A DNA stretch of 64,000 bases, from positions 1 to 64,000 of the forward strand of contig JAIQZU010000029.1 in assembly GCA_021776915.1 (NCBI GenBank), given 5' to 3'. Source of the stretch: Candidatus Scalindua sp. GTDB lineage: Bacteria; Planctomycetota; Brocadiia; Brocadiales; Scalinduaceae. This document shows, one piece after another, positions 1 through 64,000 of this stretch (the first letter of the stretch is position 1; the number at the start of each line of letters is the position of its first letter). The translations under genes and the position numbers were made by a program. A model generated the notes under the pieces. The model ran no database searches. It had not been told where the DNA came from and saw only the letters and a list, made by a program, of their open reading frames with translations.

Positions 1-1356
1 TTAAACGTTAACGGAAAGATTGCTGCAGATATCAATACAAGTGGCTCTATCGAAAAAGAATTAAAACTAAGCGGAACAACTATTTTACACGACATAAATG
101 CCGATGGAGGACCTCTTAAGAATAACAGGATATCCAATCTCAACCTTAAACTTATACACACATTAGATTATAAAATTACGGATGACTCTGTAAATATCGA
201 GCAAATGGATATCGTATCTGATTTCCTCGAAATGAAATCAAAAGGAGGAATAGCAAATCTAAGCAAGGAGAAGAATATTGATTACGAACTTTCCCTGAAT
301 ATGGACATGGATAGGACAACTGCTAAATTTGCAGGGATGCTTCCCTCGGACATTAACATGACAGGAAATGGCATCGTTGATCTAGGCATAAACGGTAAGC
401 TATTAGCAGAAGTACATGAGGATTTATATAAACAAATGAATTTCCATGGAAGTATATCCATAGACAACATTAAATATGATGCATACGAAATAAAAGATTT
501 TAAAACAAAGCTCAGCCTGGATGATGGTTTCTTTACAACAAAGGATTTCACTTTTATGCTAAATGAAGGCCCGGGCACCGTATCGGCAAGTGCAAACCTT
601 AAAGAGGAAAAACCTTCTTTAGCTTTTGATATGAAATTATCAGATATGCTTATTAATCAAAATATGGATTTACTTGCATATATAGTCCCTGTCCTTGCAG
701 CGCCGGATGGCAAGATATCAGGCAAACTAAGTACGATATTCAACGCAAAGGGCAATGGGCTGAACTGGCAGGATGATTTAAGTAAAAGCCTTAATGGTCA
801 GGGAGAAATTGATATTAAGGACGGCTACATAAATGGCGGCACGATAACATCCAAAATCCTCAAGACTTTTGGTAAGGGAGGAGAATACAAATTTGATAAT
901 ATCTCTACCAAGTTTGTAATTAACGATAGCAAAATATTTAACGATGATATCAGCATCAACGGCAAAGACTTTAACATTGGTTTATCAGGGTGGACTTCAT
1001 TCGACGGACGATTAGAATATTCTGCAGATGCGCAGGCAATAGGCAACCTTATAGGTGGAGATGTCAAGGAGGTCCTCGGGGGTATGAGCAAGGGATCAAA
1101 ATTACCAATAGTAGTCACGGGAACAATAGACAAACCAAGACTTGCATTTAAATGGCCAAAACCCCAGGAAATTGGTAATATCCTGCAAGGAATATTAGGA
1201 GGTTCAAAGGACTCTGAACAACAACCAGAACAACCATCCGAGAGCACAAGTGAACCGACGCAAACAGAGACTGTAGAAACAAAAGAAGAAACACAGCCGA
1301 AGAATGAGAAAATAGAAAAGGTTGTGGAAAAGCTCTTTAAAGATTTCTTTAAATAA
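1..1356 (+). CDS. AsmA-like / DUF748-type protein, C-terminal part (5' end outside window)
   Basis: The reading frame is open from base 1, so 451 residues of a longer protein are visible. The sequence is made of alternating hydrophilic and hydrophobic beta-rich stretches with repeated xGxxxLxG and GxISIxNI patterns, as in the C-terminal part of AsmA/TamB-like envelope proteins, which span the periplasm and help move or sort lipids to the outer membrane. The last 60 residues are a low-complexity tail rich in Glu, Gln, Pro, Thr and Lys. It precedes cvpA by about 75 bp. The family call rests on overall texture; the exact subfamily is unknown because the N-terminus is missing. Confidence 0.65.
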   Translation, partial: LNVNGKIAADINTSGSIEKELKLSGTTILHDINADGGPLKNNRISNLNLKLIHTLDYKITDDSVNIEQMDIVSDFLEMKSKGGIANLSKEKNIDYELSLNMDMDRTTAKFAGMLPSDINMTGNGIVDLGINGKLLAEVHEDLYKQMNFHGSISIDNIKYDAYEIKDFKTKLSLDDGFFTTKDFTFMLNEGPGTVSASANLKEEKPSLAFDMKLSDMLINQNMDLLAYIVPVLAAPDGKISGKLSTIFNAKGNGLNWQDDLSKSLNGQGEIDIKDGYINGGTITSKILKTFGKGGEYKFDNISTKFVINDSKIFNDDISINGKDFNIGLSGWTSFDGRLEYSADAQAIGNLIGGDVKEVLGGMSKGSKLPIVVTGTIDKPRLAFKWPKPQEIGNILQGILGGSKDSEQQPEQPSESTSEPTQTETVETKEETQPKNEKIEKVVEKLFKDFFK

Positions 1357-1430
1357 ATTATCGAGAAACCAAGGATAAATCAGCAATCGGCCTGACTCTC
1401 TCGTTCAGGCGGCAGGAAAGGAGCTAATTA

Positions 1431-1949
1431 ATGAACTGGCTCGAATTCACTCTAATAGGAGTTATAGCAACTGGAACTTTTTTGGGGATAATAACAGGCC
1501 CTCTCTGGCAAATTTACAGAATCTCTTCAGTTGCGCTATCAGCCGCTACCGCTTACTTACTCCGTAATCTAACAGGCAGCATATTAAGCGGCATATTCAG
1601 CCCTGAAATATCTGTTGCATTGGGTTTTGCAATTGTCTTCGGCGTTATCTTGATCACAACATATGCAATAGGCAACCTTTTCAGAAAATTTCTTATAAAA
1701 AGGAAATTCGGAATCAGCGGAAGGCTTATTGGCGGTTGTATTTCGTTTACAAAGACAATATTAACATGCTGGATAATTATAGCAGGAATTTCATTCTGGG
1801 GAAACGAGTGGACAGGGAAAGCAATTGGCAATTCCCTGGTCGCAAATAATATCGAAAAAGTAACAAAGAGATTTATTACCTGGATTCCACAGGATGTTAA
1901 AGAAATGTCAATAGTTGGGAAAAAGGACATTCAAGAAAAACAAAATTAA
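1431..1949 (+). CDS. CvpA family inner-membrane protein
   Basis: This 172-residue protein has four hydrophobic segments (about residues 5-25, 30-45, 60-85, 105-125), the layout of the CvpA (colicin V production) family. The motif GRLIGGCISFTKTIL near residues 96-110 matches the conserved Gly-rich part of the family. CvpA proteins are integral inner-membrane proteins linked to envelope homeostasis; the molecular role is unsettled. The start is well placed: a GGAAAGGAG ribosome site lies a few bases before the ATG. It sits 19 bp upstream of recA and may be co-transcribed with it. Confidence 0.8.
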   Translation: MNWLEFTLIGVIATGTFLGIITGPLWQIYRISSVALSAATAYLLRNLTGSILSGIFSPEISVALGFAIVFGVILITTYAIGNLFRKFLIKRKFGISGRLIGGCISFTKTILTCWIIIAGISFWGNEWTGKAIGNSLVANNIEKVTKRFITWIPQDVKEMSIVGKKDIQEKQN

Positions 1950-1968
1950 TTACTAATGGGAGTAATCA

Positions 1969-3009
1969 ATGACAAAGTTACAGAAACCGGAAAGCCCTGA
2001 AAAGGGGAAAAAAGTAGATGCAAGCAAAAAAGACCAGGCGCTGGACAGAGCAGTATCACAGATTGAAAGACAATTTGGCAAGGGCACGATAATGCGTCTC
2101 GGAACAGACGAGAAACTTGATGTACCGGTAATATCAACCGGTTCACTTTCTCTTGACCTCGCCCTCGGTGTAGGTGGAATGCCTCGCGGCAGGGTTGTAG
2201 AAGTCTTTGGACCTGAATCATCAGGAAAGACTACCCTGACACTTCATATCGTTGCCAACGCGCAAAAAAACGGTGGCACTGCCGCCTTTATCGATGTTGA
2301 GCATGCCCTTGACCCTGACTATGCAAAGAGGCTGGGGGTAAACCTTGACAGCTTACTTGTAAATCAACCGGATACAGGGGAACAGGCGCTGGAAATTGCC
2401 GAACTCTTAACGAGAAGCAACGCAATTGATGTAATTGTCGTAGACTCCGTTGCCGCACTCGTACCCAGAGCGGAACTTGAGGGGCAGATGGGCGACTCAC
2501 ATGTTGCATTGCAGGCCAGACTTATGTCACAGGCACTCAGAAAACTTACTTCCGTAATTTCCAAGTCAAAGACATGTCTCATTTTTATTAATCAGATACG
2601 CGAAAAAATAGGAGTGATGTTCGGTAATCCGGAAACAACACCAGGTGGCAGAGCATTAAAGTTCTATTCTTCTGTCAGAGTTGACATCCGTAGAATTGGC
2701 AGTATCAAGGATGGAGAACGTATTATCGGAAATAGAGTAAGAGCTAAAATTGCAAAGAATAAAGTTGCTGCGCCATTCAGGAAGGCGGAATTTGACATAA
2801 TGTTTAATCAAGGTATATCCAGGTCCGGCGATATTATTGATCTTGGTGTTGAAGAGCAGGTAATAGAAAAAAGCGGAACATGGTTCTCATATGGAGACAT
2901 ACGACTGGGACAGGGAAGAGAAAACAGCAAAAATTTTATCGACAGTAAGCCTGAGTTACTCAAAGAAATTGAACAGGCAATAACCACAAAGATGGCGGCA
3001 GACAAATGA
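1969..3009 (+). CDS. recA: Recombinase RecA
   Basis: RecA is the ATP-dependent strand-exchange protein of homologous recombination and the co-protease of the SOS response. The 346-residue length fits the family. Visible motifs are Walker A GPESSGKT (81-88), Walker B around [12 protein letters not shown] (about 153-164), the L2 loop with [15 protein letters not shown] and the DNA-binding region after it. The extra Lys-rich N-terminus (first 20 residues) is slightly longer than in Escherichia coli. A GGGAG site precedes the ATG. No LexA-type operator was identified upstream, so SOS control cannot be read from the sequence. Confidence 0.98.
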
Positions 3010-3015
3010 AACCCA

Positions 3016-3044
3016 TTGACTCATTGAGTAAAACAGAGTAGAAT
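3016..3044 (+). promoter_or_regulatory. Sigma-70-like promoter, possibly giving a leaderless mRNA
   Basis: TTGACT (3016-3021), a 17-base spacer and TAGAAT (3039-3044) form a near-consensus promoter just after recA. Transcription would start at about 3051, almost exactly at the GTG (3052) of the next gene, so the transcript may have no leader, or translation may begin at the ATG at 3088. Confidence 0.5.
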
Positions 3045-3051
3045 ATTTGCC

Positions 3052-3249
3052 GTGAAACATGGAGGCAGAAGAAAAGAACTTGGCAAGATGTTGATGGATA
3101 TAGCAAAGTATCTTGCCACTGTTGGGTTTGTTGGAAGCTTAATAACAGATCAACTAAACATTGCGGCTGGTATTAGTATTATAGTAACGGTAATTATTCT
3201 GGTTATTGTATCATTTTATACTATACCGCCAAAGTTAGGAGATGGATAA
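3052..3249 (+). CDS. Small two-helix membrane protein (unit 1, long member)
   Basis: This 65-residue protein has a short basic N-terminus with KELGKMLMDIAKYLATV followed by two hydrophobic segments (about 20-35 and 38-58) and ends PPKLGDG. I do not recognise a described function; similar small KELGK...DIxKY membrane proteins occur as hypotheticals. It begins with GTG; an in-frame ATG at 3088 would drop 12 residues. It is directly followed by a 34-residue membrane protein (1 bp gap), and the same pair of genes recurs, damaged, on the other side of ahbC at 4688-4994. The repeat of the pair argues that these tiny genes are real. Confidence 0.6.
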   Translation: MKHGGRRKELGKMLMDIAKYLATVGFVGSLITDQLNIAAGISIIVTVIILVIVSFYTIPPKLGDG

Positions 3250-3250
3250 A

Positions 3251-3355
3251 ATGTCCTTTTATATCATGATTGCTGGAGTAATTATTATTGCTTTGTTTGC
3301 TTTAATAATTTCGTACAGGGAAGACCATCCTAAAAAAAATATCACAAGAAATTAG
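3251..3355 (+). CDS. 34-residue single-span membrane protein (unit 1, short member)
   Basis: The ORF runs ATG to TAG and encodes 34 residues: a hydrophobic helix (FYIMIAGVIIIALFALII) followed by a short charged tail (SYREDHPKKN...). It starts 1 bp after the stop of the 65-residue membrane gene, so the two are probably translationally coupled. An ORF of exactly the same length and layout, with low sequence identity, lies at 4890-4994 after the second copy of the long member. No function is known; the matching length, topology and context are the evidence that it is a gene. Confidence 0.55.
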   Translation: MSFYIMIAGVIIIALFALIISYREDHPKKNITRN

Positions 3356-3391
3356 TGAGTATTTGAATTTGAAAAGGACATAAACATTAAG

Positions 3392-3411
3392 AATCATTAT
3401 TAGTAATGATT
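3392..3411. promoter_or_regulatory. Perfect 8-bp inverted repeat upstream of ahbC, possible operator
   Basis: AATCATTA (3392-3399), a 4-base loop TTAG and TAATGATT (3404-3411) form a perfect AT-only dyad 35 bp before the ahbC start. It has the size of a dimeric regulator site, but it does not match a site I can name, and AT-rich dyads arise by chance. Confidence 0.3.
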
Positions 3412-3446
3412 ACAATTCTGATAACATCAAAATATGAGGTGATAAG

Positions 3447-4655
3447 ATGATTGGTATTTCAAAGTTGTATTGCGGCACCGTTGAACCTTCTGATGCACTA
3501 AGGTATGGCAGGGATTCAAACAAACTGCCCTCACATCTTTTGCAATTTTCCAGCGATAAAAAGCCTGTAGTTGTATGGAACGTTGGACAGAGATGCAATC
3601 TTAAATGCGTACATTGCTACTCTCAGTCAAAAGATGTTGAATATCCGGGTGAACTAAATACAAAAGAGGCAAAGGCTATGCTTGACGGCCTCGCAGAATA
3701 CGGTGCACCGGTAATCCTCTTTTCAGGGGGCGAACCCCTGATGAGAGAGGATTTAATGGAACTGATAACATATGCCCGTGATAAAGGCTTGAGAGCAGTC
3801 ATAAGCACAAATGGAACTCTGATTACTGAAGAGAAAGCAGAAGAATTAAAAAAATTCGGGCTTTCGTATGTTGGGATAAGCCTTGACGGTTTAAGGGAAA
3901 CCAACGATAAATTCCGTGGTATTGAAGGAGCCTTTGACGATGCACTGCAGGGAATCAGGAATTGTCTGAAACTGGGAATAAAAGTAGGACTCCGTTTCAC
4001 TATTAATAAAAGAAATGCGCAGGACATCCCCGGAATATTTGAACTCATTGAAAAAGAAAAGATTCCAAGGGTTTGCTTCTACCACTTAGTCTATTCCGGA
4101 AGAGGCTCCAGATTGATGGAAGAAGATTTGTCACATGAAGAAACCCGTAAGGTTGTCGACCTGATTATAGACAAGACAAAAGAAGCACATGATCGCGGAA
4201 ACAAGATAGAGGTTCTGACGGTAGACAATCATGCCGATGGCCCATATATATATCAGAGATTGCTTAAGGAAGACCCAAAGAGAGCGGCTGAAGTACTTGA
4301 ACTGCTGAAGTGGAACGAAGGAAACAGCTCCGGACACGGACTTGCCTGTATAAGCTGGGATGGTGCCGTACATGCCGATCAATTCTGGAGAGAGCATACA
4401 TTCGGGAATGTACGTGAACGAAAATTCGGCGAAATATGGGAAGACAAATCAAACGATCTTCTAATGAAATTGAAAGACAAAGTACACCATGTCAAAGGCC
4501 GGTGTTCCAAGTGTAAGTGGCTTGATATATGCGGCGGAAACTTCAGGGCACGTGCAGAGGCATACTATGGTGATAAGTGGGAACCGGACCCGGCATGCTA
4601 CCTGACAGATGAGGAAATCGGCTTACTCGTAGACGAACCTCTGACAGTTAAATAA
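3447..4655 (+). CDS. ahbC: Radical SAM heme-biosynthesis enzyme AhbC (12,18-didecarboxysiroheme deacetylase)
   Basis: The protein has 402 residues. The opening MIGISKLYCGTVEPSDALRY is the hallmark of AhbC. The radical SAM cluster site is C50-NLK-C54-VH-C57 (CX3CX2C), followed by the SAM-binding GGEP. A Cys-rich C-terminus (CSKCKWLDICGGNFRARAE and a later DPACY) looks like a SPASM-type auxiliary cluster. AhbC removes acetate side chains from 12,18-didecarboxysiroheme to give Fe-coproporphyrin III in the siroheme-dependent heme route of anaerobes and archaea. A NirJ-like role in heme d1 synthesis is the main alternative. No ahbA, ahbB or ahbD gene is nearby. A GAGGTGATAAG ribosome site precedes the ATG. 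The many c-type heme motifs later in the window fit a high demand for heme. Confidence 0.82.
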   Translation: MIGISKLYCGTVEPSDALRYGRDSNKLPSHLLQFSSDKKPVVVWNVGQRCNLKCVHCYSQSKDVEYPGELNTKEAKAMLDGLAEYGAPVILFSGGEPLMREDLMELITYARDKGLRAVISTNGTLITEEKAEELKKFGLSYVGISLDGLRETNDKFRGIEGAFDDALQGIRNCLKLGIKVGLRFTINKRNAQDIPGIFELIEKEKIPRVCFYHLVYSGRGSRLMEEDLSHEETRKVVDLIIDKTKEAHDRGNKIEVLTVDNHADGPYIYQRLLKEDPKRAAEVLELLKWNEGNSSGHGLACISWDGAVHADQFWREHTFGNVRERKFGEIWEDKSNDLLMKLKDKVHHVKGRCSKCKWLDICGGNFRARAEAYYGDKWEPDPACYLTDEEIGLLVDEPLTVK

Positions 4656-4687
4656 GAGTTCACCGCAAAAACGCAGAGAATAAGAGT

Positions 4688-4972
4688 ATGAAATGGTTTG
4701 CAGATAAAGGCGCTAAAGAGAACGTATAAAAATACTCTTATGATATCTCTAAGATTATAGTTGGAACAGCCGTAATTGCTCCCTTCATAGGTGACGCATA
4801 CAAAGTCAAAACTGTGGTTCTCGGTTTTACAGTATCTATCATATTTTTTGTTTTAGGTTACCTTACTGATAAAATGGAGACATATACTTGTGAATACTTT
4901 AGAGTTTGCATACCTGATTCTTGGATGTTTAGGGTTAATTGGAATAATATTTATAGTTTTACACAATCGTAA
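4688..4972 (+). pseudogene. Second copy of the small membrane protein with an in-frame stop (unit 2, long member)
   Basis: From ATG 4688 the frame reads MKWFADKGAKENV, meets TAA at 4727-4729, and then continues with KYSYDISKIIVGTAVIAPFI and a second hydrophobic segment (TVVLGFTVSIIFFVLGYL) before DKMETYT. The part after the stop has the same layout as the 65-residue protein at 3052, including the KY..DI.K..V.TA signature. No good start codon lies between the stop and the first membrane span, so the gene looks broken. The frame stays open to 4972 and overlaps the 34-residue gene that begins at 4890; the true end of the domain is probably near 4890. A sequencing error at 4727 is possible. Confidence 0.5.
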
Positions 4973-4994
4973 AACTAAGCATTTGAAACATTAA
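4890..4994 (+). CDS. 34-residue single-span membrane protein (unit 2, short member)
   Basis: From GTG 4890 the frame encodes MNTLEFAYLILGCLGLIGII plus FIVLHNRKTKHLKH and a TAA stop. It matches the gene at 3251 in length (34 residues), in having one membrane helix, and in ending with a short basic tail. It overlaps the end of the damaged upstream gene in another frame. The start codon choice is inferred from the length match. No function is known. Confidence 0.45.
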   Translation: MNTLEFAYLILGCLGLIGIIFIVLHNRKTKHLKH

Positions 4995-4998
4995 TCAT

Positions 4999-6138
4999 TT
5001 AGCCCATCAGCATTTCCTGTACCCTGGAGACTCCCTTACCTAACTCTATCTTATAACCGTTTTCATGCAGAATCTTCTCAACGGCTGAGATTGCCAGAAC
5101 TATATCAAATTCGTTGACATAGCCCATATGCCCGATCCTGAACATCTTGCCTTTTAATTCATCCTGTCCGCCGGTTATCGTAACCCCGGTTTCATCCCTC
5201 AATTTTTTAATAGCTGAATCAATGTTTATTCCCTCCGGGGCTTTTACAGATGTCAGGACATTACTCGATGCATCACCTGCAAAAAGCTCAAGTCCCAGGG
5301 CCTTTATACCCTCTCTTGTTGCCTGTGCCAGCCTCGCATGCCTGGACCAGACATTTTCAATCCCCTCATCCCTGATCATAGACAAAGCCTTACCCGCCGC
5401 CATAATTAGAGAGATTGCGGGTGTATATGCCGTAGTCTTATTATTCAGCGCCTTTCGCATCTTCTTAAAACTCCAATAGTACTTTGGCAGATCAGACTTC
5501 TCAATTGATTCCCACGCACTCTGCGCAACACATACAAAGGCCAGTCCCGGAGGAAGCATACAGCCCTTCTGAGAACCTGTAACCGCAATGTCAATACCCC
5601 AGTCATCCATCATGAGCGGATGGACTCCAATTCCTGATATAGCGTCTACTACCAGTAATAAGCTATGGCCTTTGACAACCCTGGCTATACCCTCAATATC
5701 ATGGACCACACCGGTTGAAGTTTCGCTTAGTGTAACGAATACTGCTTTTACATCTTTTTCATTCTTTAATGCGTTGTCCAGTTGGTCAGGGTTAACAGCC
5801 TTTCCGTTTTCTACATCAACAGGCACCACGTTTACGCCAAAAGTTTCGCAAATTTGCGCCCATCTCTCGCCAAATTTACCACCTCTGACAACCACAGCTT
5901 TGTCACCATGAGACAGGGCGTTGGCCACACATGCCTCCATTCCGCCTGTACCGGAAGATGCAAACGTAAACACCTCTCCATCTTTGGTCTGAAAAATATA
6001 TTTTAAATTCTCAGACACATTTGCAAATATTTCTGAGAACTCGGAAGTTCTGTGATGAATCATCGGACTTGCTTCTGCCAGGACTACTTCCGGTGGTATC
6101 TGTGTGGGGCCCGGTGTAAATAAATAAGTCTTTTTCAT
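4999..6138 (-). CDS. Class V aminotransferase (alanine-glyoxylate / serine-pyruvate type)
   Basis: This 379-residue PLP enzyme starts with the family signature YLFTPGPTQIPPEV. Other motifs are SSGTGGMEA (61-69), the Asp in VVDAISGIG (about 163-171) and the Schiff-base lysine K191 in VTGSQKGCMLPPG. The family moves amino groups between small amino acids and glyoxylate or pyruvate; soluble hydrogenase small-subunit annotations also belong here. The gene stands alone on the minus strand and converges on the ahbC region. In many bacteria it neighbours serA, which is not seen here, so the substrate stays open. Confidence 0.85.
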   Translation of the reverse strand: MKKTYLFTPGPTQIPPEVVLAEASPMIHHRTSEFSEIFANVSENLKYIFQTKDGEVFTFASSGTGGMEACVANALSHGDKAVVVRGGKFGERWAQICETFGVNVVPVDVENGKAVNPDQLDNALKNEKDVKAVFVTLSETSTGVVHDIEGIARVVKGHSLLLVVDAISGIGVHPLMMDDWGIDIAVTGSQKGCMLPPGLAFVCVAQSAWESIEKSDLPKYYWSFKKMRKALNNKTTAYTPAISLIMAAGKALSMIRDEGIENVWSRHARLAQATREGIKALGLELFAGDASSNVLTSVKAPEGINIDSAIKKLRDETGVTITGGQDELKGKMFRIGHMGYVNEFDIVLAISAVEKILHENGYKIELGKGVSRVQEMLMG

Positions 6139-6309
6139 GTTTTTCCCTTACTATTAATCAAATTTTAATTTTTAAACAATTTAATAATAAATTCGCAGGG
6201 ATTTTAATACAAAAGGGGTCTATAATCAACTACTTTTAAATACTTGACTGAAAATGGAAAAACATTTAACCTAGCAAATATTAAGAAAAGTGGATTCGCT
6301 ACCCGCCTG

Positions 6310-6355
6310 CCTGCCCGTCAAATTTGTTCAGACGGGAAAGATATAGTCGGGCAGG
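6310..6355. repeat. GC-rich nested palindrome (CCTGCCCG family)
   Basis: CCTGCCCG (6310-6317) pairs with CGGGCAGG (6348-6355); a smaller dyad CCCGTC/GACGGG (6314-6319 and 6331-6336) is nested inside. The element stands out from AT-rich surroundings. The same words recur near 7412-7463, 8921-8932, 11283-11332, 40792-40806 and 58112-58162. Confidence 0.55.
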
Positions 6356-6360
6356 TCGCT

Positions 6361-6386
6361 TCCCCGGACAAAAGACACCGAGGACT
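6361..6386 (+). repeat. 25-bp dispersed repeat, copy 1 (TCCCCGGACAAAAG...)
   Basis: This copy differs from the 15730 copy by a few bases in the middle. The ends TCCCCGG and CCGAGGA can pair with one G-T, giving a small imperfect hairpin. It abuts the GC-rich palindrome at 6310. Other copies are at 15730, 17499 (reverse) and 48272. Confidence 0.6.
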
Positions 6387-6571
6387 TTAATCCACCCTAC
6401 AAGTTTTAAAAGTTAGAAAGTTTGTTTTACCACGCTCAGCGTGGTCTGCCAGAACTTTAGCTCACTTCAAACTTTAGGCACTTTAAACTTTTTCTGAGAT
6501 TAAAACATTACAATAATAATCCCGTCCGCTATGAGGCGGGAGGCTTTTACACATTTGCATCACAAATTATC
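6387..6571. other. Non-coding stretch with hairpins before trpC
   Basis: The stretch holds a dyad ACCACGCT/AGCGTGGT (6431-6447) and a GC-rich hairpin at 6522-6541 (CCCGTC pairing with GGCGGG, one wobble) shortly before trpC. No leader peptide or tryptophan-codon cluster typical of attenuation was found, and no gene is evident. Confidence 0.4.
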
Positions 6572-7348
6572 ATGATATTAGATAAAATCTATTTACACAA
6601 ACTTAAAGAGGTGGAAGAGTCTAAAAAGCTTGTCTCAATGGAATCTTTGAGAGAAAGATGTAAAGGTTCTCCACAAACAGGAAAATTCAGCAAGGCAATT
6701 AAGAAAGACAATGGAATTAAGTTTATTGCCGAGGTCAAAAAGGCGTCGCCTTCTGCAGGGATAATAAGAGAAGATTTTAATTATGTCAACATAGCGATGG
6801 AATATGAAGCAGGTGGCGCTTCTGCGATATCAGTTCTGACCGATAAAGAGTTTTTCATGGGAGATATAAGATATCTTTCCGAGATTAAGCAGTTAGTCAA
6901 CGTACCTGTCCTGAGAAAAGATTTTATAATCGACCCGTACCAGATATACGAGGCCAGGGCCGCCGGCGCTGATTCGATCTTACTGATTGCAAGGATTCTC
7001 GCAAGGGAACAGATTGACACATTTCTCGCTCTTGCCCACGAACTGGGGATGGAATGCCTGGTTGAGGTTCATGATAAAGACGAATTAGAGAAGGTAATGA
7101 AAACGGAAGCGGCAATTATCGGTATCAACAACAGAAACCTTGACACATTCGAGACTAATCTTGAGACCACATTTAACCTCCATCCCCTCATCCCGGAAGA
7201 AAAGATTATCGTAAGTGAAAGCGGAATCAAGACAAGGGCGGATATCCTGAAGCTTGAAGAAGCCGGCATTGATGCAATATTGATAGGTGAAACCTTAATG
7301 CGCAGTAAAGATATCTTTCTAAAGACAAAAGAATTATTCGGAAGTTAA
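6572..7348 (+). CDS. trpC: Indole-3-glycerol phosphate synthase TrpC
   Basis: TrpC closes the indole ring in tryptophan synthesis, converting CdRP to indole-3-glycerol phosphate. The 258-residue length is standard. The (beta/alpha)8-barrel motifs are present: FIAEVKKASPSAG (catalytic Lys, about residues 49-61), PVLRKDFIIDPYQI, LVEVHDKDEL, GINNRNL, VSESGI and AILIGETLM. No other trp gene is adjacent, so tryptophan synthesis genes are scattered in this genome. The start ATG at 6572 gives the usual N-terminus (MILDKIYLHKLKEV). No strong ribosome site is visible. Confidence 0.95.
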   Translation: MILDKIYLHKLKEVEESKKLVSMESLRERCKGSPQTGKFSKAIKKDNGIKFIAEVKKASPSAGIIREDFNYVNIAMEYEAGGASAISVLTDKEFFMGDIRYLSEIKQLVNVPVLRKDFIIDPYQIYEARAAGADSILLIARILAREQIDTFLALAHELGMECLVEVHDKDELEKVMKTEAAIIGINNRNLDTFETNLETTFNLHPLIPEEKIIVSESGIKTRADILKLEEAGIDAILIGETLMRSKDIFLKTKELFGS

Positions 7349-7609
7349 ATGAGAATGTTTAACCTGAAAAAATCCTGGAATCCTCACAAAAGTGAGGCAA
7401 CCTTGCTTTCACCCGCCTGAATGATTGTCCGCCCGGATAGGCCGTTCGGACGGGTCGGGCAGGCAAGGAATCCAATTTCTATCCTTTGTGGTATGGACAG
7501 ATTCGTTTGTCCCTTGAACTAAAATATACTTCACTTCTGTGAAATAGTATGCTTAAATATAACACTTCAAAATAATTGTTATAAATTCATAAATAAAGAG
7601 GATACTTCC
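7349..7609. repeat. Intergenic stretch with GC-rich palindrome
   Basis: GTCCG (7427-7431) and CGGAC (7447-7451) form the core of a GC-rich hairpin flanked by CCCGCCTG and CGGGCAGG, sharing words with the 6310 element. The rest is AT-rich leader of the next gene. No coding sequence was seen. Confidence 0.45.
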
Positions 7610-8548
7610 ATGAGAGAAAAAATTTTTTTGATTTCAACAATAATAGTTACATTCTTTTCATTCTGGCTGATATTTAACGATAATACAATGGGCATGAGAC
7701 AGGATGCCGATGCTGGATTACAATTGGACATAATCAGGGATGATCTTGCTACTTATTCAAAGATGAAACCGGAGGATGCAAGAGAATACTATGAAGAGGC
7801 GCTCAATGAACTCCATGCATTGATCGAAATGTTTGCAGGTACAGAAGAGGCGTTGAAAGCGAAGTTTTACATCGGAGCTACTTACAACCAATTAGGCAAT
7901 TTTGATGAAGCCATTAAATACTTTGATGATGTATTAAGCTTTCAGGATGAAATCAATCAGAATTTCAAGGCAAGGTTATTATATTTCAAGGCAAATGCCC
8001 TTTTAGGAAATGGCAAAGTACCGGAAGCGAAAGATGTTATTGCTGAATTAAGGAAAATCGAGCCCGGGGCAGCCAACGCCTTCGGCAAAGAACTGGGTGG
8101 TACTATGAGGGTCGGAATGAATGCCCCGGACTTTCATACCAAGGATTTCCAAGGAAACCCGGTAGATCTGTCACAATATGAAGGACAAATTATCATCATG
8201 AACTTTTGGGCAACATGGAATGATCAATGTATTCAGGAATTACAGGAAACAAAGAAGTTGTACAGAAAACTTAAAGGCCCTGATGTTCAATTCATTGGAG
8301 TCAGCCGTGATGATAACATTGATGATTTAAAAGGCTTTGTCAGGCAGCATAACATAGAATGGCCTCAAATATTTGAAGGAATGCGTCATAAAGGTATGAT
8401 GTCAAAATTGTATGATGTAAACAGAATACCCATAATATTCGTGCTGGATCAAGAAGGCAAGGTTCAGTATATCGGAAACCAAAAGGAAAAAATCACGCAA
8501 ATCGTTACAGCGCTGATTGTCAGAGCAGAAAAGAAATCTGGAGATTAA
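7610..8548 (+). CDS. TlpA/ResA-like thioredoxin-fold protein with N-terminal TPR region; CXXC reduced to a single Cys
   Basis: The 312-residue protein has an N-terminal hydrophobic anchor (residues 5-21), two to three TPR-like helices (about 55-150, including AKFYIGATYNQLGNFDEAIKYF) and a C-terminal thioredoxin fold starting at GMNAPDFHTKDFQG. The fold keeps the FWATW strand and a cis-Pro (NRIPIIFV). The redox motif, normally WCxxC, reads W203-N204-D-Q-C207, so the first, nucleophilic cysteine is missing. The protein probably sits outside the inner membrane. It may hold or sense a partner instead of acting as a dithiol reductant; a peroxiredoxin-like use of C207 is another option. The ATG follows GAGGATACTTCC. 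Confidence 0.75.
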   Translation: MREKIFLISTIIVTFFSFWLIFNDNTMGMRQDADAGLQLDIIRDDLATYSKMKPEDAREYYEEALNELHALIEMFAGTEEALKAKFYIGATYNQLGNFDEAIKYFDDVLSFQDEINQNFKARLLYFKANALLGNGKVPEAKDVIAELRKIEPGAANAFGKELGGTMRVGMNAPDFHTKDFQGNPVDLSQYEGQIIIMNFWATWNDQCIQELQETKKLYRKLKGPDVQFIGVSRDDNIDDLKGFVRQHNIEWPQIFEGMRHKGMMSKLYDVNRIPIIFVLDQEGKVQYIGNQKEKITQIVTALIVRAEKKSGD

Positions 8549-8579
8549 TCAAAAAAAGCCGTTATAGCATAGTACCGAG

Positions 8580-8885
8580 CTAAATATCTGAAACAGGTTT
8601 ATAACTCTGACTCACAAAAAGGTCGCAGCTGCATATGCCGTCTTTCTCTATTTCCTCCGCGTGGTATTCACACGGACAGATCATCTTTGCATCCATCTCT
8701 TTGTCGTCAGAAAGCATTCTGCACGGGCAATAAAAAAACCCGTTCTTTAATTTCCTCTTTGCCAGAGCCTTGATTATCTTGTCTACATGTTTCGAATCCG
8801 GATTCAGTTCGTATGGACTGGTTGCTGCATAGTCTTCGACTAATTTACGGGCATCTGTTTCTAACTGTACTATTCCATCATCCAA
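8580..8885 (-). CDS. ftrB: Ferredoxin:thioredoxin reductase catalytic (beta) subunit
   Basis: This 101-residue protein has the three Cys pairs of FTR beta: C53-P-C55, C70-P-C72 and C85-S-C87, which hold a [4Fe-4S] cluster next to a redox-active disulfide. The last pair is CSC where plant and cyanobacterial enzymes have CHC. The protein passes electrons from ferredoxin to thioredoxin. FtrB-like proteins without a variable alpha chain occur in many anaerobes, and no alpha gene is seen here. It lies just downstream of the TlpA-like gene on the opposite strand, which may be coincidence. Confidence 0.85.
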   Translation of the reverse strand: MDDGIVQLETDARKLVEDYAATSPYELNPDSKHVDKIIKALAKRKLKNGFFYCPCRMLSDDKEMDAKMICPCEYHAEEIEKDGICSCDLFVSQSYKPVSDI

Positions 8886-8996
8886 TCCAATTACCTCTTT
8901 AATAAGTTACTCTAAACCGGCAGGCAGGCGGAGACAACATGCTGGCAGTCTAGACATTTTGCTTAATCTATAGCAATCAACATTCATTACACAAAC

Positions 8997-11237
8997 ATGA
9001 CTAACCTCTCTTTCGAGAGGCCTGCCGTCATGCCAGAGAAAAAATTATATATTATGAAAAAGAATTTGCAAGGTAAAAGAGATTGGTTTATTCTTAAAAA
9101 TATGCTGATTGAAAATGTATTAGGAAAAAACGGAATAGTCGCAGATAAATTAGATTCTTACGAGCTTAGGCCCCAACAGTTGGATATGGCCCTGACGATT
9201 GAAAAGTCTATTGAAGAAAACAAGCATCTTATTATTGAAGCAGGAACCGGTGTAGGCAAAAGCATGGCATATCTGGTTCCGTTTATATTCTGGACTGTCA
9301 GAAACAAGAAAAAGGCTGTCATTTCAACGTATACCAAGACACTGCAGGAACAATTAATTAACAAAGACCTCCCCTTTCTTCGTAATGCATTAAGGTCTGT
9401 CAAAGATAATACCCGCCAGAAGGACTTGCCGCCTGGATCGGGACATAAACAGGAAGAAAAATTTGACTTCTCTTATACCCTTTGTGTTGGCGGGCAAAAC
9501 TATTTGTGCTTAAGAAGATTTAATCAGTTGCAAATGCACGGCCTCATTGACACAAAAAAAGAAGTCAAAGAACTTCAGAAGATCATCCAATGGGAAGGGC
9601 AGACAAAGAACGGCCTGAGATCAGAACTAGATTTTGAGCCGTCACAGGCAGTATGGAGTAAAGTATGCAGGGAATCCGATCTTTGCTTTGGAAAGAAGTG
9701 TATTTTCAATGACGATTGCCACTACTACAAGGCGCGAAGGAGAGAATATAAGGCCCATATCCTGGTTACAAACCATCATCTGTTTTTTGCAAATCTGGTA
9801 AATGAAGGCCGAGTCTTGCCGGATTTTGATGCAGTAGTCTTCGATGAAGCCCAGACACTGGAAGACGTCGCCACCAGTTACTTCGGTATAGCAATATCAA
9901 ACTTCAAGGTCAAATTCCTGCTAGATTCCATCCTGAACCCGAAAACCGGAAAGGGATTGATAACAAGGCTATTTAAACCGTCAGACAAGACTGTGGCTGC
10001 TATCCGGAAAACATTAGATGAGGGAAGGCGCGCCGGCGATCTTTTCTTCTCTGAGATTGCAGAAAAATTCGGTACAGACAGCAGAACCACCCGGATTCGA
10101 AAAAAGGGTGTCATTAACAACTATCTTAATAACCCCCTATCTAATCTTTCAGGAGCGCTGGAATCATTATTGAACCTGGTTAAGACAGAAGAGGAACGGT
10201 TGGAAATCTTCGCTTTTGCAAGCCGGTGTAATGAAATTAAAAAAAACATCTCTACCGTCATAAATCAGGATATGGAAGAGTATGTCTATTGGGCAGAAGT
10301 TGAGAAAAGAACAAACTCGCTCGGACTCTCAAACTATAAGTACGCAAGATGCTCCCTGTTTGCAGCGCCAATAAATATTGCTGATGATTTTGAGAAACAG
10401 ATATTTGATAAGATCAGGCCCGTAATCCTTACCTCCGCTACACTTTCAGTAAACGGAAATTTCAATTACATAAAGGAACGGTTGGGGATACCGGTCTGCA
10501 CACCTGCCGGAAATTTCCACCATGAAGAATTTGATTCCGGCATAACAAACGGTGGGGATTTTAGTGAAAAGATCATAGGGTCTCCATTTAACTTTTCAGA
10601 AAATGCGCTCATCTATGTTCCCGACAATATTCCGGACCCAAATCAGCAACCAGATGAATTCAAAAACAGTATAATAAAACACATAGAGGACATTATTTCT
10701 CACTCACAGGGAAGATCTTTTATACTCTTTACGAGTTTCAAGATGCTTAACAGCGTATACGAAGAGATCCAGGATGATCTGGACGAGTTTACCCTTTTCC
10801 GGCAGGGAGATAAACCAAGATATCAATTGATTGAGGAGTTTAAGGCCGCTCAAAAATCAGTTCTCTTTGGCACCGCTACATTCTGGCAGGGAGTTGATGT
10901 GCCCGGTGAAGCCCTGAAGTGTGTGATAATAACCAAACTACCCTTCGCAGTTCCCAGTGACCCGATAATCGAAGCAAGGATGGAACTGCTGAAAGCCCAA
11001 AACAAGAATCCATTTATGGATTACCAGGTACCACAGGCAATTACCCTGTTAAGGCAGGGGTTTGGCCGCCTTATCAGGACAGGCACTGACACGGGTATAG
11101 TCGCAATCCTGGATCCCCGCATCAAGAGCAAGTTTTACGGCAGACACTTCCTGAATTCACTTCCCGATTGCAAAAAAACCTCTGATATAAAAGTCATTAA
11201 AAACTTTCTCAATCTTGCTCATAACCATGTAGATTAA
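8997..11237 (+). CDS. DinG/XPD-family ATP-dependent DNA helicase
   Basis: Up to 746 residues. Motifs are the Q-motif region RPQQLDMA (59-66), Walker A EAGTGVGKS (81-89), a DEAH-type box as FDEAQ (about 281-285), TSATL for motif III, and GFGRLIRTG for motif VI near the C-terminus. Cysteines in CRESDLCFGKKC and NDDC (about 223-241) together with C.G.QNYLC upstream fit the [4Fe-4S] cluster of XPD/DinG helicases. Such enzymes unwind forked DNA and R-loops during repair. An internal ATG at 9102 (MLIENVLGKNG) may be the true start, as family members usually begin about 25 residues before the RPQQ motif. The last 71 bp of the gene are repeated at 11988. Confidence 0.85.
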   Translation: MTNLSFERPAVMPEKKLYIMKKNLQGKRDWFILKNMLIENVLGKNGIVADKLDSYELRPQQLDMALTIEKSIEENKHLIIEAGTGVGKSMAYLVPFIFWTVRNKKKAVISTYTKTLQEQLINKDLPFLRNALRSVKDNTRQKDLPPGSGHKQEEKFDFSYTLCVGGQNYLCLRRFNQLQMHGLIDTKKEVKELQKIIQWEGQTKNGLRSELDFEPSQAVWSKVCRESDLCFGKKCIFNDDCHYYKARRREYKAHILVTNHHLFFANLVNEGRVLPDFDAVVFDEAQTLEDVATSYFGIAISNFKVKFLLDSILNPKTGKGLITRLFKPSDKTVAAIRKTLDEGRRAGDLFFSEIAEKFGTDSRTTRIRKKGVINNYLNNPLSNLSGALESLLNLVKTEEERLEIFAFASRCNEIKKNISTVINQDMEEYVYWAEVEKRTNSLGLSNYKYARCSLFAAPINIADDFEKQIFDKIRPVILTSATLSVNGNFNYIKERLGIPVCTPAGNFHHEEFDSGITNGGDFSEKIIGSPFNFSENALIYVPDNIPDPNQQPDEFKNSIIKHIEDIISHSQGRSFILFTSFKMLNSVYEEIQDDLDEFTLFRQGDKPRYQLIEEFKAAQKSVLFGTATFWQGVDVPGEALKCVIITKLPFAVPSDPIIEARMELLKAQNKNPFMDYQVPQAITLLRQGFGRLIRTGTDTGIVAILDPRIKSKFYGRHFLNSLPDCKKTSDIKVIKNFLNLAHNHVD
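11167..11237 (+). repeat. 71-bp direct repeat, left copy (3' end of the DinG-like gene)
   Basis: The end of the helicase gene, encoding CKKTSDIKVIKNFLNLAHNHVD, is repeated at 11988-12058 with 67 of 71 bases identical by eye. The two copies bracket the toxin-antitoxin cassette, as expected for an insertion that duplicated or replaced the gene's 3' end. Confidence 0.85.
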
Positions 11238-11388
11238 AACACATACCTGATACCTTGTTTAGCGGAATGAGGTGGAGCCTTCCTGCCCCCGCCAGAATGC
11301 ACGTCGGGCTGGCAACTGACTGGTCAGACGGGTAATCTTCCATAGAACAGCACGTATAAAAAGTTGGCTTCATGGGTTGGTTAAGTGG

Positions 11389-11586
11389 TTATTTCAAATC
11401 TAAATCTTTAATAACCTTGCTCAAAGGAATACTTTCTTCATTCTTTGAGCTTTCTTTTGCTTCTCTTAAATCTTTTAAATCTTCATAGTTTTCTAACTCT
11501 TCTTTTATAGCAGTAAACTCCTCGTATGGTAATATTACAAATTCTTTTTTTCCATTTTTCTCAATTATCTGCGGATGAAGTGTCAT
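11389..11586 (-). CDS. Phd/YefM-type antitoxin
   Basis: This 65-residue protein opens MTLHPQIIEKNGKKEFVILP followed by YEEFTAIKEELENYEDL, the usual N-terminal DNA-binding fold and start of the toxin-wrapping helix of Phd/YefM antitoxins. The C-terminal half is charged and probably disordered without toxin. It starts 10 bp after the stop of the RelE-like gene, so the order is toxin first. An AGGAGATAATC ribosome site lies before the start. The pair is presumably autoregulated. Confidence 0.8.
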   Translation of the reverse strand: MTLHPQIIEKNGKKEFVILPYEEFTAIKEELENYEDLKDLREAKESSKNEESIPLSKVIKDLDLK

Positions 11587-11596
11587 GATTATCTCC

Positions 11597-11845
11597 TTAA
11601 CGATATACGTCTTTACGATGTTTTATTTTATAAATTACAATTTTATTAATTTCTATTTCAAATAGTATTCGCCAATCCCCAACCCTCAATCTGTATTCAG
11701 GAGTATGTTTTGTTAGTTTTTTTACCTCACCTTGTAAATCATTTTCCATTTCTGTAATTCTTGCAGCAATTTTCTTTGCATCTTCCTTTGAAATCTTTTT
11801 AAGATCTTTAATTGCTTTTGGTTTCAAGAACGTTTGGTATTTCAT
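11597..11845 (-). CDS. RelE/ParE-family toxin
   Basis: The 82-residue protein MKYQTFLKPKAIKDLKKISK... has the RelE fold signature: helix-rich N-terminus, then VKKLTKHTPEYRLRVGDWRILFEIE and IVIYKIKHRKDVYR. The Arg residues in YRLRVGDWR and the C-terminal HRKDVY match positions used for ribosome-dependent mRNA cleavage in RelE relatives; a gyrase-type (ParE) target is less likely. It is upstream of its antitoxin in one transcript. The cassette is flanked by 71-bp direct repeats of the helicase gene end. Confidence 0.85.
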   Translation of the reverse strand: MKYQTFLKPKAIKDLKKISKEDAKKIAARITEMENDLQGEVKKLTKHTPEYRLRVGDWRILFEIEINKIVIYKIKHRKDVYR

Positions 11846-11872
11846 TCTTTAATAAACAGCACGTGAATTATT

Positions 11873-12058
11873 GTGAAATCGATTTACATGCTAAAACAAT
11901 GTACATCAGTATTCAAGGTAAAAATGGGGATACATTTGTACATAGTCAGGGTAAGCCTAAACACATTCCTTACGGCATATAAATCATATTGTAAAAAAAC
12001 CTCTGATATAAAAGTCATTAAAAACTTTCTTGAACTTGCTCATAACCATGTAGATTAA
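11873..12058 (+). pseudogene. Remnant ORF ending in a duplicate of the DinG-like C-terminus
   Basis: A 61-codon frame whose last 22 codons repeat the end of the helicase gene (CKKTSDIKVIKNFLELAHNHVD). The first 39 residues match nothing recognisable and appear to be random sequence fused in frame. It is best read as the far copy of the gene end displaced by the cassette insertion, not as a working gene. Confidence 0.6.
11988..12058 (+). repeat. 71-bp direct repeat, right copy
   Basis: It matches 11167-11237 with four mismatches, three of them clustered (around 12030-12035). The distance between copies is 821 bp and the interval contains one divergent toxin-antitoxin pair and no integrase or transposase. 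Confidence 0.85.
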
Positions 12059-12378
12059 TTATCTTAGCTCAGCGGCAGTCACGTCATTCGCAGGAAAGAT
12101 TGATCAGGATATTCTTTGTTTGCTGTTCTTACGTTAAACATATATAATACCGAGCAGATGAAGTCATTGTTGATTTCATAGAACATGCTCTAAATAGCCC
12201 CCCTCAGCGCAACGTATTTGAACTCAGGTTTGCTATATTACCACAATCATAAGGTGTTCTCCGATTCCACACCTGCTATGTCGTGGATATTTTTGAGTCA
12301 TGCGATCATTATACATTTAAACTTTATGCCTGGGATCGGTCACTTTGATATTGGTCAGGCAGATCACAGGATAATTTT
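12059..12378. other. Non-coding leader region before rhlE
   Basis: About 320 bp without a convincing gene. A frame from 12218 overlaps the rhlE start and has no family features. The region may hold the rhlE promoter and a long 5' leader; no clear motif was identified. The boundary between the helicase-gene repeat and the GC-richer rhlE region falls here. Confidence 0.4.
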
Positions 12379-13659
12379 ATGTCATTTGAAAATTTGGGTC
12401 TTCGTCCGGAAATACTGACCGGAGTTAAATTTCAGGGTTATATTGAACCGACACCTATTCAGCAGCAGGCAATTCCGGTCATTATGCAGGGCAGGGATAT
12501 TCTCGCCGGGGCTCAGACTGGCACGGGCAAAACCGCGGCTTTCACGCTGCCGCTTCTACATCTTTTAAGCACTCAAGGCCATCGCGGCGGTCATCGTCCG
12601 CGGGCCCTCATTCTGACGCCGACTCGCGAACTGGCGGCTCAGGTCGGAAAAAGCGTCGAGACTTACGGGCAGGGACTGCACATACGTTCAACTATTATTT
12701 TCGGAGGAGTCGGCATTGCTCCCCAGATAAAACTCCTGCGCCAGGGCGTTCATATCGTCATCGGTACTCCGGGCCGTCTTCTCGATCTTGCCGGCCAGAA
12801 AGCTCTCGATCTTTCGCATATTGAAGTGCTGATTCTTGACGAGGCGGATCGCATGCTGGATATGGGCTTTATTCACGACATCCGTAAAATTATTCGCATG
12901 GTGCCGAAGAAGCGGCAGACTCTGTTTTTTTCTGCAACTTATTCGAAAGAGATCAAAGCGCTGGCAGATACCATTCTCTATAAGCCGAAGTTAGTTGAAG
13001 TAGCACGCCAGAATGCACCGGCAGAAAACGTTGATCAATGTGTTTACCATGTGCCAAAATCCAGCAAGTGCAAATTGCTGTCTCACCTGATTATAGAAGG
13101 CGATTGGAATCAGGTGCTGGTATTCACCAAGACCAAGCACGGCGCCAACCGTCTGGCAAAGCAGTTGGAAAAGAACGGTATTATGGCGTCTGCCATTCAC
13201 GGCAACAAAAGTCAGTCGGCGCGGACGCTTGCTCTGGCAGAGTTCAAGGCCTGTAAAGTGCGCGTTCTTGTAGCAACGGATATCGCCTCTCGAGGCCTGG
13301 ATATCGATCGCCTTCCGCACGTGGTGAATTACGATATGCCGAATATTTCGGAGGACTACGTACACCGCATCGGCCGCACCGGTCGTGCCGGCAGCACAGG
13401 AGAGGCGATTTCTCTGGTGACGGACGAAGAGATAAAACTGCTGCGCGCTATTGAGCGCCTGATTAAGAAGGTGATTCCGGTCAACCGTATCGAAGGCTTT
13501 TCGGATTCTGCGAAAGCTCCGAAAAAGGACAAGGCTGCCGGGGTTGAGGCTCACAGGCACCGCCGCAGCAGCGGCAGTAAAGGTACCTTCAGGGGTGGCA
13601 AGCCCCATGAGTTCAAAGGCAAGAGTAGTGGCAAGAGACGTAGAACATCTTCTAAGTGA
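12379..13659 (+). CDS. rhlE: DEAD-box ATP-dependent RNA helicase RhlE
   Basis: The 426-residue protein has the complete DEAD-box set: Q motif ([11 protein letters not shown]), motif [38 protein letters not shown], and [10 protein letters not shown]. The tail is basic and rich in Gly, Ser, Arg and Lys, as in RhlE. It remodels structured RNA in ribosome assembly or mRNA decay. The GC content and codon choice (many GCG, CGC, CTG codons) are clearly higher in GC than those of recA or dnaB in this window, and the protein looks proteobacterial. The stop overlaps the end of the convergent yaiI-like gene by 8 bp. Confidence 0.93.
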
Positions 13660-14113
13660 TGAGATGCTTACGACGGATTGTTTGAATCACTTCGTCGAGC
13701 TGTTGAAGAAAGCGTGACCGGTCACGCTTCTTGAGCGGCGGAGGCCCGCCCGTTATCTCTCCTGCGCCACGAAGTGCTGACAACAGGTCCCGGGTTGCGA
13801 CGATATGACCGATGTTATTTTCCGTGAACGGCTTTCCGGTTGTACCAATTACACGTGCGCTTTTCTTCAGGCATCGGCTCGCAAGCGGAATGTCAGCGGT
13901 AACCACGATGTCGTGAGGTTGTACGTGCTCGACAATCCAGTCATCAGCCGCATCAAATCCGTCCTCTACAACTTCGAGTGTAATCCTTTGTTCATTCGGA
14001 ACTCGCATCCAGGAATTGGTCACCAATGTTACATCAAGGCTATATCGGCTTGCGACGCGGTACACCTCCGGTTTAACCGGGCACGCATCAGCATCGACAA
14101 AGATATGCAGCAA
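13652..14113 (-). CDS. yaiI: YaiI/YqxD family (UPF0178, DUF188) protein
   Basis: The 153-residue protein begins [20 protein letters not shown], the family hallmark, with NYN/PIN-like acidic residues (D7, D9) and later VVTADIPLA and [11 protein letters not shown]. The fold suggests a nuclease-related protein, but no activity is established for the family. It converges with rhlE, overlapping its 3' end by 8 bp. Like its neighbours it is GC-rich compared with the window and looks laterally acquired. Confidence 0.9.
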
Positions 14114-14166
14114 ACGAAGATCCTCCCATCACCCCGGTTTTGAAATCAGTTCATTTGTTTTAAATG

Positions 14167-15705
14167 TTACCAGTCGATTGGAAAGTAGTCCTTCAGGAAT
14201 TTCCCAGCCCAATGTCTGCCGGTAAGAATGCCATCAAAAAACGGATCACAAACTCTTGCCGCTCCATCCACAATATCCAATGGAGGTTGAAAATCATGCA
14301 CGTTTTGTTTGAATTGAGAAAGTTCTATCGGGTCTTCATCAGTCACCCAACCTGTATCTACCGCATTCATGAAAATACCATATTTTGCGAAATCGCCTGC
14401 CGAGGTGTGGGTCAGCATATTTAAGGCAGCCTTCGCCATATTCGTATGGGGATGACGATCTGACTTTTTAAACCGGTAAAACTTGCCTTCCACCGCTGTT
14501 ACGTTCACAATGTGCTTTTGCCCGGTATTATCACGTTTCATCAAGTTCGCCAGACGATTGCACAATACAAACGGAGCGACGGCATTCACCAATTGTACTT
14601 CCAGCATTTCCGGGGTTTCGATATTACCGAGCTTCAGACGCCAGCTATTTGTTTTTCGTAAATCAACCTGCTGAAGATCCACATCAAGTTCTCCTTTTGG
14701 AAACAGTTCCGCGGCAACTATAGAGTTGTCGAAATTATATGGAATTTGAGAAAGTTCTGCAGATGCACGTAATCCAATTCCAGGGCCTTGTCCGTGCCAT
14801 GCAACAGGAAGAAGGGAACCTTGCTCCTGTTCGTTATGGCAAAGCGCTGTCATCTGCTTTTTACAGGCTTCATGGTTACCCAGAAGAATCCGTACATCTT
14901 TCGATAAGTTGTGTAATGGTTTTGTCTCATTCTCAATTAAGTGCGCATAAAACCCCGGAGGTCGCCGAACTGTCTGAGCTGCATTATTGATCAGTATATC
15001 AAGGCGGTCATAGCTTTGCTCGATGTAGCGGGCAAAGATTTCCACACTTGGCGTATGGCGTAAATCAAGTCCATGAATATGCAGACGCTCTTTCCAATTA
15101 GAAAAATCTTCTTCTTTTGCATATCGCTCTGCCGAATCAACCGGGAAACGTGTGGTAGCAATTACCGTGGCGCCGGCACGAAGCAGCATCAATGTCGCAT
15201 GGTAGCCAATCTTAAGCCGAGAGCCGGTAATCAATGCAACTTTCCCGTGAAGCGGCGCAGATTGAAATCGTTTTCTATAATTCAGGTCACCACAGGATTT
15301 ACACATCGAATCATAAAAATGATGGAGCGTTGTAAACTCCGCTTTACAGACATAACAATTGCGTCCGGAACTCAGTTCGTCAGGATTAAACTCCGATTCA
15401 ATCCTATCCATCGGAAGTTCTTTCGGAGCGCTGAATACATCTTTTAACCTGGCATCCCGGATTCCCGTATTACGCCGGGCACTTCTGTCCGCTTTTTTTA
15501 ATCCATTGCTCTTCGCAGCCTTTTCATCTTTACGACGTTTCTTCCTCTCTTCAGTTGAAGGCCTTGCAATTTTCCCCGCTGCCGTAAATAGTTTTTGTTT
15601 CTCCTGCCTGCTTAAACAGACAAGTTGTTCGCTATTTTCAACCAAAGCTTCAAGTGTTTCGATACAGTTTTGTATCTCTTCCAATGTATATTTTCTATTT
15701 TCCAT
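14167..15705 (-). CDS. SDR-family oxidoreductase with N-terminal zinc-ribbon extension and atypical active site
   Basis: This is a 512-residue protein. Residues 1-100 are charged and helical. C117-YV-C120 and C135-KS-C138 form a four-Cys zinc ribbon. The Rossmann domain starts at [17 protein letters not shown] (TGxxxxIG, about 160-167). A DINNA-like motif is present (ILINNAAQT). The usual catalytic Ser is Thr in [10 protein letters not shown], and the YxxxK motif reads T-NMA-K in [12 protein letters not shown], so the general-acid tyrosine is missing. The enzyme may have a different mechanism or may only bind nucleotide. Long SDR proteins of this kind occur in proteobacteria and some eukaryotes; substrates are unknown to me. 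It is about 50 bp upstream of yaiI on the same strand. Confidence 0.75.
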
Positions 15706-15729
15706 AAATACCTAATCCTCACACAAAGC

Positions 15730-15754
15730 TCCCCGGACAAAAGGCGCCGAGGAC
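15730..15754 (+). repeat. 25-bp dispersed repeat, copy 2
   Basis: Best-preserved copy of the unit that starts TCCCCGGACA and ends GCGCCGAGGAC. The 17499 copy is its exact reverse complement over 25 bases. Confidence 0.7.
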
Positions 15755-15923
15755 AAGCACAAGAACACAAAGGGTAAAACTATTGCCTTTTGTTTTTTAA
15801 ATTTCATTCTCTTAGCGTTTTTTGCGGCTCTGCGTGAGAACCTTCTTTTTTCCTCTCGCCAAGACGCTAAGAACGCCAAGAGGTTTTTATTCCAACCCGG
15901 TTACGATCCGTGTGATTATTTTT

Positions 15924-16151
15924 TCAGTCTTTATCCTTTTGCATGGCAATGTATAAGCGCTCGACCTTCTTCCTTGCCCAGGGCGTTCTTCGCAGGAACT
16001 TGAGGCTGGACTTCACAGAGGGATCGCTGTTGAAACACCGGATATTTATACGTATGCCTAACTCGTCCCATCCATAATACTCAACCAGACTGTTAACGAT
16101 TTGTTCCAGGGTCACACCGTGCAAAGGGTTATTGGCTTGCTGTTCACTCAT
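15924..16151 (-). CDS. VF530/DUF2132 family small DNA-binding-like protein
   Basis: The 75-residue protein has the diagnostic sequence [20 protein letters not shown] followed by [33 protein letters not shown] and KVE.LY. A structure for a Vibrio member of this family suggested a DNA-binding fold; the cellular role is unknown. Family members are common in gammaproteobacteria, supporting an outside origin of this block. It is followed on the minus strand side by a 212-bp gap with a 25-bp repeat. Confidence 0.88.
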
Positions 16152-16268
16152 GATCCGGGCTTCGTCACTCTATAATTAAAGAAATGTGATTCCCTATTTT
16201 ATAGGCTTCAATGGTGCAACAAAATTTGGCCGCCACTTAATCCTGTGGAATGTGGAAATCTGAGTCAC

Positions 16269-16586
16269 TCAATCTTTTACGTTTATTTTCTGCTCTTCCC
16301 TGGACTTTTTGTTCCTATGACCCGGTTTGGCCAGAATTTCCAGATAAAAGGATTCGAGCTGTTTTGATCCGGCCTGATCAATGGATTTATCAATGTCCGA
16401 CACATGAATAACGTCACTACTTGCCTCATCAACACCGAACCGACAGTCAAAAGCCCAATAATCTGCATCTTCGGGTAGTCTCTTTCTACGTTCTCTTCTT
16501 AGATACTTTCTAACTTCATGTTTGATGGCTTGAACAAGCCTGTTAGCTTTGATCTTTGGATGGGTCAATTTAAACGTTTTTCTCAT
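16269..16586 (-). CDS. DUF6172 family protein
   Basis: Starting at ATG 16586 the 105-residue protein reads MRKTFKLTHPKIKANRLVQA, then IKHEVRKYLRRERRKRLPED and ADYWAFDCRFG, which is the typical form of this small uncharacterised family (often about 100 residues). A longer frame to 16679 would begin inside the inverted repeat at 16618-16699 and is not favoured. The function is unknown; the central part is strongly basic. The inverted-repeat element lies 31 bp upstream and may influence expression. Confidence 0.8.
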   Translation of the reverse strand: MRKTFKLTHPKIKANRLVQAIKHEVRKYLRRERRKRLPEDADYWAFDCRFGVDEASSDVIHVSDIDKSIDQAGSKQLESFYLEILAKPGHRNKKSREEQKINVKD

Positions 16587-16617
16587 AGTGATCTCAAAGG
16601 GTGTGACTGGCACAATC

Positions 16618-16699
16618 AAAACGGGGTCATTCTTTACAATTGACAAGCAAGACTGTCTAGTCTTAGTAACTGTCAACAATAAAGAACTGACCCCGTTTT
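16618..16699. repeat. 82-bp imperfect inverted repeat with GGGGTCA/TGACCCC ends (REP/MITE-like)
   Basis: Left arm AAAACGGGGTCA (16618-16629) continues to TTGACA (16640-16645); the right arm (16671-16699) is its near-complement ending TGACCCCGTTTT. Arms are about 28 bases with a few mismatches and a 25-base centre. Such GGGGTCA palindromes are often mobilised by REP-associated tyrosine transposases, none of which is in the window. Confidence 0.7.
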
Positions 16700-16750
16700 T
16701 ACATTTTTATTTGGGCCTGCATTATTCATATGCAACCCGACACTTTAAGC

Positions 16751-17077
16751 TTATTCTATGTTTGCGCCGACAACGGAGGCCATCTGCATCATGTCGATCG
16801 TCTGGCCTTCTTTCATATTTGTAAGGTTAGTAACCTTGCCTGATTTGCTTTTGGAATTTGTGTTTTTGAAGATCGTTAGTAATTTAGCATCAGCCACAAT
16901 GTACTTGCCTGCGTTCTCAGGCTTTCCATTTTCAGTCTTTGTCTGAAGCTTATTCGCTTTAATATAGTCCCATAGTTTTTTGGTTATCTCTGTCCTGGGA
17001 AGTTCTCTTTCTCCCAGAAAATCTGCCAGCTCATTTTTCAACTTTACCGGCTTACTCAACCCTTTTGCTTCTGCCAT
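16751..17077 (-). CDS. SWIB/MDM2 domain protein
   Basis: The 108-residue protein has KPVKLKNELADFLGE, then LPRTEITKKLWDYIKANKLQ and AKLLTIF, the core of the SWIB domain, and a short C-terminal extension ending VVGANIE. In eukaryotes this domain belongs to chromatin remodellers; small stand-alone bacterial versions are typical of Chlamydiae, Planctomycetes and some proteobacteria and may act on chromosome topology. The ATG is preceded by a GGAG ribosome site. Base composition is lower in GC than rhlE, so it may be native or older in the genome. Confidence 0.92.
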   Translation of the reverse strand: MAEAKGLSKPVKLKNELADFLGERELPRTEITKKLWDYIKANKLQTKTENGKPENAGKYIVADAKLLTIFKNTNSKSKSGKVTNLTNMKEGQTIDMMQMASVVGANIE

Positions 17078-17679
17078 TTTCCACTCCTTCGTATAAAGAT
17101 TTAAATAAAATTATCTCCGATGACATACCTTCTGCCCCTTTTGTTTCTTTCCTCTGACAACCGTTAAATATACAGATGCCGTATATTTCTAATATCATAG
17201 CTATGAGTTATATTACTTCAATACAATTTTTACAAGCAGGATTTCTAATAAATCTGACTTTCACCTATATATTAAGAAATGAATGGCAATTCACAGCCGC
17301 AAAGCGCAAAGAAAACTTAAAGTTTTAAAGGATACAGAAAGCCTGCCTTTGTGCGCTTAGTTTCACCAGGCCTACTCTAACAGATTCATAATTAGAGATT
17401 TTGATTAATTTCAATGTTCCAATTTTAAAAAAGGGATTAAATGAGCTAAGCTCAGCTTTGAGAGAATAGTCAATAATCTTAAATCTTTGCGGCTTCCTGT
17501 CCTCGGCGCCTTTTGTCCGGGGAGCAGTGAACTATCTCTTTTCCGACTCGTTCGGGGCCCAGAAAAAAAGGATCAGTATTTGGCTATAATTCTTTTAGAA
17601 AATCTATTACTTTTGTGTTAAACTGTGTACCATTATTGGAACTCGACAAGATTAGAAAACTTTAGAGACACCACCTAAG
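17078..17679. other. Long intergenic region (about 600 bp)
   Basis: It contains a stretch resembling the common GCAAAGCGCAAAG words (17299-17312), the reverse 25-bp repeat (17499-17523) and AT-rich sequence presumably with the promoter of the heme sensor. A 52-codon frame from ATG 17203 has no recognisable features and I do not call it a gene. Confidence 0.5.
17499..17523 (-). repeat. 25-bp dispersed repeat, copy 3 (inverted)
   Basis: Exact reverse complement of the 15730 copy across 25 bases. Copies 2 and 3 face each other across the 1.8-kb VF530-DUF6172-SWIB block. Confidence 0.7.
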
Positions 17680-18399
17680 ATGAAAAAAAAGTTCATATTG
17701 TTTTTAATCATCACAATCGTTGGAACTGTGGTAATACTTTCCATAAGCTTTACAAATTACCAGAAACAGTCTTCCATGTTGCGGGAGGAGATATTCGATA
17801 AATGCGAAATGATTGCCATAGAACTGAAGCACACTAGAGAATACCTGGCGGAAACAATTGCAATTGCAAACATGGAGCATAACGAAACAACCAGAATGCT
17901 CATGCCTGCAATGGCCGGAAATGAAATCGGCAGGAAATTTTATAATTCAACCGGTTATCAACTAAGACAGATCAGTTCAAAATATAGAAACCCTAAAAAC
18001 AACCCTGATAAATTTGAAGAAAATGCCCTTGCTGAATTCGAGAAAAATAAAAAACTCTCTGAATACAAAGGTGTTGATAAAATTAGCGGTCAGAAAGTGC
18101 TGAGATTTCTCATCCCCCTGTACATGGAAGAAGCATGTCTTAAATGTCATTCTGCAAAGGAAACTATACCGGATTTCATACAGGAAGATTATCCCGAAGA
18201 CAAGGCCACGGATTATACGTTTGGAGACCTGAGAGGGGCCATATCTGTTACTATACCCATAGATAAGGCCGAAGCGGAAGTCAAAGGCCACCTGATACAT
18301 ATGACTATCATAACTACTGTAGGAATGGTATTTCTGGTAACCTTTATCACAATCATAATGAATATTATGATTAAGAAGATAGATAGCAATAAAATCTAA
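17680..18399 (+). CDS. DUF3365 (Tll0287-like) heme-c sensor protein with two membrane anchors
   Basis: The 239-residue protein has an N-terminal membrane helix (about 5-23), a helical extracytoplasmic domain with one heme-c site CLKCH (about residues 153-157), and a C-terminal helix (about 209-232). The order NxxxxEFEKN..., LRFLIPLY, CLKCH and GDLRGAISVTIPI matches DUF3365 sensor domains, which carry a pentacoordinate heme and are usually fused to kinases or methyl-accepting proteins. Here there is no output domain. It is 8 bp upstream of tldD and is likely cotranscribed with it. Confidence 0.85.
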   Translation: MKKKFILFLIITIVGTVVILSISFTNYQKQSSMLREEIFDKCEMIAIELKHTREYLAETIAIANMEHNETTRMLMPAMAGNEIGRKFYNSTGYQLRQISSKYRNPKNNPDKFEENALAEFEKNKKLSEYKGVDKISGQKVLRFLIPLYMEEACLKCHSAKETIPDFIQEDYPEDKATDYTFGDLRGAISVTIPIDKAEAEVKGHLIHMTIITTVGMVFLVTFITIIMNIMIKKIDSNKI

Positions 18400-18407
18400 C
18401 ATCTACA

Positions 18408-19949
18408 ATGAAACCACGCATAGAAATTCTGGACAAGCTGAGACCACACGTCTTTAAAACATTGTCAACACATTATAAATCCCTGGATAACTGCAAATAC
18501 GCGGACTTGAGACTTGGCATCAGCGAATTTAAATCAGCCAGTTCTGAAAACGGACAATCCAAGGATGTTACGGATGATTATGATGCTTCGTTCGGTGTAA
18601 GGGTTATTGCAGGAGAAATGTCGTCCTGGGGATTTTACGGCCAGTCCCTGGGCAGAAACGATTTAAAGATTAAGAAAATAACCAGCCTGATTATAACCGG
18701 TATAAACATAGCCTATGAGAGAGCAATAGCCAACGCAAAGAAAAAAAGAGAGTTTAAAAAGAAAGCCGATTCATTAACAGCAGTCAGGCTCGCAAAGATT
18801 AAGGTTTGCCAGGATACGGTACCGGCAGATTTCGAAATAGACCCGCGAAAGGTTTCCCTTCAAAAGGTATTAAAGACGAGCATGAATGTTTCCAGGCAGA
18901 TGAAGGAACTTGATTCATCTGTATTATATACGGCTACCGGGATAAGGACCGGTATAACCAGGGAGTTATTCTGCAGTTCTGAAGGCGCAAATATAGACCA
19001 GGCACTGCCGCTGACACAGGGTGTTGTCTATGTGGCTGCGCAGAAGGGCGAATCAAGTCCGGAAGTCTGTTATGATTATATTGGCGATTTAAGAGGTTGG
19101 GAAATAATTGAAGGCAAAAACTGCTATAACCTGAGCTTTCTCGATTTTGCACTTGAGAGGACAAAAGATACCATCGAGCTTTCAGGAGCAGAATTTCTTA
19201 AAACAAGTAAAGGTGAAGTTGTTGTTGTAACTGACCCTCACTTTAATACACTGCTCGTACACGAAATTGTCGGACACCCTACTGAATCAGACAGGATATT
19301 GAAAATGGAAACTGCCTACGCAGGCAGATCCTGGCTTTATAAGAGCAGGGATGAAAATCAGTTGGGAAACAGGATAGCATCGCCCCTCGTAAATGCATTC
19401 TCAGATCCTACCGTGATGGGATATGGATACTATAAATACGATGCTGAGGGTACGCCTGCCAGCCGCATAAACGTAATCAAGGATGGTATTCTTAAGACTT
19501 TCTTGAATGGGCGTGAAAACGCTGCAATCCTTGGACATGAACCAAATGGCTCAATGAGGGCGACTACATCAGCAATGGCGCCAATAGTCAGGATGACAAA
19601 TACCGCCTTTGGCCCCGGCAAAAAGAATCCGAAAAGCATAATCAAAGAAGTAAAGGACGGATATTACATCGTCAGCCACAGAATACCGTCCATAAGCGAA
19701 TCCAGAGAAAATTTCAGAATCTCTGCTAAAAAGGTTTACAAGATTGAAAATGGCAAACTAGTCAAGCTATACAGAGGCGGCGGTATAATGGCAAATTCAA
19801 AAGAGTTTCTCATGAGCATTGATGCAGTAGGGAATGATTTCAAGATGTTTCCCATACCAAACTGTGGAAAGGGACAACCAATGCAAATCATGAGAGTCGG
19901 AAACGGCGGACCGACACTCCGGGGCAAGGCAAGACTGGCTGGTTGTTGA
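18408..19949 (+). CDS. tldD: TldD-type metalloprotease subunit
   Basis: The 513-residue protein carries HEIVGH (HExxxH, about residues 285-290), the zinc-binding motif that marks the catalytic TldD partner. Other family features are SFGVRVI-type sequence near residue 64 and a Gly-rich C-terminus (GGNG...). With TldE it forms a heterodimer with an internal active site that degrades unfolded peptides and matures some modified peptides. The gene directly follows the heme sensor (8 bp) and is followed after 135 bp by tldE. Confidence 0.93.
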   Translation: MKPRIEILDKLRPHVFKTLSTHYKSLDNCKYADLRLGISEFKSASSENGQSKDVTDDYDASFGVRVIAGEMSSWGFYGQSLGRNDLKIKKITSLIITGINIAYERAIANAKKKREFKKKADSLTAVRLAKIKVCQDTVPADFEIDPRKVSLQKVLKTSMNVSRQMKELDSSVLYTATGIRTGITRELFCSSEGANIDQALPLTQGVVYVAAQKGESSPEVCYDYIGDLRGWEIIEGKNCYNLSFLDFALERTKDTIELSGAEFLKTSKGEVVVVTDPHFNTLLVHEIVGHPTESDRILKMETAYAGRSWLYKSRDENQLGNRIASPLVNAFSDPTVMGYGYYKYDAEGTPASRINVIKDGILKTFLNGRENAAILGHEPNGSMRATTSAMAPIVRMTNTAFGPGKKNPKSIIKEVKDGYYIVSHRIPSISESRENFRISAKKVYKIENGKLVKLYRGGGIMANSKEFLMSIDAVGNDFKMFPIPNCGKGQPMQIMRVGNGGPTLRGKARLAGC

Positions 19950-19995
19950 ACTTTTGGAAACAATATTACATCTTAATTTCTGTCTGACAATAAAT

Positions 19996-20082
19996 GTCGG
20001 GTAAGAAACCCGACCTACGCAAAAGAAATAATTTTTTTGTAGGGCGGGTTTCTTACCCACCGACTTTAAAATTCCTATACAT
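19996..20082 (+). repeat. Dispersed palindromic element between tldD and tldE
   Basis: Left arm 19996-20018 (GTCGGGTAAGAAACCCGACC...) and right arm 20039-20064 (GTAGGGCGGGTTTCTTACCC...) are inverted copies. A tail ACTTTAAAATTCCTATACAT (20063-20082) ends 3 bp before the tldE start. The same head and tail recur at 61404-61480, and the tail alone at 48204 and 48323. Confidence 0.7.
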
Positions 20083-20084
20083 AA

Positions 20085-21551
20085 ATGATAAAAACAGAAG
20101 ATCTACGAACAGCCGTTACCGACGCACTCAAATACATAAAGAAGCATAAGGACGTTATCGATGCAGAGGTATTTGCATCATGGAACGACCTGATAACGAT
20201 AAGGCTTAACTACACGTCCGATATCCCCTGCAATGGAGTACACGAACCCAAGTCTATCCAATCGTATGGACTCGGAATACTGGCCACGGTCAAGAGAGGA
20301 AACAGAATCGAAGTAGGGTTTGGATCAGTCACAAACGATTTGACAAAAGAGGGAGTTCTTGATGCCTTGACGAAGGCGAAAAGAAACAGGGTGTATGATC
20401 CTGATTTCAAAACACTACCAGATCAAATAGATAAACCAGCCTTTAAAAACTATCACGACAAAAGTGTTATGAAAATCAGAAGCGAGGAGACTGTTGATTT
20501 AGGATGGAAGGCTCTTGATGGAGCGCTTAAAGCCCTTAATGACAGAGGGCACAGAAAGTCAATCATTGTCGGCGGAGACGTCACCATCCTGAGAGAAAGA
20601 ATGGCAATAAAGACTACAAAAGGGATAGATGACTTTGACGAAACCACCACCCTTACCGCAAATATAACTGTAATGATCGAGAACAAAAATGTTAAGGGCA
20701 CAGGATGGAGTATGGGCACACATCTTGCAACATTTAAGCCGGAAGCGGCAGGGAGAGAAGCAGCAGAGAGTGCAATGAGAACTATTGGCGGAAGGAAAAT
20801 TAAGTCTGGTAAACACAATGTGATTTTTGGAAACCAGCCCCTTACTGACATTGCTTCAAACGTACTGATACCATCATTAAACCTGGCATCAGTCAATGCC
20901 TCCAACACACCATTCCTCGGAATGCTGGGGCAGGAAATAGCATCGCGTAACTTATATATATACGATGACGGCTCCATAAAGGGAGAAACAGGCAGTAAAA
21001 AGATTACTTGTGAGGGAGTACCAACCGGAAGAACTGACCTTATCAAGAATGGCACACTTGTCGGCTTCCTGGCAAACAATTACTTCGCAAGAAAATTCAA
21101 AAACAATCTTTACCATCAAATACCAAGGAACGGTTTCAGATATTCAACAAATGGCAGGGATTATAAAAATAAGGCAGGCATTTCTCCGACAAACGTGATA
21201 ATCGGAGGAAACAAAGAAACCACCAGGGATAGCCTGCTTAAACAGGTAAACAATGGCATTTATATAGGCAGGATATGGTACACCTATGCAATAAACGGAC
21301 TGGCCATGGGTGACTTCACGAGCACTATAATAGCAGATTCTTTTTTGATAAAGGGCGGAAAGATTTCCAGTCCTTTAAAACCTAACACCATCAGAATCAA
21401 CACTAACATAAAACATATACTCAACAACATAATCGGAATCACAAAGAAAAAGAGGTCTACATTGGTTTGGGGATCAGGAGAGGTAGTGATCGCCCCGGAA
21501 ATTGCTATAAGCAATGTACAACTGGATAATATAGCCGGTTTTCTGGGATAA
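20085..21551 (+). CDS. tldE: TldE/PmbA-type protein
   Basis: This 488-residue protein is related to the TldD fold but lacks HExxxH, as expected for the non-catalytic TldE/PmbA subunit. It contains LNLASVNASNTPFLGMLGQ and ITCEGVPTGRTDLIKNGTLVGFL and ends with EIAISNVQLDNIAGFLG. It partners TldD to close the protease chamber. No ribosome site is visible because the dispersed repeat ends 2 bp before ATG 20085; a hairpin in the repeat could affect translation. Confidence 0.88.
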   Translation: MIKTEDLRTAVTDALKYIKKHKDVIDAEVFASWNDLITIRLNYTSDIPCNGVHEPKSIQSYGLGILATVKRGNRIEVGFGSVTNDLTKEGVLDALTKAKRNRVYDPDFKTLPDQIDKPAFKNYHDKSVMKIRSEETVDLGWKALDGALKALNDRGHRKSIIVGGDVTILRERMAIKTTKGIDDFDETTTLTANITVMIENKNVKGTGWSMGTHLATFKPEAAGREAAESAMRTIGGRKIKSGKHNVIFGNQPLTDIASNVLIPSLNLASVNASNTPFLGMLGQEIASRNLYIYDDGSIKGETGSKKITCEGVPTGRTDLIKNGTLVGFLANNYFARKFKNNLYHQIPRNGFRYSTNGRDYKNKAGISPTNVIIGGNKETTRDSLLKQVNNGIYIGRIWYTYAINGLAMGDFTSTIIADSFLIKGGKISSPLKPNTIRINTNIKHILNNIIGITKKKRSTLVWGSGEVVIAPEIAISNVQLDNIAGFLG

Positions 21552-21617
21552 ATAAAAATTTCTCTTAATCCATGCTAAATATTTTAGAATGGAACAGTAA
21601 CTTTTATGCCAGGGATA

Positions 21618-23546
21618 TTAAATATCCAAACCTATCTGATATCCTTCATGCATTGCATCATGGATATTCCTCGGCACCTTTGCATCCCCTATAAGGTAAA
21701 CTTCATTTACCAGACCCCTTGCCTTATGATAAAAATCATTCGCAGGATTAAAGCCGCTTGCATTAATAACCAAATCAGCCTTAAGTGCCACCTTCTTTCC
21801 TGTGTCATCCTCAATTATTACTTTATCATTTGTTATTTCCAGTAGTTTACTGTTGAGGCAGAACTGAACGCCATATTCCTCAAGCTTGTTTAAAAGGATT
21901 GTCCTGTTAATCATGTCCATATCCCGTGCAACTGACGGAAGTTTTTCAACCAGAGTTGCATTCTTACCTTTTTCTGCTATACACTCTGCAATCTCTGAAC
22001 CTATAAAACCGGCGCCAATGACTACGTTATTTTCCCCCGGCTCCTTCTTTCCGAATAATACGGCGCCCGGCCCGTCCACCTCCCTTCCCTCAGCAACAGG
22101 TACAGTTATCTTCTTGAGCTTAATCCCCGTCGCTATGATAAGGACATCTGGAGAGTTGCTTTTCAAGGATTCCTCATCTATTGCAGTTTCCATCTTAACA
22201 TCTACCCCGGATTCTTTAAGCTGATTTGAAAGATAATCCAGCATTTTTATCCAAGGTGTTTTTCCCGGCGCCTTTGGCGCTGCCTTCAGATGACCACCCA
22301 ACTTAGGCCCCTTCTCCAACAAAGTAACATTATGTCCCCTTTCAGAAGCCGTGAGGGCCGCCATTATTCCGCCAGGGCCGCTACCGGCAATAAGTACTTT
22401 CTTTTTGACAGATGCTTCTGCACCGGCACATTCACTCTCTCGCCCAACTCTGGGATTAACCGTGCAATCAGCAGCAAGCCCCTTCATAACACGATCATTA
22501 CAATTTGCGCATGAAACACACTCGATAATGTCACCGATCTTTTCAGAACGAGCCTTCACCGGAAGATCGGGGTCACTAAACAACGCTCTATCAATCGCCA
22601 CAGCGTCCGCATCCCCTGAAGCAAGTATATCCTCAAACATTTGGACGCTGGTCATCTTTCCGGTAACAAATACCGGAATGGAAACCCCACCCTTAATATC
22701 CTTACATTGTTGAGAGGTACCGCCTTCAGGAGACCTCATTGCAAAGAGGCCGTCACCATTAAAGAATGACTCCGGAGTCCCACAGGTTACTGATAAATAA
22801 GCAACACCGCCTTCTTCGAGCTTTCCGGCAAATGTCTTTGCCTCCTCTAATGAGAATCCATCATCAAGAAGTTCGTCCGCCATTAACTGATATCCTATTG
22901 TGAAGCCATCTCCAAGCGTCCTCTTGATTGATTCTATTATGTCTAAAGGCAGTTTCATTCTCCCTTCAAGACTGCCTCCATGCTTATCACTTCTTTTGTT
23001 AGTCCTTGGGGAAAGAAACTGGCTCAACAGATGGCCATATCCTCCACCCACTTCGACCATATCAAAACCTGCCTTTTTTGCCAGAACAGCCGCATTAGTA
23101 AAAGACGTAATTGTCGCATTTATATCGTCCTCAGTCATAGGTGCAGAAACTATATTTCTCCTGGTACATGGACAGGTAAATGAAACATCCGATGCAGACA
23201 TTGGATTTGAACTCATAGCAAATCTTCCGCCATGCTGAAGCTGCAATACGGCGAAGGCTCCGCTTTTCTTGATGCCCTCTGCCAGTTCGTTAAGTCCTGA
23301 TAAATATATATCATCACTGGCCATAAGTTGTGATGAATAAACCCTGCCGCTATCTTCAACTGCAGCTCCCTCAACCACAATCAGCGAGGCGCCTCCTTTG
23401 GCCCTTCTTGCATAATACGAAACCATCTTCCCTGTAACATAACCTTTTGTACTACTAAAGCCTGTAGGCATAGCCGACATTGTAATACGATTTTTCAACA
23501 GAAAACCATTCAGGTCTATAGGTTCAAATAAGCGCTCAAACTTCAT
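21618..23546 (-). CDS. FMN/FAD/4Fe-4S NADH:flavin oxidoreductase (2,4-dienoyl-CoA reductase-like)
   Basis: From ATG 23546, with an AAGGAGGAG site 4 bases upstream, the protein has 642 residues. The first 350 form an old-yellow-enzyme barrel (RLFEPIDLNGFLLKNRI, QLQHGGR, AAVLAKKAGFDMVEV). Cysteines in CVSCANCNDRVMKGLAADC hold a [4Fe-4S] cluster. The C-terminal half has two dinucleotide-binding motifs, VLIAGSGPGGIMAA and VVIGAGFIGSEIAE. This is the FadH/BaiC layout; substrates range from enoyl-CoAs to trimethylamine and steroids and cannot be told from sequence. It stands alone between convergent and divergent neighbours. Confidence 0.9.
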   Translation of the reverse strand: MKFERLFEPIDLNGFLLKNRITMSAMPTGFSSTKGYVTGKMVSYYARRAKGGASLIVVEGAAVEDSGRVYSSQLMASDDIYLSGLNELAEGIKKSGAFAVLQLQHGGRFAMSSNPMSASDVSFTCPCTRRNIVSAPMTEDDINATITSFTNAAVLAKKAGFDMVEVGGGYGHLLSQFLSPRTNKRSDKHGGSLEGRMKLPLDIIESIKRTLGDGFTIGYQLMADELLDDGFSLEEAKTFAGKLEEGGVAYLSVTCGTPESFFNGDGLFAMRSPEGGTSQQCKDIKGGVSIPVFVTGKMTSVQMFEDILASGDADAVAIDRALFSDPDLPVKARSEKIGDIIECVSCANCNDRVMKGLAADCTVNPRVGRESECAGAEASVKKKVLIAGSGPGGIMAALTASERGHNVTLLEKGPKLGGHLKAAPKAPGKTPWIKMLDYLSNQLKESGVDVKMETAIDEESLKSNSPDVLIIATGIKLKKITVPVAEGREVDGPGAVLFGKKEPGENNVVIGAGFIGSEIAECIAEKGKNATLVEKLPSVARDMDMINRTILLNKLEEYGVQFCLNSKLLEITNDKVIIEDDTGKKVALKADLVINASGFNPANDFYHKARGLVNEVYLIGDAKVPRNIHDAMHEGYQIGLDI

Positions 23547-23634
23547 TAATCTCCTCCTTAAAATAAAGCAAACGTAAAACAAGAGTCACGATACTAAACT
23601 CAAATAATAACGGAATTAAATCAGAAATCCACCT

Positions 23635-24147
23635 TCAAGAACCTTTGATAAATGTAATTTCGAATCTCTCAAACTCTTCCTTTTTAAAGCCATGTATTGT
23701 TGCTTCAAATGCTCTTGTTGTTCCCCTGTCTATATTCAATATATAGAAATCGTTGCTTGACACAACAGAACCACTCTTGCCGTAGACGGTAATCTTAAAA
23801 AGTGTGTATCTGAAATCTTCATTTGTTTTATTTGTGACATCACCTTTAAAAATTGTATCATTATAACGAGTTTCGCAAGTAACGTTTCCTATGGAAAAAT
23901 TATCAGCAGTCTGTTCAAACCTTTCAGGACTCTTTCCTGGCTGTCTCTCCAACCTGGTTGCCTCCAGAAATATCTTTTCTTCCAGTGAAATAATCCTCTT
24001 TTCTAAAGCAAGGATCCTGAACGATAAATCAGAAATTACTTTTTCCAGAGAATCCAGTTTTTCGAGAACCGGTTGTGTGTCCGAAGCACCCATCAAAAAG
24101 AATGAAGGTGTAAAACAGAGAATAAGAAATATGAGAATCTTTTTCAT
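23635..24147 (-). CDS. Secreted coiled-coil protein with FxLYD-like domain
   Basis: The 170-residue protein has a signal peptide (first 21 residues ending FFLMGASD), a heptad-rich helix (about 25-65, LEKLDSLEKVISDLSFRILA...) and a C-terminal beta-sandwich-like region with NVTCETRYNDTIFKGDVTNK and YTLFKITVYGKSG, typical of FxLYD-type domains. It is probably periplasmic or surface attached. No partner is evident; the mgtC-like gene is upstream on the same strand with a 32-bp gap. Confidence 0.6.
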   Translation of the reverse strand: MKKILIFLILCFTPSFFLMGASDTQPVLEKLDSLEKVISDLSFRILALEKRIISLEEKIFLEATRLERQPGKSPERFEQTADNFSIGNVTCETRYNDTIFKGDVTNKTNEDFRYTLFKITVYGKSGSVVSSNDFYILNIDRGTTRAFEATIHGFKKEEFERFEITFIKGS

Positions 24148-24179
24148 GACTGTCGAATCCTCTCTTTTTTATTTAATAG

Positions 24180-24884
24180 TTATTCCAAGCCTAATCTCTT
24201 TATGTCTTTAATTGTCTTTATCATATCATCCGTGGCAAGTACCAGCATTTTTTCATCTTTAAATTTAACGTTCATATCATACACAATTTCTTTTTTCTGA
24301 ACATCTTTTTCGAACTTATAATTCTGTAATTTTACAGAATTTCTCTCAAGAATATTTTTTATATTGTCCAGGAAATGTTCCTGGCCGGAAATTAACATTT
24401 TTATCGTCATATACTTGTCCCTTTCCATTTCTCTCTCAACTTTAGGAAGAAAAATTAAGGTTGTAATTGCAATAATGGTTGTAAAGACCGCGGGCAGGAT
24501 GAATCCACTGCCAACTGCCAGACCAATCCCTGACACTATCCACAAAGATGCTGCAGTAGTCAGTCCCCTGACACTAGCCCGAAATCTCATAATAGTACCT
24601 GCACCCAGAAAACCTACGCCTGTTACAACCTGAGCCGCAATTCTGGCAGGGTCTATTCTAAGAACTGAATCGCTTTTGTAAACCTGATAATTAACAAAAA
24701 TATGTTCTGAGACCAGCATCATCAGGGTAACACCTACACATAACAAGAGATGTGTTCTCAATCCTGCCGGCCGCCCCCGTTTCTCTCTCTCCCATCCAAT
24801 AAATCCACCAAGGATCGCCGCTATAAACAACTTTCCAAATACAGTACAAATGTCAAACATAAAAATATCACCAAAGTTAGACAT
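24180..24884 (-). CDS. MgtC/SapB family membrane protein
   Basis: The 234-residue protein has the MgtC N-terminal domain: GGFIGWEREKRGRPAGLRTHLLLCVG (conserved ExxRxxxGLRTH), several membrane helices, and VTGVGFLGAGTIMR. A cytoplasmic ACT-like C-terminal region of about 85 residues follows (KYMTIKMLISGQEHFL). Members are linked to Mg2+ limitation and virulence in pathogens; environmental versions are of unknown role. No Mg2+-sensing leader was identified upstream. Confidence 0.9.
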   Translation of the reverse strand: MSNFGDIFMFDICTVFGKLFIAAILGGFIGWEREKRGRPAGLRTHLLLCVGVTLMMLVSEHIFVNYQVYKSDSVLRIDPARIAAQVVTGVGFLGAGTIMRFRASVRGLTTAASLWIVSGIGLAVGSGFILPAVFTTIIAITTLIFLPKVEREMERDKYMTIKMLISGQEHFLDNIKNILERNSVKLQNYKFEKDVQKKEIVYDMNVKFKDEKMLVLATDDMIKTIKDIKRLGLE

Positions 24885-25154
24885 ATCCTACCCCTCTTTC
24901 CTATGGAAAATGAGAAAAAAACTTTTTTGCAATTATAGTAACGCAAATAATTCGTTTCAAAGCAATTTAATAATTTCACTTTGCATGCAGATTTTGGAAT
25001 AATTAGAATAATTGGTTTTTTCTTGCATTGAATACCTTTTTTTGATAACATTCTTCCTCTGTGCCAATTCCAAAACGGAAGAATGTTAACTGTATTTAAA
25101 ATAAACAGTTACATATAATCTTATAACGGAAACAAAGAAAAGCATCAACAAAAG
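24885..25154. other. Intergenic region with a perfect 12-bp dyad
   Basis: TAACATTCTTCC (25046-25057) and GGAAGAATGTTA (25077-25088) are perfect inverted arms with a 19-base loop, without a T-run after them. The rest is AT-rich. It lies between divergent genes and precedes the vestigial glmU segment. Confidence 0.4.
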
Positions 25155-25223
25155 CTGCAGATTTTTATACTGGCAGCAGGTAAGAGTGCGCGTATGAAAC
25201 CGTACATGCCAAAGATTTTATAA
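25155..25223 (+). pseudogene. glmU: Vestige of glmU (start of the nucleotidyltransferase domain)
   Basis: The frame reads LQIFILAAGKSARMKPYMPK then IL and stop. This matches the signature LAAGxGTRMxxxxPK at the start of N-acetylglucosamine-1-phosphate uridylyltransferase. Only about 22 codons remain, with no start codon in frame upstream (a stop at 25116-25118 closes it) and a TAA at 25221. In Bacillus subtilis and others the order is glmU(gcaD)-prs-rplY(ctc)-pth(spoVC), the same order as the genes after it here. This synteny makes chance resemblance unlikely. Confidence 0.6.
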
Positions 25224-25262
25224 GACGGGTGTAAATAGAAAATATACCATATCTCAATTGGG

Positions 25263-26237
25263 ATGGACGAAAAGAACCGTATAGATACGTTAAGTGACAT
25301 AAAAATCTTTACTGGAAACGCAAACCGTGCGCTTGTGAGCAAAGTATGTGACTATCTCTCGATTCCACTTGGCAATGCCACTGTGGGGAGATTTCCAGAT
25401 GGTGAAATAGACGTTAAGGTTGATGAAGACGTGCGTGGGTCGGATATATTTATTATTCAACCTACATGCCCGCCGGTAAATGATAGCCTTGCGGAATTAT
25501 TAATCTTGATAGACTGTTTTAAAAGGGCATCTTCAGCCAGGATAACTGCTGTTTTGCCTTACTACGGATACGCAAGAAAAGACAGAAAGGATGAAGGCCG
25601 GGTACCAATTACGGCAAAGCTGGTTGCAAACCTTATAACTATAGCTGGCGCAGACAGGTTACTCACAATGGACTTGCATGCAGCACAGATACAGGGGTTT
25701 TTTGATATACCGGTAGACCATCTTCTTGCGTTCCCTGTCATTTCAGATTATTACAGGAAGAAGGATTTATCTGATTTTGTGGTAGTTTCTCCTGATGTGG
25801 GTGGAATTAAAATAGCAAGGTTATATTCAAACCACCTGAACATGAGGTTGGCAGTAGTTGATAAAAGACGGTATGGTCCAGAAGAAATAGAAGTTGGGTT
25901 TGTTATCGGTGACGTAGAAGGTAGAAATGCAATCATAATCGATGATTTAATTGCTACCGGAGGCTCCATATGCCAGGCGGCAAAGGTGTTGAAGGAAAAG
26001 GGTGCTAAAGATATTTACGTGGGAGCAACGCACCCGGTATTATGTGGAGCTGCAGTTGAAAAGCTGAAAGAAGCTCCAATCAAGGAAATAGCGGTAACAG
26101 ATACTATTCCTTTGAACGAACATGCAAAAAGTTTAGGCGCAAAGATTAAGGTCTTATCTGTATCAAGCCTTTTGGGTGAAGCAATAAAGAGAATCCATAC
26201 TAATACGTCAATTAGTTCAATGTTTACGGAACAGTAA
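25263..26237 (+). CDS. prs: Ribose-phosphate pyrophosphokinase
   Basis: Prs makes PRPP from ribose 5-phosphate and ATP for purine, pyrimidine, His, Trp and NAD synthesis. At 324 residues it is slightly longer than usual through a short N-terminal extension. Motifs: FPDGEIDVKVDEDVRG, YYGYARKDRKDEGRVPI, TMDLHAAQIQGFFDIP, VVSPDVGGIKIAR and the PRPP loop AIIIDDLIATGGSI. It opens the prs-rplY-pth run. A short AT-rich leader precedes the ATG and no strong ribosome site is seen. Confidence 0.97.
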   Translation: MDEKNRIDTLSDIKIFTGNANRALVSKVCDYLSIPLGNATVGRFPDGEIDVKVDEDVRGSDIFIIQPTCPPVNDSLAELLILIDCFKRASSARITAVLPYYGYARKDRKDEGRVPITAKLVANLITIAGADRLLTMDLHAAQIQGFFDIPVDHLLAFPVISDYYRKKDLSDFVVVSPDVGGIKIARLYSNHLNMRLAVVDKRRYGPEEIEVGFVIGDVEGRNAIIIDDLIATGGSICQAAKVLKEKGAKDIYVGATHPVLCGAAVEKLKEAPIKEIAVTDTIPLNEHAKSLGAKIKVLSVSSLLGEAIKRIHTNTSISSMFTEQ

Positions 26238-26286
26238 ACTATAATTTTTCAGTTTTAAATTTTTTAAGATATTTAAGAAAGATCAA

Positions 26287-26928
26287 ATGGAAACGCAACA
26301 ACTACAGGTAGAAATAAGAAAAAACATTGGTTCTCTGAAAGCGCGAAAAAACAGAAAATCAGGCTTAATACCCGCTATCATGTACGGACACAAACAGGAA
26401 AATATGATGTTCCTGCTAAACGAAAAGGAATTTTCTGCAGCTCTCAATGCCGAGGTTAAAATGGTTAATTTGAAGTGGGATAGCTCAGAGGAGACAGCGC
26501 TTATTAAAGATGTACAATTTGATACATTTGGGAAAAAAATATTACATGTTGACTTTGTCAGGACTGCCTTAACAGAAAAAGTGACAACTCATGTACATGT
26601 TGTATTATACGGAATTCCACAAGGGGTCAAAGAGGGAGGCATCTTAGACCATGCACTGAAAGAAGTTGAGATAGAGTGCCTTCCGACAGAAATCCCAAAA
26701 AATATTCGTATCAATATTTCAGAACTGGCTATCGGCGATACTATACATATAAGTGATATAGAACTCCCTGTGAATACTAAAGTCATAGGGAATCCGGATG
26801 CCGTTGTTGTATCTGTCCATCTTGCTACAGAAGAGAAAGAAACGCCTGAAGAAGAAACATCGTCCGAACCAGAAATAATTAGTGCCCGCAAACCGGAAAA
26901 AGAGGAAGAGTCAAAAAACAAGGATTGA
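26287..26928 (+). CDS. rplY: Ribosomal protein bL25, CTC (TL5) form
   Basis: The 213-residue protein is the long CTC form: an N-terminal 5S-rRNA-binding L25 domain (VEIRKNIGSLKARKNRKSGL, IPAIMYG) and a C-terminal beta domain (LTEKVTTHVHVVLYGIPQGV, EVEIECLPTEIPKNIRINIS), then an acidic Glu-rich tail. It binds 5S rRNA at the central protuberance. The stop overlaps the pth start (TGATG). Confidence 0.95.
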   Translation: METQQLQVEIRKNIGSLKARKNRKSGLIPAIMYGHKQENMMFLLNEKEFSAALNAEVKMVNLKWDSSEETALIKDVQFDTFGKKILHVDFVRTALTEKVTTHVHVVLYGIPQGVKEGGILDHALKEVEIECLPTEIPKNIRINISELAIGDTIHISDIELPVNTKVIGNPDAVVVSVHLATEEKETPEEETSSEPEIISARKPEKEEESKNKD

Positions 26929-27482
26929 TGAAAATTGTTATTGGTCTTGGAAATCCGGGGACAAAATATACAAAGACCAGGCACAACATTGGATTCATGG
27001 TTATTGACAAATTTCTCAAGGGCTGTAATGTAAGTTCTACAAAGAAATATCACGATTCTATCGTAAACAAATGCCTTATGGAAGGTGAAGAAATACTTTT
27101 TGTAAAGCCTCAGTTATTTATGAATCTAAGCGGTATCCCTGCAAAAAGAATCGCAGAAAAGCATAATTGCAGCCTGAACGAAATACTTGTAATTCTGGAT
27201 GATATTAATCTCCCTTTGGGTAAAGTCAGAATAAGGGAAAAAGGAAGCAGTGGTGGGCACAATGGGTTGAAATCAATCTCAGATCATTTGAAAACCACAA
27301 ATTTTCCCAGGTTAAGGATCGGCATAGGAAACGAATCCTCAGAAGACACAAAGGATTTTGTCCTATCGCGTTTTGCAAGAGACGAAAAAGAGGTGATAGA
27401 AGACGCTTTAGATAAGGCATGTAATGCAATAAGATATTGGATTACAACAGACATTAACAATTGTAAGAGTATGATTAACTAG
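26928..27482 (+). CDS. pth: Peptidyl-tRNA hydrolase
   Basis: Pth releases peptides from peptidyl-tRNAs that dropped off the ribosome. The ATG at 26928 shares one base with the rplY stop, giving 184 residues. Conserved features are GLGNPGTKYTKTRHNIGF (N10, H20 catalytic), KPQLFMNLSG, LDDINLPLG and the GGHNGLKSI motif followed by FPRLRIGIG. The classic GRxR... lid is present as KVRIREKGSSGGHNG. It is translationally coupled to rplY. Confidence 0.96.
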   Translation: MKIVIGLGNPGTKYTKTRHNIGFMVIDKFLKGCNVSSTKKYHDSIVNKCLMEGEEILFVKPQLFMNLSGIPAKRIAEKHNCSLNEILVILDDINLPLGKVRIREKGSSGGHNGLKSISDHLKTTNFPRLRIGIGNESSEDTKDFVLSRFARDEKEVIEDALDKACNAIRYWITTDINNCKSMIN

Positions 27483-27496
27483 GAGGGAGAATAATC

Positions 27497-27880
27497 TTGA
27501 GATTATATGAAGGTATGTTCATAATTAGCGATACAATTGCAGGCGCAGATTGGGAAGGCGCTGTCAATCATATCCATGATCTTTTGAAAAACAGAGGTGC
27601 TGAAATCCTTGACAGTCAAAAGTGGGATGAAAGAAAATTTGCATATAAACTTAAAGGGCACAAACGGGGCGCTTACTTACTGACATATTTTAATGCGCCT
27701 GAAGACTCTATAATACATATAAAAAGGGATTTGCAACTTTCAGACAATGTATTAAGATCCCTGATTGTCAAGACAGATAAAGTTGGAGAACCGAAGGCTG
27801 AAGATACTGAAAAACCTGAAGAAAAACCCGTTGTTACTGAAAGCGAGAACACAAGCCCTGCACCAGTAGCATCTGAATAG
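27497..27880 (+). CDS. rpsF: Ribosomal protein bS6
   Basis: The 127-residue protein (MRLYEGMFIISDTIAGADWE, then KWDERKFAYKLKGHKRGAYL) is bS6 with an acidic C-terminal tail. The start appears to be TTG, preceded by a strong AGGAGGGAG site 7 bases away; no ATG is near the expected N-terminus. It begins the rpsF-ssb-rpsR-rplI order that is conserved in many bacteria. Confidence 0.95.
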   Translation: MRLYEGMFIISDTIAGADWEGAVNHIHDLLKNRGAEILDSQKWDERKFAYKLKGHKRGAYLLTYFNAPEDSIIHIKRDLQLSDNVLRSLIVKTDKVGEPKAEDTEKPEEKPVVTESENTSPAPVASE

Positions 27881-27940
27881 TCGTATGGTCTTCAGCAGAC
27901 AGAATATATACTAAGTAAAAAGTTCGCAAGGAAAAGAAAT

Positions 27941-28369
27941 ATGGCTAACCTTAACAAAATCTTTCTAATAGGAAATCTCACTAGAGACCCTGAGTTGAGA
28001 TATACACCAAGCGGTACAGCAATTGCCAGTTTTGGAATTGCCGTCAACAGGAACTGGAAAGGACAAAATGGAGAAAAGAAGGAAGAAGTATGTTTTGTAG
28101 ATATAAATATGTTTGGCAGGCGCGCTGAAGTCATAAATGAATACTTTAGTAAAGGGAATCCAATATTTATCGAAGGACGTCTGCAATTTCAACAATGGGA
28201 AACTAAAGACGGTCAAAAGCGCAGCACCTTGCGTGTAGTAGCCGAAGATTTTCAATTTTTAGGTAAAACTAGAAAAGGTGAAGGGGCGGATACCCCTGAA
28301 GAACCGGAGTACAACAACAAACAATCTATGCCGCCAACTGACATTAACGACGAAGAAATACCATTTTAG
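27941..28369 (+). CDS. ssb: Single-stranded DNA-binding protein
   Basis: This 142-residue protein has the OB fold of SSB (NKIFLIGNLTRDPELRYTPS, IASFGIAVNR, FVDINMFGRRAEVINEYFSKG, IFIEGRLQFQQW) and the acidic tip DINDEEIPF that binds partner proteins such as RecQ and PriA. It coats ssDNA in replication and repair. It lies between rpsF and rpsR as in many bacteria. Confidence 0.97.
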   Translation: MANLNKIFLIGNLTRDPELRYTPSGTAIASFGIAVNRNWKGQNGEKKEEVCFVDINMFGRRAEVINEYFSKGNPIFIEGRLQFQQWETKDGQKRSTLRVVAEDFQFLGKTRKGEGADTPEEPEYNNKQSMPPTDINDEEIPF

Positions 28370-28408
28370 AAAATAGCATTTATAACAACTTTAAAAAGAA
28401 CTGTATTA

Positions 28409-28669
28409 ATGAAACGAAAAAAATTTCAAAAAAAGAAGACATACGAAACAACACACAAGAAAAAGAAATACCAGGAATTTACTACAAAGTGCCGCTTTTG
28501 CAGATCGAGGGTAGACTCGGTCGATTATAAAGACATGCATTATTTGCAAAAGCTGGTAGGAAGTCAGGGGAAACTGCTCTCAAAGAAACGTTCAGGGAAC
28601 TGCACGAAACACCAGCGCTCTGTCAAGACTGCCCTGAAAAGAGCCAGGCATATGGCATTACTGTCTTGA
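28409..28669 (+). CDS. rpsR: Ribosomal protein bS18
   Basis: The 86-residue protein has the bS18 core VDSVDYKDMHYLQKLVGSQG, LLSKKRSGNCTKHQRSVKTA and LKRARHMALL, after a Lys-rich start. It contains CRFC (residues 28-31) and one later Cys (NCTKHQ), resembling the zinc-binding C+ form of bS18. It packs against bS6 in the 30S platform, consistent with its nearness to rpsF. Confidence 0.96.
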   Translation: MKRKKFQKKKTYETTHKKKKYQEFTTKCRFCRSRVDSVDYKDMHYLQKLVGSQGKLLSKKRSGNCTKHQRSVKTALKRARHMALLS

Positions 28670-28777
28670 GTTGAGTAAATTTCACTTAAAAACTGGGGAT
28701 AAATGCATTCTCACCCGGTCTATTTATTACAGCTAAATCAGCTTGTACCGATATACAAGTTATAGGATCAATTACAC

Positions 28778-29296
28778 ATGAAAATATTACTAAAAAAAGA
28801 TATACAGAAATTAGGAAAGACTGGAGACGTAGTTGATGTGGCAAATGGTTATGCAAGAAATTATCTATTGCCTAAAAAGTTTGCAACAACTGTAACCCAG
28901 GGAAACGTTGAACAGATCAAGTTTCAAAGAATGAAAAACGAGGAAAAGCAAAAAGAAGAAATTAAGAACCTCCAGGTATTAGCAGATGAAATTTCAAATG
29001 TATCATGCACTATAACTGTCAAAACAAACAAAGAAGGAAAGCTTTTTGGTTCTGTAACTGCGAATCATATTGCAGAAGCACTGTCTGAAAAAGGGTATCA
29101 AATTAACGAGAATATGGTAATCCTTGAAACACCGATCAAAAAATGCGATCTATACAATGTAACTGTGATGTTGCATCCTGAGGTAAAAGCACAATGCAGA
29201 ATATGGATTGTAAGTGAATCTGAAAAACCAGCAGACCCCCAGATAGAACCATCTAAATCTCCTTCTGAAAACAACCAGGAAACAGACAAAAATTAA
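28778..29296 (+). CDS. rplI: Ribosomal protein bL9
   Basis: The 172-residue protein shows the bL9 N-terminal signature MKILLKKDIQKLGKTGDVVD followed by VANGYARNYLLPKKFA, the long connecting helix, and the C-terminal domain with LFGSVTANHIAEAL. A Ser/Glu/Asn-rich tail of about 24 residues is extra. The protein helps keep the reading frame on the ribosome. Confidence 0.96.
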   Translation: MKILLKKDIQKLGKTGDVVDVANGYARNYLLPKKFATTVTQGNVEQIKFQRMKNEEKQKEEIKNLQVLADEISNVSCTITVKTNKEGKLFGSVTANHIAEALSEKGYQINENMVILETPIKKCDLYNVTVMLHPEVKAQCRIWIVSESEKPADPQIEPSKSPSENNQETDKN

Positions 29297-29359
29297 CCAC
29301 AAATTATATCCTGTTTTGGTTACCATTCATAAAACTGCAAACAGACTAAAACAAAAATA

Positions 29360-30706
29360 ATGGCAACTGCACTAATACAAGAAAAGGCACAACCATTCAA
29401 TATAGAAGCTGAAACAAGTGTACTCGGCTGTATGCTAATAGATAATGAAGCGATTGATCTTGTTACAGAGATGTTAAGCACAGACAACTTCTACAAAACC
29501 TCTCATCAGTATATTTTTGATACTATCGTAAATCTATATAATAAGAACAACGCAGTTGATCTTGTTATTTTGAAAGATGAACTCAAAAAGCAATCTTTAC
29601 TTGAGAAGGTAGGCGGTGCAGAGTATTTGATGGCATTAGAAGAATCAGTCCCACTAGCCTCAAATGTAGAATATTACGCAAAGATTGTTCGAGAAAAGAC
29701 AATAAAAAGAGACTTGATTACTGCAACTGCAAAGATTCAGCAGGAGGCATATAATGATTCTCTGGAATCCGACGAACTTTTAGATATAGCCGAAAAAGAG
29801 ATATTTGACATAACGCAGCGTAAATTTTCCTCCCCAACAACAAAACTATTCAACATACTTCATGATACATTCGACCACATTAGCAATTTGCACGACAGAG
29901 AGGGTAGGTTAACCGGAGTATCAACTGGTTACTACGACCTGGACGATATAACTTCAGGTCTTCAAAAATCTGAGTTAATAATTATAGCGGCAAGGCCAAG
30001 TATGGGGAAATCAAGTTTAGTCTTAAATATTGCGGAACATGCCGGCACAAAAGAGAAAAATCCAACATTAATTTTCTCGATGGAAATGTCGGCCCAGCAG
30101 GTAGCACAAAATATGTTGTGTGCTACCGCAAAGATAGATGCACATCTTCTGCGTACAGGCAAACTTGACGACAATCAATTTTCCAACCTCTCCTTAGCTA
30201 TGGGAGACTTATCAGAATCGGAAATATACATCGACGACACTCCCGGGCTTGGCCTCCTTGAACTACGCGCCAAGGCCAGACGCCTTAAAATACAACATAA
30301 TATTCAGATGATTATTATTGATTATTTACAATTAATGGAGGGGAGACAAGCAGAAAACAGGCAGCAGGAAATATCCGGTATCTCAAGAGGCCTGAAGGCA
30401 TTGGCCAGAGAATTAGAGGTGCCGGTGATTGCTGTTTCCCAATTGAATCGCTCAGTAGAAACACGGGAAGGACATACACCAAGAATGTCCGACCTGCGAG
30501 AATCAGGATCTATTGAACAAGATGCTGATGTTATTATACTATTACACAGAGAAGACTATTACGACCCAACTAAAAGACCGGGTGAGGTTGATCTGAACAT
30601 AGCAAAACAGAGAAACGGACCGACTGGTAAGGTGAAACTCACTTTCCTGCGGGAAATTTTAAGATTCGAAAATTACCAACATAATACTTCGTCAGAGGTG
30701 AACTAA
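29360..30706 (+). CDS. dnaB: Replicative DNA helicase DnaB
   Basis: The 448-residue protein has the DnaB N-terminal domain (NIEAETSVLGCMLIDNEAID), linker, and RecA-like motor with Walker A ARPSMGKSS (about 213-221), IIIDYLQLMEG, SQLNRSVETR, MSDLRESGSIEQDAD and the Arg finger region. DnaB unwinds DNA at the fork. The usual order rplI-dnaB is kept. No intein is present. Confidence 0.97.
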   Translation: MATALIQEKAQPFNIEAETSVLGCMLIDNEAIDLVTEMLSTDNFYKTSHQYIFDTIVNLYNKNNAVDLVILKDELKKQSLLEKVGGAEYLMALEESVPLASNVEYYAKIVREKTIKRDLITATAKIQQEAYNDSLESDELLDIAEKEIFDITQRKFSSPTTKLFNILHDTFDHISNLHDREGRLTGVSTGYYDLDDITSGLQKSELIIIAARPSMGKSSLVLNIAEHAGTKEKNPTLIFSMEMSAQQVAQNMLCATAKIDAHLLRTGKLDDNQFSNLSLAMGDLSESEIYIDDTPGLGLLELRAKARRLKIQHNIQMIIIDYLQLMEGRQAENRQQEISGISRGLKALARELEVPVIAVSQLNRSVETREGHTPRMSDLRESGSIEQDADVIILLHREDYYDPTKRPGEVDLNIAKQRNGPTGKVKLTFLREILRFENYQHNTSSEVN

Positions 30707-30710
30707 ATTT

Positions 30711-33065
30711 ATGTCTTGCAAATATATAATTTTAGCTGTTGTTTTCGTTATCTTTCTTCCTCTGAAGAGCTATAGCCTGATAAATGCACAGGAAAACGAA
30801 ACAACACAGGTTTCCATAAAGAAGATTGAATTTAAAGGCAATCACAGAATAAGTGGTAATACAATAAACGCTGCCATAAAAACTAATGAAGGAGATATTT
30901 ACGATCCGCAAGCAATAAGCCAGGATGTTGATGCTATCTGGCTGTTGGGTTTCTTCGATAATATAGAGGTAGAAGTGGAACCGTATGAAGATGGAATCAA
31001 AATAATCTTCCTTGTATCAGAGCGCCCTGTTGTAAAAAACATAAATTTTACAGGTAACACGAAGGTTAAGACAAAGAAACTCAGAGAAGCCGTAGAATTA
31101 AAAGAGGGTGATTATTTAAAACAATATCTACTCAAACTAAGCGAAGATAAAATCCTGGAAATTTACCAGGCAAAAGGATTTCATTTTATCAATGTCAAGA
31201 GTGAAGAGAAAAAAACAGATGGTTATGTTGATATAATATTCAATATTCAGGAAGGATCTAAGGTCTATATAAAAGAGATAAGCTTTGAAGGAAACAAAAC
31301 CTTCTCTGATATAAGGCTTTCTAAAATAATTTCTACTAAAAGAAGGAAGTTTCCTCGCTTTCTCTTCTCTGGCAAATTTGATAAAAACAAATTTAATGAA
31401 GATATTGAAAAAATAAAGGGATTTTATGGAAGTGGGGGGTGGTTAGATACCGATGTAAAATGGAAAGAGCAATACAGCCCTGATAAATCAAAAATATTCC
31501 TTAATGTTTTAATAGATGAAGGGGAAAGGTACCATGTTGATACTATAAACATAAAAGGAAATAAACTTTTCACAAACACTGAAATTGGTAATATCCTTGA
31601 ATTAAAGAAAGGGAGCGCCTTCCTGCCGGAATCTCTTCAAAAAGATACTCAAAAGATACAGAAGGCTTATGGCAGGCAAGGTTATATCAATGCAAATGTG
31701 AAAACCGACTATACATATAAAGAGGTTGAACCCATAATAGATATAACCTATGATATTCGAGAGAATGAAAGATTTTTTATTGAGAAAGTTATAATTTCCG
31801 GTAATGACAAGACAAAAGACACTGTTATACGCAGGGAACTGCTCTTTCTCCCCGGAGAAAGACTTGATACCGAAAAAGTCGAGATCAGCGAACAAAGGTT
31901 AACAGGCACAGGGTACTTCGATACGGAATCCGGCACACCAACTGAAATAACTTATGAACCTGGCACAAAACATAATACTAAAAACGTAATAGTAAATGTA
32001 AAAGAAGGAAGGACCGGATTATTAAGATTTGGCGGAGGCTTTGGCGCCAATGCCGGCCTCTTTGCAGATGTTTCATATACTGACAAAAACTTTGATATAT
32101 TTGACCTGCCTAAAGACTGGAAAGACTTTATTTCTGGCAATGCATTTCGTGGTGCAGGACATGTGGTAACATTAAGATTTAGCCCGGGACTTCAAAGAAC
32201 AGAAGGACTGTTCTCTTTTCAAAATCCCTCTGTTTATGACACAGGTTATAGTCTTGGTTTCAGCGCTAATATCTTCAGGCGTGCGAGGGAAGATTATGAT
32301 GAGGAAAGGAAAGGAATAACAGTAAGCGTTGGCAAGCAGGTACTCAAGGGATTGAGATTAACGCTTACCCCAAACTTCGAAGTAATCGGAGTACAAAACG
32401 TTGACGGCAATGCACCTCAAACTGTAAAAGATATAGAAGGGAGCAGTGCCAAATTAAGTCTGGAACTAAGCGCAAATTTAGACAGGAGAAACAGCCGTTT
32501 CTTCACTACCAAAGGTTATCAAATTACTTCAACTATTGAAGTCGCAGGACTTGATGTAGACATAGTGAAGTTTGTAACAAAGGGCAAAAAATATCATACT
32601 ATTTTCGACTTTGCTAATTGGGGCAAACATGTCCTCTCATACGAAGGAACCTTAGGCATAGTAGAATCAACTACCGGTGAAGGGGTACCGATCTTCGAAC
32701 GACTATTTGCAGGAGGATCTAATTCCATTCGAGGTTTCAGCTTCAGAGGTGTTGGGCCAATTGACCCTGTAGGCAAAGAACAAATCGGTGGCAAGGTATT
32801 GATTCTTGGATCAGCTGAATACACCATGCCAGTTTACAGTGAAATGGTAAGAAGTGCATTCTTTATAGATGCAGGAAAAGCTGATACCGATGTAAATGAT
32901 ATAAATCTCAACAACCTGCGAGCTACACTGGGCTTTGGCTTAAGGGTGCGTGTACCTTTCTTAGGAAACTCAGTAGTCGCTGTTGACTTTGGCTTTCCGT
33001 TTATAAGTAAAAGTGAGGACGACGAACAAACTATAACATTTAATATGGGAGGAAATGGGCTTTAA
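30711..33065 (+). CDS. bamA: Outer membrane protein assembly factor BamA
   Basis: The 784-residue protein has a signal peptide (about 1-27, ending SLINAQEN), POTRA domains (first VSIKKIEFKGNHRISGNTIN; later VKNINFTGNTKVKTKKLREA, VYIKEISFEGNKTFS and others, about five by eye) and a C-terminal barrel with RLFAGGSNSIRGFSFRGVGP, the conserved xRGF loop motif. BamA inserts beta-barrel proteins in the outer membrane, so this cell has one. The C-terminal residue is Leu, not the usual aromatic. It follows dnaB by 4 bp and begins the envelope block. Confidence 0.95.
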   Translation: MSCKYIILAVVFVIFLPLKSYSLINAQENETTQVSIKKIEFKGNHRISGNTINAAIKTNEGDIYDPQAISQDVDAIWLLGFFDNIEVEVEPYEDGIKIIFLVSERPVVKNINFTGNTKVKTKKLREAVELKEGDYLKQYLLKLSEDKILEIYQAKGFHFINVKSEEKKTDGYVDIIFNIQEGSKVYIKEISFEGNKTFSDIRLSKIISTKRRKFPRFLFSGKFDKNKFNEDIEKIKGFYGSGGWLDTDVKWKEQYSPDKSKIFLNVLIDEGERYHVDTINIKGNKLFTNTEIGNILELKKGSAFLPESLQKDTQKIQKAYGRQGYINANVKTDYTYKEVEPIIDITYDIRENERFFIEKVIISGNDKTKDTVIRRELLFLPGERLDTEKVEISEQRLTGTGYFDTESGTPTEITYEPGTKHNTKNVIVNVKEGRTGLLRFGGGFGANAGLFADVSYTDKNFDIFDLPKDWKDFISGNAFRGAGHVVTLRFSPGLQRTEGLFSFQNPSVYDTGYSLGFSANIFRRAREDYDEERKGITVSVGKQVLKGLRLTLTPNFEVIGVQNVDGNAPQTVKDIEGSSAKLSLELSANLDRRNSRFFTTKGYQITSTIEVAGLDVDIVKFVTKGKKYHTIFDFANWGKHVLSYEGTLGIVESTTGEGVPIFERLFAGGSNSIRGFSFRGVGPIDPVGKEQIGGKVLILGSAEYTMPVYSEMVRSAFFIDAGKADTDVNDINLNNLRATLGFGLRVRVPFLGNSVVAVDFGFPFISKSEDDEQTITFNMGGNGL

Positions 33066-33122
33066 AAAAACCATTTATTACCTATTTCTTTAGAAATCAG
33101 GACAGGAAAGGAATCGACTATT

Positions 33123-33737
33123 ATGAAAAATTCATTTGTAAGAATACCAAATTTGTGCTTAGTATTAGTTTTGCTGGTAAGTATCACCACTCTGAATATT
33201 ATTCCCGTAACCGCTGAGACAAAAGGGTTTAAGATAGGTATAGTTGACATAAGTGGAGTATTTGAAAAGTATGAAAAAAGAAAAAATTTAGACCAGGGCC
33301 TGAAAGATTTAGAAAAAGAGTTTCAAGATGAGATAAACAAGAAAAGGAAGGAAATGATAGATCTGGACGAGGAGACACAGCTACTGGATTTAGGTAGTGA
33401 AACCAGAAGGAAGAATGAAGATATGCTGGAAAAAAAGAATGTAGAGCTGGAAGGTTATGCAAAATTTGCAGAAAGACAACTGCTTAAAAGATACAAAACT
33501 TTCTTCGAACAAATCTATGCTGAAGTAATAAAAATGGTTGAAAAAATCGGGGATAAAGAGAGCTATGATCTCATTATCAAGAAAGAGGAACCAGATCTGA
33601 ATAGTGGACAAATTTCTGATCTTCAATTTAAGATAGGAATTAGAACTGTATTATACCACTCAAAAGCCGTTGACATTACGGCAAGTGTAGTTGAACATTT
33701 AAATTCAGAATATTCCAAAGAAAAAGGAAAGAAATAA
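33123..33737 (+). CDS. OmpH/Skp-family periplasmic chaperone
   Basis: The 204-residue protein has a signal peptide (about 1-31, ending VTAET), then FKIGIVDISGVFEKYEKRKN and long charged helices (KDLEKEFQDEINKKRKEMID), the Skp tentacle pattern. Skp trimers hold unfolded outer-membrane proteins. The position after bamA and before lpxC is the classical context of this gene. Confidence 0.88.
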   Translation: MKNSFVRIPNLCLVLVLLVSITTLNIIPVTAETKGFKIGIVDISGVFEKYEKRKNLDQGLKDLEKEFQDEINKKRKEMIDLDEETQLLDLGSETRRKNEDMLEKKNVELEGYAKFAERQLLKRYKTFFEQIYAEVIKMVEKIGDKESYDLIIKKEEPDLNSGQISDLQFKIGIRTVLYHSKAVDITASVVEHLNSEYSKEKGKK

Positions 33738-33745
33738 AATAAAAT

Positions 33746-34618
33746 TTGAACAACCAACAAAAAACAATCTCAAGGATAGTAGAGTACTCTGGAATAGGAC
33801 TGTTTACCGGCGAGGAAGTTAAACTTCGCTTTAAACCTGCTCCAGCAAACACTGGCATTAATTTCAAACGTACAGACATTGCAAGCCAACCAAAGGTATC
33901 GGCAAATGTCGAAACACTCTCTGGCTCAAAGCGGCTCATATCATTAGGAGAAAAGGGAGCCGGCGTAAAAAGTATAGAGCATTTAATGGCAGCTTTAGCC
34001 GGACTGGGTATCGATAATATAGAAATTGAAATCAACGGCAATGAAGTACCGGCAGGGGACGGGAGTTCTCTTTTGTTTATGCAACTGCTGAAAGGTACAG
34101 GAATTAAAACTCTTGAGGAACCAAAAAACATTTTCTGCCTACAGGAAGAATTAAAAGTAAGCGACGGTGAAGCAAGCATACTAGCGTTACCATATGACAA
34201 AGGGCTATCCCTTTCTTATATCCTTGATTTCAACGGGTCATTCCTTAACAGACAATGTTTTGAAATTGAAATGACAGAAAATAATTTTAGCACGGAAATT
34301 GCGCCTGCAAGGACATTTGGACTTAGCACAATTATTGAAGAATACAAAAAGCTGGGATGGGGAAAAGGAGTAACTGACGAAAACAGTCTTATCTTGCATG
34401 AGGACGGTACAATAACAAAACCCTTGTCAATGTCCCCTGCAAAACTGCGGTTTCCAAATGAATGCGTCAGGCATAAGATACTGGACATTATAGGCGATCT
34501 TTATCTGACTAATCTTACATTGCACGCTCGTATAGTTGCAACTAAATCAGGACACTATCTAAACACATGTATGGCCGAAAAAATCTTTGAAAGTTCTAAA
34601 AAACAAGTACACAATTAA
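33746..34618 (+). CDS. lpxC: UDP-3-O-acyl-N-acetylglucosamine deacetylase LpxC
   Basis: LpxC catalyses the committed step of lipid A synthesis. The 290-residue protein has SIEHLMAALAGLGIDN (first Zn ligand His) and HKILDIIGDLYL (HxxxD, further Zn ligands and catalytic residues), plus PARTFG. The start seems to be TTG 33746, 8 bp after ompH. In many Bacteroidetes and planctomycete relatives lpxC is fused to fabZ; here it is not fused, and no fabZ lies before lpxA. Confidence 0.95.
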   Translation: MNNQQKTISRIVEYSGIGLFTGEEVKLRFKPAPANTGINFKRTDIASQPKVSANVETLSGSKRLISLGEKGAGVKSIEHLMAALAGLGIDNIEIEINGNEVPAGDGSSLLFMQLLKGTGIKTLEEPKNIFCLQEELKVSDGEASILALPYDKGLSLSYILDFNGSFLNRQCFEIEMTENNFSTEIAPARTFGLSTIIEEYKKLGWGKGVTDENSLILHEDGTITKPLSMSPAKLRFPNECVRHKILDIIGDLYLTNLTLHARIVATKSGHYLNTCMAEKIFESSKKQVHN

Positions 34619-34750
34619 GCCAAAGCACGCCACATTATTTTATTTATTGTACAATCCAATTGACTTGCGGCAAGGCACATTATAGTTTTTGTTTAGAATA
34701 AAGTTCTTTTGGCATTATTTCTATTACAAATCCAAATAAACAGAAAACAA

Positions 34751-35569
34751 ATGAAAATACATCCGACTGCCATAATCCACCCAAAAGCCATAATCGGTAA
34801 AGATGTTGAAATAGGGCCAATGTCTGTAATAGACGAAAACGTTAATATCGATGATGGAAACATCATTAAAAACAATGTCACAATTACCGGCAATACCACT
34901 CTGGCCTGCAATAATGTAATATTCCCAAACGCCGTGGTAGGTTCTGAGCCACAAGATTTAAAGTATTATGGTGAACAATCACAACTCATAATTGGCAGTA
35001 ACAACGTCATTCGGGAATGTGTCACAATCAATACCGGCACAGAAGTAGGAGGAGGCGTAACACTTATTGGCAATAACAACCTTTTTATGTCATGTTCACA
35101 TATAGCGCACGATTGTATCATTGAAGACAACGTCCTTATCGCTAATGGTGTGCTTTTGGGCGGGCATATAAAGATAGAAAAGCATGCAAAGTTAATGGGA
35201 CTTGCAGGCATACAACCTTTTGTTACCATTGGCCAGCACTCATATGTGGGTGGGCTCACAAGAATTGTCCAGGATGTACCACCCTATATGATAGTAGAAG
35301 GCAACCCCGCCAAGGTACGAAAGGTTAATACAATAGGATTAGAAAGAGCAGGGTTTTCACAGGATAGCATAAACGCCATAAAGGGAGCATTTAAACAGCT
35401 GTTTCGTACAGAACAATTGAACAGAAGCCAGATACTTTCTGAGTTAGAAAGCCAGGAAAAATTAATACCAGAGATTAAGGTATTAATAGATTTTTTTAGA
35501 AATGTTGACAAAGGAAGATTGGGTAGATACAGAGAGTCTTTACGGCCAGCGTTAGCAAATATATCATAA
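34751..35569 (+). CDS. lpxA: UDP-N-acetylglucosamine O-acyltransferase LpxA
   Basis: From ATG 34751 the protein has 272 residues: MKIHPTAIIHPKAIIGKDVE then repeated hexapeptides of the left-handed beta helix (VNIDDGNIIKNNVTITGNTT, SCSHIAHDCIIEDNVLIANG with the catalytic His in SHIAHD) and GLERAGFSQDSINAIKGAFK in the C-terminal helical region. It adds the first acyl chain to UDP-GlcNAc in lipid A synthesis. A longer frame from 34709 adds 14 residues that do not resemble LpxA. A 130-bp gap separates it from lpxC. Confidence 0.93.
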   Translation: MKIHPTAIIHPKAIIGKDVEIGPMSVIDENVNIDDGNIIKNNVTITGNTTLACNNVIFPNAVVGSEPQDLKYYGEQSQLIIGSNNVIRECVTINTGTEVGGGVTLIGNNNLFMSCSHIAHDCIIEDNVLIANGVLLGGHIKIEKHAKLMGLAGIQPFVTIGQHSYVGGLTRIVQDVPPYMIVEGNPAKVRKVNTIGLERAGFSQDSINAIKGAFKQLFRTEQLNRSQILSELESQEKLIPEIKVLIDFFRNVDKGRLGRYRESLRPALANIS

Positions 35570-35582
35570 GAGATACAAGGCT

Positions 35583-36602
35583 TTGAAAAAACTGAAAATC
35601 GCAGTTATAGGAACAGGTCATCTCGGTAAAGAACATGCACGAATCTACTCTGAGATGCCGGAAGTAACCCTTGCCGGGGTTGTGGACATTGACAAAAATA
35701 CGGGTGAAGCAGTCGCACAGCGTTGTAATACCAAATATTATAGTTCACTCGAAGAGATCTTAAATAAGGTTGATGCCGCCAGTGTCGTTGTTCCTACCAG
35801 ATCTCATTATGAAATCACCAAAGAACTGCTTAAGAACGGTATTCATGTATTGGTAGAAAAACCTATGACCGGAACAGTATCTGAGGCAGAAGATTTAATA
35901 AAATTAAGTAAAGAGAACTCTACAATATTGCAACCGGGTTACATAGAAAGATTTAATCCTGCTATAGAGGCAATCCAGAAACTTGATATTTCTTTGAAAT
36001 TCATAGAATGCCACAGGTTAAGTCCATTTACGTTTCGCTCTGCCGATATAGGTGTAGTCTTAGACCTGATGATTCATGACATAGACATCATATTGGATCT
36101 TTCCAAATCTAAAGTAAAAAAGATAGATGCTGTTGGTGTAGGTGTAATATCTGACAAGGAAGATATTGCAAATGCACGTATCCAATTTGAGAATGGTTGT
36201 GTGGCAAACATCACGGCAAGCAGAGTTTCTTTTGAGCCGATGCGGAAGATTCGTTTATTCTCAGAAAATTCCTATATTTCGCTTGATTACCATAAACAGG
36301 AAGCTATCATTTACAGAAAATCTCCTGATCTAACCCCTAAATCTATTATCAATGAAAACACTGATGTTTCGACAATTAAAGACCTTAAGGGCTTTGTGTT
36401 CGGGGACTTGCTAAAAATTGAACGCATAAAAATGAACAACCAGGAACCATTAAAAAAAGAACTGGAATCATTTGTAAGTTGTATAACTAACGGCAAACAA
36501 CCTGTTGTTTCCGGTGAAGATGGGATTAAGGCCATAAAAGCTGCCACAATAATAAATGAAGAAATTAATAAAAACTTAAAATTAGCGAATGTTAGTTGCT
36601 AG
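35583..36602 (+). CDS. Gfo/Idh/MocA-family oxidoreductase
   Basis: The 339-residue protein opens with the Rossmann motif KIAVIGTGHLGKEHARIYSE and has VVDIDKNTG, VPTRSHYEITKELLKNGIHV and the EKP motif (VLVEKPMTGT), with a second domain containing LMIHDIDIILDL (catalytic His region). Members oxidise or reduce sugar derivatives with NAD(P). The place directly after lpxA (13 bp) suggests a role with UDP-sugars, for example oxidation at C3 of UDP-GlcNAc as in GnnA, which pairs with GnnB; no GnnB gene is adjacent. The start is TTG. Confidence 0.85.
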   Translation: MKKLKIAVIGTGHLGKEHARIYSEMPEVTLAGVVDIDKNTGEAVAQRCNTKYYSSLEEILNKVDAASVVVPTRSHYEITKELLKNGIHVLVEKPMTGTVSEAEDLIKLSKENSTILQPGYIERFNPAIEAIQKLDISLKFIECHRLSPFTFRSADIGVVLDLMIHDIDIILDLSKSKVKKIDAVGVGVISDKEDIANARIQFENGCVANITASRVSFEPMRKIRLFSENSYISLDYHKQEAIIYRKSPDLTPKSIINENTDVSTIKDLKGFVFGDLLKIERIKMNNQEPLKKELESFVSCITNGKQPVVSGEDGIKAIKAATIINEEINKNLKLANVSC

Positions 36603-36638
36603 CTAACTGCCTAAAAAATGGTTTTACAATAATTAGCC

Positions 36639-36668
36639 TTGACACATATACTGTTTATTTGATATAAG
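36639..36668 (+). promoter_or_regulatory. Sigma-70-like promoter of the rpsB operon
   Basis: TTGACA (36639-36644) is followed after 18 bases by TATAAG (36663-36668; ATATAA one base earlier gives a 17-base spacer). The rpsB start is about 50 bp downstream, leaving room for a short leader with the AAGGAG site. Confidence 0.6.
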
Positions 36669-36717
36669 TGTAATCTTTCGCTTTTTATTAAATAGAGTAA
36701 ACAAAAAGGAGTAGAAT

Positions 36718-37449
36718 TTGCCAATAGTGAGCCTTCAGGAATTAGTTGATGCTGGTTTCCATTTCGGACATAGAACCAGTCGCTGGAACCCAAAAATGAA
36801 ACCTTATATTTTTGGAAAACGTAATTTAATTCACATCATCAACTTAAAGGAAACCGTAAGAGGTTTGATTACGGCTTGTAAATTTCTCACAAAAGTTTCC
36901 AGCAGCAAAAAAGAAATCCTTTTTGTAGGTACAAAATGGCAGGCAAAGGATGCCATTGTCGCTGAAGCAAAGCGCTCTAATATGCATTACGTTTGTGAAC
37001 GATGGCTTGGTGGCACATTAACAAACTTTGAGACGATACGTAAACGATTGAAAAGGCTGGAAGAACTTGAGGAAATGGAGAATAATGGCTCAATTCATAA
37101 TTACAGCAAAAAGATGATTTCTTCGCTCACTCGCGAAAGGAAGAAAATAACAAAGAATCTTGAAGGCATTAAAAATATGAGCAAAGTGCCTTCTGTACTG
37201 GTTATTGTAGACCCCAAGAAAGAACATATAGCAATGAAAGAAGCCATTAAGATGGGGATACCAACAATATGTCTGACAGACTCAGATTGTGACCCTGATC
37301 TTGTAGACATATGTGTACCGGGAAACGATGATGCTATCAGGGCAATAAGACTCTTCTTAAGTAAAACCGCAGATGCAGTACTAGGGGGACAACCTTCAGT
37401 AAAAGCAGAAGAAGAGAGCAAGGTCTTGCAAGAACAAGAAAGTATTTAA
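36718..37449 (+). CDS. rpsB: Ribosomal protein uS2
   Basis: The 243-residue protein has LVDAGFHFGHRTSRWNPKMK, YIFGKRNLIHIINLKETV, FVGTKWQAKDAI, RWLGGTLTNFETI and PTICLTDSDCDPDLVDICVP, all standard for uS2. The start is TTG, preceded by AAAAAGGAG. It leads the rpsB-tsf-pyrH-frr cluster, which is conserved across bacteria. Confidence 0.97.
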   Translation: MPIVSLQELVDAGFHFGHRTSRWNPKMKPYIFGKRNLIHIINLKETVRGLITACKFLTKVSSSKKEILFVGTKWQAKDAIVAEAKRSNMHYVCERWLGGTLTNFETIRKRLKRLEELEEMENNGSIHNYSKKMISSLTRERKKITKNLEGIKNMSKVPSVLVIVDPKKEHIAMKEAIKMGIPTICLTDSDCDPDLVDICVPGNDDAIRAIRLFLSKTADAVLGGQPSVKAEEESKVLQEQESI

Positions 37450-37561
37450 ATGTTTTTATCTTATCCTCGCGAATCAACATCTTGTAACAGTTAATATCAC
37501 CCCTCAAAACAAGATCTTTATTATCAATAAAATTTAGAAATATATATGGAGTTACTATACA

Positions 37562-38149
37562 ATGGCAATTGATGCATCCAGCGTAAGAGAATTAAGGGAT
37601 CGTACGAGTGCAGGTTTCTTAGACTGTAAGATAGCACTCGAAGAAGCAAATGGTGACTTTGAGAAAGCAGGTGAAATTCTAAGAAAAAAAGGCCTGGCCA
37701 AAGCCATCAAAAAGGGATCGCGTGGAACTCCAGAGGGTAGAGTGGGCTCGTACATACACACTAACGGTAAAATAGGAGTTTTGATTGAGGTAAATTGTGA
37801 AACTGATTTTGTAGCCAGAAATGACGTATACGCTGACCTGGTAAGAGACCTCTGCATGCAAGTGGCTGCAACCGACCCGACAGCCGTAAGCAGAGAAACT
37901 GTTCCTCAAGACATCATTGACAAAGAAAGAAAGGCATATAGCGAAGAATTCAAAGACAAACCTGACAATGTCAGGGATAAGATAATTGACGGCAAGATGG
38001 AAAGCTTTTATAAAGAAGTTTGCCTTATTAATCAGCCTTTTGTAAAAGACAACGATCAGACAATAGAAGATCTATTAAAGAAAGCAATTGCAAAATTGGG
38101 CGAAAACATCAAAATTAGCCGTTTTGCAAGATTCGCTATTGGAGAATAG
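37562..38149 (+). CDS. tsf: Elongation factor Ts
   Basis: The 195-residue protein is the short EF-Ts form found in Thermus and others, with one core subdomain reduced. The N-terminal signature VRELRDRTSAGFLDCKIALE and the EF-Tu-contacting VEVNCETDFVARND are present. EF-Ts exchanges GDP for GTP on EF-Tu. It overlaps the probable pyrH start. Confidence 0.96.
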   Translation: MAIDASSVRELRDRTSAGFLDCKIALEEANGDFEKAGEILRKKGLAKAIKKGSRGTPEGRVGSYIHTNGKIGVLIEVNCETDFVARNDVYADLVRDLCMQVAATDPTAVSRETVPQDIIDKERKAYSEEFKDKPDNVRDKIIDGKMESFYKEVCLINQPFVKDNDQTIEDLLKKAIAKLGENIKISRFARFAIGE

Positions 38150-38876
38150 TACCATTGCAATCAAAAAGCATAAACGCGTTCTTTTAAAAATCAGTGGCGA
38201 GGGATTCTGCTCAGAAAAATCATCAGTAATAGATAATTCAGAATGCGACCATATTGCAAGAGAAATCAGTAGTGCAAGAGAAACTGGAGTTGAGATTGCC
38301 ATAGTCGTGGGTGGCGGCAATATAATAAGAGGGGCGGCATTAAGTAAATCAGGCGTAGATCGTGCCAGAGCTGACCAGTTAGGCATGATTGCTACAAACA
38401 TCAATGCAATCATCCTTCAGGATTCACTTAAAAAACTGAAGATACCAACAAGTGTTTTAAGTGCAATACAAATACAGAACATCGTAGAACCTTATACTAT
38501 ACATAAATGCCTGAGCTTTCTGGAAAAGGGCTTTATTGTTATTATTGCAGGCGGGACAGGAAATCCTTATTTTACAACTGATACTGCTGCTGCACTAAGG
38601 GCAATAGAAATAGGCGCTGATGTTTTTCTTAAAGGAACAAAAGTTGACGGTGTATATTCTGATGATCCGGTAACCAATCCAGGAGCAAAGAAGTACACTA
38701 AATTAGAATATATGGATGTACTGACAAGAAATCTCGGTGTAATGGATTCAACTGCAATATCTCTCAGTATGGAAAATAAACTCCCCATTACTGTGTTCAA
38801 TTTCAGAAAAAAAGGCAATATAAAGAAAGCTGTAACAGGTAATAAAATCGGCACATACATTGGAAACTGCAAATGA
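38139..38876 (+). CDS. pyrH: UMP kinase
   Basis: UMP kinase makes UDP from UMP. Family motifs are KRVLLKISGEGF, IAIVVGGGNIIRG, DQLGMIATNINA, VIIAGGTGNPYFTTDTAAALRA and LKGTKVDGVYSDDP. The start is uncertain: no ATG lies near the expected N-terminus, and TTG at 38139 (MENSTIAIKKHKRVLLK) gives 245 residues and an 11-bp overlap with tsf. A longer frame from ATG 38088 adds 17 residues inside tsf. The stop overlaps frr by 4 bp (ATGA). Confidence 0.93.
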   Translation: MENSTIAIKKHKRVLLKISGEGFCSEKSSVIDNSECDHIAREISSARETGVEIAIVVGGGNIIRGAALSKSGVDRARADQLGMIATNINAIILQDSLKKLKIPTSVLSAIQIQNIVEPYTIHKCLSFLEKGFIVIIAGGTGNPYFTTDTAAALRAIEIGADVFLKGTKVDGVYSDDPVTNPGAKKYTKLEYMDVLTRNLGVMDSTAISLSMENKLPITVFNFRKKGNIKKAVTGNKIGTYIGNCK

Positions 38877-39433
38877 GTTCGACAGAAATACAAACTGAAA
38901 CAAATAGAAAAATGGAAAAAACTCTTGAAATAATGAAAGAAGAATTTAAGAGTATAAGGACGGGCAGGGCTACGCCGGGCCTTGTTGAGAATGTTAAAGT
39001 CAGTTGCTATGGTTCTCTCACGCCATTAAAACAACTTGCAAACATAGCAGCTCCTGAGCCACAATTAATAATCATAAGCCCTTACGACTCTTCCATTCTT
39101 AAGGAGATAGAAAAAGCCATTCAACAATCAGAACTGGGATTAACAACCAATAGCGACGGAAAGGTTATTCGCATTCCTATACCACCATTAAGTGGTGATA
39201 GAAGGGAAAAAATAGTTGCGCAAATTAAAGATTTGACAGAGGAGACCAAGATATCTATCAGGAATATAAGACGTGACGCAAACAAGCACATTGATAAAGA
39301 AGAGAAGGATTCTTTATTAACAGAAGATGAAGCAAAGAAAGCAAAGGACCAAATACAGAAATTTACACATGACAATGAAGCAAAGTTGAATGAACTACTA
39401 AAACAGAAATCTGAGGAAATCTTAAAAATATAA
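38873..39433 (+). CDS. frr: Ribosome recycling factor
   Basis: The 186-residue protein matches RRF: MEKTLEIMKEEFKSIRTGRA, ATPGLVENVKVSCYG, LKQLANIAAPEPQ and RREKIVAQIKDLTEE. RRF splits post-termination ribosomes together with EF-G. Its ATG overlaps the pyrH stop. It is the last protein gene of the cluster before the two tRNA genes. Confidence 0.97.
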   Translation: MSSTEIQTETNRKMEKTLEIMKEEFKSIRTGRATPGLVENVKVSCYGSLTPLKQLANIAAPEPQLIIISPYDSSILKEIEKAIQQSELGLTTNSDGKVIRIPIPPLSGDRREKIVAQIKDLTEETKISIRNIRRDANKHIDKEEKDSLLTEDEAKKAKDQIQKFTHDNEAKLNELLKQKSEEILKI

Positions 39434-39440
39434 TAATATT

Positions 39441-39513
39441 GGGGGCATAGCTCAGTTGGTAGAGCACCGCCCTTTTAAGGCGATTGTCGAAGGTTCGAGT
39501 CCTTCTGCCCTCA
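39441..39513 (+). tRNA. tRNA-Lys (UUU anticodon)
   Basis: The 73-base gene folds as a cloverleaf: acceptor GGGGGCA/TGCCCTC (one G-T), D arm GCTC/GAGC with AGTTGGTA, anticodon loop CTTTTAA, and a T arm with GGTTCGAGTCC. CCA is not encoded. It lies 7 bp after frr. Confidence 0.93.
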
Positions 39514-39538
39514 TAAGACTGCGGTAGTAAATTGTTCC

Positions 39539-39613
<75 letters not shown>

Positions 39614-39618
39614 AGTAT

Positions 39619-39657
39619 GAAAAAGCTTGTACTTATAACTAAGTACAAGCTTTTTTT
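39619..39657 (+). terminator. Rho-independent terminator after the tRNA genes
   Basis: A stem AAAGCTTGTACTT / AAGTACAAGCTTT with a short AT loop is followed by a run of seven T. It ends the rpsB-frr-tRNA region. Confidence 0.88.
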
Positions 39658-39778
39658 GTTTTTGGAACAATTGACAAACAGAAACGAATAAGGTATGACA
39701 GCACAGGATAAAACATTAAAACTGACTCAGATAACTCTACATCATGATGAAGCCTAAAGATTCCTTTTCAAAAACATT

Positions 39779-40018
39779 ATGACAAGGAAAAAACCAGGGA
39801 AAGAAAATATATGTATTAATTGTTACAATCAGCATGGCTGTTTGACAGAGGAGCCTTTGTGCCTGCTTATAAAACGTGAAAAAGACGAAAGGGCTCTTTC
39901 CGGTAAAATACTTATGGAAAGGAAAGGCTTGCTCAGGGACTGCCAATCATGCTCACATTTCAGGCTATGCTGGACTGAGGAAGCCTACAGGAAAGCGGTT
40001 AAAAGCAATGAGAGATGA
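39779..40018 (+). CDS. Small Cys-rich protein (seven Cys)
   Basis: The 79-residue protein has two Cys clusters: C-IN-C-YNQHG-C-LTEEPL-C (about residues 12-28) and C-QS-C-SHFRL-C-W (about 55-65). The spacing suggests metal binding (zinc or Fe-S), but I do not recognise a family. Its end overlaps the start of the YdcF-like gene by 11 bp in another frame, so the two are probably co-translated. The in-frame Cys pattern and the operon overlap support that it is a real gene. Confidence 0.6.
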   Translation: MTRKKPGKENICINCYNQHGCLTEEPLCLLIKREKDERALSGKILMERKGLLRDCQSCSHFRLCWTEEAYRKAVKSNER

Positions 40019-40685
40019 AAAGACGGCATTAAGCCTTTTTCTTAGAAGAAAAGAGTGCTGGAAGACTACAATATTATGTAAATTCCTGTGTTTGTTAACT
40101 TTTACCCTTATTGTCTTTGTACCGTATAAGCTCTGGTTAGGCATAGTGTATGAAATTGTTGTTATAAATAGTAAGATCGAAGAAGTTGACGCTATTATTC
40201 TTGAAAACTGGGGAGAAAAAGATAAGAACGTGGAGTTAACCGCAGCGCTTTTTAAAGGCGGCTATGCAAAACTAATTTTCACAACAGGCCCTAAATCCAG
40301 GACAAGAAATGCAAATACTTCCGTCGATAAAGCCAGGACTTTACTGTTCAAGGAAGAACTTATAAAATTAGGTATCGATGAAAATAACATTATACCTATT
40401 GAACAGGAAAAGAGAGGAACGTTTATAGAGGCTAAAGCAAGTATGGAATATTTCTCAAGATATGGAATAAAATCAGCAATTATAGTTACAAACCCTCATC
40501 ATCAATTAAGAACTCTTTTAACCTACAAAAAAATATATAATGGCAAAGACAAAAAGTTTTTAATCACTTCAGCGGAGCTACCATGGTTTCGCCCAGATAA
40601 CTGGTGGAAAGACCATAATGCAATTCAATCAATACACGGAGAATATATGGCATTAATTTATTACTTAATAAATGGTTACATCTAA
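40008..40685 (+). CDS. YdcF/SanA-like DUF218 membrane protein
   Basis: From ATG 40008 the protein has 225 residues: a basic N-terminus, one membrane helix (about 23-45, LCKFLCLLTFTLIVFVPYKL) and a DUF218 domain with VDAIIL, an acidic-residue-rich core, IPIEQEKRGTFIEAKASMEY, and SAIIVTNPHHQLRTLLTYKK. DUF218 proteins such as SanA and ElyC act in envelope integrity. The usual GG motif after the first strand is replaced (ILENWGEKD). A longer frame from 39876 lies inside the upstream gene and is not favoured. Confidence 0.75.
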   Translation: MRDEKTALSLFLRRKECWKTTILCKFLCLLTFTLIVFVPYKLWLGIVYEIVVINSKIEEVDAIILENWGEKDKNVELTAALFKGGYAKLIFTTGPKSRTRNANTSVDKARTLLFKEELIKLGIDENNIIPIEQEKRGTFIEAKASMEYFSRYGIKSAIIVTNPHHQLRTLLTYKKIYNGKDKKFLITSAELPWFRPDNWWKDHNAIQSIHGEYMALIYYLINGYI

Positions 40686-41068
40686 AAACAGGATATTCAG
40701 ATGCATGCAAATAGTTAATATTATCCATTATCACTTCCTTGCCAATCTGCTTTTCGTCACTACAATATTTTTTACTTTGTTACATATTAGGCCTGCCTGC
40801 CCGGATAAAAATAATACCATTCCCCGCAAGACATGTATATAATATCTAAATCAAATGAATGGTTAATGTATTTTGATCTAAATTGAGCGATTTCGTAGCC
40901 GCAACCTTAAGGTTGCGTAACTTACACAAACCCATCAGGTGATGTAAAACGCAGGCTAAAGCCAGCGGCTACAACGGCATGTAAAATAAGATCGCTCAAT
41001 TCAGGTTTGAATTCTTTCACCGTATATATTAAAAGACTAAAAGCAGAATATAACTAAATAGAGGAGAA
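40686..41068. other. Intergenic region holding a MITE-like element
   Basis: The region contains a CCTGCCCG word (40797-40804) and the 121-bp element described separately. No gene was seen. Confidence 0.5.
40881..41001. repeat. 121-bp MITE-like element with perfect 11-bp terminal inverted repeats
   Basis: AATTGAGCGAT (40881-40891) and ATCGCTCAATT (40991-41001) are perfect inverted ends. Inside are GTAGCCGC (40895-40902) paired with GCGGCTAC (40965-40972) and a perfect 18-bp palindrome CGCAACCTTAAGGTTGCG (40900-40917). There is no coding capacity. The two nested sets of inverted ends suggest a small non-autonomous mobile element. Confidence 0.65.
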
Positions 41069-41071
41069 ATG

Positions 41072-41530
41072 ATGAGAAGAAATCTTGCTATATATATATT
41101 GATTGCAATCGTAATGTTGTACTGCTCTGGTGTAGAAGCCTTAGATTGGAAAACAGACTTTAAAAAAGCATCATCAGCCGCTAAGGCTTCCGGTAAATAT
41201 ATTATGCTGGACTTCAGTGGATCAGACTGGTGCGGATGGTGTATAAAACTGGAAAAGGAAGTATTCTCCCGGGAAGCCTTCAAAGATTTTGCAGAAAAAA
41301 ACCTTGTTTGCGTATTAGTAGATTTTCCACGAAAGAAGAAGCAGTCCGGGAAACTAAAACAGCAAAACAGGGATTTATCGACGAAGTACGGGATCCGAGG
41401 TTACCCAACTATTATCATCCTTAGCCCGGATGGAGAACCGGTCGGCAAGACGGGATACCTGCAAGGTGGACCCACGAACTATGTACAACACTTAAATGAA
41501 ATCATCGAAAGCCGTAGAGCGAAACAATAG
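41072..41530 (+). CDS. Exported thioredoxin-fold protein with CGWC motif
   Basis: The protein has about 152 residues, a signal peptide (about 1-24, ending GVEA), and a thioredoxin fold with DFSGSDWCGWCIKLEKEVF (active CGWC) and the cis-Pro loop YGIRGYPTIIIL. It resembles the DsbD-gamma/DUF255-like thioredoxins that reduce periplasmic disulfides or assist cytochrome c maturation. Two ATGs are adjacent (41069 and 41072); the second has better spacing from GAGGAG. Unlike the TlpA-like protein at 7610 it keeps both redox cysteines. Confidence 0.82.
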   Translation: MRRNLAIYILIAIVMLYCSGVEALDWKTDFKKASSAAKASGKYIMLDFSGSDWCGWCIKLEKEVFSREAFKDFAEKNLVCVLVDFPRKKKQSGKLKQQNRDLSTKYGIRGYPTIIILSPDGEPVGKTGYLQGGPTNYVQHLNEIIESRRAKQ

Positions 41531-41635
41531 AAAATATTCCCTGGAAGAACAATGTGTTTCTGATATTTGTGATACGGTACGAGAAAAGTAGACTTGGATA
41601 TACTCCAATGCCTTGAGGGAATTTGCATACTATTG

Positions 41636-42394
41636 TCAGGATGCCCTTCTCTTCCTTTTCATAAGCCAAACAATTAACCCGATAACTCCGCAAATTACCG
41701 TACTCCAAATAAGCACCTTCAGGGTATAGCCGGCATTGATTAGACCATCCGCAGGAATATTCCAAGATGGTTCAGGTTTGTATTTTAAAGAGCTATCCAG
41801 ATTTATTTGTCTGGCAATTTTCTGAAAAAGAGGTTGATAGGTAGAAAATGTATCCTCCGTTGCATATCCAGTAACCTGAATTACACCAAACGCTGTCAGC
41901 TTGACCGCAATTTGAGCACTTACTCTTCCTATCTGTTGCAAATCAAACGATATATTCATCCACAAAATCTGGTTTTCAGCATCATATAATATTTCACCAA
42001 GTTGGGTGTTGGAGAGAAGACCTGATACCATGCCTTCAACATCTCCTATGTGTTCAGAAAATACTTCTTGAACCTGCTTATATTTTTTCAATTCTTCTGC
42101 AGGAATGTGTCCGGTCCTTTTGACCTGGACCAAAACATACGGATGAGTCATCCAATTATCCACATGGGACGCTTGATATCCATAATTATATACCTGTTTC
42201 CCTACTTGAGGCACAAGTTCGCTAACCTTCTCTGAATGCTGTTCCAAAACTTCATTTGGGATTTCTACCCAGTCATCTGGCAGATACATTTTGAAACTAT
42301 CTTGAGTCTTGAATTCCTGCGTAAGTTCCACTGCCTGGACAGGCAAAATCAGACTAGAAAAGATTAGCAAGAAGAATAGCGTTATTTTATTCAT
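41636..42394 (-). CDS. Exported protein with C-terminal membrane anchor, unknown function
   Basis: The 252-residue protein has a signal peptide (about 1-21, ending PVQAVE), an extracytoplasmic domain of about 190 residues (FKMYLPDDWVEIPNEVLEQH... with a PsbP/lipoprotein-like feel), and one membrane helix near the end (about 225-244) followed by the basic KRKRRAS. I do not recognise a family. Its start overlaps the stop of the PPC-domain gene by 8 bp, so they form an operon. Confidence 0.6.
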   Translation of the reverse strand: MNKITLFFLLIFSSLILPVQAVELTQEFKTQDSFKMYLPDDWVEIPNEVLEQHSEKVSELVPQVGKQVYNYGYQASHVDNWMTHPYVLVQVKRTGHIPAEELKKYKQVQEVFSEHIGDVEGMVSGLLSNTQLGEILYDAENQILWMNISFDLQQIGRVSAQIAVKLTAFGVIQVTGYATEDTFSTYQPLFQKIARQINLDSSLKYKPEPSWNIPADGLINAGYTLKVLIWSTVICGVIGLIVWLMKRKRRAS

Positions 42395-42824
42395 TCATAC
42401 TCCATAATGGTAATCCCGTCTCCTGATCAAGCCCTCTCTCAAACTTTGGACCATCTAAGACATGAATAACTGTCTCACAAGCAAAAACTATTGTTCCCGG
42501 CGCAAGATGACCTCCATAAGCATGGCCGTCCTTGTCTGAAAACGTTACATGAGCGTGAACAACAGGCGCACCATCCTTAATCGAAACGTTTCCAACTAAA
42601 TTAGTAATCTCAAGCGTTTGATCAAGTTCAAAGAAATGATATTCTCGTTCTTTTTGATAGTAATACCCTAATCTGGCTTTTTTCACAGCGCCCAATGCTT
42701 CAACCCGACCCAGATGTATATCCCTATCAACACAAATTCGGGTAATTTCTTCTAATAAATCCGCTCCGCATTCAAGCTTTCCCATAAATATCTTCACAGC
42801 TTTGACTTCACTTATTACGGCCAT
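42387..42824 (-). CDS. PPC/DUF296-domain protein
   Basis: The 145-residue protein has the PPC fold signature: FMGKLECGADLLEEITRICV, GRVEALGAVKKARLGYY, LTGNVS-like sequence as EITNLVGNVSIKDGAPVVHA, and HVTFSDKDGHAYGGHLAPGT. In plants this domain occurs in AT-hook proteins; the bacterial stand-alone proteins are of unknown function, though some bind metal at the conserved His residues. It is the first gene of a two-gene minus-strand operon. Confidence 0.88.
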   Translation of the reverse strand: MAVISEVKAVKIFMGKLECGADLLEEITRICVDRDIHLGRVEALGAVKKARLGYYYQKEREYHFFELDQTLEITNLVGNVSIKDGAPVVHAHVTFSDKDGHAYGGHLAPGTIVFACETVIHVLDGPKFERGLDQETGLPLWSMNE

Positions 42825-43146
42825 AGTAATTTATCCTTTCAGTATCCAGGTTAGAAGGCAACCATAACAATATTATAACTTTTCCCTACTACTTCAAGCC
42901 GGAAAGAGGTGGTGAAGATAAAGTGTAGCAATCGGGATATAGTGTCATTTTACACTTGAATTAAACATTTAACAGTATTATTATATTTCAAGAAATTTTA
43001 CTGTCTAACAGGTTTCTCCCCACTTAAACAGGATACCGTTAACTAATAAATATTTTCCTAAAACATTAAAGCCATGTAAATCACTCTAAAATAAAAACAA
43101 ATTAGCCCTGTTTTTTCAACCGATTTAATTCAGAGGATATACACAT
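42825..43146. other. Intergenic region, about 320 bp
   Basis: AT-rich sequence between divergent genes. I see no gene, repeat or clear hairpin; promoters for both neighbours are expected here. Confidence 0.4.
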
Positions 43147-43653
43147 ATGACAAGCGAAGAATCCTTTCTTGAATTTACAAACAAACTCAAAATAATAGAA
43201 AATACCATTAAACCCCTCACTGAAAGATTGGGACAGAGTGAACAAGAAATCGATGCACTGAAAAAGAAAAGCGAGGGTTTAGCATCTCCAGCAGAAGGCA
43301 AGACTGAAGATGTTAATGAGGCATTGAATAAAATACAGGAGTCTTTTAATACCTTAAAAGAAGAGCAAACCACCATGATTAATCAGGAGTCTGAAACAAA
43401 TGAACAAATGAAGACCAAGATCGGCTCTATCGAATTATCAATTGGTAAACTTAGAAAAGATTTAGAGGCTAACCAGACGGCAATCAGAGACATTAAGGCT
43501 TCAATTGAAGAGATAGAAACAGATTTGTTGAAGACCATAAAAGTATCTGAAGAATTATTCGAACAAAATAATATCGAAATAAATTCAGCAAATGAGAAGC
43601 TTGACGAGTTAAAAAAACAGAAGGGATCATCCTTTAAATTGTTTCGCAAGTAA
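43147..43653 (+). CDS. Coiled-coil protein, unknown function
   Basis: The 168-residue protein is almost entirely helical and rich in Glu, Lys, Ser and Ile, with heptad patterns throughout (for example FTNKLKIIENTIKPLTERLG and EQNNIEINSANEKLDELKKQ). No signal peptide or membrane helix is present, so it is likely cytoplasmic. No function can be assigned; such proteins may be structural or act as tethers. Confidence 0.55.
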   Translation: MTSEESFLEFTNKLKIIENTIKPLTERLGQSEQEIDALKKKSEGLASPAEGKTEDVNEALNKIQESFNTLKEEQTTMINQESETNEQMKTKIGSIELSIGKLRKDLEANQTAIRDIKASIEEIETDLLKTIKVSEELFEQNNIEINSANEKLDELKKQKGSSFKLFRK

Positions 43654-43750
43654 ATAAGGATGTTTAGTATGGGTTTAAAATCTTAAACCCCTACACCAGA
43701 TTGATGGAATGTATTCTGGGACTTGCCGAAAGATTTTAATTTGTATGGGA

Positions 43751-44782
43751 TTACGCTTTGGATTGTTCTTCAGTTTCTAAAATATCATGTTCCTCTTCTG
43801 CCCTCTTATACGCTCTATGAGTAAAATAGATGTACCCAATAGTTATGGTACTGATAATAGATGCAATTACTGTAAGTAAACTCTCTACTTCATTTATAGA
43901 TGCAAATGCCTCTGCTTCGTCCATCTCAACCAGGAGGGCCCAGTTAATAAAATTAAGATTAAGTGGAGTATATGCACTTAGCACCGAGAAACCTCGAAAA
44001 CCATTTATAATCTTTGCCCCCACATATCCTTCAAATGCCTCTCTTGTAGCTTCGGTATCCACCTCTTTCTGAAGTATTGTGGGTTTAACAGAAAATCTTG
44101 AATTAGATCTCATAAGGCCGTCTTCACCAACCAGGTACATTTCACCGGTTTTTCCCAGGCCTGCTTTATGTGTCAATATGGAGTCCAGATGGGAGAAAGG
44201 AAGTTCTATTACTATCACACCTAATAAACTCTCAGCTTCAAAGACTGGAGCAGCAAAGTAAGCAGTAAAATCATTTACCTTGTCATTCCAGCTATAGTCT
44301 TCAAAACTCACGTCTTCCAACGCCAGTTTAAATATATGGGCAATATTGCGGTCTTTAAATTCTCCTGAAAACAAATTTGTTCCGCTAAAATCCTCCCTCA
44401 GCGCAGAAAAAATTACGCTTCCGTCCTTTTCAACAAAGAATATATTTGCATAGCCGTAATCAGCGACATAATACTCCATTAACGGCTGATAAATACTTTT
44501 TATTTTCTGAGATTGGGGGTCGTCAATGCCATAAGCGTGAAATGCACCGGATAACCGGGTAAAACCCTTGGCAATTACCGGATTTCTCGAGAGAACATCT
44601 ATATCGCCATATCTATCGTTAAAATAATTCCAAATCTCATGCTTAAGAACATCCCTGGCAGTAATAAGATGCCTGAAACACTCTGCCTTTATAGCCTCTT
44701 TATAAGAGCTGTAACTTACAAACGGTACAATCAGGAAAAAAGTTAAAAGCGCAATCAAAATTGCTAAAGTTGCCTTCTTTAT
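43751..44782 (-). CDS. Membrane-anchored double Cache sensor protein without output domain
   Basis: From the ATG at 44782 (MIKKATLAILIALLTFFLIV; an upstream ATG adds 5 residues) the protein has about 343 residues: an N-terminal membrane helix (about 5-25), a large extracytoplasmic dCache-like region with VDVLSRNPVIAKGF-type, YGYANIFFVEKDGSVIFSAL and VIVIELPFSHLDSIL sequences, and a C-terminal helix (about 297-325) followed by a short charged tail. Receptors with this sensor normally continue into HAMP and kinase or chemotaxis domains, which are absent. It may signal through a partner or be a truncated receptor. Confidence 0.75.
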   Translation of the reverse strand: MKKATLAILIALLTFFLIVPFVSYSSYKEAIKAECFRHLITARDVLKHEIWNYFNDRYGDIDVLSRNPVIAKGFTRLSGAFHAYGIDDPQSQKIKSIYQPLMEYYVADYGYANIFFVEKDGSVIFSALREDFSGTNLFSGEFKDRNIAHIFKLALEDVSFEDYSWNDKVNDFTAYFAAPVFEAESLLGVIVIELPFSHLDSILTHKAGLGKTGEMYLVGEDGLMRSNSRFSVKPTILQKEVDTEATREAFEGYVGAKIINGFRGFSVLSAYTPLNLNFINWALLVEMDEAEAFASINEVESLLTVIASIISTITIGYIYFTHRAYKRAEEEHDILETEEQSKA

Positions 44783-45111
44783 CATATATCCTGTCAAAAT
44801 TTAAAAGATTATAAAGATAACGTTTCTTCCGGATTTGTTATAATTGATTTTTACCACCGCAACTGGCGTACAATTCGTTGATTAATGGGTATGTAGGCGA
44901 ATGCTAATACAAAAGAGGTTTGTAATATTATACATTTTTAACGAAATGTCAAGGCTAGTTTACAATCTTTTTTTCTTGCCTACCCTTGATTTTTCTTCCG
45001 ATTCATGATATTTTCATACCATTACTATTTTGTGCTTCATAAGAATCTGCAAAATGGCATAATGACAATATGATTAATAATAACATGGCAATTAGAAAGG
45101 AGACACCTTCA
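44783..45111. other. Intergenic region, about 330 bp
   Basis: AT-rich sequence between divergent genes with no recognisable gene or repeat. A frame from 45070 extends the next gene upstream but bypasses the good ribosome site at 45097-45105. Confidence 0.4.
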
Positions 45112-45744
45112 ATGAAAGAAAGATTTAAAAAGATATTACTCTTTACCACGTTGTGCCTCAGTATCTTTATGGGGACAAAGAATGCAGTTGCCGATTCTGT
45201 CAGAGCGGACGTTAACGCAACCTATGTACCCGGATTCACCAGATACTGTTTTCAGATAACCAATGACGACCAGAACGAACCAGACCCAAAGTATCACACC
45301 GAAAACATTGCATCTGTTACTATAAAATTCTTCTCTAAGGATGCAACTGCGGCAGACCATCGATTCAGGAACAATGTTACCGGGCCGGAACTCTGGGACT
45401 CCAAAGTTACCATACGCGGCAAAGAGCAACAGGTTGTCTGGACGTATGGTGGATACTTTGGCGCAGGCAGTAAAACCAAATTTACCGTTGACAAGCCGGA
45501 CGCAACAATCAAGCCGGGCAATCGTTCCAGTATCTTCAGTTTTATAGTTAACGGAGAAATCACTGTAACAGAGATTGAAACCGGCTATCAGGAATCACCG
45601 GGTTTTTTCAGAAGCCATAGTAAAATATCTAATCCATTCGGAGAAGGATTATTAACCAATGACAACGATACGGATTTCCTGAGAGACAAGGACGGCGATG
45701 GTATTGCAGACGTTTTCGATGATAATCCTGACAGTACTAAGTGA
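45112..45744 (+). CDS. Secreted protein with thrombospondin-type-3 calcium motif
   Basis: From ATG 45112, preceded by GAAAGGAG, the protein has 210 residues: a signal peptide (MKERFKKILLFTTLCLSIFM..., cleavage near NAVADS), a beta-rich domain, and the Asp-rich end DKDGDGIADVFDDNPDSTK, a typical type-3 thrombospondin repeat that binds Ca2+. It is probably periplasmic or extracellular. The GTG of the next gene overlaps its stop by 4 bp, an unusual coupling to a cytoplasmic acetyltransferase. Confidence 0.7.
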   Translation: MKERFKKILLFTTLCLSIFMGTKNAVADSVRADVNATYVPGFTRYCFQITNDDQNEPDPKYHTENIASVTIKFFSKDATAADHRFRNNVTGPELWDSKVTIRGKEQQVVWTYGGYFGAGSKTKFTVDKPDATIKPGNRSSIFSFIVNGEITVTEIETGYQESPGFFRSHSKISNPFGEGLLTNDNDTDFLRDKDGDGIADVFDDNPDSTK

Positions 45745-46238
45745 ACCGTTTGGAAATCAGACAAGTTGAGGATAATGATTTAGATGATTGTTATAGAGTT
45801 GAATCTGCTTGCTACACTTCTGACGGAGCAACAAGGGAAAATATTCAAAAACGTATAAGTCTGTTTCCTGCAGGGTTTCTGGTCGCTGAATCTAAAAAGC
45901 AAATAATTGGACTGATTAATAGCGCCACTACAGACAAAGAAGACATAGCTGACAAAGAACTTAAGGACATGATTGGCCATGTTAAAGATGGCAGAAACAT
46001 CGTCATCTTCTCCCTGGCCATCTTACCTGAGTTTCAGGGAAACGGAATTTCCAGACAATTGATGTCAAGGTTTATTGATGTAGCAAGAAACCTGAAAAAA
46101 GAAAATATCCTGTTACTCTGCAAATCTGAACTAATCCCCTACTATCAAAAGTTTGGTTTCAGATATGGCGGAAAATCAAGATCGAAACACGGAGGTTTTG
46201 AATGGCATGAAATGAATTTGTTGCTTAATACAGAATAA
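45741..46238 (+). CDS. GNAT-family N-acetyltransferase
   Basis: The 165-residue protein has the GNAT core: IRQVEDNDLDDCYRVE at the start, VIFSLAILPEFQGNGISRQL (motif A, the acetyl-CoA loop QGNGISRQ) and YYQKFGFRYGG near the end. It acetylates an unknown amine. It starts with GTG overlapping the stop of the upstream secreted protein. Confidence 0.88.
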   Translation: MNRLEIRQVEDNDLDDCYRVESACYTSDGATRENIQKRISLFPAGFLVAESKKQIIGLINSATTDKEDIADKELKDMIGHVKDGRNIVIFSLAILPEFQGNGISRQLMSRFIDVARNLKKENILLLCKSELIPYYQKFGFRYGGKSRSKHGGFEWHEMNLLLNTE

Positions 46239-46297
46239 ATTTACCGCAAACCTTTTTAACGAGCGCTGTCCCTGATTTCAACATTCTCCAGAAAATT

Positions 46298-47326
46298 TTA
46301 AGAGCAATTTGAAATTATTTTTGTAATGTTCCACTTAACGATACTATGACCATCATCCAAAAGGCAATCGTTAGGACGCATTTCACCAAATCCTATGTCG
46401 TCAGACAAAGCTCTCTTTGAAATGGCATTTTTCGTTAAATTATCTAATTTATTCCACCAACTCGGAGATATAAATGTATTATCCTCATGGTATTCAAATG
46501 TATATCTAGTAATAGCATTAGGAAGTAAATGTTTATCAAGATTAATGATAGATTTAAAAAAGGATTGTATATCCTCTCCTTCATCTATCGAGGCATAAGC
46601 TATTGCCCCACCTTCATCTATTGGGATTATTGAGAATGTAATTATTTTTAGATCAATCTCTTTACTGCCTGGTTTGTAATATCTCCTTCCGGAAAAATCG
46701 GTTTCCAGTATTAATGAACCGCTACATAGAAATTCTGGAATTGTATCAATAAACACAATATGATATTTTAAATGTGAATAGTCTTTGTTAGATAATATAT
46801 TGTCATATTTTACTTTTTGAATTTCGTAAGTTTTGGTGTCAAGATTACAATAGAAGCTGGAAATAGTTGTGACATGTTGTTCTATAGGAGTACGTCCATC
46901 AGCCCAATTTTTCATTGATTCATTTACATCGACATCATTTCTATACATAAATAATCTTCTACAAAGAGCTCTATATGCGAGAAGGAATATCTGATCTTTT
47001 TCTGCAGAGAATGGTTGTGTTTCGATTCTTTCAAAAGTCCTAGTATCATGAATGTTGCAAAACCCTGTGAAAGTGGAAGCCTCTCTGATGCCAATTAATT
47101 CAGGTTGTGATTTAAAAGGATGTAGGGAAAACTGATAAACGTGATTTGAAGGATCAGTAATTTTAGACAAACCACCATTTCTTTGAATTGTATGGGCTCT
47201 TACTATATCTCCTTCACAAGTTCCTTTCACAGAGTCGGGATGTAGACAATAACGTTTGTTGTAGGCTTTTCTAACGACCTTGTTTACTTCCTCAATGGTG
47301 GGTCGTGGTTTGAGGGGATGATCCAT
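46298..47326 (-). CDS. Uncharacterised protein with HNH-like treble-clef motif
   Basis: The 342-residue protein has an N-terminal pattern C27-LH, C37, then RAHTIQRNGG (H45) and FCNIHDTRTF (C90, H93). The spacing C...C...AHxI...C..H resembles a treble-clef HNH nuclease or a zinc-binding relative. The remaining 230 residues have no motif I recognise. I recall similar AHTIQ...FCNIHD hypotheticals in diverse bacteria, but cannot name a family. No neighbouring gene explains it; the GIY-YIG and Smr genes follow on the same strand further upstream. Nuclease activity is a guess from the metal motif. Confidence 0.6.
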   Translation of the reverse strand: MDHPLKPRPTIEEVNKVVRKAYNKRYCLHPDSVKGTCEGDIVRAHTIQRNGGLSKITDPSNHVYQFSLHPFKSQPELIGIREASTFTGFCNIHDTRTFERIETQPFSAEKDQIFLLAYRALCRRLFMYRNDVDVNESMKNWADGRTPIEQHVTTISSFYCNLDTKTYEIQKVKYDNILSNKDYSHLKYHIVFIDTIPEFLCSGSLILETDFSGRRYYKPGSKEIDLKIITFSIIPIDEGGAIAYASIDEGEDIQSFFKSIINLDKHLLPNAITRYTFEYHEDNTFISPSWWNKLDNLTKNAISKRALSDDIGFGEMRPNDCLLDDGHSIVKWNITKIISNCS

Positions 47327-47441
47327 ATAACACCTTTATATTATTGTAATTGTTATTAAATTTTATTCTTTATTGGGGCAGCCTAACCTTTTTCTGAAAC
47401 AACTTATGTGTTTTCAAATATCAAATCTTCAATATACAATC

Positions 47442-47726
47442 TCAAATTGTCAATCGTAAACCCATTATTTTTATTTTGCCCTCTACCAACAACTCTTTTT
47501 TAATTTTTGATAGTTTTTTTACTTTTGCTTCAACCTTCAACGCCAGAGTCTTGTTTCCGATCTTCTTTTTCAAAACCAATTTTAAAGGAGCTTTTCCTCT
47601 TAAGTATTTTGATCCTTTCTTATCACTGCTTTCATGTTCTTCAAATCTTCTTTCTACATCAGTTGTTATGCCTGTATATAGTCGCCCATGTTTGCATCTT
47701 ATCAAATACAAAAACCAATTATTCAT
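47442..47726 (-). CDS. GIY-YIG domain nuclease-like protein
   Basis: From ATG 47726 the protein has 94 residues: MNNWFLYLIRCKHGRLYTGI then TTDVERRFEEHES, the GIY-YIG core (here LYL...YTG), with the conserved Arg in VERR and a Glu further on (VEAKVKKL). It is the small stand-alone YhbQ-like type, whose DNA-repair role is suspected. A second ATG at 47741 would add five residues. Confidence 0.88.
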   Translation of the reverse strand: MNNWFLYLIRCKHGRLYTGITTDVERRFEEHESSDKKGSKYLRGKAPLKLVLKKKIGNKTLALKVEAKVKKLSKIKKELLVEGKIKIMGLRLTI

Positions 47727-47781
47727 TTTATTGTTGCCCACAGCAAGACCGGCCTATCATTTCTTCAGATTTACTCGGCAG

Positions 47782-48039
47782 TTAATCATGTTTGAAATGC
47801 ACAAAGACTCTTCCATAATTATTACTGTCCTTTTTAATACGATGATACTTTATTTTTATATCAGGGCGGTCCAGAAAACGCAGGACGGTTTTCTTTAACT
47901 GTCCACTCCCCTTTCCGGGAATGATTTCCACGAGGGCAATCCTTTTTTCATTGGCCTCCTTAATTATCCGATTGAGTTCCTTTTCAATCAAATTGCCATT
48001 TTTGCATATTTCATGCAAGTCCAGTTTCAGTTTTGCCAT
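47782..48039 (-). CDS. Small Smr-domain protein
   Basis: The 85-residue protein is a bare Smr domain: LDLHEICKNGNLIEKELNRI (the LDLH motif), VEIIPGKGSGQLKKTVLRFL (the xGKGxG motif). Smr domains cleave or bind nucleic acids, notably in MutS2 and ribosome-rescue factors. It lies just upstream of the GIY-YIG gene on the same strand, so the two may be expressed together. Confidence 0.85.
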   Translation of the reverse strand: MAKLKLDLHEICKNGNLIEKELNRIIKEANEKRIALVEIIPGKGSGQLKKTVLRFLDRPDIKIKYHRIKKDSNNYGRVFVHFKHD

Positions 48040-48253
48040 AAGATGTGTTTTGGAAAATCCTGAAATTTATAATATCCGGTTATATATCAAAATCAAGAGG
48101 AAAGCAGCCTTTGGACCTTCCAAGTTAAGTCGCTTCGCGAAAAAAGGCTATCCTTCGACTTCGCTCAGGATGACGTCAAACTGAGCGGAGTCGAAGTTGT
48201 CACATTGAATTTCCTATGCATCAAGTTAAGCCTTCGGCAACTTTTTGTCGTTG

Positions 48254-48310
48254 CGTAGGGACGTATAATTATCCCCGGACAAACTGCGCCGAGGACTTTA
48301 CGCCCCTACG
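48254..48310. repeat. GTAGGGGCGTA palindrome with a 25-bp repeat nested in its loop
   Basis: CGTAGGGACGTA (48254-48265) and TACGCCCCTACG (48299-48310) are complementary with one mismatch. The loop contains the 25-bp repeat (48272-48296). Related palindromes without the insert are at 59965-59993 and 60787-60816. Confidence 0.75.
48272..48296 (+). repeat. 25-bp dispersed repeat, copy 4, inside a palindrome
   Basis: This copy differs from the 15730 copy by two bases in the middle (ACTGCG for AAGGCG). It occupies the loop of the 48254-48310 palindrome, which suggests insertion into, or a composite with, that element. Confidence 0.7.
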
Positions 48311-48531
48311 TTTTATTACAACATTGAAATTTCTATACATCAAGTCAGGTCGCTATCACTACAAAATTCCTCGACTCCGCTCTCTCCGAGCCAGAGGCTC
48401 TACTAAGCCGGAGGCGGGATGACATCACACTGAGCACATTCGCACGCTCAGTATAAACTCCGTCGAAGTGTTATCAATGATTGAATATACATGGGGATGG
48501 GACAGGAAAGAATACTGCCATTGTAAAATCG

Positions 48532-50154
48532 TCAATGAACAATCTTTTTAAATCTTTCCTCTTCCTCGAATGGAAGAATATGTTCGTGCCTTGGCTCGTG
48601 ACATGTCATGCAGAGTTCTTTATCTGGTTTAAGCTGGCCAACCATTTCTTTGTCAATCTCACCTTTTGAAAGCATTCTCATCGTATTAAGTCTTATATAT
48701 CCATTACCCGCACCATGACACTGTTCGCACTGGACTCCATCTTCAATGCTGAACATAACATCTTTTTTACCGTCAGAATTGTATCCTGTGGAGTGACATG
48801 GTAAACATTTACCGGATTTTTGAGGGTCTCCAGTTTCACCCATTTTTCTGGCTATTTCCTTACCTTTTTCAGTAGCAAGATCAATATATGCGCGTGAGTG
48901 GTTTGTTTCTTTCCATTTCCCATACTGATTACCAATTTTGTCCATACTATGGCAAAATTCACACATGCCTACACCCTGATAAGTCTCCTTCTCAGGGGGC
49001 ATGAAATGTTTTATGTATGATTGAGAAGCATCCGTAACCCTGAAAGGCTCCATCTGCGGAATGATCGGGTCTTCTGCCGCTTGAGGAGTATGGCACTGCA
49101 GGCAATTGTACCGTCTCCCTTCCAATCGATCACTGTTCTGTTCATCCGTATACTCCTTGACAAAATGGGAAACGGGAACCTTCTCTAATCCTTTAATATG
49201 GCATTCGTTGAGGCAAGTATTAATGTTTCTGTTGATTTTATCCTCTAGAATACTATGTGGTATTGCAGGGGGAGCCCCTTCATAAGGCCTGTCAAGATTA
49301 TTGCTTTCTCCCGGTTCACTCGCAGGGAATATATTCATCCCCTGCTGTCCTGAAACAAAGCCTTTTCCGGTAAATATCTCAGGAGATTTTCTCTCCGCTA
49401 AAGAAAGGTGAGCCGGCCCATGGCATTTGAGACATGACATCCTTGATATTCCGGTATTCGGATCCTCGGCAAGATAATCTTCCGCCCTCTTGTGTACACC
49501 CTCTCCGGCCTCAAGAAATGCCTTAGATCCTGAATGACATCGAAGGCACAAGTTGTTTGAGTATCCGTCTTCATCATAAAGCTCAATCTGCTTCTCACCT
49601 GAGCCGGTGGGAGAGTTGGTTATCCAATAGTAAAGGTGTAAAAGCCCCCTACCTTTCGCTTTCCCTATGTCGACTACCCTGTAACCTGCATGGCACTGGT
49701 AGCATTGGCCATGCTGTAAGAAACGATTCTGGTAATGGACTGCCGCCAGTGTATTACTGTTTCTATCTTTCATATCATCAACATAAAGCCCCATTGCACT
49801 GTGGCAAGAACCGCAAAATTCAACTTTTGTTGATCCTTCGAAAGTGGCAAATGAGGCAAAGGCCAGAATAAAGATCGGTAATACAAACAGGTGAATAAAG
49901 CGCTGAAGCTGAATGTTTACAGTACGTAATTGAATACCTAATCGCGCAAAAACAACCCTGGTGATGACAAGAATAATGGCTATAATGGCCAGCACAAGAG
50001 AGATTGTTTCTGCCCACTGAAGAGGGTCTGACACTATCTGGTGTGGCATGTCCAGCGATTGCAAAGTCATCTCACCCTCACCCCTGGCAAAAATAATATC
50101 AGGGATTAATACCATTCCAACTACTGTAAGCTGCTTAAGTATTGTCTTAATCAT
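48532..50154 (-). CDS. Membrane-anchored multiheme cytochrome c with ten heme motifs
   Basis: The 540-residue protein has a hydrophobic start (about 1-22), a membrane helix at about 51-70 and another near 88-105, then an extracytoplasmic heme domain. Nine CXXCH sites occur at about residues 114, 151, 203, 241, 351, 398, 450, 476 and 515, plus a CLNECH (CX3CH) at 314. The first site CGSCHS just after the membrane part is NapC/NrfH-like, while the end (CLPCHSTGY and GVQCEQCHGAG) resembles cytochrome c554. It probably carries electrons between the quinone pool and the NapA-like enzyme encoded two genes upstream. The start overlaps the stop of the cyclic-nucleotide-binding gene by 4 bp. Confidence 0.85.
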   Translation of the reverse strand: MIKTILKQLTVVGMVLIPDIIFARGEGEMTLQSLDMPHQIVSDPLQWAETISLVLAIIAIILVITRVVFARLGIQLRTVNIQLQRFIHLFVLPIFILAFASFATFEGSTKVEFCGSCHSAMGLYVDDMKDRNSNTLAAVHYQNRFLQHGQCYQCHAGYRVVDIGKAKGRGLLHLYYWITNSPTGSGEKQIELYDEDGYSNNLCLRCHSGSKAFLEAGEGVHKRAEDYLAEDPNTGISRMSCLKCHGPAHLSLAERKSPEIFTGKGFVSGQQGMNIFPASEPGESNNLDRPYEGAPPAIPHSILEDKINRNINTCLNECHIKGLEKVPVSHFVKEYTDEQNSDRLEGRRYNCLQCHTPQAAEDPIIPQMEPFRVTDASQSYIKHFMPPEKETYQGVGMCEFCHSMDKIGNQYGKWKETNHSRAYIDLATEKGKEIARKMGETGDPQKSGKCLPCHSTGYNSDGKKDVMFSIEDGVQCEQCHGAGNGYIRLNTMRMLSKGEIDKEMVGQLKPDKELCMTCHEPRHEHILPFEEEERFKKIVH

Positions 50155-50720
50155 GTATCCTTCGTTTTTAATTCTGCCGCACGACTCTGAACAACTTTGT
50201 CTATATTCTCTTTAAGCGCCGGCAGATAATCATGGAGATTTACAAAGTCTCCCCTGGCAATAGTCATTGCTTTAACCGAATCAACCGCTTTTGCCGTTGC
50301 GTTGCGAGGTTTATTACTGGTCATGGCCATTTCACCAAAGTAATCACCCTGCCCCAATTTGGCGATTACTATCTCTCCTCCGCCTGCATCTTCCTTTATA
50401 ATCTCGACATTACCCTGGATAACAGAATAAACAAATTCCGCTTTGTCTCCTTCTTTAAAAATAATTTCCCCCGGCATGAAATTTATATATGCAGTTCCAT
50501 GATGCGAAAAGAACCAGGCAGTGGTAATTATAATATATAAAATCATACCAATAAGGAAGAATGGCTGTGCTATGATTAAAAAAAGCGTTAAATTTACCGG
50601 ATGTAAATTTGAAATGGCCAGAATGGTAATACAGACCGCCAGAAATACAAGAATTTCAGCCGTGATTAATAACCTTCTTAAGTACCTTGGTTTCTGAAGT
50701 TTTGAGGTAAATGTACTCAT
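50151..50720 (-). CDS. Membrane-anchored cyclic-nucleotide-binding-domain protein
   Basis: The 189-residue protein has two membrane helices (about 18-38 and 44-70) and then a cNMP-binding domain (about 78-175): FMPGEIIFKEGDKAEFVYSV, QGNVEIIKED, LGQGDYFGEMAMTSNKPRNA (phosphate-binding cassette with G-E-M-A and R). No DNA-binding domain follows, so it is not a CRP-type regulator. It sits between the NapA-like gene (83-bp gap) and the cytochrome gene (4-bp overlap). It may tune the redox complex in response to a nucleotide or act as an assembly part; this is inference. Confidence 0.82.
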   Translation of the reverse strand: MSTFTSKLQKPRYLRRLLITAEILVFLAVCITILAISNLHPVNLTLFLIIAQPFFLIGMILYIIITTAWFFSHHGTAYINFMPGEIIFKEGDKAEFVYSVIQGNVEIIKEDAGGGEIVIAKLGQGDYFGEMAMTSNKPRNATAKAVDSVKAMTIARGDFVNLHDYLPALKENIDKVVQSRAAELKTKDT

Positions 50721-50803
50721 GATATTTTGCGAATATTCCTTTATGACAATTTTGATTCAAATAATATTTTCTTTATGCCACAAGCTGTACATATACATAT
50801 TGT

Positions 50804-53212
50804 TTATGAAAGGTCTTCTATCTTCTCTATCCTGACAGCACATTTTTTAAAATCCGTCTCTTTGGATATGGGACAGTACGCATCCAGAGTAAGATTATTG
50901 ACCATAACATCTTCATCAAACCAGGGAACATAGACCATTCCTTCCTGAGGAGTTACCCTGCCACCAATCTCTGCGTAAATGTCTATAGATCCCCTTCTGG
51001 AAGAAATCCGGACCTTATCGCCACTGGCCAGGCCAAGCTTCTCTGCATCAGCAGGGTGCAAGTTTGCTGTTGCGTGAGGATATGCTTTATATAGACTCTT
51101 TACCCTCCTCGTCATTGTCCCTGTATGCCAGTGTTCCAATACTCTCCCTGTGCATAACCAGAAAGGATATCCTCCATCAGGCACTTCTGCCGCCGGTTCG
51201 TACGGACGCAGCCAGATTGTAGCCTTATTATCCTCTTTCTTTTTTCCATAGAATTGTATCCCCTTCCCCTGTTCAACATAAGGGTCATGACCTTCCCTGA
51301 AACGAATGATGGTCTCCTTTCCGTCAACCACAGGCCATCTTAATCCCCTGGTTTTATGATAGCTTTCAAAGGGAGCCAGATCATGAGCATGTTTCAGGCC
51401 AAATTGCCGATACTCTTCCCACAATGCCTTTTCTACATAGAACCCCAGGTCTTTACTGATATCGGATGGATTATGATTTTCAGGAAGCGGGAATTCAGAT
51501 GGAGAATAATCAAACAAATTGCCATGTCCCATTCTCTTTGCAAACTCAATAATCTGCCAGAGATCTGATTTTGCCTCTCCCGGCGGGTTCACCATCTTTT
51601 TCCAAAAATGTGTCCTGCGCTCTGCGTTGCCGTAAGCCCCTTCCTTTTCAACCCACATGGCGGTAGGCAAAACCACGTCAGCCACCTCTGTCGAACGTGT
51701 AGGATAAATGTCTGATACAATTATAAAGCTCTCTTCTCTTGACGCTGCCAGCTTGTAACGGTTCAAGTTTGCAAATTCATGAAAAGGATTGGTTACCATA
51801 CTCCAGAATACCCCTATCTCACCTCTCTGCAGAGCACGAAACATACTGACTGCATGGTAGGTAGGCTTGGATGGGATAGTCCCTTCAGGAAGGTTCCAGA
51901 TTTTTTCGGTCCTCTCACGATGTGAAGGATTCATAACCACCATATCCGCCGGCAGCCTGTGTGTGAATGTACCTACTTCCCGGCAGGTACCGCATGCACT
52001 GGGTTGTCCGGTAAGGGAGAAAGGCTGGTTTCCGGGTTCACTGATCTTCCCTGTCAACAAATGGAGATTATATAACAGGTTGTTCATCCATGTGCCGCGT
52101 GTATGTTGGTTTACACCCATCGTCCAGAACGACATGACTTTTATCTCCGGGTCTCCATAAATCTCAGCTAATAGAGTGAGATCGTATGAAGATACTCCAC
52201 TCAATTCTTCTACATATTCCGGCGTGTATCTGGAAACATATTCTTTATAAGTTTCAAAATCGGTCTTTTCCGGTGCGGCTTTAAATTCAAAATCATCCTC
52301 CACTCCGTAACCAATATTCTCTTTACCTTTCTTGAAAAGTATATGCCGTTTTATAAACTCATTGTTAATAAGGTTTTTCTCAACAAGAAGGTTGGCAATG
52401 CCATTTGCTATTGCGAGGTCTGATTGGGGTTTAAAGATTATTTCCCTGTCAGCAAGGTCAGAAGAACGGTTGGAGACGGTAGTAAGATTAATCAGCCTTC
52501 CATGCTTATGCAATAACAGGCGTTCAGAGATTTTTGAATATAAAATGGGATGCATCTCTGCCATATTTGCACCCCAGAGTATAAATGCATCAGCATGGGC
52601 AAAATCATCATAAGAACCCATCGGCTCGTCTATACCGAACGTAGTCATGAAACCGGCAACAGCGCTTGCCATACAATGCCTTGCGTTTACCTCCAGGCTA
52701 TTGGTTCTAAGACCGCCCTTCCAGAGTTTAGACGCTGCGTATCCCTCCCATATTGTCCATTGACCGGAACCGAACATGGCAACCGAATCGCGCCCCTTTT
52801 CCTTTATGGTCTGCTTTGTCTTCCGGACAATCAGGGACATGGCTTCATCCCAGGTAGTAACGGTAAGCTTACCCTGTTTATTATAAACTCCGTTCTTCAT
52901 TCTCACCAGAGGCTTTGTGAGTCTGTCAGCGCCGTATTGGATAAATGGAAGAGCATATCCCTTGACGCATAAAGTACCTCGGTTAACGGAAGATTCAGGG
53001 TCACCTTTAACAGCCATTATGGTTCCGTCTTTTACTCCAACCATAACGCTGCAGCCTGTTCCGCAGAACCGGCAGGGAGCCTTATCCCAGGAAAGATCCT
53101 TATCCGGGTCACCGGCAAATATCTCAAAAGGGTTGAAATAGATGGATGACCCGATTGCACCAAGCGCAATAGAACCATGCTTTATAAATTTTCGCCTGGA
53201 AACATTTCGCAT
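50804..53212 (-). CDS. NapA-like molybdopterin oxidoreductase (periplasmic nitrate reductase type)
   Basis: The 802-residue protein has a Tat signal (SRRKFIKHGSIALGAIGSS, about 5-23), a [4Fe-4S] site C47-RF-C50-GTG-C54 ... C82-VKG (K84), and the Mo ligand C180 in NARHCMASAVAGFM. The motifs TTFGIDEPMGSYDD and WGANMAEMHPILYSKI match NapA closely, and RISSRRGSIDIYA and TGRVLEHWHTGTM are in the cofactor-binding end. It likely reduces nitrate, or a related oxyanion, in the periplasm or its equivalent. No napB, napC, napD, napG or napH is present; the decaheme cytochrome downstream may supply electrons. A related arsenate, selenate or chlorate activity cannot be excluded. Confidence 0.87.
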   Translation of the reverse strand: MRNVSRRKFIKHGSIALGAIGSSIYFNPFEIFAGDPDKDLSWDKAPCRFCGTGCSVMVGVKDGTIMAVKGDPESSVNRGTLCVKGYALPFIQYGADRLTKPLVRMKNGVYNKQGKLTVTTWDEAMSLIVRKTKQTIKEKGRDSVAMFGSGQWTIWEGYAASKLWKGGLRTNSLEVNARHCMASAVAGFMTTFGIDEPMGSYDDFAHADAFILWGANMAEMHPILYSKISERLLLHKHGRLINLTTVSNRSSDLADREIIFKPQSDLAIANGIANLLVEKNLINNEFIKRHILFKKGKENIGYGVEDDFEFKAAPEKTDFETYKEYVSRYTPEYVEELSGVSSYDLTLLAEIYGDPEIKVMSFWTMGVNQHTRGTWMNNLLYNLHLLTGKISEPGNQPFSLTGQPSACGTCREVGTFTHRLPADMVVMNPSHRERTEKIWNLPEGTIPSKPTYHAVSMFRALQRGEIGVFWSMVTNPFHEFANLNRYKLAASREESFIIVSDIYPTRSTEVADVVLPTAMWVEKEGAYGNAERRTHFWKKMVNPPGEAKSDLWQIIEFAKRMGHGNLFDYSPSEFPLPENHNPSDISKDLGFYVEKALWEEYRQFGLKHAHDLAPFESYHKTRGLRWPVVDGKETIIRFREGHDPYVEQGKGIQFYGKKKEDNKATIWLRPYEPAAEVPDGGYPFWLCTGRVLEHWHTGTMTRRVKSLYKAYPHATANLHPADAEKLGLASGDKVRISSRRGSIDIYAEIGGRVTPQEGMVYVPWFDEDVMVNNLTLDAYCPISKETDFKKCAVRIEKIEDLS

Positions 53213-53500
53213 AATTATATACTTAATAGAATAATTTCTTTGTATGTAGCGTTGCTGATTACAACCCTGTTAAATAAGGATGTTATGATTCGAAAGTGGT
53301 TATGTGTGGAATGAAATTTCATAGTTATGTTAAGAAAGCACATTGTATTTAATCTTTAAACAAAGACAACACGGAACTATGAGAATATAAGTTAATATAC
53401 TAACTGCCAAATCACTCATGTCAATAAAAAATGTGGAAACCAGACAATCCCATACTTTCTTCGTTGATTTTCAGATTTAAAATTATTATAAGAACACTCT
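53213..53500. other. Intergenic region between the NapA-like and helicase genes
   Basis: About 290 bp of AT-rich sequence between divergent genes. It should hold the promoter of the NapA-like operon. No FNR-type TTGAT-N4-ATCAA box or other known operator was found by eye. Confidence 0.4.
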
Positions 53501-56425
53501 ATGCTGCCCAGACACCATAAAACCGGTTTCTTCCTTAAAGCAGGGATATTTGATAATCTTTCAAGCTTTGCTGAACTGGAAAAACGCATATCCGGATTAC
53601 CCACAACAGTTGAATCAGGCGATGCCTTTGAGGTGTTTGCCGAAGCCTATTTCTTTACCCAAAAGATTGAACAGGCAGAAGAGGTATGGCCGTTTAAATC
53701 TATCCCTGCCAGGATAAAGCAAGACCTGTCTTTAGGTACTAATCAACAAGACATGGGTGTTGATGGTGTATTCAGGACTACATCAGGTGAATTTAGCGCT
53801 TATCAGGCTAAATTCCGCACAGGGCGCACATCACTTACATGGAGAGAAATATCAACATTTATGGGGCTTACTGACAATGTCAGCCAGCGTGTCTTATTTA
53901 CAAATAGTAACGACATGCCATCAGTAATAAACGATCGTACCGGATTTTATTGTATACGAGGCAATGATCTTGACCGTCTGGACAAGAGTGATTTTGAGAC
54001 TATTCTAAGATGGCTGCAGAGTGGTGTTTTAGAAGTAGAGAGAAAAACACCTCAACCACATCAAACGGAAGCTATAAATGACATATTAACTGCCTTGGAA
54101 GATGAAGATCGTGCTACCGCCCTTATGGCCTGTGGCACCGGCAAGACACTTGTTTCTCTATGGCTTTCAGAGCGAATGAACTGTCGGAATATTTTAGTAC
54201 TCCTTCCTTCCCTGACACTTGTAAGGCAAACCCTGCATGAATGGCTAAGGGAAACACAGTGGCAGCATCTTTCCTATTTATGTGTCTGTTCAGACCCTAC
54301 TGTTGCAGGCAGGGAACTTGATAGTATAAAAGTTAATCAGTCTGATCTTGATTTTGCAGTTACTACTGAAAGCAGTAATGTAAAACAGTTTCTTTCCCAA
54401 GGTACTGAAGGCGTCAAAATTGTATTCTCTACATATCAGTCTGCTCACATTGTCGCAGAAGGAATGGACAATAATTATCGGTTTGATCTTGGAATCTTTG
54501 ATGAAGCACACAAGACAGCAGGGAGAGAAGGCAAAAAGTTTGGCTTTGCACTGAAAGACGATAATTTGCGTATCAAGAAACGCCTGTTCCTAACGGCCAC
54601 CCCCAGACACTACAATTTAAACAAAAGGAATGAAGAAGGAGATTTTGGCCTTGTCTACTCTATGGACGACCCTGATCAATACGGCAAGGTAGCGCACCAA
54701 TTATCTTTTGCTGCAGCAGCGCGTCAGGACATAATCTGCAACTATAAAGTAATCATATCAGTGGTTACATCAGAACAGGTCAGCAAAGAACTTCTAAGAA
54801 GAGGCGAAGTATTAATCAATGGCGATGTGGTGAATGCCCAACAGGTTGCAAGCCAGATTGCCTTTAAAGAAGCTGTAAAAAAATATAACATCAGGCGAAT
54901 ATTTACTTTCCATCGATCAGTTGCTACGGCAAAATCATTTACCGGAAAAGGTTCTGAAGGAATCTGCGCACAACTGCCAGAGTTCAACACTTTTCATGTA
55001 AACGGAACAATGCCTACCGCAATGCGTGAAGGAATTATGAATGAATTTAAGGACTCTGATTCTTCTGTTATTTCTAATGCACGTTGTCTTACAGAAGGTG
55101 TAAATCTGCCTGCAGTTGACATGGTAGCCTTCATGTCACCCAAGAAAAGCAAGGTAGATATAGTACAGGCAACAGGGCGGGCAATGCGAAAAGACCCTCA
55201 AAATCCTGATAAGGTTCTTGGTTATATATTAGTCCCGCTTTATCTGGAAATAACAACAGGGGAGAGCATAGAGAGTGCTGTAGCCAAAGCAGACTTCGGA
55301 GAAGTCTGGAATGTATTACAGGCACTGCAGGAACAGGATGAAATCCTTGCTGATGTTATCAGGCAAATACAGGAAGATAAGGGGAAGGGTGGAAAACTAA
55401 AAGGTGATGATTTTGGTGACATTATAGATGTTTTTGGTGTAGATATTTCACTTAAGACTCTTCAAGAATCAATTACGGCGGTGTGTATAGATAAACTGGG
55501 ATTTACATGGGATATGAGATATGGAGAGTTAATAAAATATAAAGAACAATTTGGAAATTGTAATGTTTCTCAAGGATGGTCAGAAAATAAAAGCCTTGCT
55601 AATTGGGTAAGAAGTCAACGTATGGCTTATCGAGACAACCAACTTAGTAATGATCGTATCAAACGGCTAGAAGATATAGGCTTTGATTGGGATCCACTTG
55701 AATCACAGTGGGTAGAGATGTTTGATACTCTAAAGGAATATAAAAATATTCATGGAGATTGTAACGTGCCTATTGGTTGGCTAGAAAACGAGAAACTTGC
55801 ACAATGGGTAATTAACCAACGTACATTATATCAAGACGGAAGACTTAATGATGACCATATTAAGGGTTTAGAAGATATCGGTTTTGTATGGGATCCAGTA
55901 TGGGAAGATATGTTTAATACATTAAAAGAATATAAGAACTATTACGGTGATTGTAATGTTTCTGTCCACTGGAAACTTGGACAATGGGCGGTGGCTCAAC
56001 GCACAAATTATAAAAACAATAATCTTAGTGAAGACCGTATCAAGCGTTTAGAAGGTATAGGCTTTGAGTGGGCATCACATAGAAAAGAGAGGGATAGATA
56101 TAGTGGTAGAAACAGGAGTGTAAAGAGTATTAAAAAGTGGGAACAGATGTTTGATGTATTAAGAAAATATAAAGAAGACCATGGAAATTGTAATGTTCCC
56201 AGTAAGTGGACAGAAAACAAGCGTCTAGCATATTGGGTGGCAACACAACGTACAAATTATACAAACAAGCAACTTAGTAATGACCGCATCAAGCGTTTAG
56301 AAGATATCGGCTTTGAGTGGCGTGCAGATAGTTCGTTGTTGAAAGAACAGAGTGAAAAGAGATGGAAAGAGAAATTTGATATGCTAAAAGAGTATAAGAA
56401 TAAGCATGGAAATTACAACAGATAA
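53501..56425 (+). CDS. Nuclease-helicase protein with helicase-associated repeats, truncated in the fifth repeat
   Basis: The 974-residue protein has four parts. Residues 40-110 have a restriction-endonuclease-like pattern: E44, D88 in GVDGVF, and Q102-A-K104 in YQAKFR. An SF2 helicase follows with MACGTGKT (209-216), FDEAHKT (about 331-337), LTATPR and QATGRAMRKDP. Then come helicase-associated (HA) repeats starting at about W670, W736, W800, W879 and W954, each with YKxxxGxCNV, W, LAxWVxxQR, RIKRLEDIGFxW. The fifth stops after HGNYNR, 20 residues into a 65-residue unit. The TAA stop lies exactly where a duplicated higA segment begins (56424), so the 3' end appears lost. Similar proteins are large stand-alone DNA-processing or defence enzymes. 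Confidence 0.75.
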   Translation: MLPRHHKTGFFLKAGIFDNLSSFAELEKRISGLPTTVESGDAFEVFAEAYFFTQKIEQAEEVWPFKSIPARIKQDLSLGTNQQDMGVDGVFRTTSGEFSAYQAKFRTGRTSLTWREISTFMGLTDNVSQRVLFTNSNDMPSVINDRTGFYCIRGNDLDRLDKSDFETILRWLQSGVLEVERKTPQPHQTEAINDILTALEDEDRATALMACGTGKTLVSLWLSERMNCRNILVLLPSLTLVRQTLHEWLRETQWQHLSYLCVCSDPTVAGRELDSIKVNQSDLDFAVTTESSNVKQFLSQGTEGVKIVFSTYQSAHIVAEGMDNNYRFDLGIFDEAHKTAGREGKKFGFALKDDNLRIKKRLFLTATPRHYNLNKRNEEGDFGLVYSMDDPDQYGKVAHQLSFAAAARQDIICNYKVIISVVTSEQVSKELLRRGEVLINGDVVNAQQVASQIAFKEAVKKYNIRRIFTFHRSVATAKSFTGKGSEGICAQLPEFNTFHVNGTMPTAMREGIMNEFKDSDSSVISNARCLTEGVNLPAVDMVAFMSPKKSKVDIVQATGRAMRKDPQNPDKVLGYILVPLYLEITTGESIESAVAKADFGEVWNVLQALQEQDEILADVIRQIQEDKGKGGKLKGDDFGDIIDVFGVDISLKTLQESITAVCIDKLGFTWDMRYGELIKYKEQFGNCNVSQGWSENKSLANWVRSQRMAYRDNQLSNDRIKRLEDIGFDWDPLESQWVEMFDTLKEYKNIHGDCNVPIGWLENEKLAQWVINQRTLYQDGRLNDDHIKGLEDIGFVWDPVWEDMFNTLKEYKNYYGDCNVSVHWKLGQWAVAQRTNYKNNNLSEDRIKRLEGIGFEWASHRKERDRYSGRNRSVKSIKKWEQMFDVLRKYKEDHGNCNVPSKWTENKRLAYWVATQRTNYTNKQLSNDRIKRLEDIGFEWRADSSLLKEQSEKRWKEKFDMLKEYKNKHGNYNR

Positions 56426-56818
56426 ATAGGGTCAGGTCTTTATTCTTGATATTATCCATTTAGCTCTTAAATCAAAGCTTATCTGTTTTCAGGAAAACTG
56501 TCTGTTTTTTTTAATTCATTGATCTAGATACGCTTCGCTTTATACAAATCCCAACGAAGCTGCAGGTTCATCCAGAAATCTTCCGAAACTCCAAAAAACT
56601 TTGAGAGCCGCAGGGCTGTACTGGGTGTTATTCCCCAACATTTATTAATAATTTCGTTTACTCTCTGGTATGGAACATGAATCTCATTTGACAACTCCCT
56701 CTGGGTAATACCCATAGGGATTAGAAATTCATCGAGAAGCATCTCCCCTGGATGTGTTGGTTCACGAATCATTTTTACCTCCAATAATAAATGTTTGTTT
56801 TATATCAACGATAGTCAA
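56424..56818. repeat. higA segment duplication, copy A (395 bp)
   Basis: This segment repeats 57339-57749 and includes an orphan higA and an AATAGGGTCAGGTCTTTATT tail (56426-56445). It lacks the higB gene, though the sequence at its right end still reads VFDYR and stop on the minus strand, close to the VVDYH end of HigB. Confidence 0.75.
56524..56772 (-). CDS. Orphan, partly degraded HigA-type antitoxin
   Basis: From ATG 56772, 6 bases after GGAGGT, the 82-residue protein reads MIREPTHPGEMLLDEFLIPM and GITQRELSNEIHVPYQRVNE with a Xre-type helix-turn-helix. It is nearly identical to the HigA at 57404, but the conserved RRGITP is CWGITP and it stops 13 codons early. No toxin gene precedes it. 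It may still bind the shared operator or toxin, or be decaying. Confidence 0.75.
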   Translation of the reverse strand: MIREPTHPGEMLLDEFLIPMGITQRELSNEIHVPYQRVNEIINKCWGITPSTALRLSKFFGVSEDFWMNLQLRWDLYKAKRI

Positions 56819-56889
56819 ACACCATCTGGCAAAAAGTTACAAAGGAAATAGTTAGCGGCAATTAGGGACAGCGACTATTTATTCCTGCT

Positions 56890-57306
56890 TTAATAATTGA
56901 CCCACCAACCCGAATAATCTTCCATAAGTTGATAATTAGGATTTTCTTCATCCTCTGCGGTGAGCCAATCCATGCGAATCTTGAATATTTTATTATCGCT
57001 TATTCGCCGAACTTTTGCGAATATATCTGTATTTTCAGGCTCAAGTAATTCTATTAATTCAAACGAATCGGCATAGGACGGATTTTCTTTTTTTAATTCT
57101 TCATATTCTTCTTCATCTCCATAGCCAAGCAAGAAACGTTCTTCCCATGGAAAATCTTCTATTCCTGTCAGTTTACATGGATAGTTTATATTTGCTTTCA
57201 AGTAATTGTAATACTTATTTGTACTATTCAGATTCTTTTCAGTATCTGATTCTTTGTCGCCCAGTATTTTGATTATCCTCTTTTTTTGTTTATCTAAATT
57301 ATCCAT
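56890..57306 (-). CDS. Uncharacterised acidic protein (TGIEDFPWEE family)
   Basis: The 138-residue protein contains YPCKLTGIEDFPWEERFLLG, YGDEEEYEELKKENPSYADS, FELIELLEPENTDIFAKVRR and NYQLMEDYSGWWVNY. I recall this conserved PCKLTGIEDFPWEE...PSYTD...NYQLLDDYS pattern in hypothetical proteins of many bacteria, some listed as calcium-binding, without known function. The ATG at 57306 lies directly after a 27-base sequence that also occurs at 56816-56840, so the gene sits between repeated sequences in a rearranged toxin-antitoxin region. Confidence 0.6.
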   Translation of the reverse strand: MDNLDKQKKRIIKILGDKESDTEKNLNSTNKYYNYLKANINYPCKLTGIEDFPWEERFLLGYGDEEEYEELKKENPSYADSFELIELLEPENTDIFAKVRRISDNKIFKIRMDWLTAEDEENPNYQLMEDYSGWWVNY

Positions 57307-57338
57307 CAAACACCATCTGGTAAAAAGTTATAGGAGAC

Positions 57339-57749
57339 AAATAGGGTCAGGTCTTTATTCTTGATACTATCCATTTAACTCTTTAATCAAAACCTATGTA
57401 TTTTCAGGAAAACTGTCTGATAGTTTTTAATTCTTTTGTCTCGATACGCTTTGCTTTATACAAATCCCAACGAAGCTGCAGGTTCATCCAGAAATCTTCC
57501 GAAACTCCAAAAAACTTTGAGAGCCGCAGGGCTGTACTGGGTGTTATTCCCCGCCGTTTATTAACAATTTCGTTTACTCTCTGGTATGGGACATGAATCT
57601 CTTTTGATAGCTCCCTCTGGGTAATATCCATAGGGATTAAAAATTCTTCTAGAAGCATCTCCCCGGGATGTGTTGGTTCACGATGTGTTGGTACACGAAT
57701 CATTTTTACCTCCAATAATAAATGTTTGTTTTATATCAATGATAGTCAA
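57339..57749. repeat. higA segment duplication, copy B (411 bp)
   Basis: It matches 56424-56818 with scattered mismatches and one 15-bp internal tandem duplication (the GATGTGTTGGTTCAC and GATGTGTTGGTACAC words at 57667-57696), which adds five residues near the start of this HigA. Confidence 0.75.
57404..57703 (-). CDS. higA: HigA-type antitoxin (Xre helix-turn-helix)
   Basis: From ATG 57703, after GGAGGT, the 99-residue protein reads MIRVPTHREPTHPGEMLLEE, ITQRELSKEIHVPYQRVNEI and VNKRRGITPSTALRLSKFFG, the standard HigA. The N-terminus has a tandem copy of a five-residue unit that is absent from copy A. It follows the HigB gene by 32 bp, the usual toxin-first order, and should repress the operon together with HigB. 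Confidence 0.9.
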   Translation of the reverse strand: MIRVPTHREPTHPGEMLLEEFLIPMDITQRELSKEIHVPYQRVNEIVNKRRGITPSTALRLSKFFGVSEDFWMNLQLRWDLYKAKRIETKELKTIRQFS

Positions 57750-58029
57750 CAACTTCTACTTTCTCCGGTTCGGAGTCCTTCCATTCAAAACATATACGAT
57801 ACTGATCATTTATTCTAATACTGTACTGTCCTTTCCTGTTTCCGGTAAGAGCCTCAAATCTATTTCCAAGAGGAATTCTAAGCTCTCTCATGGATTTAAT
57901 GGAATCAAGTTGATCTAATTTCCTTGAGGCAATATACCATAAAGCTCGTGGACATATCTTTCTGGCACTCTTTGTATTCTTGCCGTTGAATATATCTTCT
58001 GTTCCCTGGCCTTTGAATGACTTAATCAC
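57736..58029 (-). CDS. higB: HigB-type toxin (RelE superfamily)
   Basis: HigB toxins cut mRNA on the ribosome. The protein has VIKSFKGQGTEDIFNGKNTK, ARKICPRALWYIASRKLDQL, LRIPLGNRFEALTGNRKGQY and SIRINDQYRICFEWKDSEPE, ending VEVVDYH, all typical. The start is uncertain: GTG 58029 gives 97 residues beginning at the usual M/V-IKSF; ATG 58050 would add seven. No strong ribosome site is visible for either. Confidence 0.9.
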   Translation of the reverse strand: MIKSFKGQGTEDIFNGKNTKSARKICPRALWYIASRKLDQLDSIKSMRELRIPLGNRFEALTGNRKGQYSIRINDQYRICFEWKDSEPEKVEVVDYH

Positions 58030-58111
58030 AGAAACATGATAGCACGGCATCCATGCTATTTCAATATTAAAATATTTTGGAAATGAGTATCACATTCCAC
58101 CCAAAGGATTG

Positions 58112-58162
58112 GCGCCCGCTCGTGCCGGTACCTTGCCCGACTACGTCATTCAGGCGGGCGGA
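58112..58162. repeat. GC-rich palindromic stretch (GCCCGC family)
   Basis: A GC-rich segment with GCCCGCTCG, TTGCCCGAC and CAGGCGGGCGG words, like the element at 7412-7463. It lies between the higB gene and the ABC-ATPase fragment. Confidence 0.4.
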
Positions 58163-58262
58163 TGGGGACAAGCCAGCCACTTGACCCAATTCCACATTTA
58201 ACGCTTTAATCAGAACTCATGTGATTTCAAATTGTAAATCTGAAACCAACAATCATAAATCG

Positions 58263-58382
58263 CTACAGGTACGCTGATATTTCACTGACGGTTCCTATCT
58301 TTTGAATCTTCCCGCTTTCCATAACCACTATTCTTGTAGCTAAAGAAAATGCCTCATCTCTGTCATGTGTTACATAAATCAT
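58263..58382 (-). pseudogene. C-terminal fragment of an ABC transporter ATPase
   Basis: The frame encodes 39 residues starting MIYVTHDRDEAFSLATRIVV and then MESGKIQKIGTVSEISAYL and stop. This is the region around the H-loop (THD) of an import-type ABC ATPase of the ModC/CysA/PotA kind, matching the usual YVTHDxxEAxxLAxRIVVMxxGxIxQxGT. The Walker A, signature and Walker B regions are missing upstream, so the gene is a remnant. Confidence 0.75.
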
Positions 58383-58504
58383 AGTTATTAGTTCTTGCTT
58401 CCTGCCCACTGCCCACTGCCAATTGTCTATTGCCTGCTTTCAACCTGCTTCTCCCTCTCTATGATTATCTCCGCGCTCTTTGCGTCTGGCGGTGAATATT
58501 ACTT

Positions 58505-59656
58505 CTATACTCCCAATCCCTCAATCTCTCTCGCAAGTCCCGGTTCCGACATACTCCTCAGACCGATTAATTCCGGGTTGGCTACTCCCTTATGCTGAAT
58601 CAAGACCTTAAACACATCTCCCATCCCACCCGGCAGGAAAAGGTTCTTCATTGTCAGGAGTCTGCTTATATCTCCCTGCACCTTATTCATCTCATCAAGA
58701 ATACCAAGCGCTATTAAGAACTTCGATTGTCTGGCAAGGCCGGTTGTGCTTAATCCACCTCTGCTTCCTGCCTCCATTAAGCTGCTGAAGTTTACGTGAG
58801 ATGTTATATCCTGACTACCAGCTCTTTCATACGGATTCTCATTTGTCGTGTGCTCGTAATAACACATCAACGTTCCCCTGTGCCTCTCTTCAGAATAAAG
58901 GTCTTCGGCAAGGTGACCATAATCTATCGTAATAACAAAGCCTTTATTTAAGTAACTGGATATATTATTCACCCAATCCAATGCCTTTAGATTCGCCTCT
59001 GCCCTTTGCCCTTCTTTTAAGTGTACTTTTGAATCTTTAAAATAGTCTTCCAAAATCGGATCGGACAGATCATCGATTACCTCACAAAACTTGTTGTCCT
59101 TTATTGTTACATATATTTCTTTCAGGCAATTATCCTCTACTATCACCTGATGTACCGGAAGCGAGTCAACGAATTCGTTTGACAAAAAACTCCCGACAAC
59201 GGGTTCAAACGAAAAGCCATCTTCAGAGAAAGATTCCCACGATACTTTTTCTTCCAGTCCCTTCAAGGTATTGGATTGTCTCTCAATAAGGTCCCTGCTT
59301 ATCTCTACTATTTTGTAATCAACCTCCTCGAAGAATTCTGGGAATTTCATTTTTATAGAATTAATTATGTCATAACAAAGCCAGCCCTTACCAGCTCCAA
59401 TCTCTACTACCGTAAACCGGCCTCTCCCCATCAGCAGCCACATCTGTTCCAACTGCCTGGCAATAAGTTCACCAAATACGGGATGAACATCTGAGCTTGT
59501 GTAATAGTCACCCTTTTTGCCTATCTTCTCTCTCCCGGAAGTATAGTATCCATGTTCAGGATGATAAAGCGCCAATCCCATAAAATCAGCAAATGTTATC
59601 TTCCCTCTCTTATTTATCAAATTTACAATCTCTCTTCTTAAAGCCGGGATTTCCAT
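58505..59656 (-). CDS. MidA/NDUFAF7-type SAM-dependent methyltransferase
   Basis: The 383-residue protein has ITFADFMGLALYHPEHGYYT, GDYYTSSDVHPVFGELIARQ, VVEIGAGKGWLCYDII (SAM motif I), SNEFVDSLPVHQV and TIDYGHLAEDLYS, the full COG1565 pattern. In mitochondria NDUFAF7 dimethylates an arginine of complex I subunit NDUFS2; bacterial partners are mostly unknown. The gene stands alone on the minus strand. Confidence 0.93.
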   Translation of the reverse strand: MEIPALRREIVNLINKRGKITFADFMGLALYHPEHGYYTSGREKIGKKGDYYTSSDVHPVFGELIARQLEQMWLLMGRGRFTVVEIGAGKGWLCYDIINSIKMKFPEFFEEVDYKIVEISRDLIERQSNTLKGLEEKVSWESFSEDGFSFEPVVGSFLSNEFVDSLPVHQVIVEDNCLKEIYVTIKDNKFCEVIDDLSDPILEDYFKDSKVHLKEGQRAEANLKALDWVNNISSYLNKGFVITIDYGHLAEDLYSEERHRGTLMCYYEHTTNENPYERAGSQDITSHVNFSSLMEAGSRGGLSTTGLARQSKFLIALGILDEMNKVQGDISRLLTMKNLFLPGGMGDVFKVLIQHKGVANPELIGLRSMSEPGLAREIEGLGV

Positions 59657-60027
59657 TACAAAATGGTATCAGAAACTACATGCATTTTCTAAGATTTAAT
59701 CTGAATGTACAGGAATTCCAGAAAAAAACCTCGAAAGACACGAAAAGACACGAAAAAAATAATGCCTCTTAAGAAAGCAGGAATTACAGGAAGAGTTCAA
59801 AACACAGGACTTTGTTTTGTATATTTTTTCCTGAGTTTCCTGAATTCCTTAGCGGATAAAATCTTCTGCAGGATAATTATGTGGTAACTTTGAGAGGCTC
59901 GACATTAGAATAAATATGCTTGTACGTAAACATTGAAATATTATAATAACATTGTTGCCGTAAAGTAGTGGCGTATTGTCCATACGCCCCTACTAAATTC
60001 TTTATTGGCCTATTTAATCTGCTTACT
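59657..60027. repeat. Intergenic region with a GTAGGGGCGTA-type palindrome
   Basis: GTAGTGGCGTA (59965-59975) and TACGCCCCTAC (59983-59993) pair with one mismatch. The rest is AT-rich; a 60-codon frame from 59705 reads through low-complexity Lys/Arg codons and is not accepted as a gene. Confidence 0.6.
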
Positions 60028-60780
60028 ATGAAACTTACTATTCTCGGTTCAGGAACAGGTATCGTTACGGCAAGACGGGGTTCATCCGGATACCTTATAA
60101 ACATTGCCAACAAGACCCTGCTGCTTGACAGCGGCTCAGGGACATTAAAGAAGATTGCAGAGGCGTCTGTAAACTTCAAAGACATTGACTATGCAATCTA
60201 CACACATTTTCATCCGGACCATGTTACAGACCTTATCTCACTCCTGTTTGCACTGAGGATTCCCAGCAACTACAAGGGCAAAGATCTGACAGTAATCGGC
60301 CCTGCCGGGATGAAGGAATTTCATCGGAACCTGACAAAGGTCTTTAATAATTTCATCGAGGCCAGAGGATACGATCTTACTATCAATGAATTACCGGGAG
60401 GACATCTTGATTTCGGAGATTTCAGGCTTACTTCAAGCCTCATCAATCACCACGAGGGCAGCCTTGCATACCGTGTCGAATCGAAAGACGGAAAAAGCCT
60501 CGTATATTCCGGTGATACGGATTACTGCGAAAGCATTGTTGATCTGGCACGTGACGTGGATGTACTGTTACTGGAATGTTCCTACCCCAAACACATAAAG
60601 GTGGACGGACACCTTAATTCAACACTTGCAGGCAGGATAGCCAGGGAATCGAACTGCAGGAAACTCATACTGACACACTTTTATCCAATTTGTGACGATT
60701 ACGATATTTCAGGTCAATGCAAAGAGGAATTTAAGGGAGAGATAGTATTAGCAGAGGACTTGATGACTATTGAGATTTAG
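60028..60780 (+). CDS. RNase Z-like metallo-beta-lactamase-fold hydrolase
   Basis: From ATG 60028 the protein has 250 residues: MKLTILGSGTGIVTARRGSS, then YTHFHPDHVTDL (HxHxDH zinc site), NHHEGSLAYRVESKDGKSLV, YSGDTDYCESIVDLA, LLLECSYP and LTHFYP. This is the ElaC/RNase Z branch; it may trim tRNA 3' ends or hydrolyse cyclic phosphodiesters. It lacks the long flexible arm of canonical RNase Z, so another small-molecule role is possible. Confidence 0.88.
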   Translation: MKLTILGSGTGIVTARRGSSGYLINIANKTLLLDSGSGTLKKIAEASVNFKDIDYAIYTHFHPDHVTDLISLLFALRIPSNYKGKDLTVIGPAGMKEFHRNLTKVFNNFIEARGYDLTINELPGGHLDFGDFRLTSSLINHHEGSLAYRVESKDGKSLVYSGDTDYCESIVDLARDVDVLLLECSYPKHIKVDGHLNSTLAGRIARESNCRKLILTHFYPICDDYDISGQCKEEFKGEIVLAEDLMTIEI

Positions 60781-60786
60781 CATTTT

Positions 60787-60816
60787 TGTAGGGGCGAACG
60801 GCCGTTCGCCCCTACA
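60787..60816. repeat. Perfect 30-bp palindrome (GTAGGGGCG family)
   Basis: TGTAGGGGCGAACGG and CCGTTCGCCCCTACA are exact inverted halves with no loop. It lies 6 bp after the RNase Z-like stop and may also act as a transcription stop, but it is part of a dispersed family (48254, 59965). Confidence 0.75.
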
Positions 60817-60866
60817 TTTTTGTAATACGGATAGCAATGTGACAAATCATGCTTACAAAGTTAACC

Positions 60867-60911
60867 AAAAAAGGCGTTCCTGCATCTGACTAACACAGGA
60901 ACGCCTTTTTT
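60867..60911. terminator. Bidirectional Rho-independent terminator
   Basis: AAAAAAGGCGTTCCTG (60867-60882) pairs with CAGGAACGCCTTTTTT (60896-60911) around a 13-base loop, with A- and T-runs on both sides. It sits between convergent genes and can stop transcription from both. Confidence 0.85.
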
Positions 60912-60942
60912 AAAATACTTTTTGATTCTACATTACAACTTA

Positions 60943-61341
60943 CTAATAATACCCTGCTCCACGTTCTTTTTTCTTTTTGGGATGTTTTGACTTTGGGTGC
61001 TCTTCCTTGGCTTCTGACTTTGAATATTTATCAGGATTTGCGTTATACGCGTTTGCACAACCCTCACAGCATAAATGAGCGGTCTTTCCATCATGTTCCA
61101 CATCTACCTGATTACCCTTGCTGCCTGCAGCCTTTCCGCAGACCGGACATGCATCGTCAGCGCCTTCATCGTCAGAAATTTCCTTAACACATCCTTCAGC
61201 ATCCTCTATATTGCATTCCTTCTTATTATCTTTTTTCTGGACACCGCAGCAACTGTTGGCAGATACCGGATTGACAGAGCTAAAAGCCACTAACAAAAAT
61301 GCAATAACGACAGCACCCATAAAAATTCCCATACTCTTCAT
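60943..61341 (-). CDS. Secreted TRASH-like Cys-rich protein
   Basis: The 132-residue protein has a signal peptide (about 1-28, ending PVSANS), a Cys-rich middle (SCCGV, ECN, EGC) and a TRASH/YHS-like zinc or copper-binding region: CPVCGKAA (about 65-72), then AHLCCEGCANAYNANPDKY. The tail is Lys-, His- and Pro-rich (HPKSKHPKKKKERGAGYY). It probably binds a metal outside the inner membrane, for example copper or zinc handling. No transporter gene is adjacent. Confidence 0.75.
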   Translation of the reverse strand: MKSMGIFMGAVVIAFLLVAFSSVNPVSANSCCGVQKKDNKKECNIEDAEGCVKEISDDEGADDACPVCGKAAGSKGNQVDVEHDGKTAHLCCEGCANAYNANPDKYSKSEAKEEHPKSKHPKKKKERGAGYY

Positions 61342-61403
61342 AAGACCTCTCCTTCTTTTAAAAATATAAATATTGATTTAATTAAAAACAATTTAGATAA
61401 CAA

Positions 61404-61480
61404 GTCGGGTAAGAAACCCGACCTACGCGTAATAATTTAATATTTTTGTAGACTTTGAAATTCCTATACACCAAGTTAAG
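61404..61480 (+). repeat. Dispersed element (copy of the tldD-tldE repeat)
   Basis: The head GTCGGGTAAGAAACCCGACC... (61404-61426) and the tail TTTGAAATTCCTATACACC (61454-61472) match the element at 19996-20082, but the right-hand arm of the palindrome is lost. The tail continues AAGTTAAG as in the 48204 copy. Confidence 0.7.
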
Positions 61481-61713
61481 TTTTGTGGTGTAATAACATA
61501 TTTAACATAGAATATGCCTGAATAGTTCCCTGATTTCAAGCAAATAAACCTGCTAAGCTTAAACATTCTATTCCTTAATTTCTTAACATAACATCAAATA
61601 TAAATACATCGTAAATGTTTTATTTGCATTCTTTGTCCATTTTTGTAAAATTAGCTTTCTTTTTTCACGTAATCCTTGAACAGTACAATTTACAGAGAGG
61701 TAATTTCTATTAA

Positions 61714-64000
61714 ATGGAAACGGTTAAACTAACCATTAACGATAAAACCTATGAAGCAGAACAGGGCAAGACCATACTGGAGGTAGCCAGGGAAAACGAT
61801 ATCTGGATTCCGACCCTCTGCTATGATAAACGTCTCGATCCATACGGTGGGTGCAGAATATGTCTGGTCGAAGTCGAAGGGGCAAGGCAGTTACTGCCAT
61901 CATGCATATCCAAAATTAATGAAGGCATGGTAGTAAACACAGAATCTGAGGATGTACACAGGACGAGGAAAGGAGTCCTGGAATATATCCTGTCAGATCA
62001 TCCACTTGACTGTATGACCTGCGAGGCTACAGGCTGCTGCGAACTTCAGGATGTTGCATATTCCATGGGCGTCAAGGGAGACAAATTCAGAAGTAGTGAA
62101 AAAAGAGGTGGAGAACTCCATGATAGAAACGAGCTTATTTACAGAGAAACACCCAAGTGTATAAGATGCGGCCGTTGTGTAAGGATATGTGATGAAGTAA
62201 CGCAGGAACACGCAATAGAGTTCGGAGGCAGAGGATTCCAGATGTGGGTCGCCACTCCTTTTGGCGAGTCCATGCTGGACGGCCCATGCGTCTTTTGCGG
62301 CCAGTGTGTATCGACGTGCCCGGTTGGCGCCATACGAGAGAAACAGGCAACCGGCAAAGGACGCCCTTACCAGTTAAAAAAGGTCAGATCGACATGCGGC
62401 TACTGCAGTATCGGATGTCAGATTGATATCCACGTCGATCATCAGGGAATAAATAAAATAACCTCGGAAGTAGGGTCTACGCCAAATAACGGTAACCTGT
62501 GTATGAAGGGCAGATTCGCCTACGATTTCGTAAGCCATCCGGACAGGCTTGACACCCCCATGGTAAGAAGGAATGGAAACCTCGAGAAGGCAAGCTGGGA
62601 AGAGGCATATAGTGTTATTTCCGAAAGACTGAAGGGCATAAAGTCAAAATATGGAAAAGACTCCATTTCATTTATAAGTTCAGGAAGATGTACGAACGAA
62701 GAGAATTATCTGATGCAGAAATTCGCAAGGGCCGCAATCGGTACTAATAATATTGACCAGTCAGAGACAGAATGCCATGCCCCAACCTTAAACGCCCTGA
62801 GAAGTACTCTTGGCCTGAGCACTACAACAAATTCAATCGAGGAAATCTCAAGGTCCGATGTGATATTTGTGATTGGCGCTAATGTTACGGAATCGCATCC
62901 CATAATAGGGCTTGAGATAAAGAAGGCAGTGCGTAATGGAAAAACTCTGATTGTAGCTGATACACGTAAGATATGGCTGGCGAAGAAAGCAAACGCCTTC
63001 TTAAATATTCAACCCGGGACAGACACCGCTCTCATTAACGCCATGATTGACGTAATCATCAAGGAGAAACTCCATGATGAAGAGTTTATAGAAAAGAAGA
63101 CAGAGAAGTTTAACACACTTAAAAATGCAGTTGCCAAAGATGATATTAAGAAAACCGTAAAACTAACCGGTATATCCGAGGAAGCAATCAGGGAAGCCGC
63201 CAGAATCTATGCAACCGCAGATAACGCCATAATATTATATGGAAATGGTATAACACAACACAGATCTGGTATTGATAATGTAAAAAGCCTCGTAAACCTC
63301 GCCCTGCTGACTGGTAATATTGGTAAGGAATGCGCGGGGATATACCCACTCCTGGGTCAGAACAATGGACAGGGAGCTTTCAACATGGGTGCTTTGCCCA
63401 ATTTCTTCACAGATTTCCAGCCTGTCTCAGATACTACGGTTCGCAAGAAATTCGAGAAGATTTACAAAACCTCATTACCCAAAAAGAAGGGCCTGCAAAT
63501 CAGGGAGATTTTTAATAGTGCACAAAAGGGGGAGGTCAAGGCGATGTATGTTATGGGCGCTGATCCCCTGATGAGTGAACCCGATACAACAAAAGTAAAG
63601 AAGGCTCTAAATAAACTGGAGCTATTGATAGTACAGGATATATTTATGTCAAATACGGCTCAATATGCAGACGTAATACTACCGGCAGCCTGTTTTGCTG
63701 AAAAAGATGGTACGTTTACTAATATTGAAAGACGAGTACAGAGGATAAAAAAGAGTGTTGAGCCACCGGGCAAAGCAAAAGCGGATTGGAACATAATATC
63801 TGAACTCTCCACTTACCTGGGATATCCAATGAATTATGATTCACCAGAAGCCGTATGGGAGGAGATCAGGAAGGTTTCACCTAACTTTGCCGGAATCAAT
63901 TATAAAAGACTCGAAAATGGTGGAATACAATGGCCATGTCCAAAAGCCGACCACCCCGGTACAAAATTTCTATACGAGAAAAAGTTCCTCAATGGAAAAG
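61714..64000 (+). CDS. fdhA: Formate dehydrogenase alpha subunit, NuoG-like type (3' end outside window)
   Basis: The first 762 residues are visible. The N-terminal 210 residues are NuoG-like: a [2Fe-2S] site C36, C47, C50, C64; HPLDC and CEATGCCEL (H96, C100, C103, C109); and two [4Fe-4S] sites C149-C159 (CIRCGRCVRIC) and C192-C202 (CVFCGQCVSTC). The molybdopterin domain begins with C228, C231, C235 and C263. The metal ligand is C354 in ETECHAPT, so this is a Cys, not selenocysteine, enzyme. It oxidises formate or reduces CO2, for example for the Wood-Ljungdahl pathway. A hydrogenase-linked or NAD-linked complex is likely; partner genes would lie beyond the window. GAGAGG lies 13 bases before the ATG. 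Confidence 0.88.
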   Translation, partial: METVKLTINDKTYEAEQGKTILEVARENDIWIPTLCYDKRLDPYGGCRICLVEVEGARQLLPSCISKINEGMVVNTESEDVHRTRKGVLEYILSDHPLDCMTCEATGCCELQDVAYSMGVKGDKFRSSEKRGGELHDRNELIYRETPKCIRCGRCVRICDEVTQEHAIEFGGRGFQMWVATPFGESMLDGPCVFCGQCVSTCPVGAIREKQATGKGRPYQLKKVRSTCGYCSIGCQIDIHVDHQGINKITSEVGSTPNNGNLCMKGRFAYDFVSHPDRLDTPMVRRNGNLEKASWEEAYSVISERLKGIKSKYGKDSISFISSGRCTNEENYLMQKFARAAIGTNNIDQSETECHAPTLNALRSTLGLSTTTNSIEEISRSDVIFVIGANVTESHPIIGLEIKKAVRNGKTLIVADTRKIWLAKKANAFLNIQPGTDTALINAMIDVIIKEKLHDEEFIEKKTEKFNTLKNAVAKDDIKKTVKLTGISEEAIREAARIYATADNAIILYGNGITQHRSGIDNVKSLVNLALLTGNIGKECAGIYPLLGQNNGQGAFNMGALPNFFTDFQPVSDTTVRKKFEKIYKTSLPKKKGLQIREIFNSAQKGEVKAMYVMGADPLMSEPDTTKVKKALNKLELLIVQDIFMSNTAQYADVILPAACFAEKDGTFTNIERRVQRIKKSVEPPGKAKADWNIISELSTYLGYPMNYDSPEAVWEEIRKVSPNFAGINYKRLENGGIQWPCPKADHPGTKFLYEKKFLNGK

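What the first reader, a model, noticed from the sequence alone, without database searches (positions are those of the whole stretch)
3052..4994. Duplicated two-gene unit of tiny membrane proteins flanking ahbC
A 65-residue two-helix protein followed by a 34-residue single-helix protein occurs on both sides of ahbC. The two short members have exactly 34 codons each, and the second long member has an in-frame stop. Sequence identity is low, so the copies are old or diverged quickly, yet the layout is kept. Such small proteins are usually missed by gene callers and could be subunits or regulators of a membrane complex.
Basis: partly seen in the sequence, partly recalled or inferred. Interest (0 to 1): 0.6.

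Follow-up and report, generated by a model that had tools for sequence, protein, structure and literature searches.

The report
Mobile pair of tiny membrane proteins
Two very small membrane-protein genes that travel as a couple, hop between distant bacteria and ride on phage satellites have landed on both sides of a heme-synthesis gene by chance; they look like a portable membrane toxin-and-partner or phage-exclusion unit, but that function is untested.

Summary
Both long proteins belong to Pfam DUF6722 (PF20482); the short partner matches no family tried. The pair is a real two-gene unit: in 59 relatives, 43 of 45 long hits are followed by the short gene. Both genes are under purifying selection (dN/dS 0.12, 0.16) and their distances correlate (Mantel r 0.715). 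It also occurs in Nitrospirota, Desulfobacterota, Nitrospinota, Elusimicrobia, Bacteroidota and Sulfurimonas. The link to ahbC is accidental: copy 1 is absent in 9 of 9 same-genus genomes examined, copy 2 decays in relatives, and the two copies (9/46 identical) are different subfamilies acquired separately. In related anammox bacteria many copies are opposite-strand cargo beside the integrase of 9-10 kb phage satellites. New: the long gene often starts right at its promoter (apparently leaderless; 27 of 63 loci vs 4 of 286 control ORFs), whereas the short gene has a Shine-Dalgarno site (48 of 53). In decaying copies the long gene breaks first. Best guess: a toxin-antidote-like or phage-exclusion membrane module; the anatomy is well supported, the function is not. 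No paper naming DUF6722 was found in the library searched.

The parts
3016..3044 (+). sigma70-like promoter TTGACT-N17-TAGAAT; its -10 box ends 7 nt before the GTG of long 1, so the transcript should start at about the start codon. The same promoter precedes ahbC in relatives without the pair
3052..3249 (+). long member 1, DUF6722 (PF20482), 65 aa, two predicted transmembrane helices
   Evidence: (32 bits, cut-off 27)
3238..3241 (+). GGAG, Shine-Dalgarno-like, of short member 1 (inside the end of long 1)
   Evidence: read directly; statistics over loci
3251..3355 (+). short member 1, 34 aa, one predicted transmembrane helix, basic tail
   Evidence: E 4.1e-8 with the short profile
3447..4655 (+). 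ahbC (TIGR04546), the old neighbour around which both pairs were inserted; not part of the unit
4690..4888 (+). long member 2, DUF6722 relic: TAA at 4729-4731 and the frame runs on to 4972
   Evidence: 36.7 bits
4876..4879 (+). GGAG, Shine-Dalgarno-like, of short member 2
   Evidence: read directly
4890..4994 (+). short member 2, 34 aa, open; orthologue after ahbC in G002 (91% identical)

Best explanation
It is a self-contained, horizontally mobile two-gene module of small inner-membrane proteins. Shown by sequence: the long gene (DUF6722, two helices) and the short gene (one helix, basic tail) are inherited together, selected as proteins, found across phyla, carried as cargo in satellite-like islands and present alone next to unrelated genes. 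Strongly indicated: at many loci the long gene is the first cistron of a (nearly) leaderless mRNA, its start codon lying 12-18 nt after the start of the -10 box, while the short gene has its own Shine-Dalgarno site and overlaps or abuts the end of the long gene. Inferred: long and short form one membrane complex in which the long protein is the harmful or blocking effector (a two-helix membrane-perturbing protein, in the manner of GhoT/OrtT or of a phage-exclusion protein) and the short protein, translated more readily, holds it in check or assembles it; when ribosome conditions change (stress, phage infection) translation shifts toward the leaderless long cistron. The pair would thus stabilise the satellite or stop competing phages. 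In this genome copy 1 landed exactly behind the ahbC promoter and may be active; copy 2 has lost its long protein.
For: Pairing: long E<=1e-10 45 hits, 43 with short; short E<=1e-5 54 hits, 48 with long within 400 nt. Stop-start spacing mostly -5 to +9. dN/dS 0.12/0.16; Mantel r 0.715, 0 of 5000 permutations as high, N=53. Leaderless geometry: 27 of 63 loci vs 4 of 286 control ORFs, Fisher 6.6e-19, and 27 of the 29 promoters found within 120 nt lie in that narrow bin; it recurs outside Brocadiales at L116, L124, L125, L129, L131, L136, L259; SD>=4 nt at 19/63 long and 48/53 short starts (first seen in 83). Satellites: integrase and Dam homologues beside 27 of 40 loci tested; G030 and G056 elements bounded by perfect 20- and 23-bp direct repeats about 10.5 and 8.7 kb apart, with integrase, primase and terminase small subunit; nearest phage-collection relatives of the integrase are mostly Streptococcus satellite phages. 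Decay asymmetry in 59 Brocadiales genomes: 16 loci with broken or missing long but readable short (one with altered tail), 0 the other way (0.65^16=0.001 by target size). In copy 2 the short gene shows 5 synonymous versus 3 non-synonymous changes against G002 although both longs are broken (Fisher 0.01).
Against: No toxicity, immunity, interaction or RNA data. Outside Brocadiales three readable longs lack an intact short (L252, L257, L264); with these the asymmetry is 16:3 and only p about 0.06. Genes beside solo copies show few known toxin-antitoxin or defence families (2 HicA, 2 Uma2, a few defence hits among 133 neighbours; no control set was scanned). No significant match to defence models (best E 0.012). 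36 of 63 loci do not show the strict leaderless geometry, and no transcription start was measured.
Confidence: 0.4

Rival explanations
1. A non-toxic heteromeric membrane complex that excludes superinfecting phages (blocks DNA entry), carried by satellites against competitors; both proteins needed, no antidote relation.
For: Position next to the integrase of satellites on the opposite strand, as in the P4 cargo hotspot next to int that carries antiviral systems (PMC9122126, passages); other small cargo occupies the same slot in some satellites without the pair.
Against: Solo copies are common outside satellites; no homologue found in the phage records and none confirmed in the viral contigs; the short gene is often kept without the long one.
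Confidence: 0.27
2. Small accessory subunits or regulators of a host membrane complex.
For: Small, membrane-bound, purifying selection.
Against: Sporadic: 17 of 392 sampled genomes of the phylum, all 17 in one order; 0 to 8 copies per genome; no constant neighbour; frequent decay.
Confidence: 0.1
3. A holin/antiholin-like lysis pair of satellites.
For: Sizes and topology (two helices plus one helix, overlapping genes) resemble holin pairs (recalled, not tested).
Against: Opposite strand to the other satellite genes, no endolysin recognised beside it, chromosomal solo copies in many phyla.
Confidence: 0.07
4. Type I-like toxin with an antisense RNA antitoxin; the short ORF is an auxiliary second peptide.
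For: Short hydrophobic proteins and strong promoters are usual for type I toxins (recalled).
Against: No Rfam family in window 1-12000; the short protein is conserved about as strongly as the long one. Antisense promoters were not systematically searched.
Confidence: 0.06

Closest known systems
Pfam PF20482 (DUF6722)
   Same: Both long members match over the curated cut-off.
   Different: The family has no stated function; nothing in the entry as returned mentions a partner gene, satellites or leaderless starts. No paper naming DUF6722 in the library searched.
GhoT / OrtT membrane toxins of E. coli (type V and orphan toxins)
   Same: Small (57 aa) inner-membrane proteins with two predicted transmembrane helices (PMC4344625, passages); a works-like comparison only.
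   Different: No sequence relation tested or claimed; the GhoS antitoxin is an RNase (recalled), not a one-helix membrane protein.
Phage-inducible chromosomal islands and P4-like satellites
   Same: The elements that carry the pair in Brocadiaceae have integrase, primase, small terminase subunit, direct-repeat ends, about 9-10 kb, accessory genes (PMC6092414 abstract and section 6).
   Different: Backbone includes a Dam-type methyltransferase; hosts are anammox bacteria; induction and packaging untested. The window's copies are not in such an element.
Cargo hotspot of P4-like satellites (Rousset 2022)
   Same: Variable accessory genes beside the integrase (PMC9122126, passages).
   Different: There the cargo named in the passages is mostly larger enzymes; here two tiny membrane proteins, divergent from int.

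Membership tests
DUF6722 (PF20482) | profile score over the gathering cut-off (27 bits) | tested here: met
   long 1 32 bits, long 2 36.1 bits with X at its stop; 31.7 and 36.7 bits on the genome
two-gene DUF6722 + short-TM unit (as defined here) | short one-helix ORF starts within about -20 to +30 nt of the long stop | tested here: met
   window copy 1 +4 by the script's count, copy 2 by inspection; 43 of 45 Brocadiales longs have a short hit within 400 nt, 41 of them within 30 nt of the end of the profile match
Toxin-antitoxin systems | one product toxic, the other neutralises it | not testable with these tools
   no experiment possible; only decay asymmetry
Toxin-antitoxin systems | small adjacent co-oriented genes, mobile, sporadic | tested here: met
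Known anti-phage defence systems (PADLOC) | profile match | tested here: not met
   best E-value 0.012 over 10 proteins
PICI/P4-like phage satellite (for the carrier elements) | integrase, replication gene, small terminase subunit, direct-repeat ends, 8-15 kb, no capsid genes recognised | tested here: met
   two elements, G030 and G056; several ORFs remain unassigned
PICI/P4-like phage satellite (for the carrier elements) | induction by and packaging in a helper phage | not testable with these tools
   none
PICI/P4-like phage satellite (for the window copies) | integrase or Dam within the window | tested here: not met
   no hit in the 64-kb window; the satellite integrase is absent from the genome at E<=1e-30
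leaderless mRNA genes | transcription start at or within a few nt of the start codon | tested here: inconclusive
   promoter position fits; no RNA 5' ends available

The most novel reading that the evidence does not exclude
A new class of membrane-only toxin-antidote (or phage-exclusion) module in which the effector is encoded by a leaderless first cistron and the antidote by a Shine-Dalgarno-led overlapping second cistron, so that the mode of ribosome initiation itself is the switch; the promoter-abutting start makes the roughly 300-bp unit portable between phyla with different translation signals, and phage satellites of anammox bacteria are one of its carriers.
Probability: 0.22. Interest if true: 0.85.

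Novelty: new variant of a known kind. Interest (0 to 1): 0.55.

Why it matters
It gives DUF6722, a family without a function, a constant partner, a carrier (phage satellites in anammox bacteria), an apparently unusual expression design (leaderless effector, SD-led partner) and a direct test (express long, short and both). A search of the held library for 'anammox' with 'phage satellite' found no paper. If the switch idea holds, it would link translation initiation mode to a membrane effector. It is also a caution: small genes flanking a conserved gene need not be related to it.

Tried and rejected
Duplication of one unit around ahbC: rejected (9/46 identity; different nearest relatives). Constant link to ahbC: rejected. 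Integron-type gene cassettes: considered for the array in L132 (4 pairs within about 3.2 kb); the repeats between its members look like C-terminal fragments of a secreted protein rather than attachment sites; no integron integrase was searched for. Phage origin: tblastn of two longs against 50,697 phage records gave nothing and three scans of the viral contigs confirmed no relative; plasmids also nothing. Defence-island hypothesis for solo copies: neighbours of solo loci (133 of the 138 collected; five were left out of the alignment) show no dominant family, and defence/TA hits are few; the far-gene control list was not scanned, so this is a description, not an enrichment test. Structured RNA: none in window 1-12000. 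Rows dropped: L073 and L074 judged not to be members; W2 excluded from the paired statistics because its long frame is broken; some dN/dS values undefined by saturation or zero synonymous change. The dN/dS locus pairs and the control ORFs were chosen by me, and the control ORF starts were taken mechanically as the first ATG, so the control rate may be underestimated. Fold searches were not run: a two-helix hairpin matches too many folds.

Full report
What is there. The coordinates and all stated details hold. Upstream of ahbC lie a 65-aa two-helix ORF (3052-3249, GTG) and a 34-aa one-helix ORF (3251-3355). Downstream lies a second long frame opening at ATG 4690, with TAA at 4729-4731 and an open frame that then runs on to 4972, and a second 34-aa ORF (4890-4994). 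The middle gene is ahbC (TIGR04546, 731 bits). Both long frames hit PF20482, DUF6722, above its cut-off. The short proteins match no Pfam or NCBIfam family at or above a curated cut-off; three window proteins and seven from related loci scored no better than E 0.012 in PADLOC.

A real two-gene unit. In 59 related genomes, 45 places match the long profile at E<=1e-10 and 43 of them have a short-profile hit downstream within 400 nt; 54 places match the short profile at E<=1e-5 and 48 have a long upstream. One of the two exceptions (G017) has a different 45-aa one-helix ORF in that place. In the first table of 62 loci, 58 had a short ORF at the end of the long one; the other four were two non-members, one broken long and window copy 2, whose short is offset by the lost stop. 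Pooled over 16 locus pairs, dN/dS is 0.12 (long) and 0.16 (short), and long and short distances correlate at r=0.715 with 0 of 5000 permutations as high (53 loci). These pairs were picked by me as close relatives and some shorts are saturated. The short tail is basic in 52 of 53 and holds histidine in 49 of 53.

Spread. A single pattern scan of species genomes found 32 loci in Brocadiales, Nitrospirota, Desulfobacterota, Nitrospinota, Elusimicrobia, Bacteroidota, Sulfurimonas and others (record titles; most are metagenome bins, so binning errors are possible). Most readable longs among them have the short partner. The 16 genomes so reached hold 1-8 copies each at E<=1e-5. In the window's phylum 17 of 392 sampled genomes have the long protein, all 17 in the window's own order (only up to 16 candidates per genome were scored). 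The order is Brocadiales: contigs of G037 and G019 have the lengths of Candidatus Brocadia pituitae and Candidatus Anammoxibacter records. The family of the window genome itself is not named by any search; a Scalindua-like anammox bacterium is my guess.

Why both sides of ahbC. The order recA-ahbC-aminotransferase is old. In 9 of 9 other same-genus genomes with both genes readable the recA-ahbC gap holds no pair (89-95 nt in eight, 204 nt in one, against 440 nt here, counted the same way with the recA stop). After ahbC, of 10 genomes examined, 4 have ahbC directly before the aminotransferase (gaps about 79-85 nt), 2 have a clear copy-2 relic (G002 broken long and readable short; G005 long gone and short with a stop), 1 a weak 11-residue trace (G006), and 3 show no pair in the fetched flank. 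G001 carries a copy-2-like pair (L052) elsewhere, with nucleotidyltransferase-like genes around it (my reading). Copy 1 and copy 2 share 9 of 46 aligned residues. Copy 1 is closest to L256 (unclassified bacterium Yes70-31; long 38/61, short 20/29) and L259 (Nitrospirota), copy 2 to L052 (31/39; 25/34). DNA similarity between copy 1 and L256 covers only the coding unit, window 3053-3338. So two different members of one mobile family arrived separately.

Carriers. Of 40 loci first fetched, 27 have both a tyrosine integrase and a Dam-type methyltransferase homologue nearby. In the loci read in detail the pair lies between them, on the opposite strand. Two elements were delimited: G030 (20-bp perfect repeat, about 10.5 kb, next to a tRNA-Glu gene) and G056 (23-bp perfect repeat, about 8.7 kb). 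They encode integrase, methyltransferase, small terminase subunit and primase, plus an ERCC4 nuclease in G030; I saw no capsid or tail gene among the proteins scanned (several ORFs unassigned; for G056 the integrase and methyltransferase are by homology to G030). The best-covered relatives of the integrase among phage records are mostly Streptococcus satellite phages. This is the anatomy of PICI/P4-like satellites (PMC6092414, abstract and section 6). In 15 integrase loci without a complete pair, the same slot is empty or holds other small genes, such as coiled-coil proteins (L222, L223, L225) or a two-gene cassette with a pepsin-like member (L233) (these names are my reading of the sequence). 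Satellite integrases of this kind, about 45% identical or more, were not found in the window's family.

An unexpected design. In 27 of 63 loci a sigma70-like promoter with at most two mismatches places the start of its -10 box 11-19 nt before the long start codon, against 4 of 286 control ORFs from the same loci; 27 of the 29 such promoters found within 120 nt lie in that bin. That predicts a transcript starting at, or up to about 6 nt before, the start codon. The short gene instead has a Shine-Dalgarno match of at least 4 nt in 48 of 53 loci, against 19 of 63 for the long gene and 175 of 286 controls. The geometry recurs outside Brocadiales (L116, L124, L125, L129, L131, L136, L259). In the window, copy 1 sits exactly behind TTGACT-N17-TAGAAT (3016-3044), a promoter that relatives have before ahbC without the pair. 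These are promoter predictions, not mapped starts.

Decay. In the 59 genomes, 16 places have a broken or missing long but a readable short (one of the 16 with an altered tail; one rests on a single-base run that could be a sequencing error), and none has a readable long with a broken or missing short, G017's divergent partner aside. By target size alone the chance of 16:0 is about 0.001. Extra short genes also follow some pairs in tandem (L037, L044, L046, L062, L063, L204, L205). But outside Brocadiales three readable longs lack an intact short (L252, L257, L264), which weakens the sum to 16:3, p about 0.06. The asymmetry is suggestive, not proof, of an antidote role for the short protein.

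What it does. Most likely a membrane module with an effector and a partner, of use to mobile elements: 0.40 for an effector/antidote or blocking unit as stated, 0.27 for pure phage exclusion. Against a host-complex subunit stand sporadic presence, decay and the lack of a constant neighbour. Pfam and PADLOC scans of 133 neighbours of solo copies gave no dominant family, so context beyond the satellites gives no functional hint. The two-helix toxins GhoT/OrtT (PMC4344625, passages) are the nearest working analogy; no homology is claimed.

Novelty. The long family is known by name only; no paper with the word DUF6722 is in the library. No paper holds both 'anammox' and 'phage satellite', and the four that hold 'leaderless' and 'anammox' use each word once or twice (listing only). 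The library lacks most subscription papers and all preprints, so absence there is weak evidence.

Noticed in passing
L213:497-10991 (G030), L215:1463-10177 (G056): Integrated 9-10 kb phage-satellite-like elements with exact 20/23-bp direct repeats in anammox genomes; several copies per genome (G030 has four integrase hits at E<=1e-110), some decayed.
   Followed up: partly
L132:2340-5682: Array of four DUF6722-type pairs with other small genes in a Bacteroidia metagenome bin; repeated fragments (2340-2439, 3847-3910, 4749-4848) resembling the C-terminal end of a secreted protein lie between them.
   Followed up: partly
L205:4895-5377 (G040:C1:498394-498876): One long gene followed by three short genes in tandem.
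   Followed up: no
L222, L223, L225, L062 and L051 (downstream of the pair): Coiled-coil proteins (MSVYEQVKQALQDVV... and similar) occupy or neighbour the satellite cargo slot and also lie near a solo pair.
   Followed up: no
window 3392-3411: Perfect 8-bp inverted repeat with 4-nt loop 37 nt after short gene 1, inside the stretch absent from relatives; could be a terminator or a trace of insertion.
   Followed up: no
window 4656-4685: ttcaccgcaaaaacgcagag-type intergenic sequence after ahbC, seen in similar form after ahbC of G003; G002 has a longer repeat-like insert there.
   Followed up: no
G000:C72:92020-94342 and G000:C23:1368-3700: Two further tandem pairs of ahbC-like radical SAM genes (44-48% identical to the window's ahbC) in the same genome.
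   Followed up: no

Follow-up and report, generated by a model that had tools for sequence, protein, structure and literature searches.

What supplies electrons to a NapA-like molybdoenzyme whose usual partners seem to be missing? On the reverse strand of the window, the whole 64,000-nucleotide stretch analysed here, a napA-like gene precedes genes for a membrane protein with a cyclic-nucleotide-binding domain (cNBD) and for a decaheme cytochrome. The sequence-only reading regarded the three as one operon and as a distinct redox unit devoid of the standard Nap partners, in which a nucleotide might gate or tune electron flow. Its observations were confirmed in part, and its interpretation received partial support.

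Composition of the predicted nitrate reductase

The gene for the predicted periplasmic nitrate reductase catalytic subunit, napA, extends over 50804..53212 (-) and encodes 802 aa. It is followed after a gap of 83 bp by the hairpin-cNBD protein gene at 50151..50720 (-), with 189 aa, which was assigned by PF00027, a hairpin profile match and its ATGA overlap with the third gene. The latter, located at 48532..50154 (-), encodes the decaheme cytochrome of 540 aa and was delimited by its ORF, profile matches and heme motifs. None of the three ORFs is interrupted, and they lie on a contig of 73 kb. Promoter-like sites occurred at chance level across the region (13 found vs 13.6 expected). Of the operon proposed earlier, the three same-strand reading frames were found as described and the overlap holds for the second and third genes; from spacing and overlap we infer one transcript for all three.

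The NapA protein reached 1153 bits against the NAPA equivalog TIGR01706 (cut-off 930.55), and the best matching PDB chains were NapA as well. Motif inspection located the [4Fe-4S] cysteines C47/C50/C54/C82, the Mo-ligand Cys180 and a twin-arginine (Tat) motif, SRRKFIK; the cluster and Mo-Cys motifs had thus been read correctly. Based on equivalog score, structural matches and the kept Fe-S, Mo and Tat motifs, the molybdoenzyme is a true NapA and a predicted nitrate reductase.

The decaheme protein carries nine CXXCH motifs, one CX3CH motif (CLNECH) and two membrane helices, as counted before, and its hemes are arranged in the order 4+2+4. According to the profile matches, the predicted chain joins three modules: a NapC-like two-helix tetraheme, a NapB diheme and a c554-type tetraheme. 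The NapC-like module (49390..50019 (-)) has two TM helices at about residues 46-104 and hemes at 114, 151, 203 and 241, and matches PF03264 (NapC/NirT) at residues 92-245 with 39.3 bits (cut-off 24.1). The NapB module (49042..49338 (-), about residues 273-371, with CLNECH at 314 and CLQCH at 351) matches PF03892 at residues 280-365 with 68 bits (cut-off 25.1) and a solved NapB chain at 1.7e-11; its identity to the NapB proteins of the NapA clade described below agrees with this assignment. The C-terminal c554-type tetraheme module (48565..48987 (-), about residues 390-530, hemes at 398, 450, 476 and 515) gave 63.4 bits with PF13435 (cytochrome c554) at residues 398-481, over the curated cut-off.

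It was therefore wrong to call NapB and NapC absent, since the profiles reveal both fused within the decaheme protein, and the PDB match to NapB points the same way. For NapD the statement stood: no PF03927 match was found across the own genome, which is 95% complete, so that some other helper would have to assist in loading the Mo cofactor and in Tat export. Genes for NapG, NapH and NapF were not found beside the operon, the locus being the scope of this search.

Two heme sites are irregular. In the NapB module both distal-histidine motifs (PPAIPH and SHF) and one CXXCH (CLQCH) are kept, whereas the first heme motif, CLNECH, has one extra residue where the aligned relatives have CXXCH. Heme 1 of the NapC-like module reads CGSCHSAM, with the Met one residue beyond its place in CXXCHXM, while relatives have CXXCHVM, CXXCHTM or CXXCHEM; for this reason we call the module NapC-like and not NapC. 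The further NapC/NirT characters, namely a PF03264 match over the cut-off, four hemes and a membrane anchor, are all present.

Origins of the modules and the genomic island

In a NapA tree of 112 rows, the window NapA fell inside a clade of seven rows (SH-aLRT 100) together with sequences from Elusimicrobiota, one planctomycete and a Krumholzibacteriia bacterium, the latter being its sister (73% identity, SH-aLRT 96). Apart from the window, these rows represent five distinct relatives, as the planctomycete sequence was counted as two rows. In all five distinct relatives a NapB match lies just downstream of napA, and the window NapB module is 42-48% identical to the NapB proteins of this same clade and at most 35% to all others. 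NapA clade membership and highest NapB identity in the same group together argue that NapA and the NapB module share one source, a two-gene napAB lineage of Krumholzibacteriota, Elusimicrobiota and one planctomycete. A putative NapA-NapB fusion in L122 was rejected, as the long ORF sits in another frame than napA (high-GC read-through). The NapB match in G254 lies in a frame of 751 aa that presumably reflects the same effect.

The other modules point elsewhere. The NapC-like module matches two-helix tetrahemes whose genes directly adjoin that of a divergent NapA in Planctomycetota of family f29 and in Persicobacter; identity to the f29 tetrahemes was 36-40% over the aligned part. Against NapC-like proteins of Planctomycetota, Bacteroidota and Nitrospirota the identity was 26-34%, and three proteobacterial NapC reached 17-22%. 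The c554 module appears about equally close to tetrahemes from two sources, related anammox genomes (40-45% identity) and Krumholzibacteriota (33-41%).

The decaheme fusion was found nowhere else: a scan of genome contigs with the single fusion sequence returned 36 pattern matches and no relative, a plasmid search gave partial matches only, and no description of a NapC/NapB/c554 fusion was found in the open-access literature searched. The complete three-gene architecture was observed once, in a draft genome assembly, and a peculiarity of the assembly or the population may lie behind it.

A hydrazine synthase alpha match over the cut-off was obtained in the own genome, as in 23 of the 29 genomes searched (own included) and in none of 14 controls, which marks the genome as one of the anammox order, known as Brocadiales; the genus is probably Scalindua. 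The genes stand in a lineage-specific island of about 10.4 kb at 48047..58483 (strandless), delimited by blastn of the flanks, a DNA search across the genus and the ORFs of relatives. Both flanks are shared with the same-genus genomes G001 and G011 (mostly 82-95% DNA identity), in which 48047-58483 is missing and other genes occupy the site, 1.1 kb in G001 and 2.4 kb in G011. The locus varies between relatives, and the segment is an island within it, with mobile-type genes and a dispersed repeat in the flank.

Such a setting might also be expected of a transient, non-functional acquisition, perhaps unexpressed, present in one species and absent from its relatives. The mobile-type flank is in line with this, as are the irregular heme motifs CLNECH and CGSCHSAM and the rarity of the enzyme: a search of 75 genomes of the class at E up to 1e-100 gave NapA in two, this one and a member of a different family with 56% identity. 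We nevertheless regard this as quite improbable, because the three ORFs are intact and the last two overlap, catalytic and ligand residues are kept, and a chain assembled from modules of different origin points to a period of selection. Altogether, we consider it probable that the locus encodes a horizontally acquired, mosaic and quinol-fed periplasmic nitrate reductase with two gene fusions in an anammox bacterium.

The hairpin protein and its nucleotide-binding domain

The second gene fusion concerns the cNMP protein. At two planctomycete loci, a NapC-like gene is followed by a gene for a small two-helix protein resembling the membrane part of this protein, and a profile of such two-helix proteins plus the window sequence detected similar short ORFs directly 3' of a NapC-like gene at other loci too. 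In the window, the two-helix membrane hairpin corresponds to 50499..50690 (-), residues 11-74 of the hairpin-cNBD protein. Single-sequence AF2 placed helices at residues 11-37 and 41-74 with pLDDT of about 75-83; these helices are the sole credible part of a model that is poor overall (pLDDT 51.9).

A leave-window-out HMM of 11 hairpin proteins was run on 23,412 reading frames from the other loci and the whole window. It ranked the window cNMP protein first of all frames (E 1.8e-6), with the reservation that some of the 11 training proteins had first been found using a profile containing the window sequence. The second match (E 0.08) was likewise a short ORF lying immediately 3' of a NapC-like gene, and the third (0.28) was background. 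The adjacency of hairpin and NapC-like gene is independent of the choice of profile.

Each of the 15 loci examined (L120, L240-L250, L254, L255 and L270), representing five phyla, has a gene for a two-helix hairpin protein of 66-86 residues immediately 3' of its NapC-like gene; the NapC-like loci were gathered by homology to the window and do not form a blind census, and the NapC-like match in G490 and L237, at a contig edge, were left out. Three added loci extended the adjacency to Nitrospirota, Elusimicrobiota and Krumholzibacteriota. The combination of NapA-type enzyme, NapC-like two-helix tetraheme and hairpin recurs in other Planctomycetota and in Bacteroidota. From Pfam, the hairpin drew one weak sub-threshold match (DUF6358) and no family, and no description of it was found in the open-access literature searched. 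Given adjacency in 15 of 15 loci and recovery by the HMM, we read the two helices of the cNMP protein as the partner hairpin, predicted to be a conserved companion of the NapC-like quinol dehydrogenase; the nucleotide-binding domain is what has been added to it.

This changes two of the original claims. That the cNMP protein connects with the electron chain was said to rest on co-transcription only; the conserved NapC-like/hairpin pairing now gives this proposed connection support apart from co-transcription. The notion of a distinct unit holds for the decaheme fusion and the hairpin-cNBD fusion, neither of which was found elsewhere, and fails for the core association of NapA-type enzyme, NapC-like protein and hairpin, which is conserved in other Planctomycetota and in Bacteroidota.

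The NapC-like gene and the hairpin also occur at loci that lack NapA: at L246 and L247 their neighbours are c554 and nine-heme cytochromes, and in an elusimicrobial genome (L255) a decaheme-containing cluster adjoins them, so the module is not Nap-specific. The unit could therefore mainly serve another direction or substrate, with the decaheme protein as an electron outlet or exchange hub (from c554 to HAO-like or extracellular partners) and NapA as one of several users. We judge this unlikely, given that NapA and the NapB module are of the orthodox type and were inherited together, and that napA belongs to the same gene run.

As for the cNBD itself (50235..50483 (-), residues 80-162), PF00027 scored 76.7 bits (cut-off 27.5). 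The phosphate-binding cassette FGEMAMTSNKPRNATAKA at 50286-50339 (-), residues 128-145, keeps the key Glu and Arg and has the length and spacing seen in PKA- and PKG-type cNMP-binding structures. No second domain was found in the chain, which ends at residue 189; a CRP/FNR-type regulator is ruled out, as PF00027 stands alone and a C-terminal helix-turn-helix is lacking. The earlier description as a two-helix protein with a cNMP-binding domain and no DNA-binding part was accurate. The charge pattern, in which KPRYLRR precedes helix 1, suggests that the predicted cNBD lies on the side opposite NapA.

The domain may leave electron flow unaffected and simply be an addition for signalling or tethering, in which case the hairpin would serve the NapC-like module as it does in other phyla and the cNBD would be degenerate or sense no more than the energy state; we hold this to be a serious alternative, somewhat short of an even chance. 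Proteins with a cNBD abound here, with 13 matches in the own genome and 25 in G021, which would make a chance fusion easy, so that the hairpin-cNBD fusion could be recent and without consequence, and none of the 15 other hairpin proteins carries a cNBD. Against it speak the intact domain at its high score and the conserved cassette with Glu and Arg in standard spacing. The open-access literature searched yielded no specific link between nap and cNMP and no description of a cNBD on a hairpin or on a NapC/NapB fusion. Direct control of a respiratory complex by a cyclic nucleotide, with the cNBD on a conserved NapC-like subunit switching electron flow into NapA, is better motivated than before and stays a hypothesis, to which we give a rather low probability.

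Proposed electron route and related systems

In the proposed mechanism, the NapC-like module and its hairpin partner would jointly oxidise quinol at the membrane. Electrons would then run along the ten-heme fusion of NapC-like, NapB and c554 modules and enter NapA via the NapB module, and NapA would reduce nitrate to nitrite, as family knowledge predicts. With all three modules in one chain, electron transfer would stay tied to the membrane, and the c554 module would lengthen the wire and may link it to other cytochromes. The cNBD borne by the hairpin would most likely adjust assembly or activity of the quinol-oxidising part. The analysis shows the gene identities, the module composition, the conserved NapC-like/hairpin pairing and the island, and from these the electron route, the direction of the reaction and any regulatory role are inferred.

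The classical NapA-NapB-NapC system shares with the window a NapA equivalog, NapB and NapC/NirT modules and the presumed electron route. It differs in that the window has NapB, a NapC-like part with two TM helices and an extra c554-type tetraheme in one chain, and no NapD was found. The napAB-only clusters of Krumholzibacteriota, Elusimicrobiota and the planctomycete DeMMO2_28 (L121, L122-L124, L129) contain the closest NapA (67-73%) and the closest NapB; there, the two genes are separate and no NapC-like or hairpin gene adjoins napA, and in one of these genomes (G432) a NapC-like/hairpin pair is found at another site of the contig that bears napA. Conversely, the f29 and Persicobacter clusters (L240-L245, L249, L120) have the same NapC-like module and hairpin beside a NapA-type enzyme, but this NapA is only about 40% identical, under the NAPA cut-off where tested, and NapB, c554 and cNBD were undetected in the cluster.

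Nap partner sets are known to vary. In Desulfovibrio and Caldithrix the tetraheme NapM replaces NapB (PMC5317091); NapB is truly absent there, while in the window it is a fused module. Wolinella Nap functions without NapC (PMC12780646). Within the same bacterial group, the anammox electron transfer module (ETM) has been proposed to connect the quinone pool with hydrazine synthase (PMC8862662); it is likewise a proposed quinol-to-enzyme cytochrome relay, likened here by role, and differs in serving hydrazine synthase.

The natural fusion suggests which partners belong together. The hairpin would be a small membrane subunit of NapC-like quinol dehydrogenases that recurs in five phyla, has no Pfam family and seems not to have been described before; it is possibly a new small subunit of general occurrence. 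The hairpin-cNBD protein offers a specific candidate case of second-messenger control over a respiratory chain. For the organism, the system would give an anammox bacterium a nitrate-to-nitrite enzyme besides NXR, which bears on the own nitrite supply of such cells.

Island edge and remaining island genes

At the edge of the island, a dispersed repeat was located at window positions 48118-48486. According to the DNA search of the genus, pieces of this repeat, about 110 bp and 60 bp long and roughly 80-99% identical, occur in many contigs of the same genome as well as in other genomes of the genus, and the repeat looks like an interspersed element of the MITE-like or palindromic type. The rest of the island (window 53501-58050) contains a gene for a DEAD-type helicase together with three genes assigned by eye, two for HigA-like antitoxins and one for a HigB-like toxin. 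The helicase carries repeated C-terminal 'helicase-associated' units, for which blastn gave repeat matches to a relative in genome G008.

The other NapA of the class

Among the 75 genomes searched (E up to 1e-100), the sole other NapA of the class showed 56% identity and is encoded at locus L089 (G021:C107 5702-9290). The gene upstream of it encodes a soluble protein in which phmmer detects a cNMP-binding domain (1.3e-12) and in which an FHA-like part was seen by eye; no NapB or NapC match adjoins this NapA. L089 represents a second neighbourhood of NapA and a cyclic-nucleotide-binding domain (cNBD) within an anammox order, but since genome G021 contains 25 cNBD matches, this proximity is possibly due to chance.

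Cytochrome gene arrangements in other genomes

Related anammox genomes keep a gene pair in which a tetraheme c554 of about 200 aa is followed by a seven-CXXCH cytochrome of 252 aa (loci L116-L119; G000:C73:24578-24976). At the Elusimicrobiota locus L255 (G432:C52), the gene pair for a NapC-like protein and a two-helix hairpin protein comes after genes encoding a decaheme cytochrome and a protein of 666 aa; by eye, these genes look like an Mtr-type conduit cluster, and napA is present on the same contig. Many planctomycete napA genes have upstream a gene for an octaheme cytochrome of about 530-590 aa (loci L093, L099, L100, L103 and L106; PF13447 match at L093), and often multi-TM and other genes as well. 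The octaheme and multi-TM genes preceding planctomycete napA suggest another Nap arrangement.
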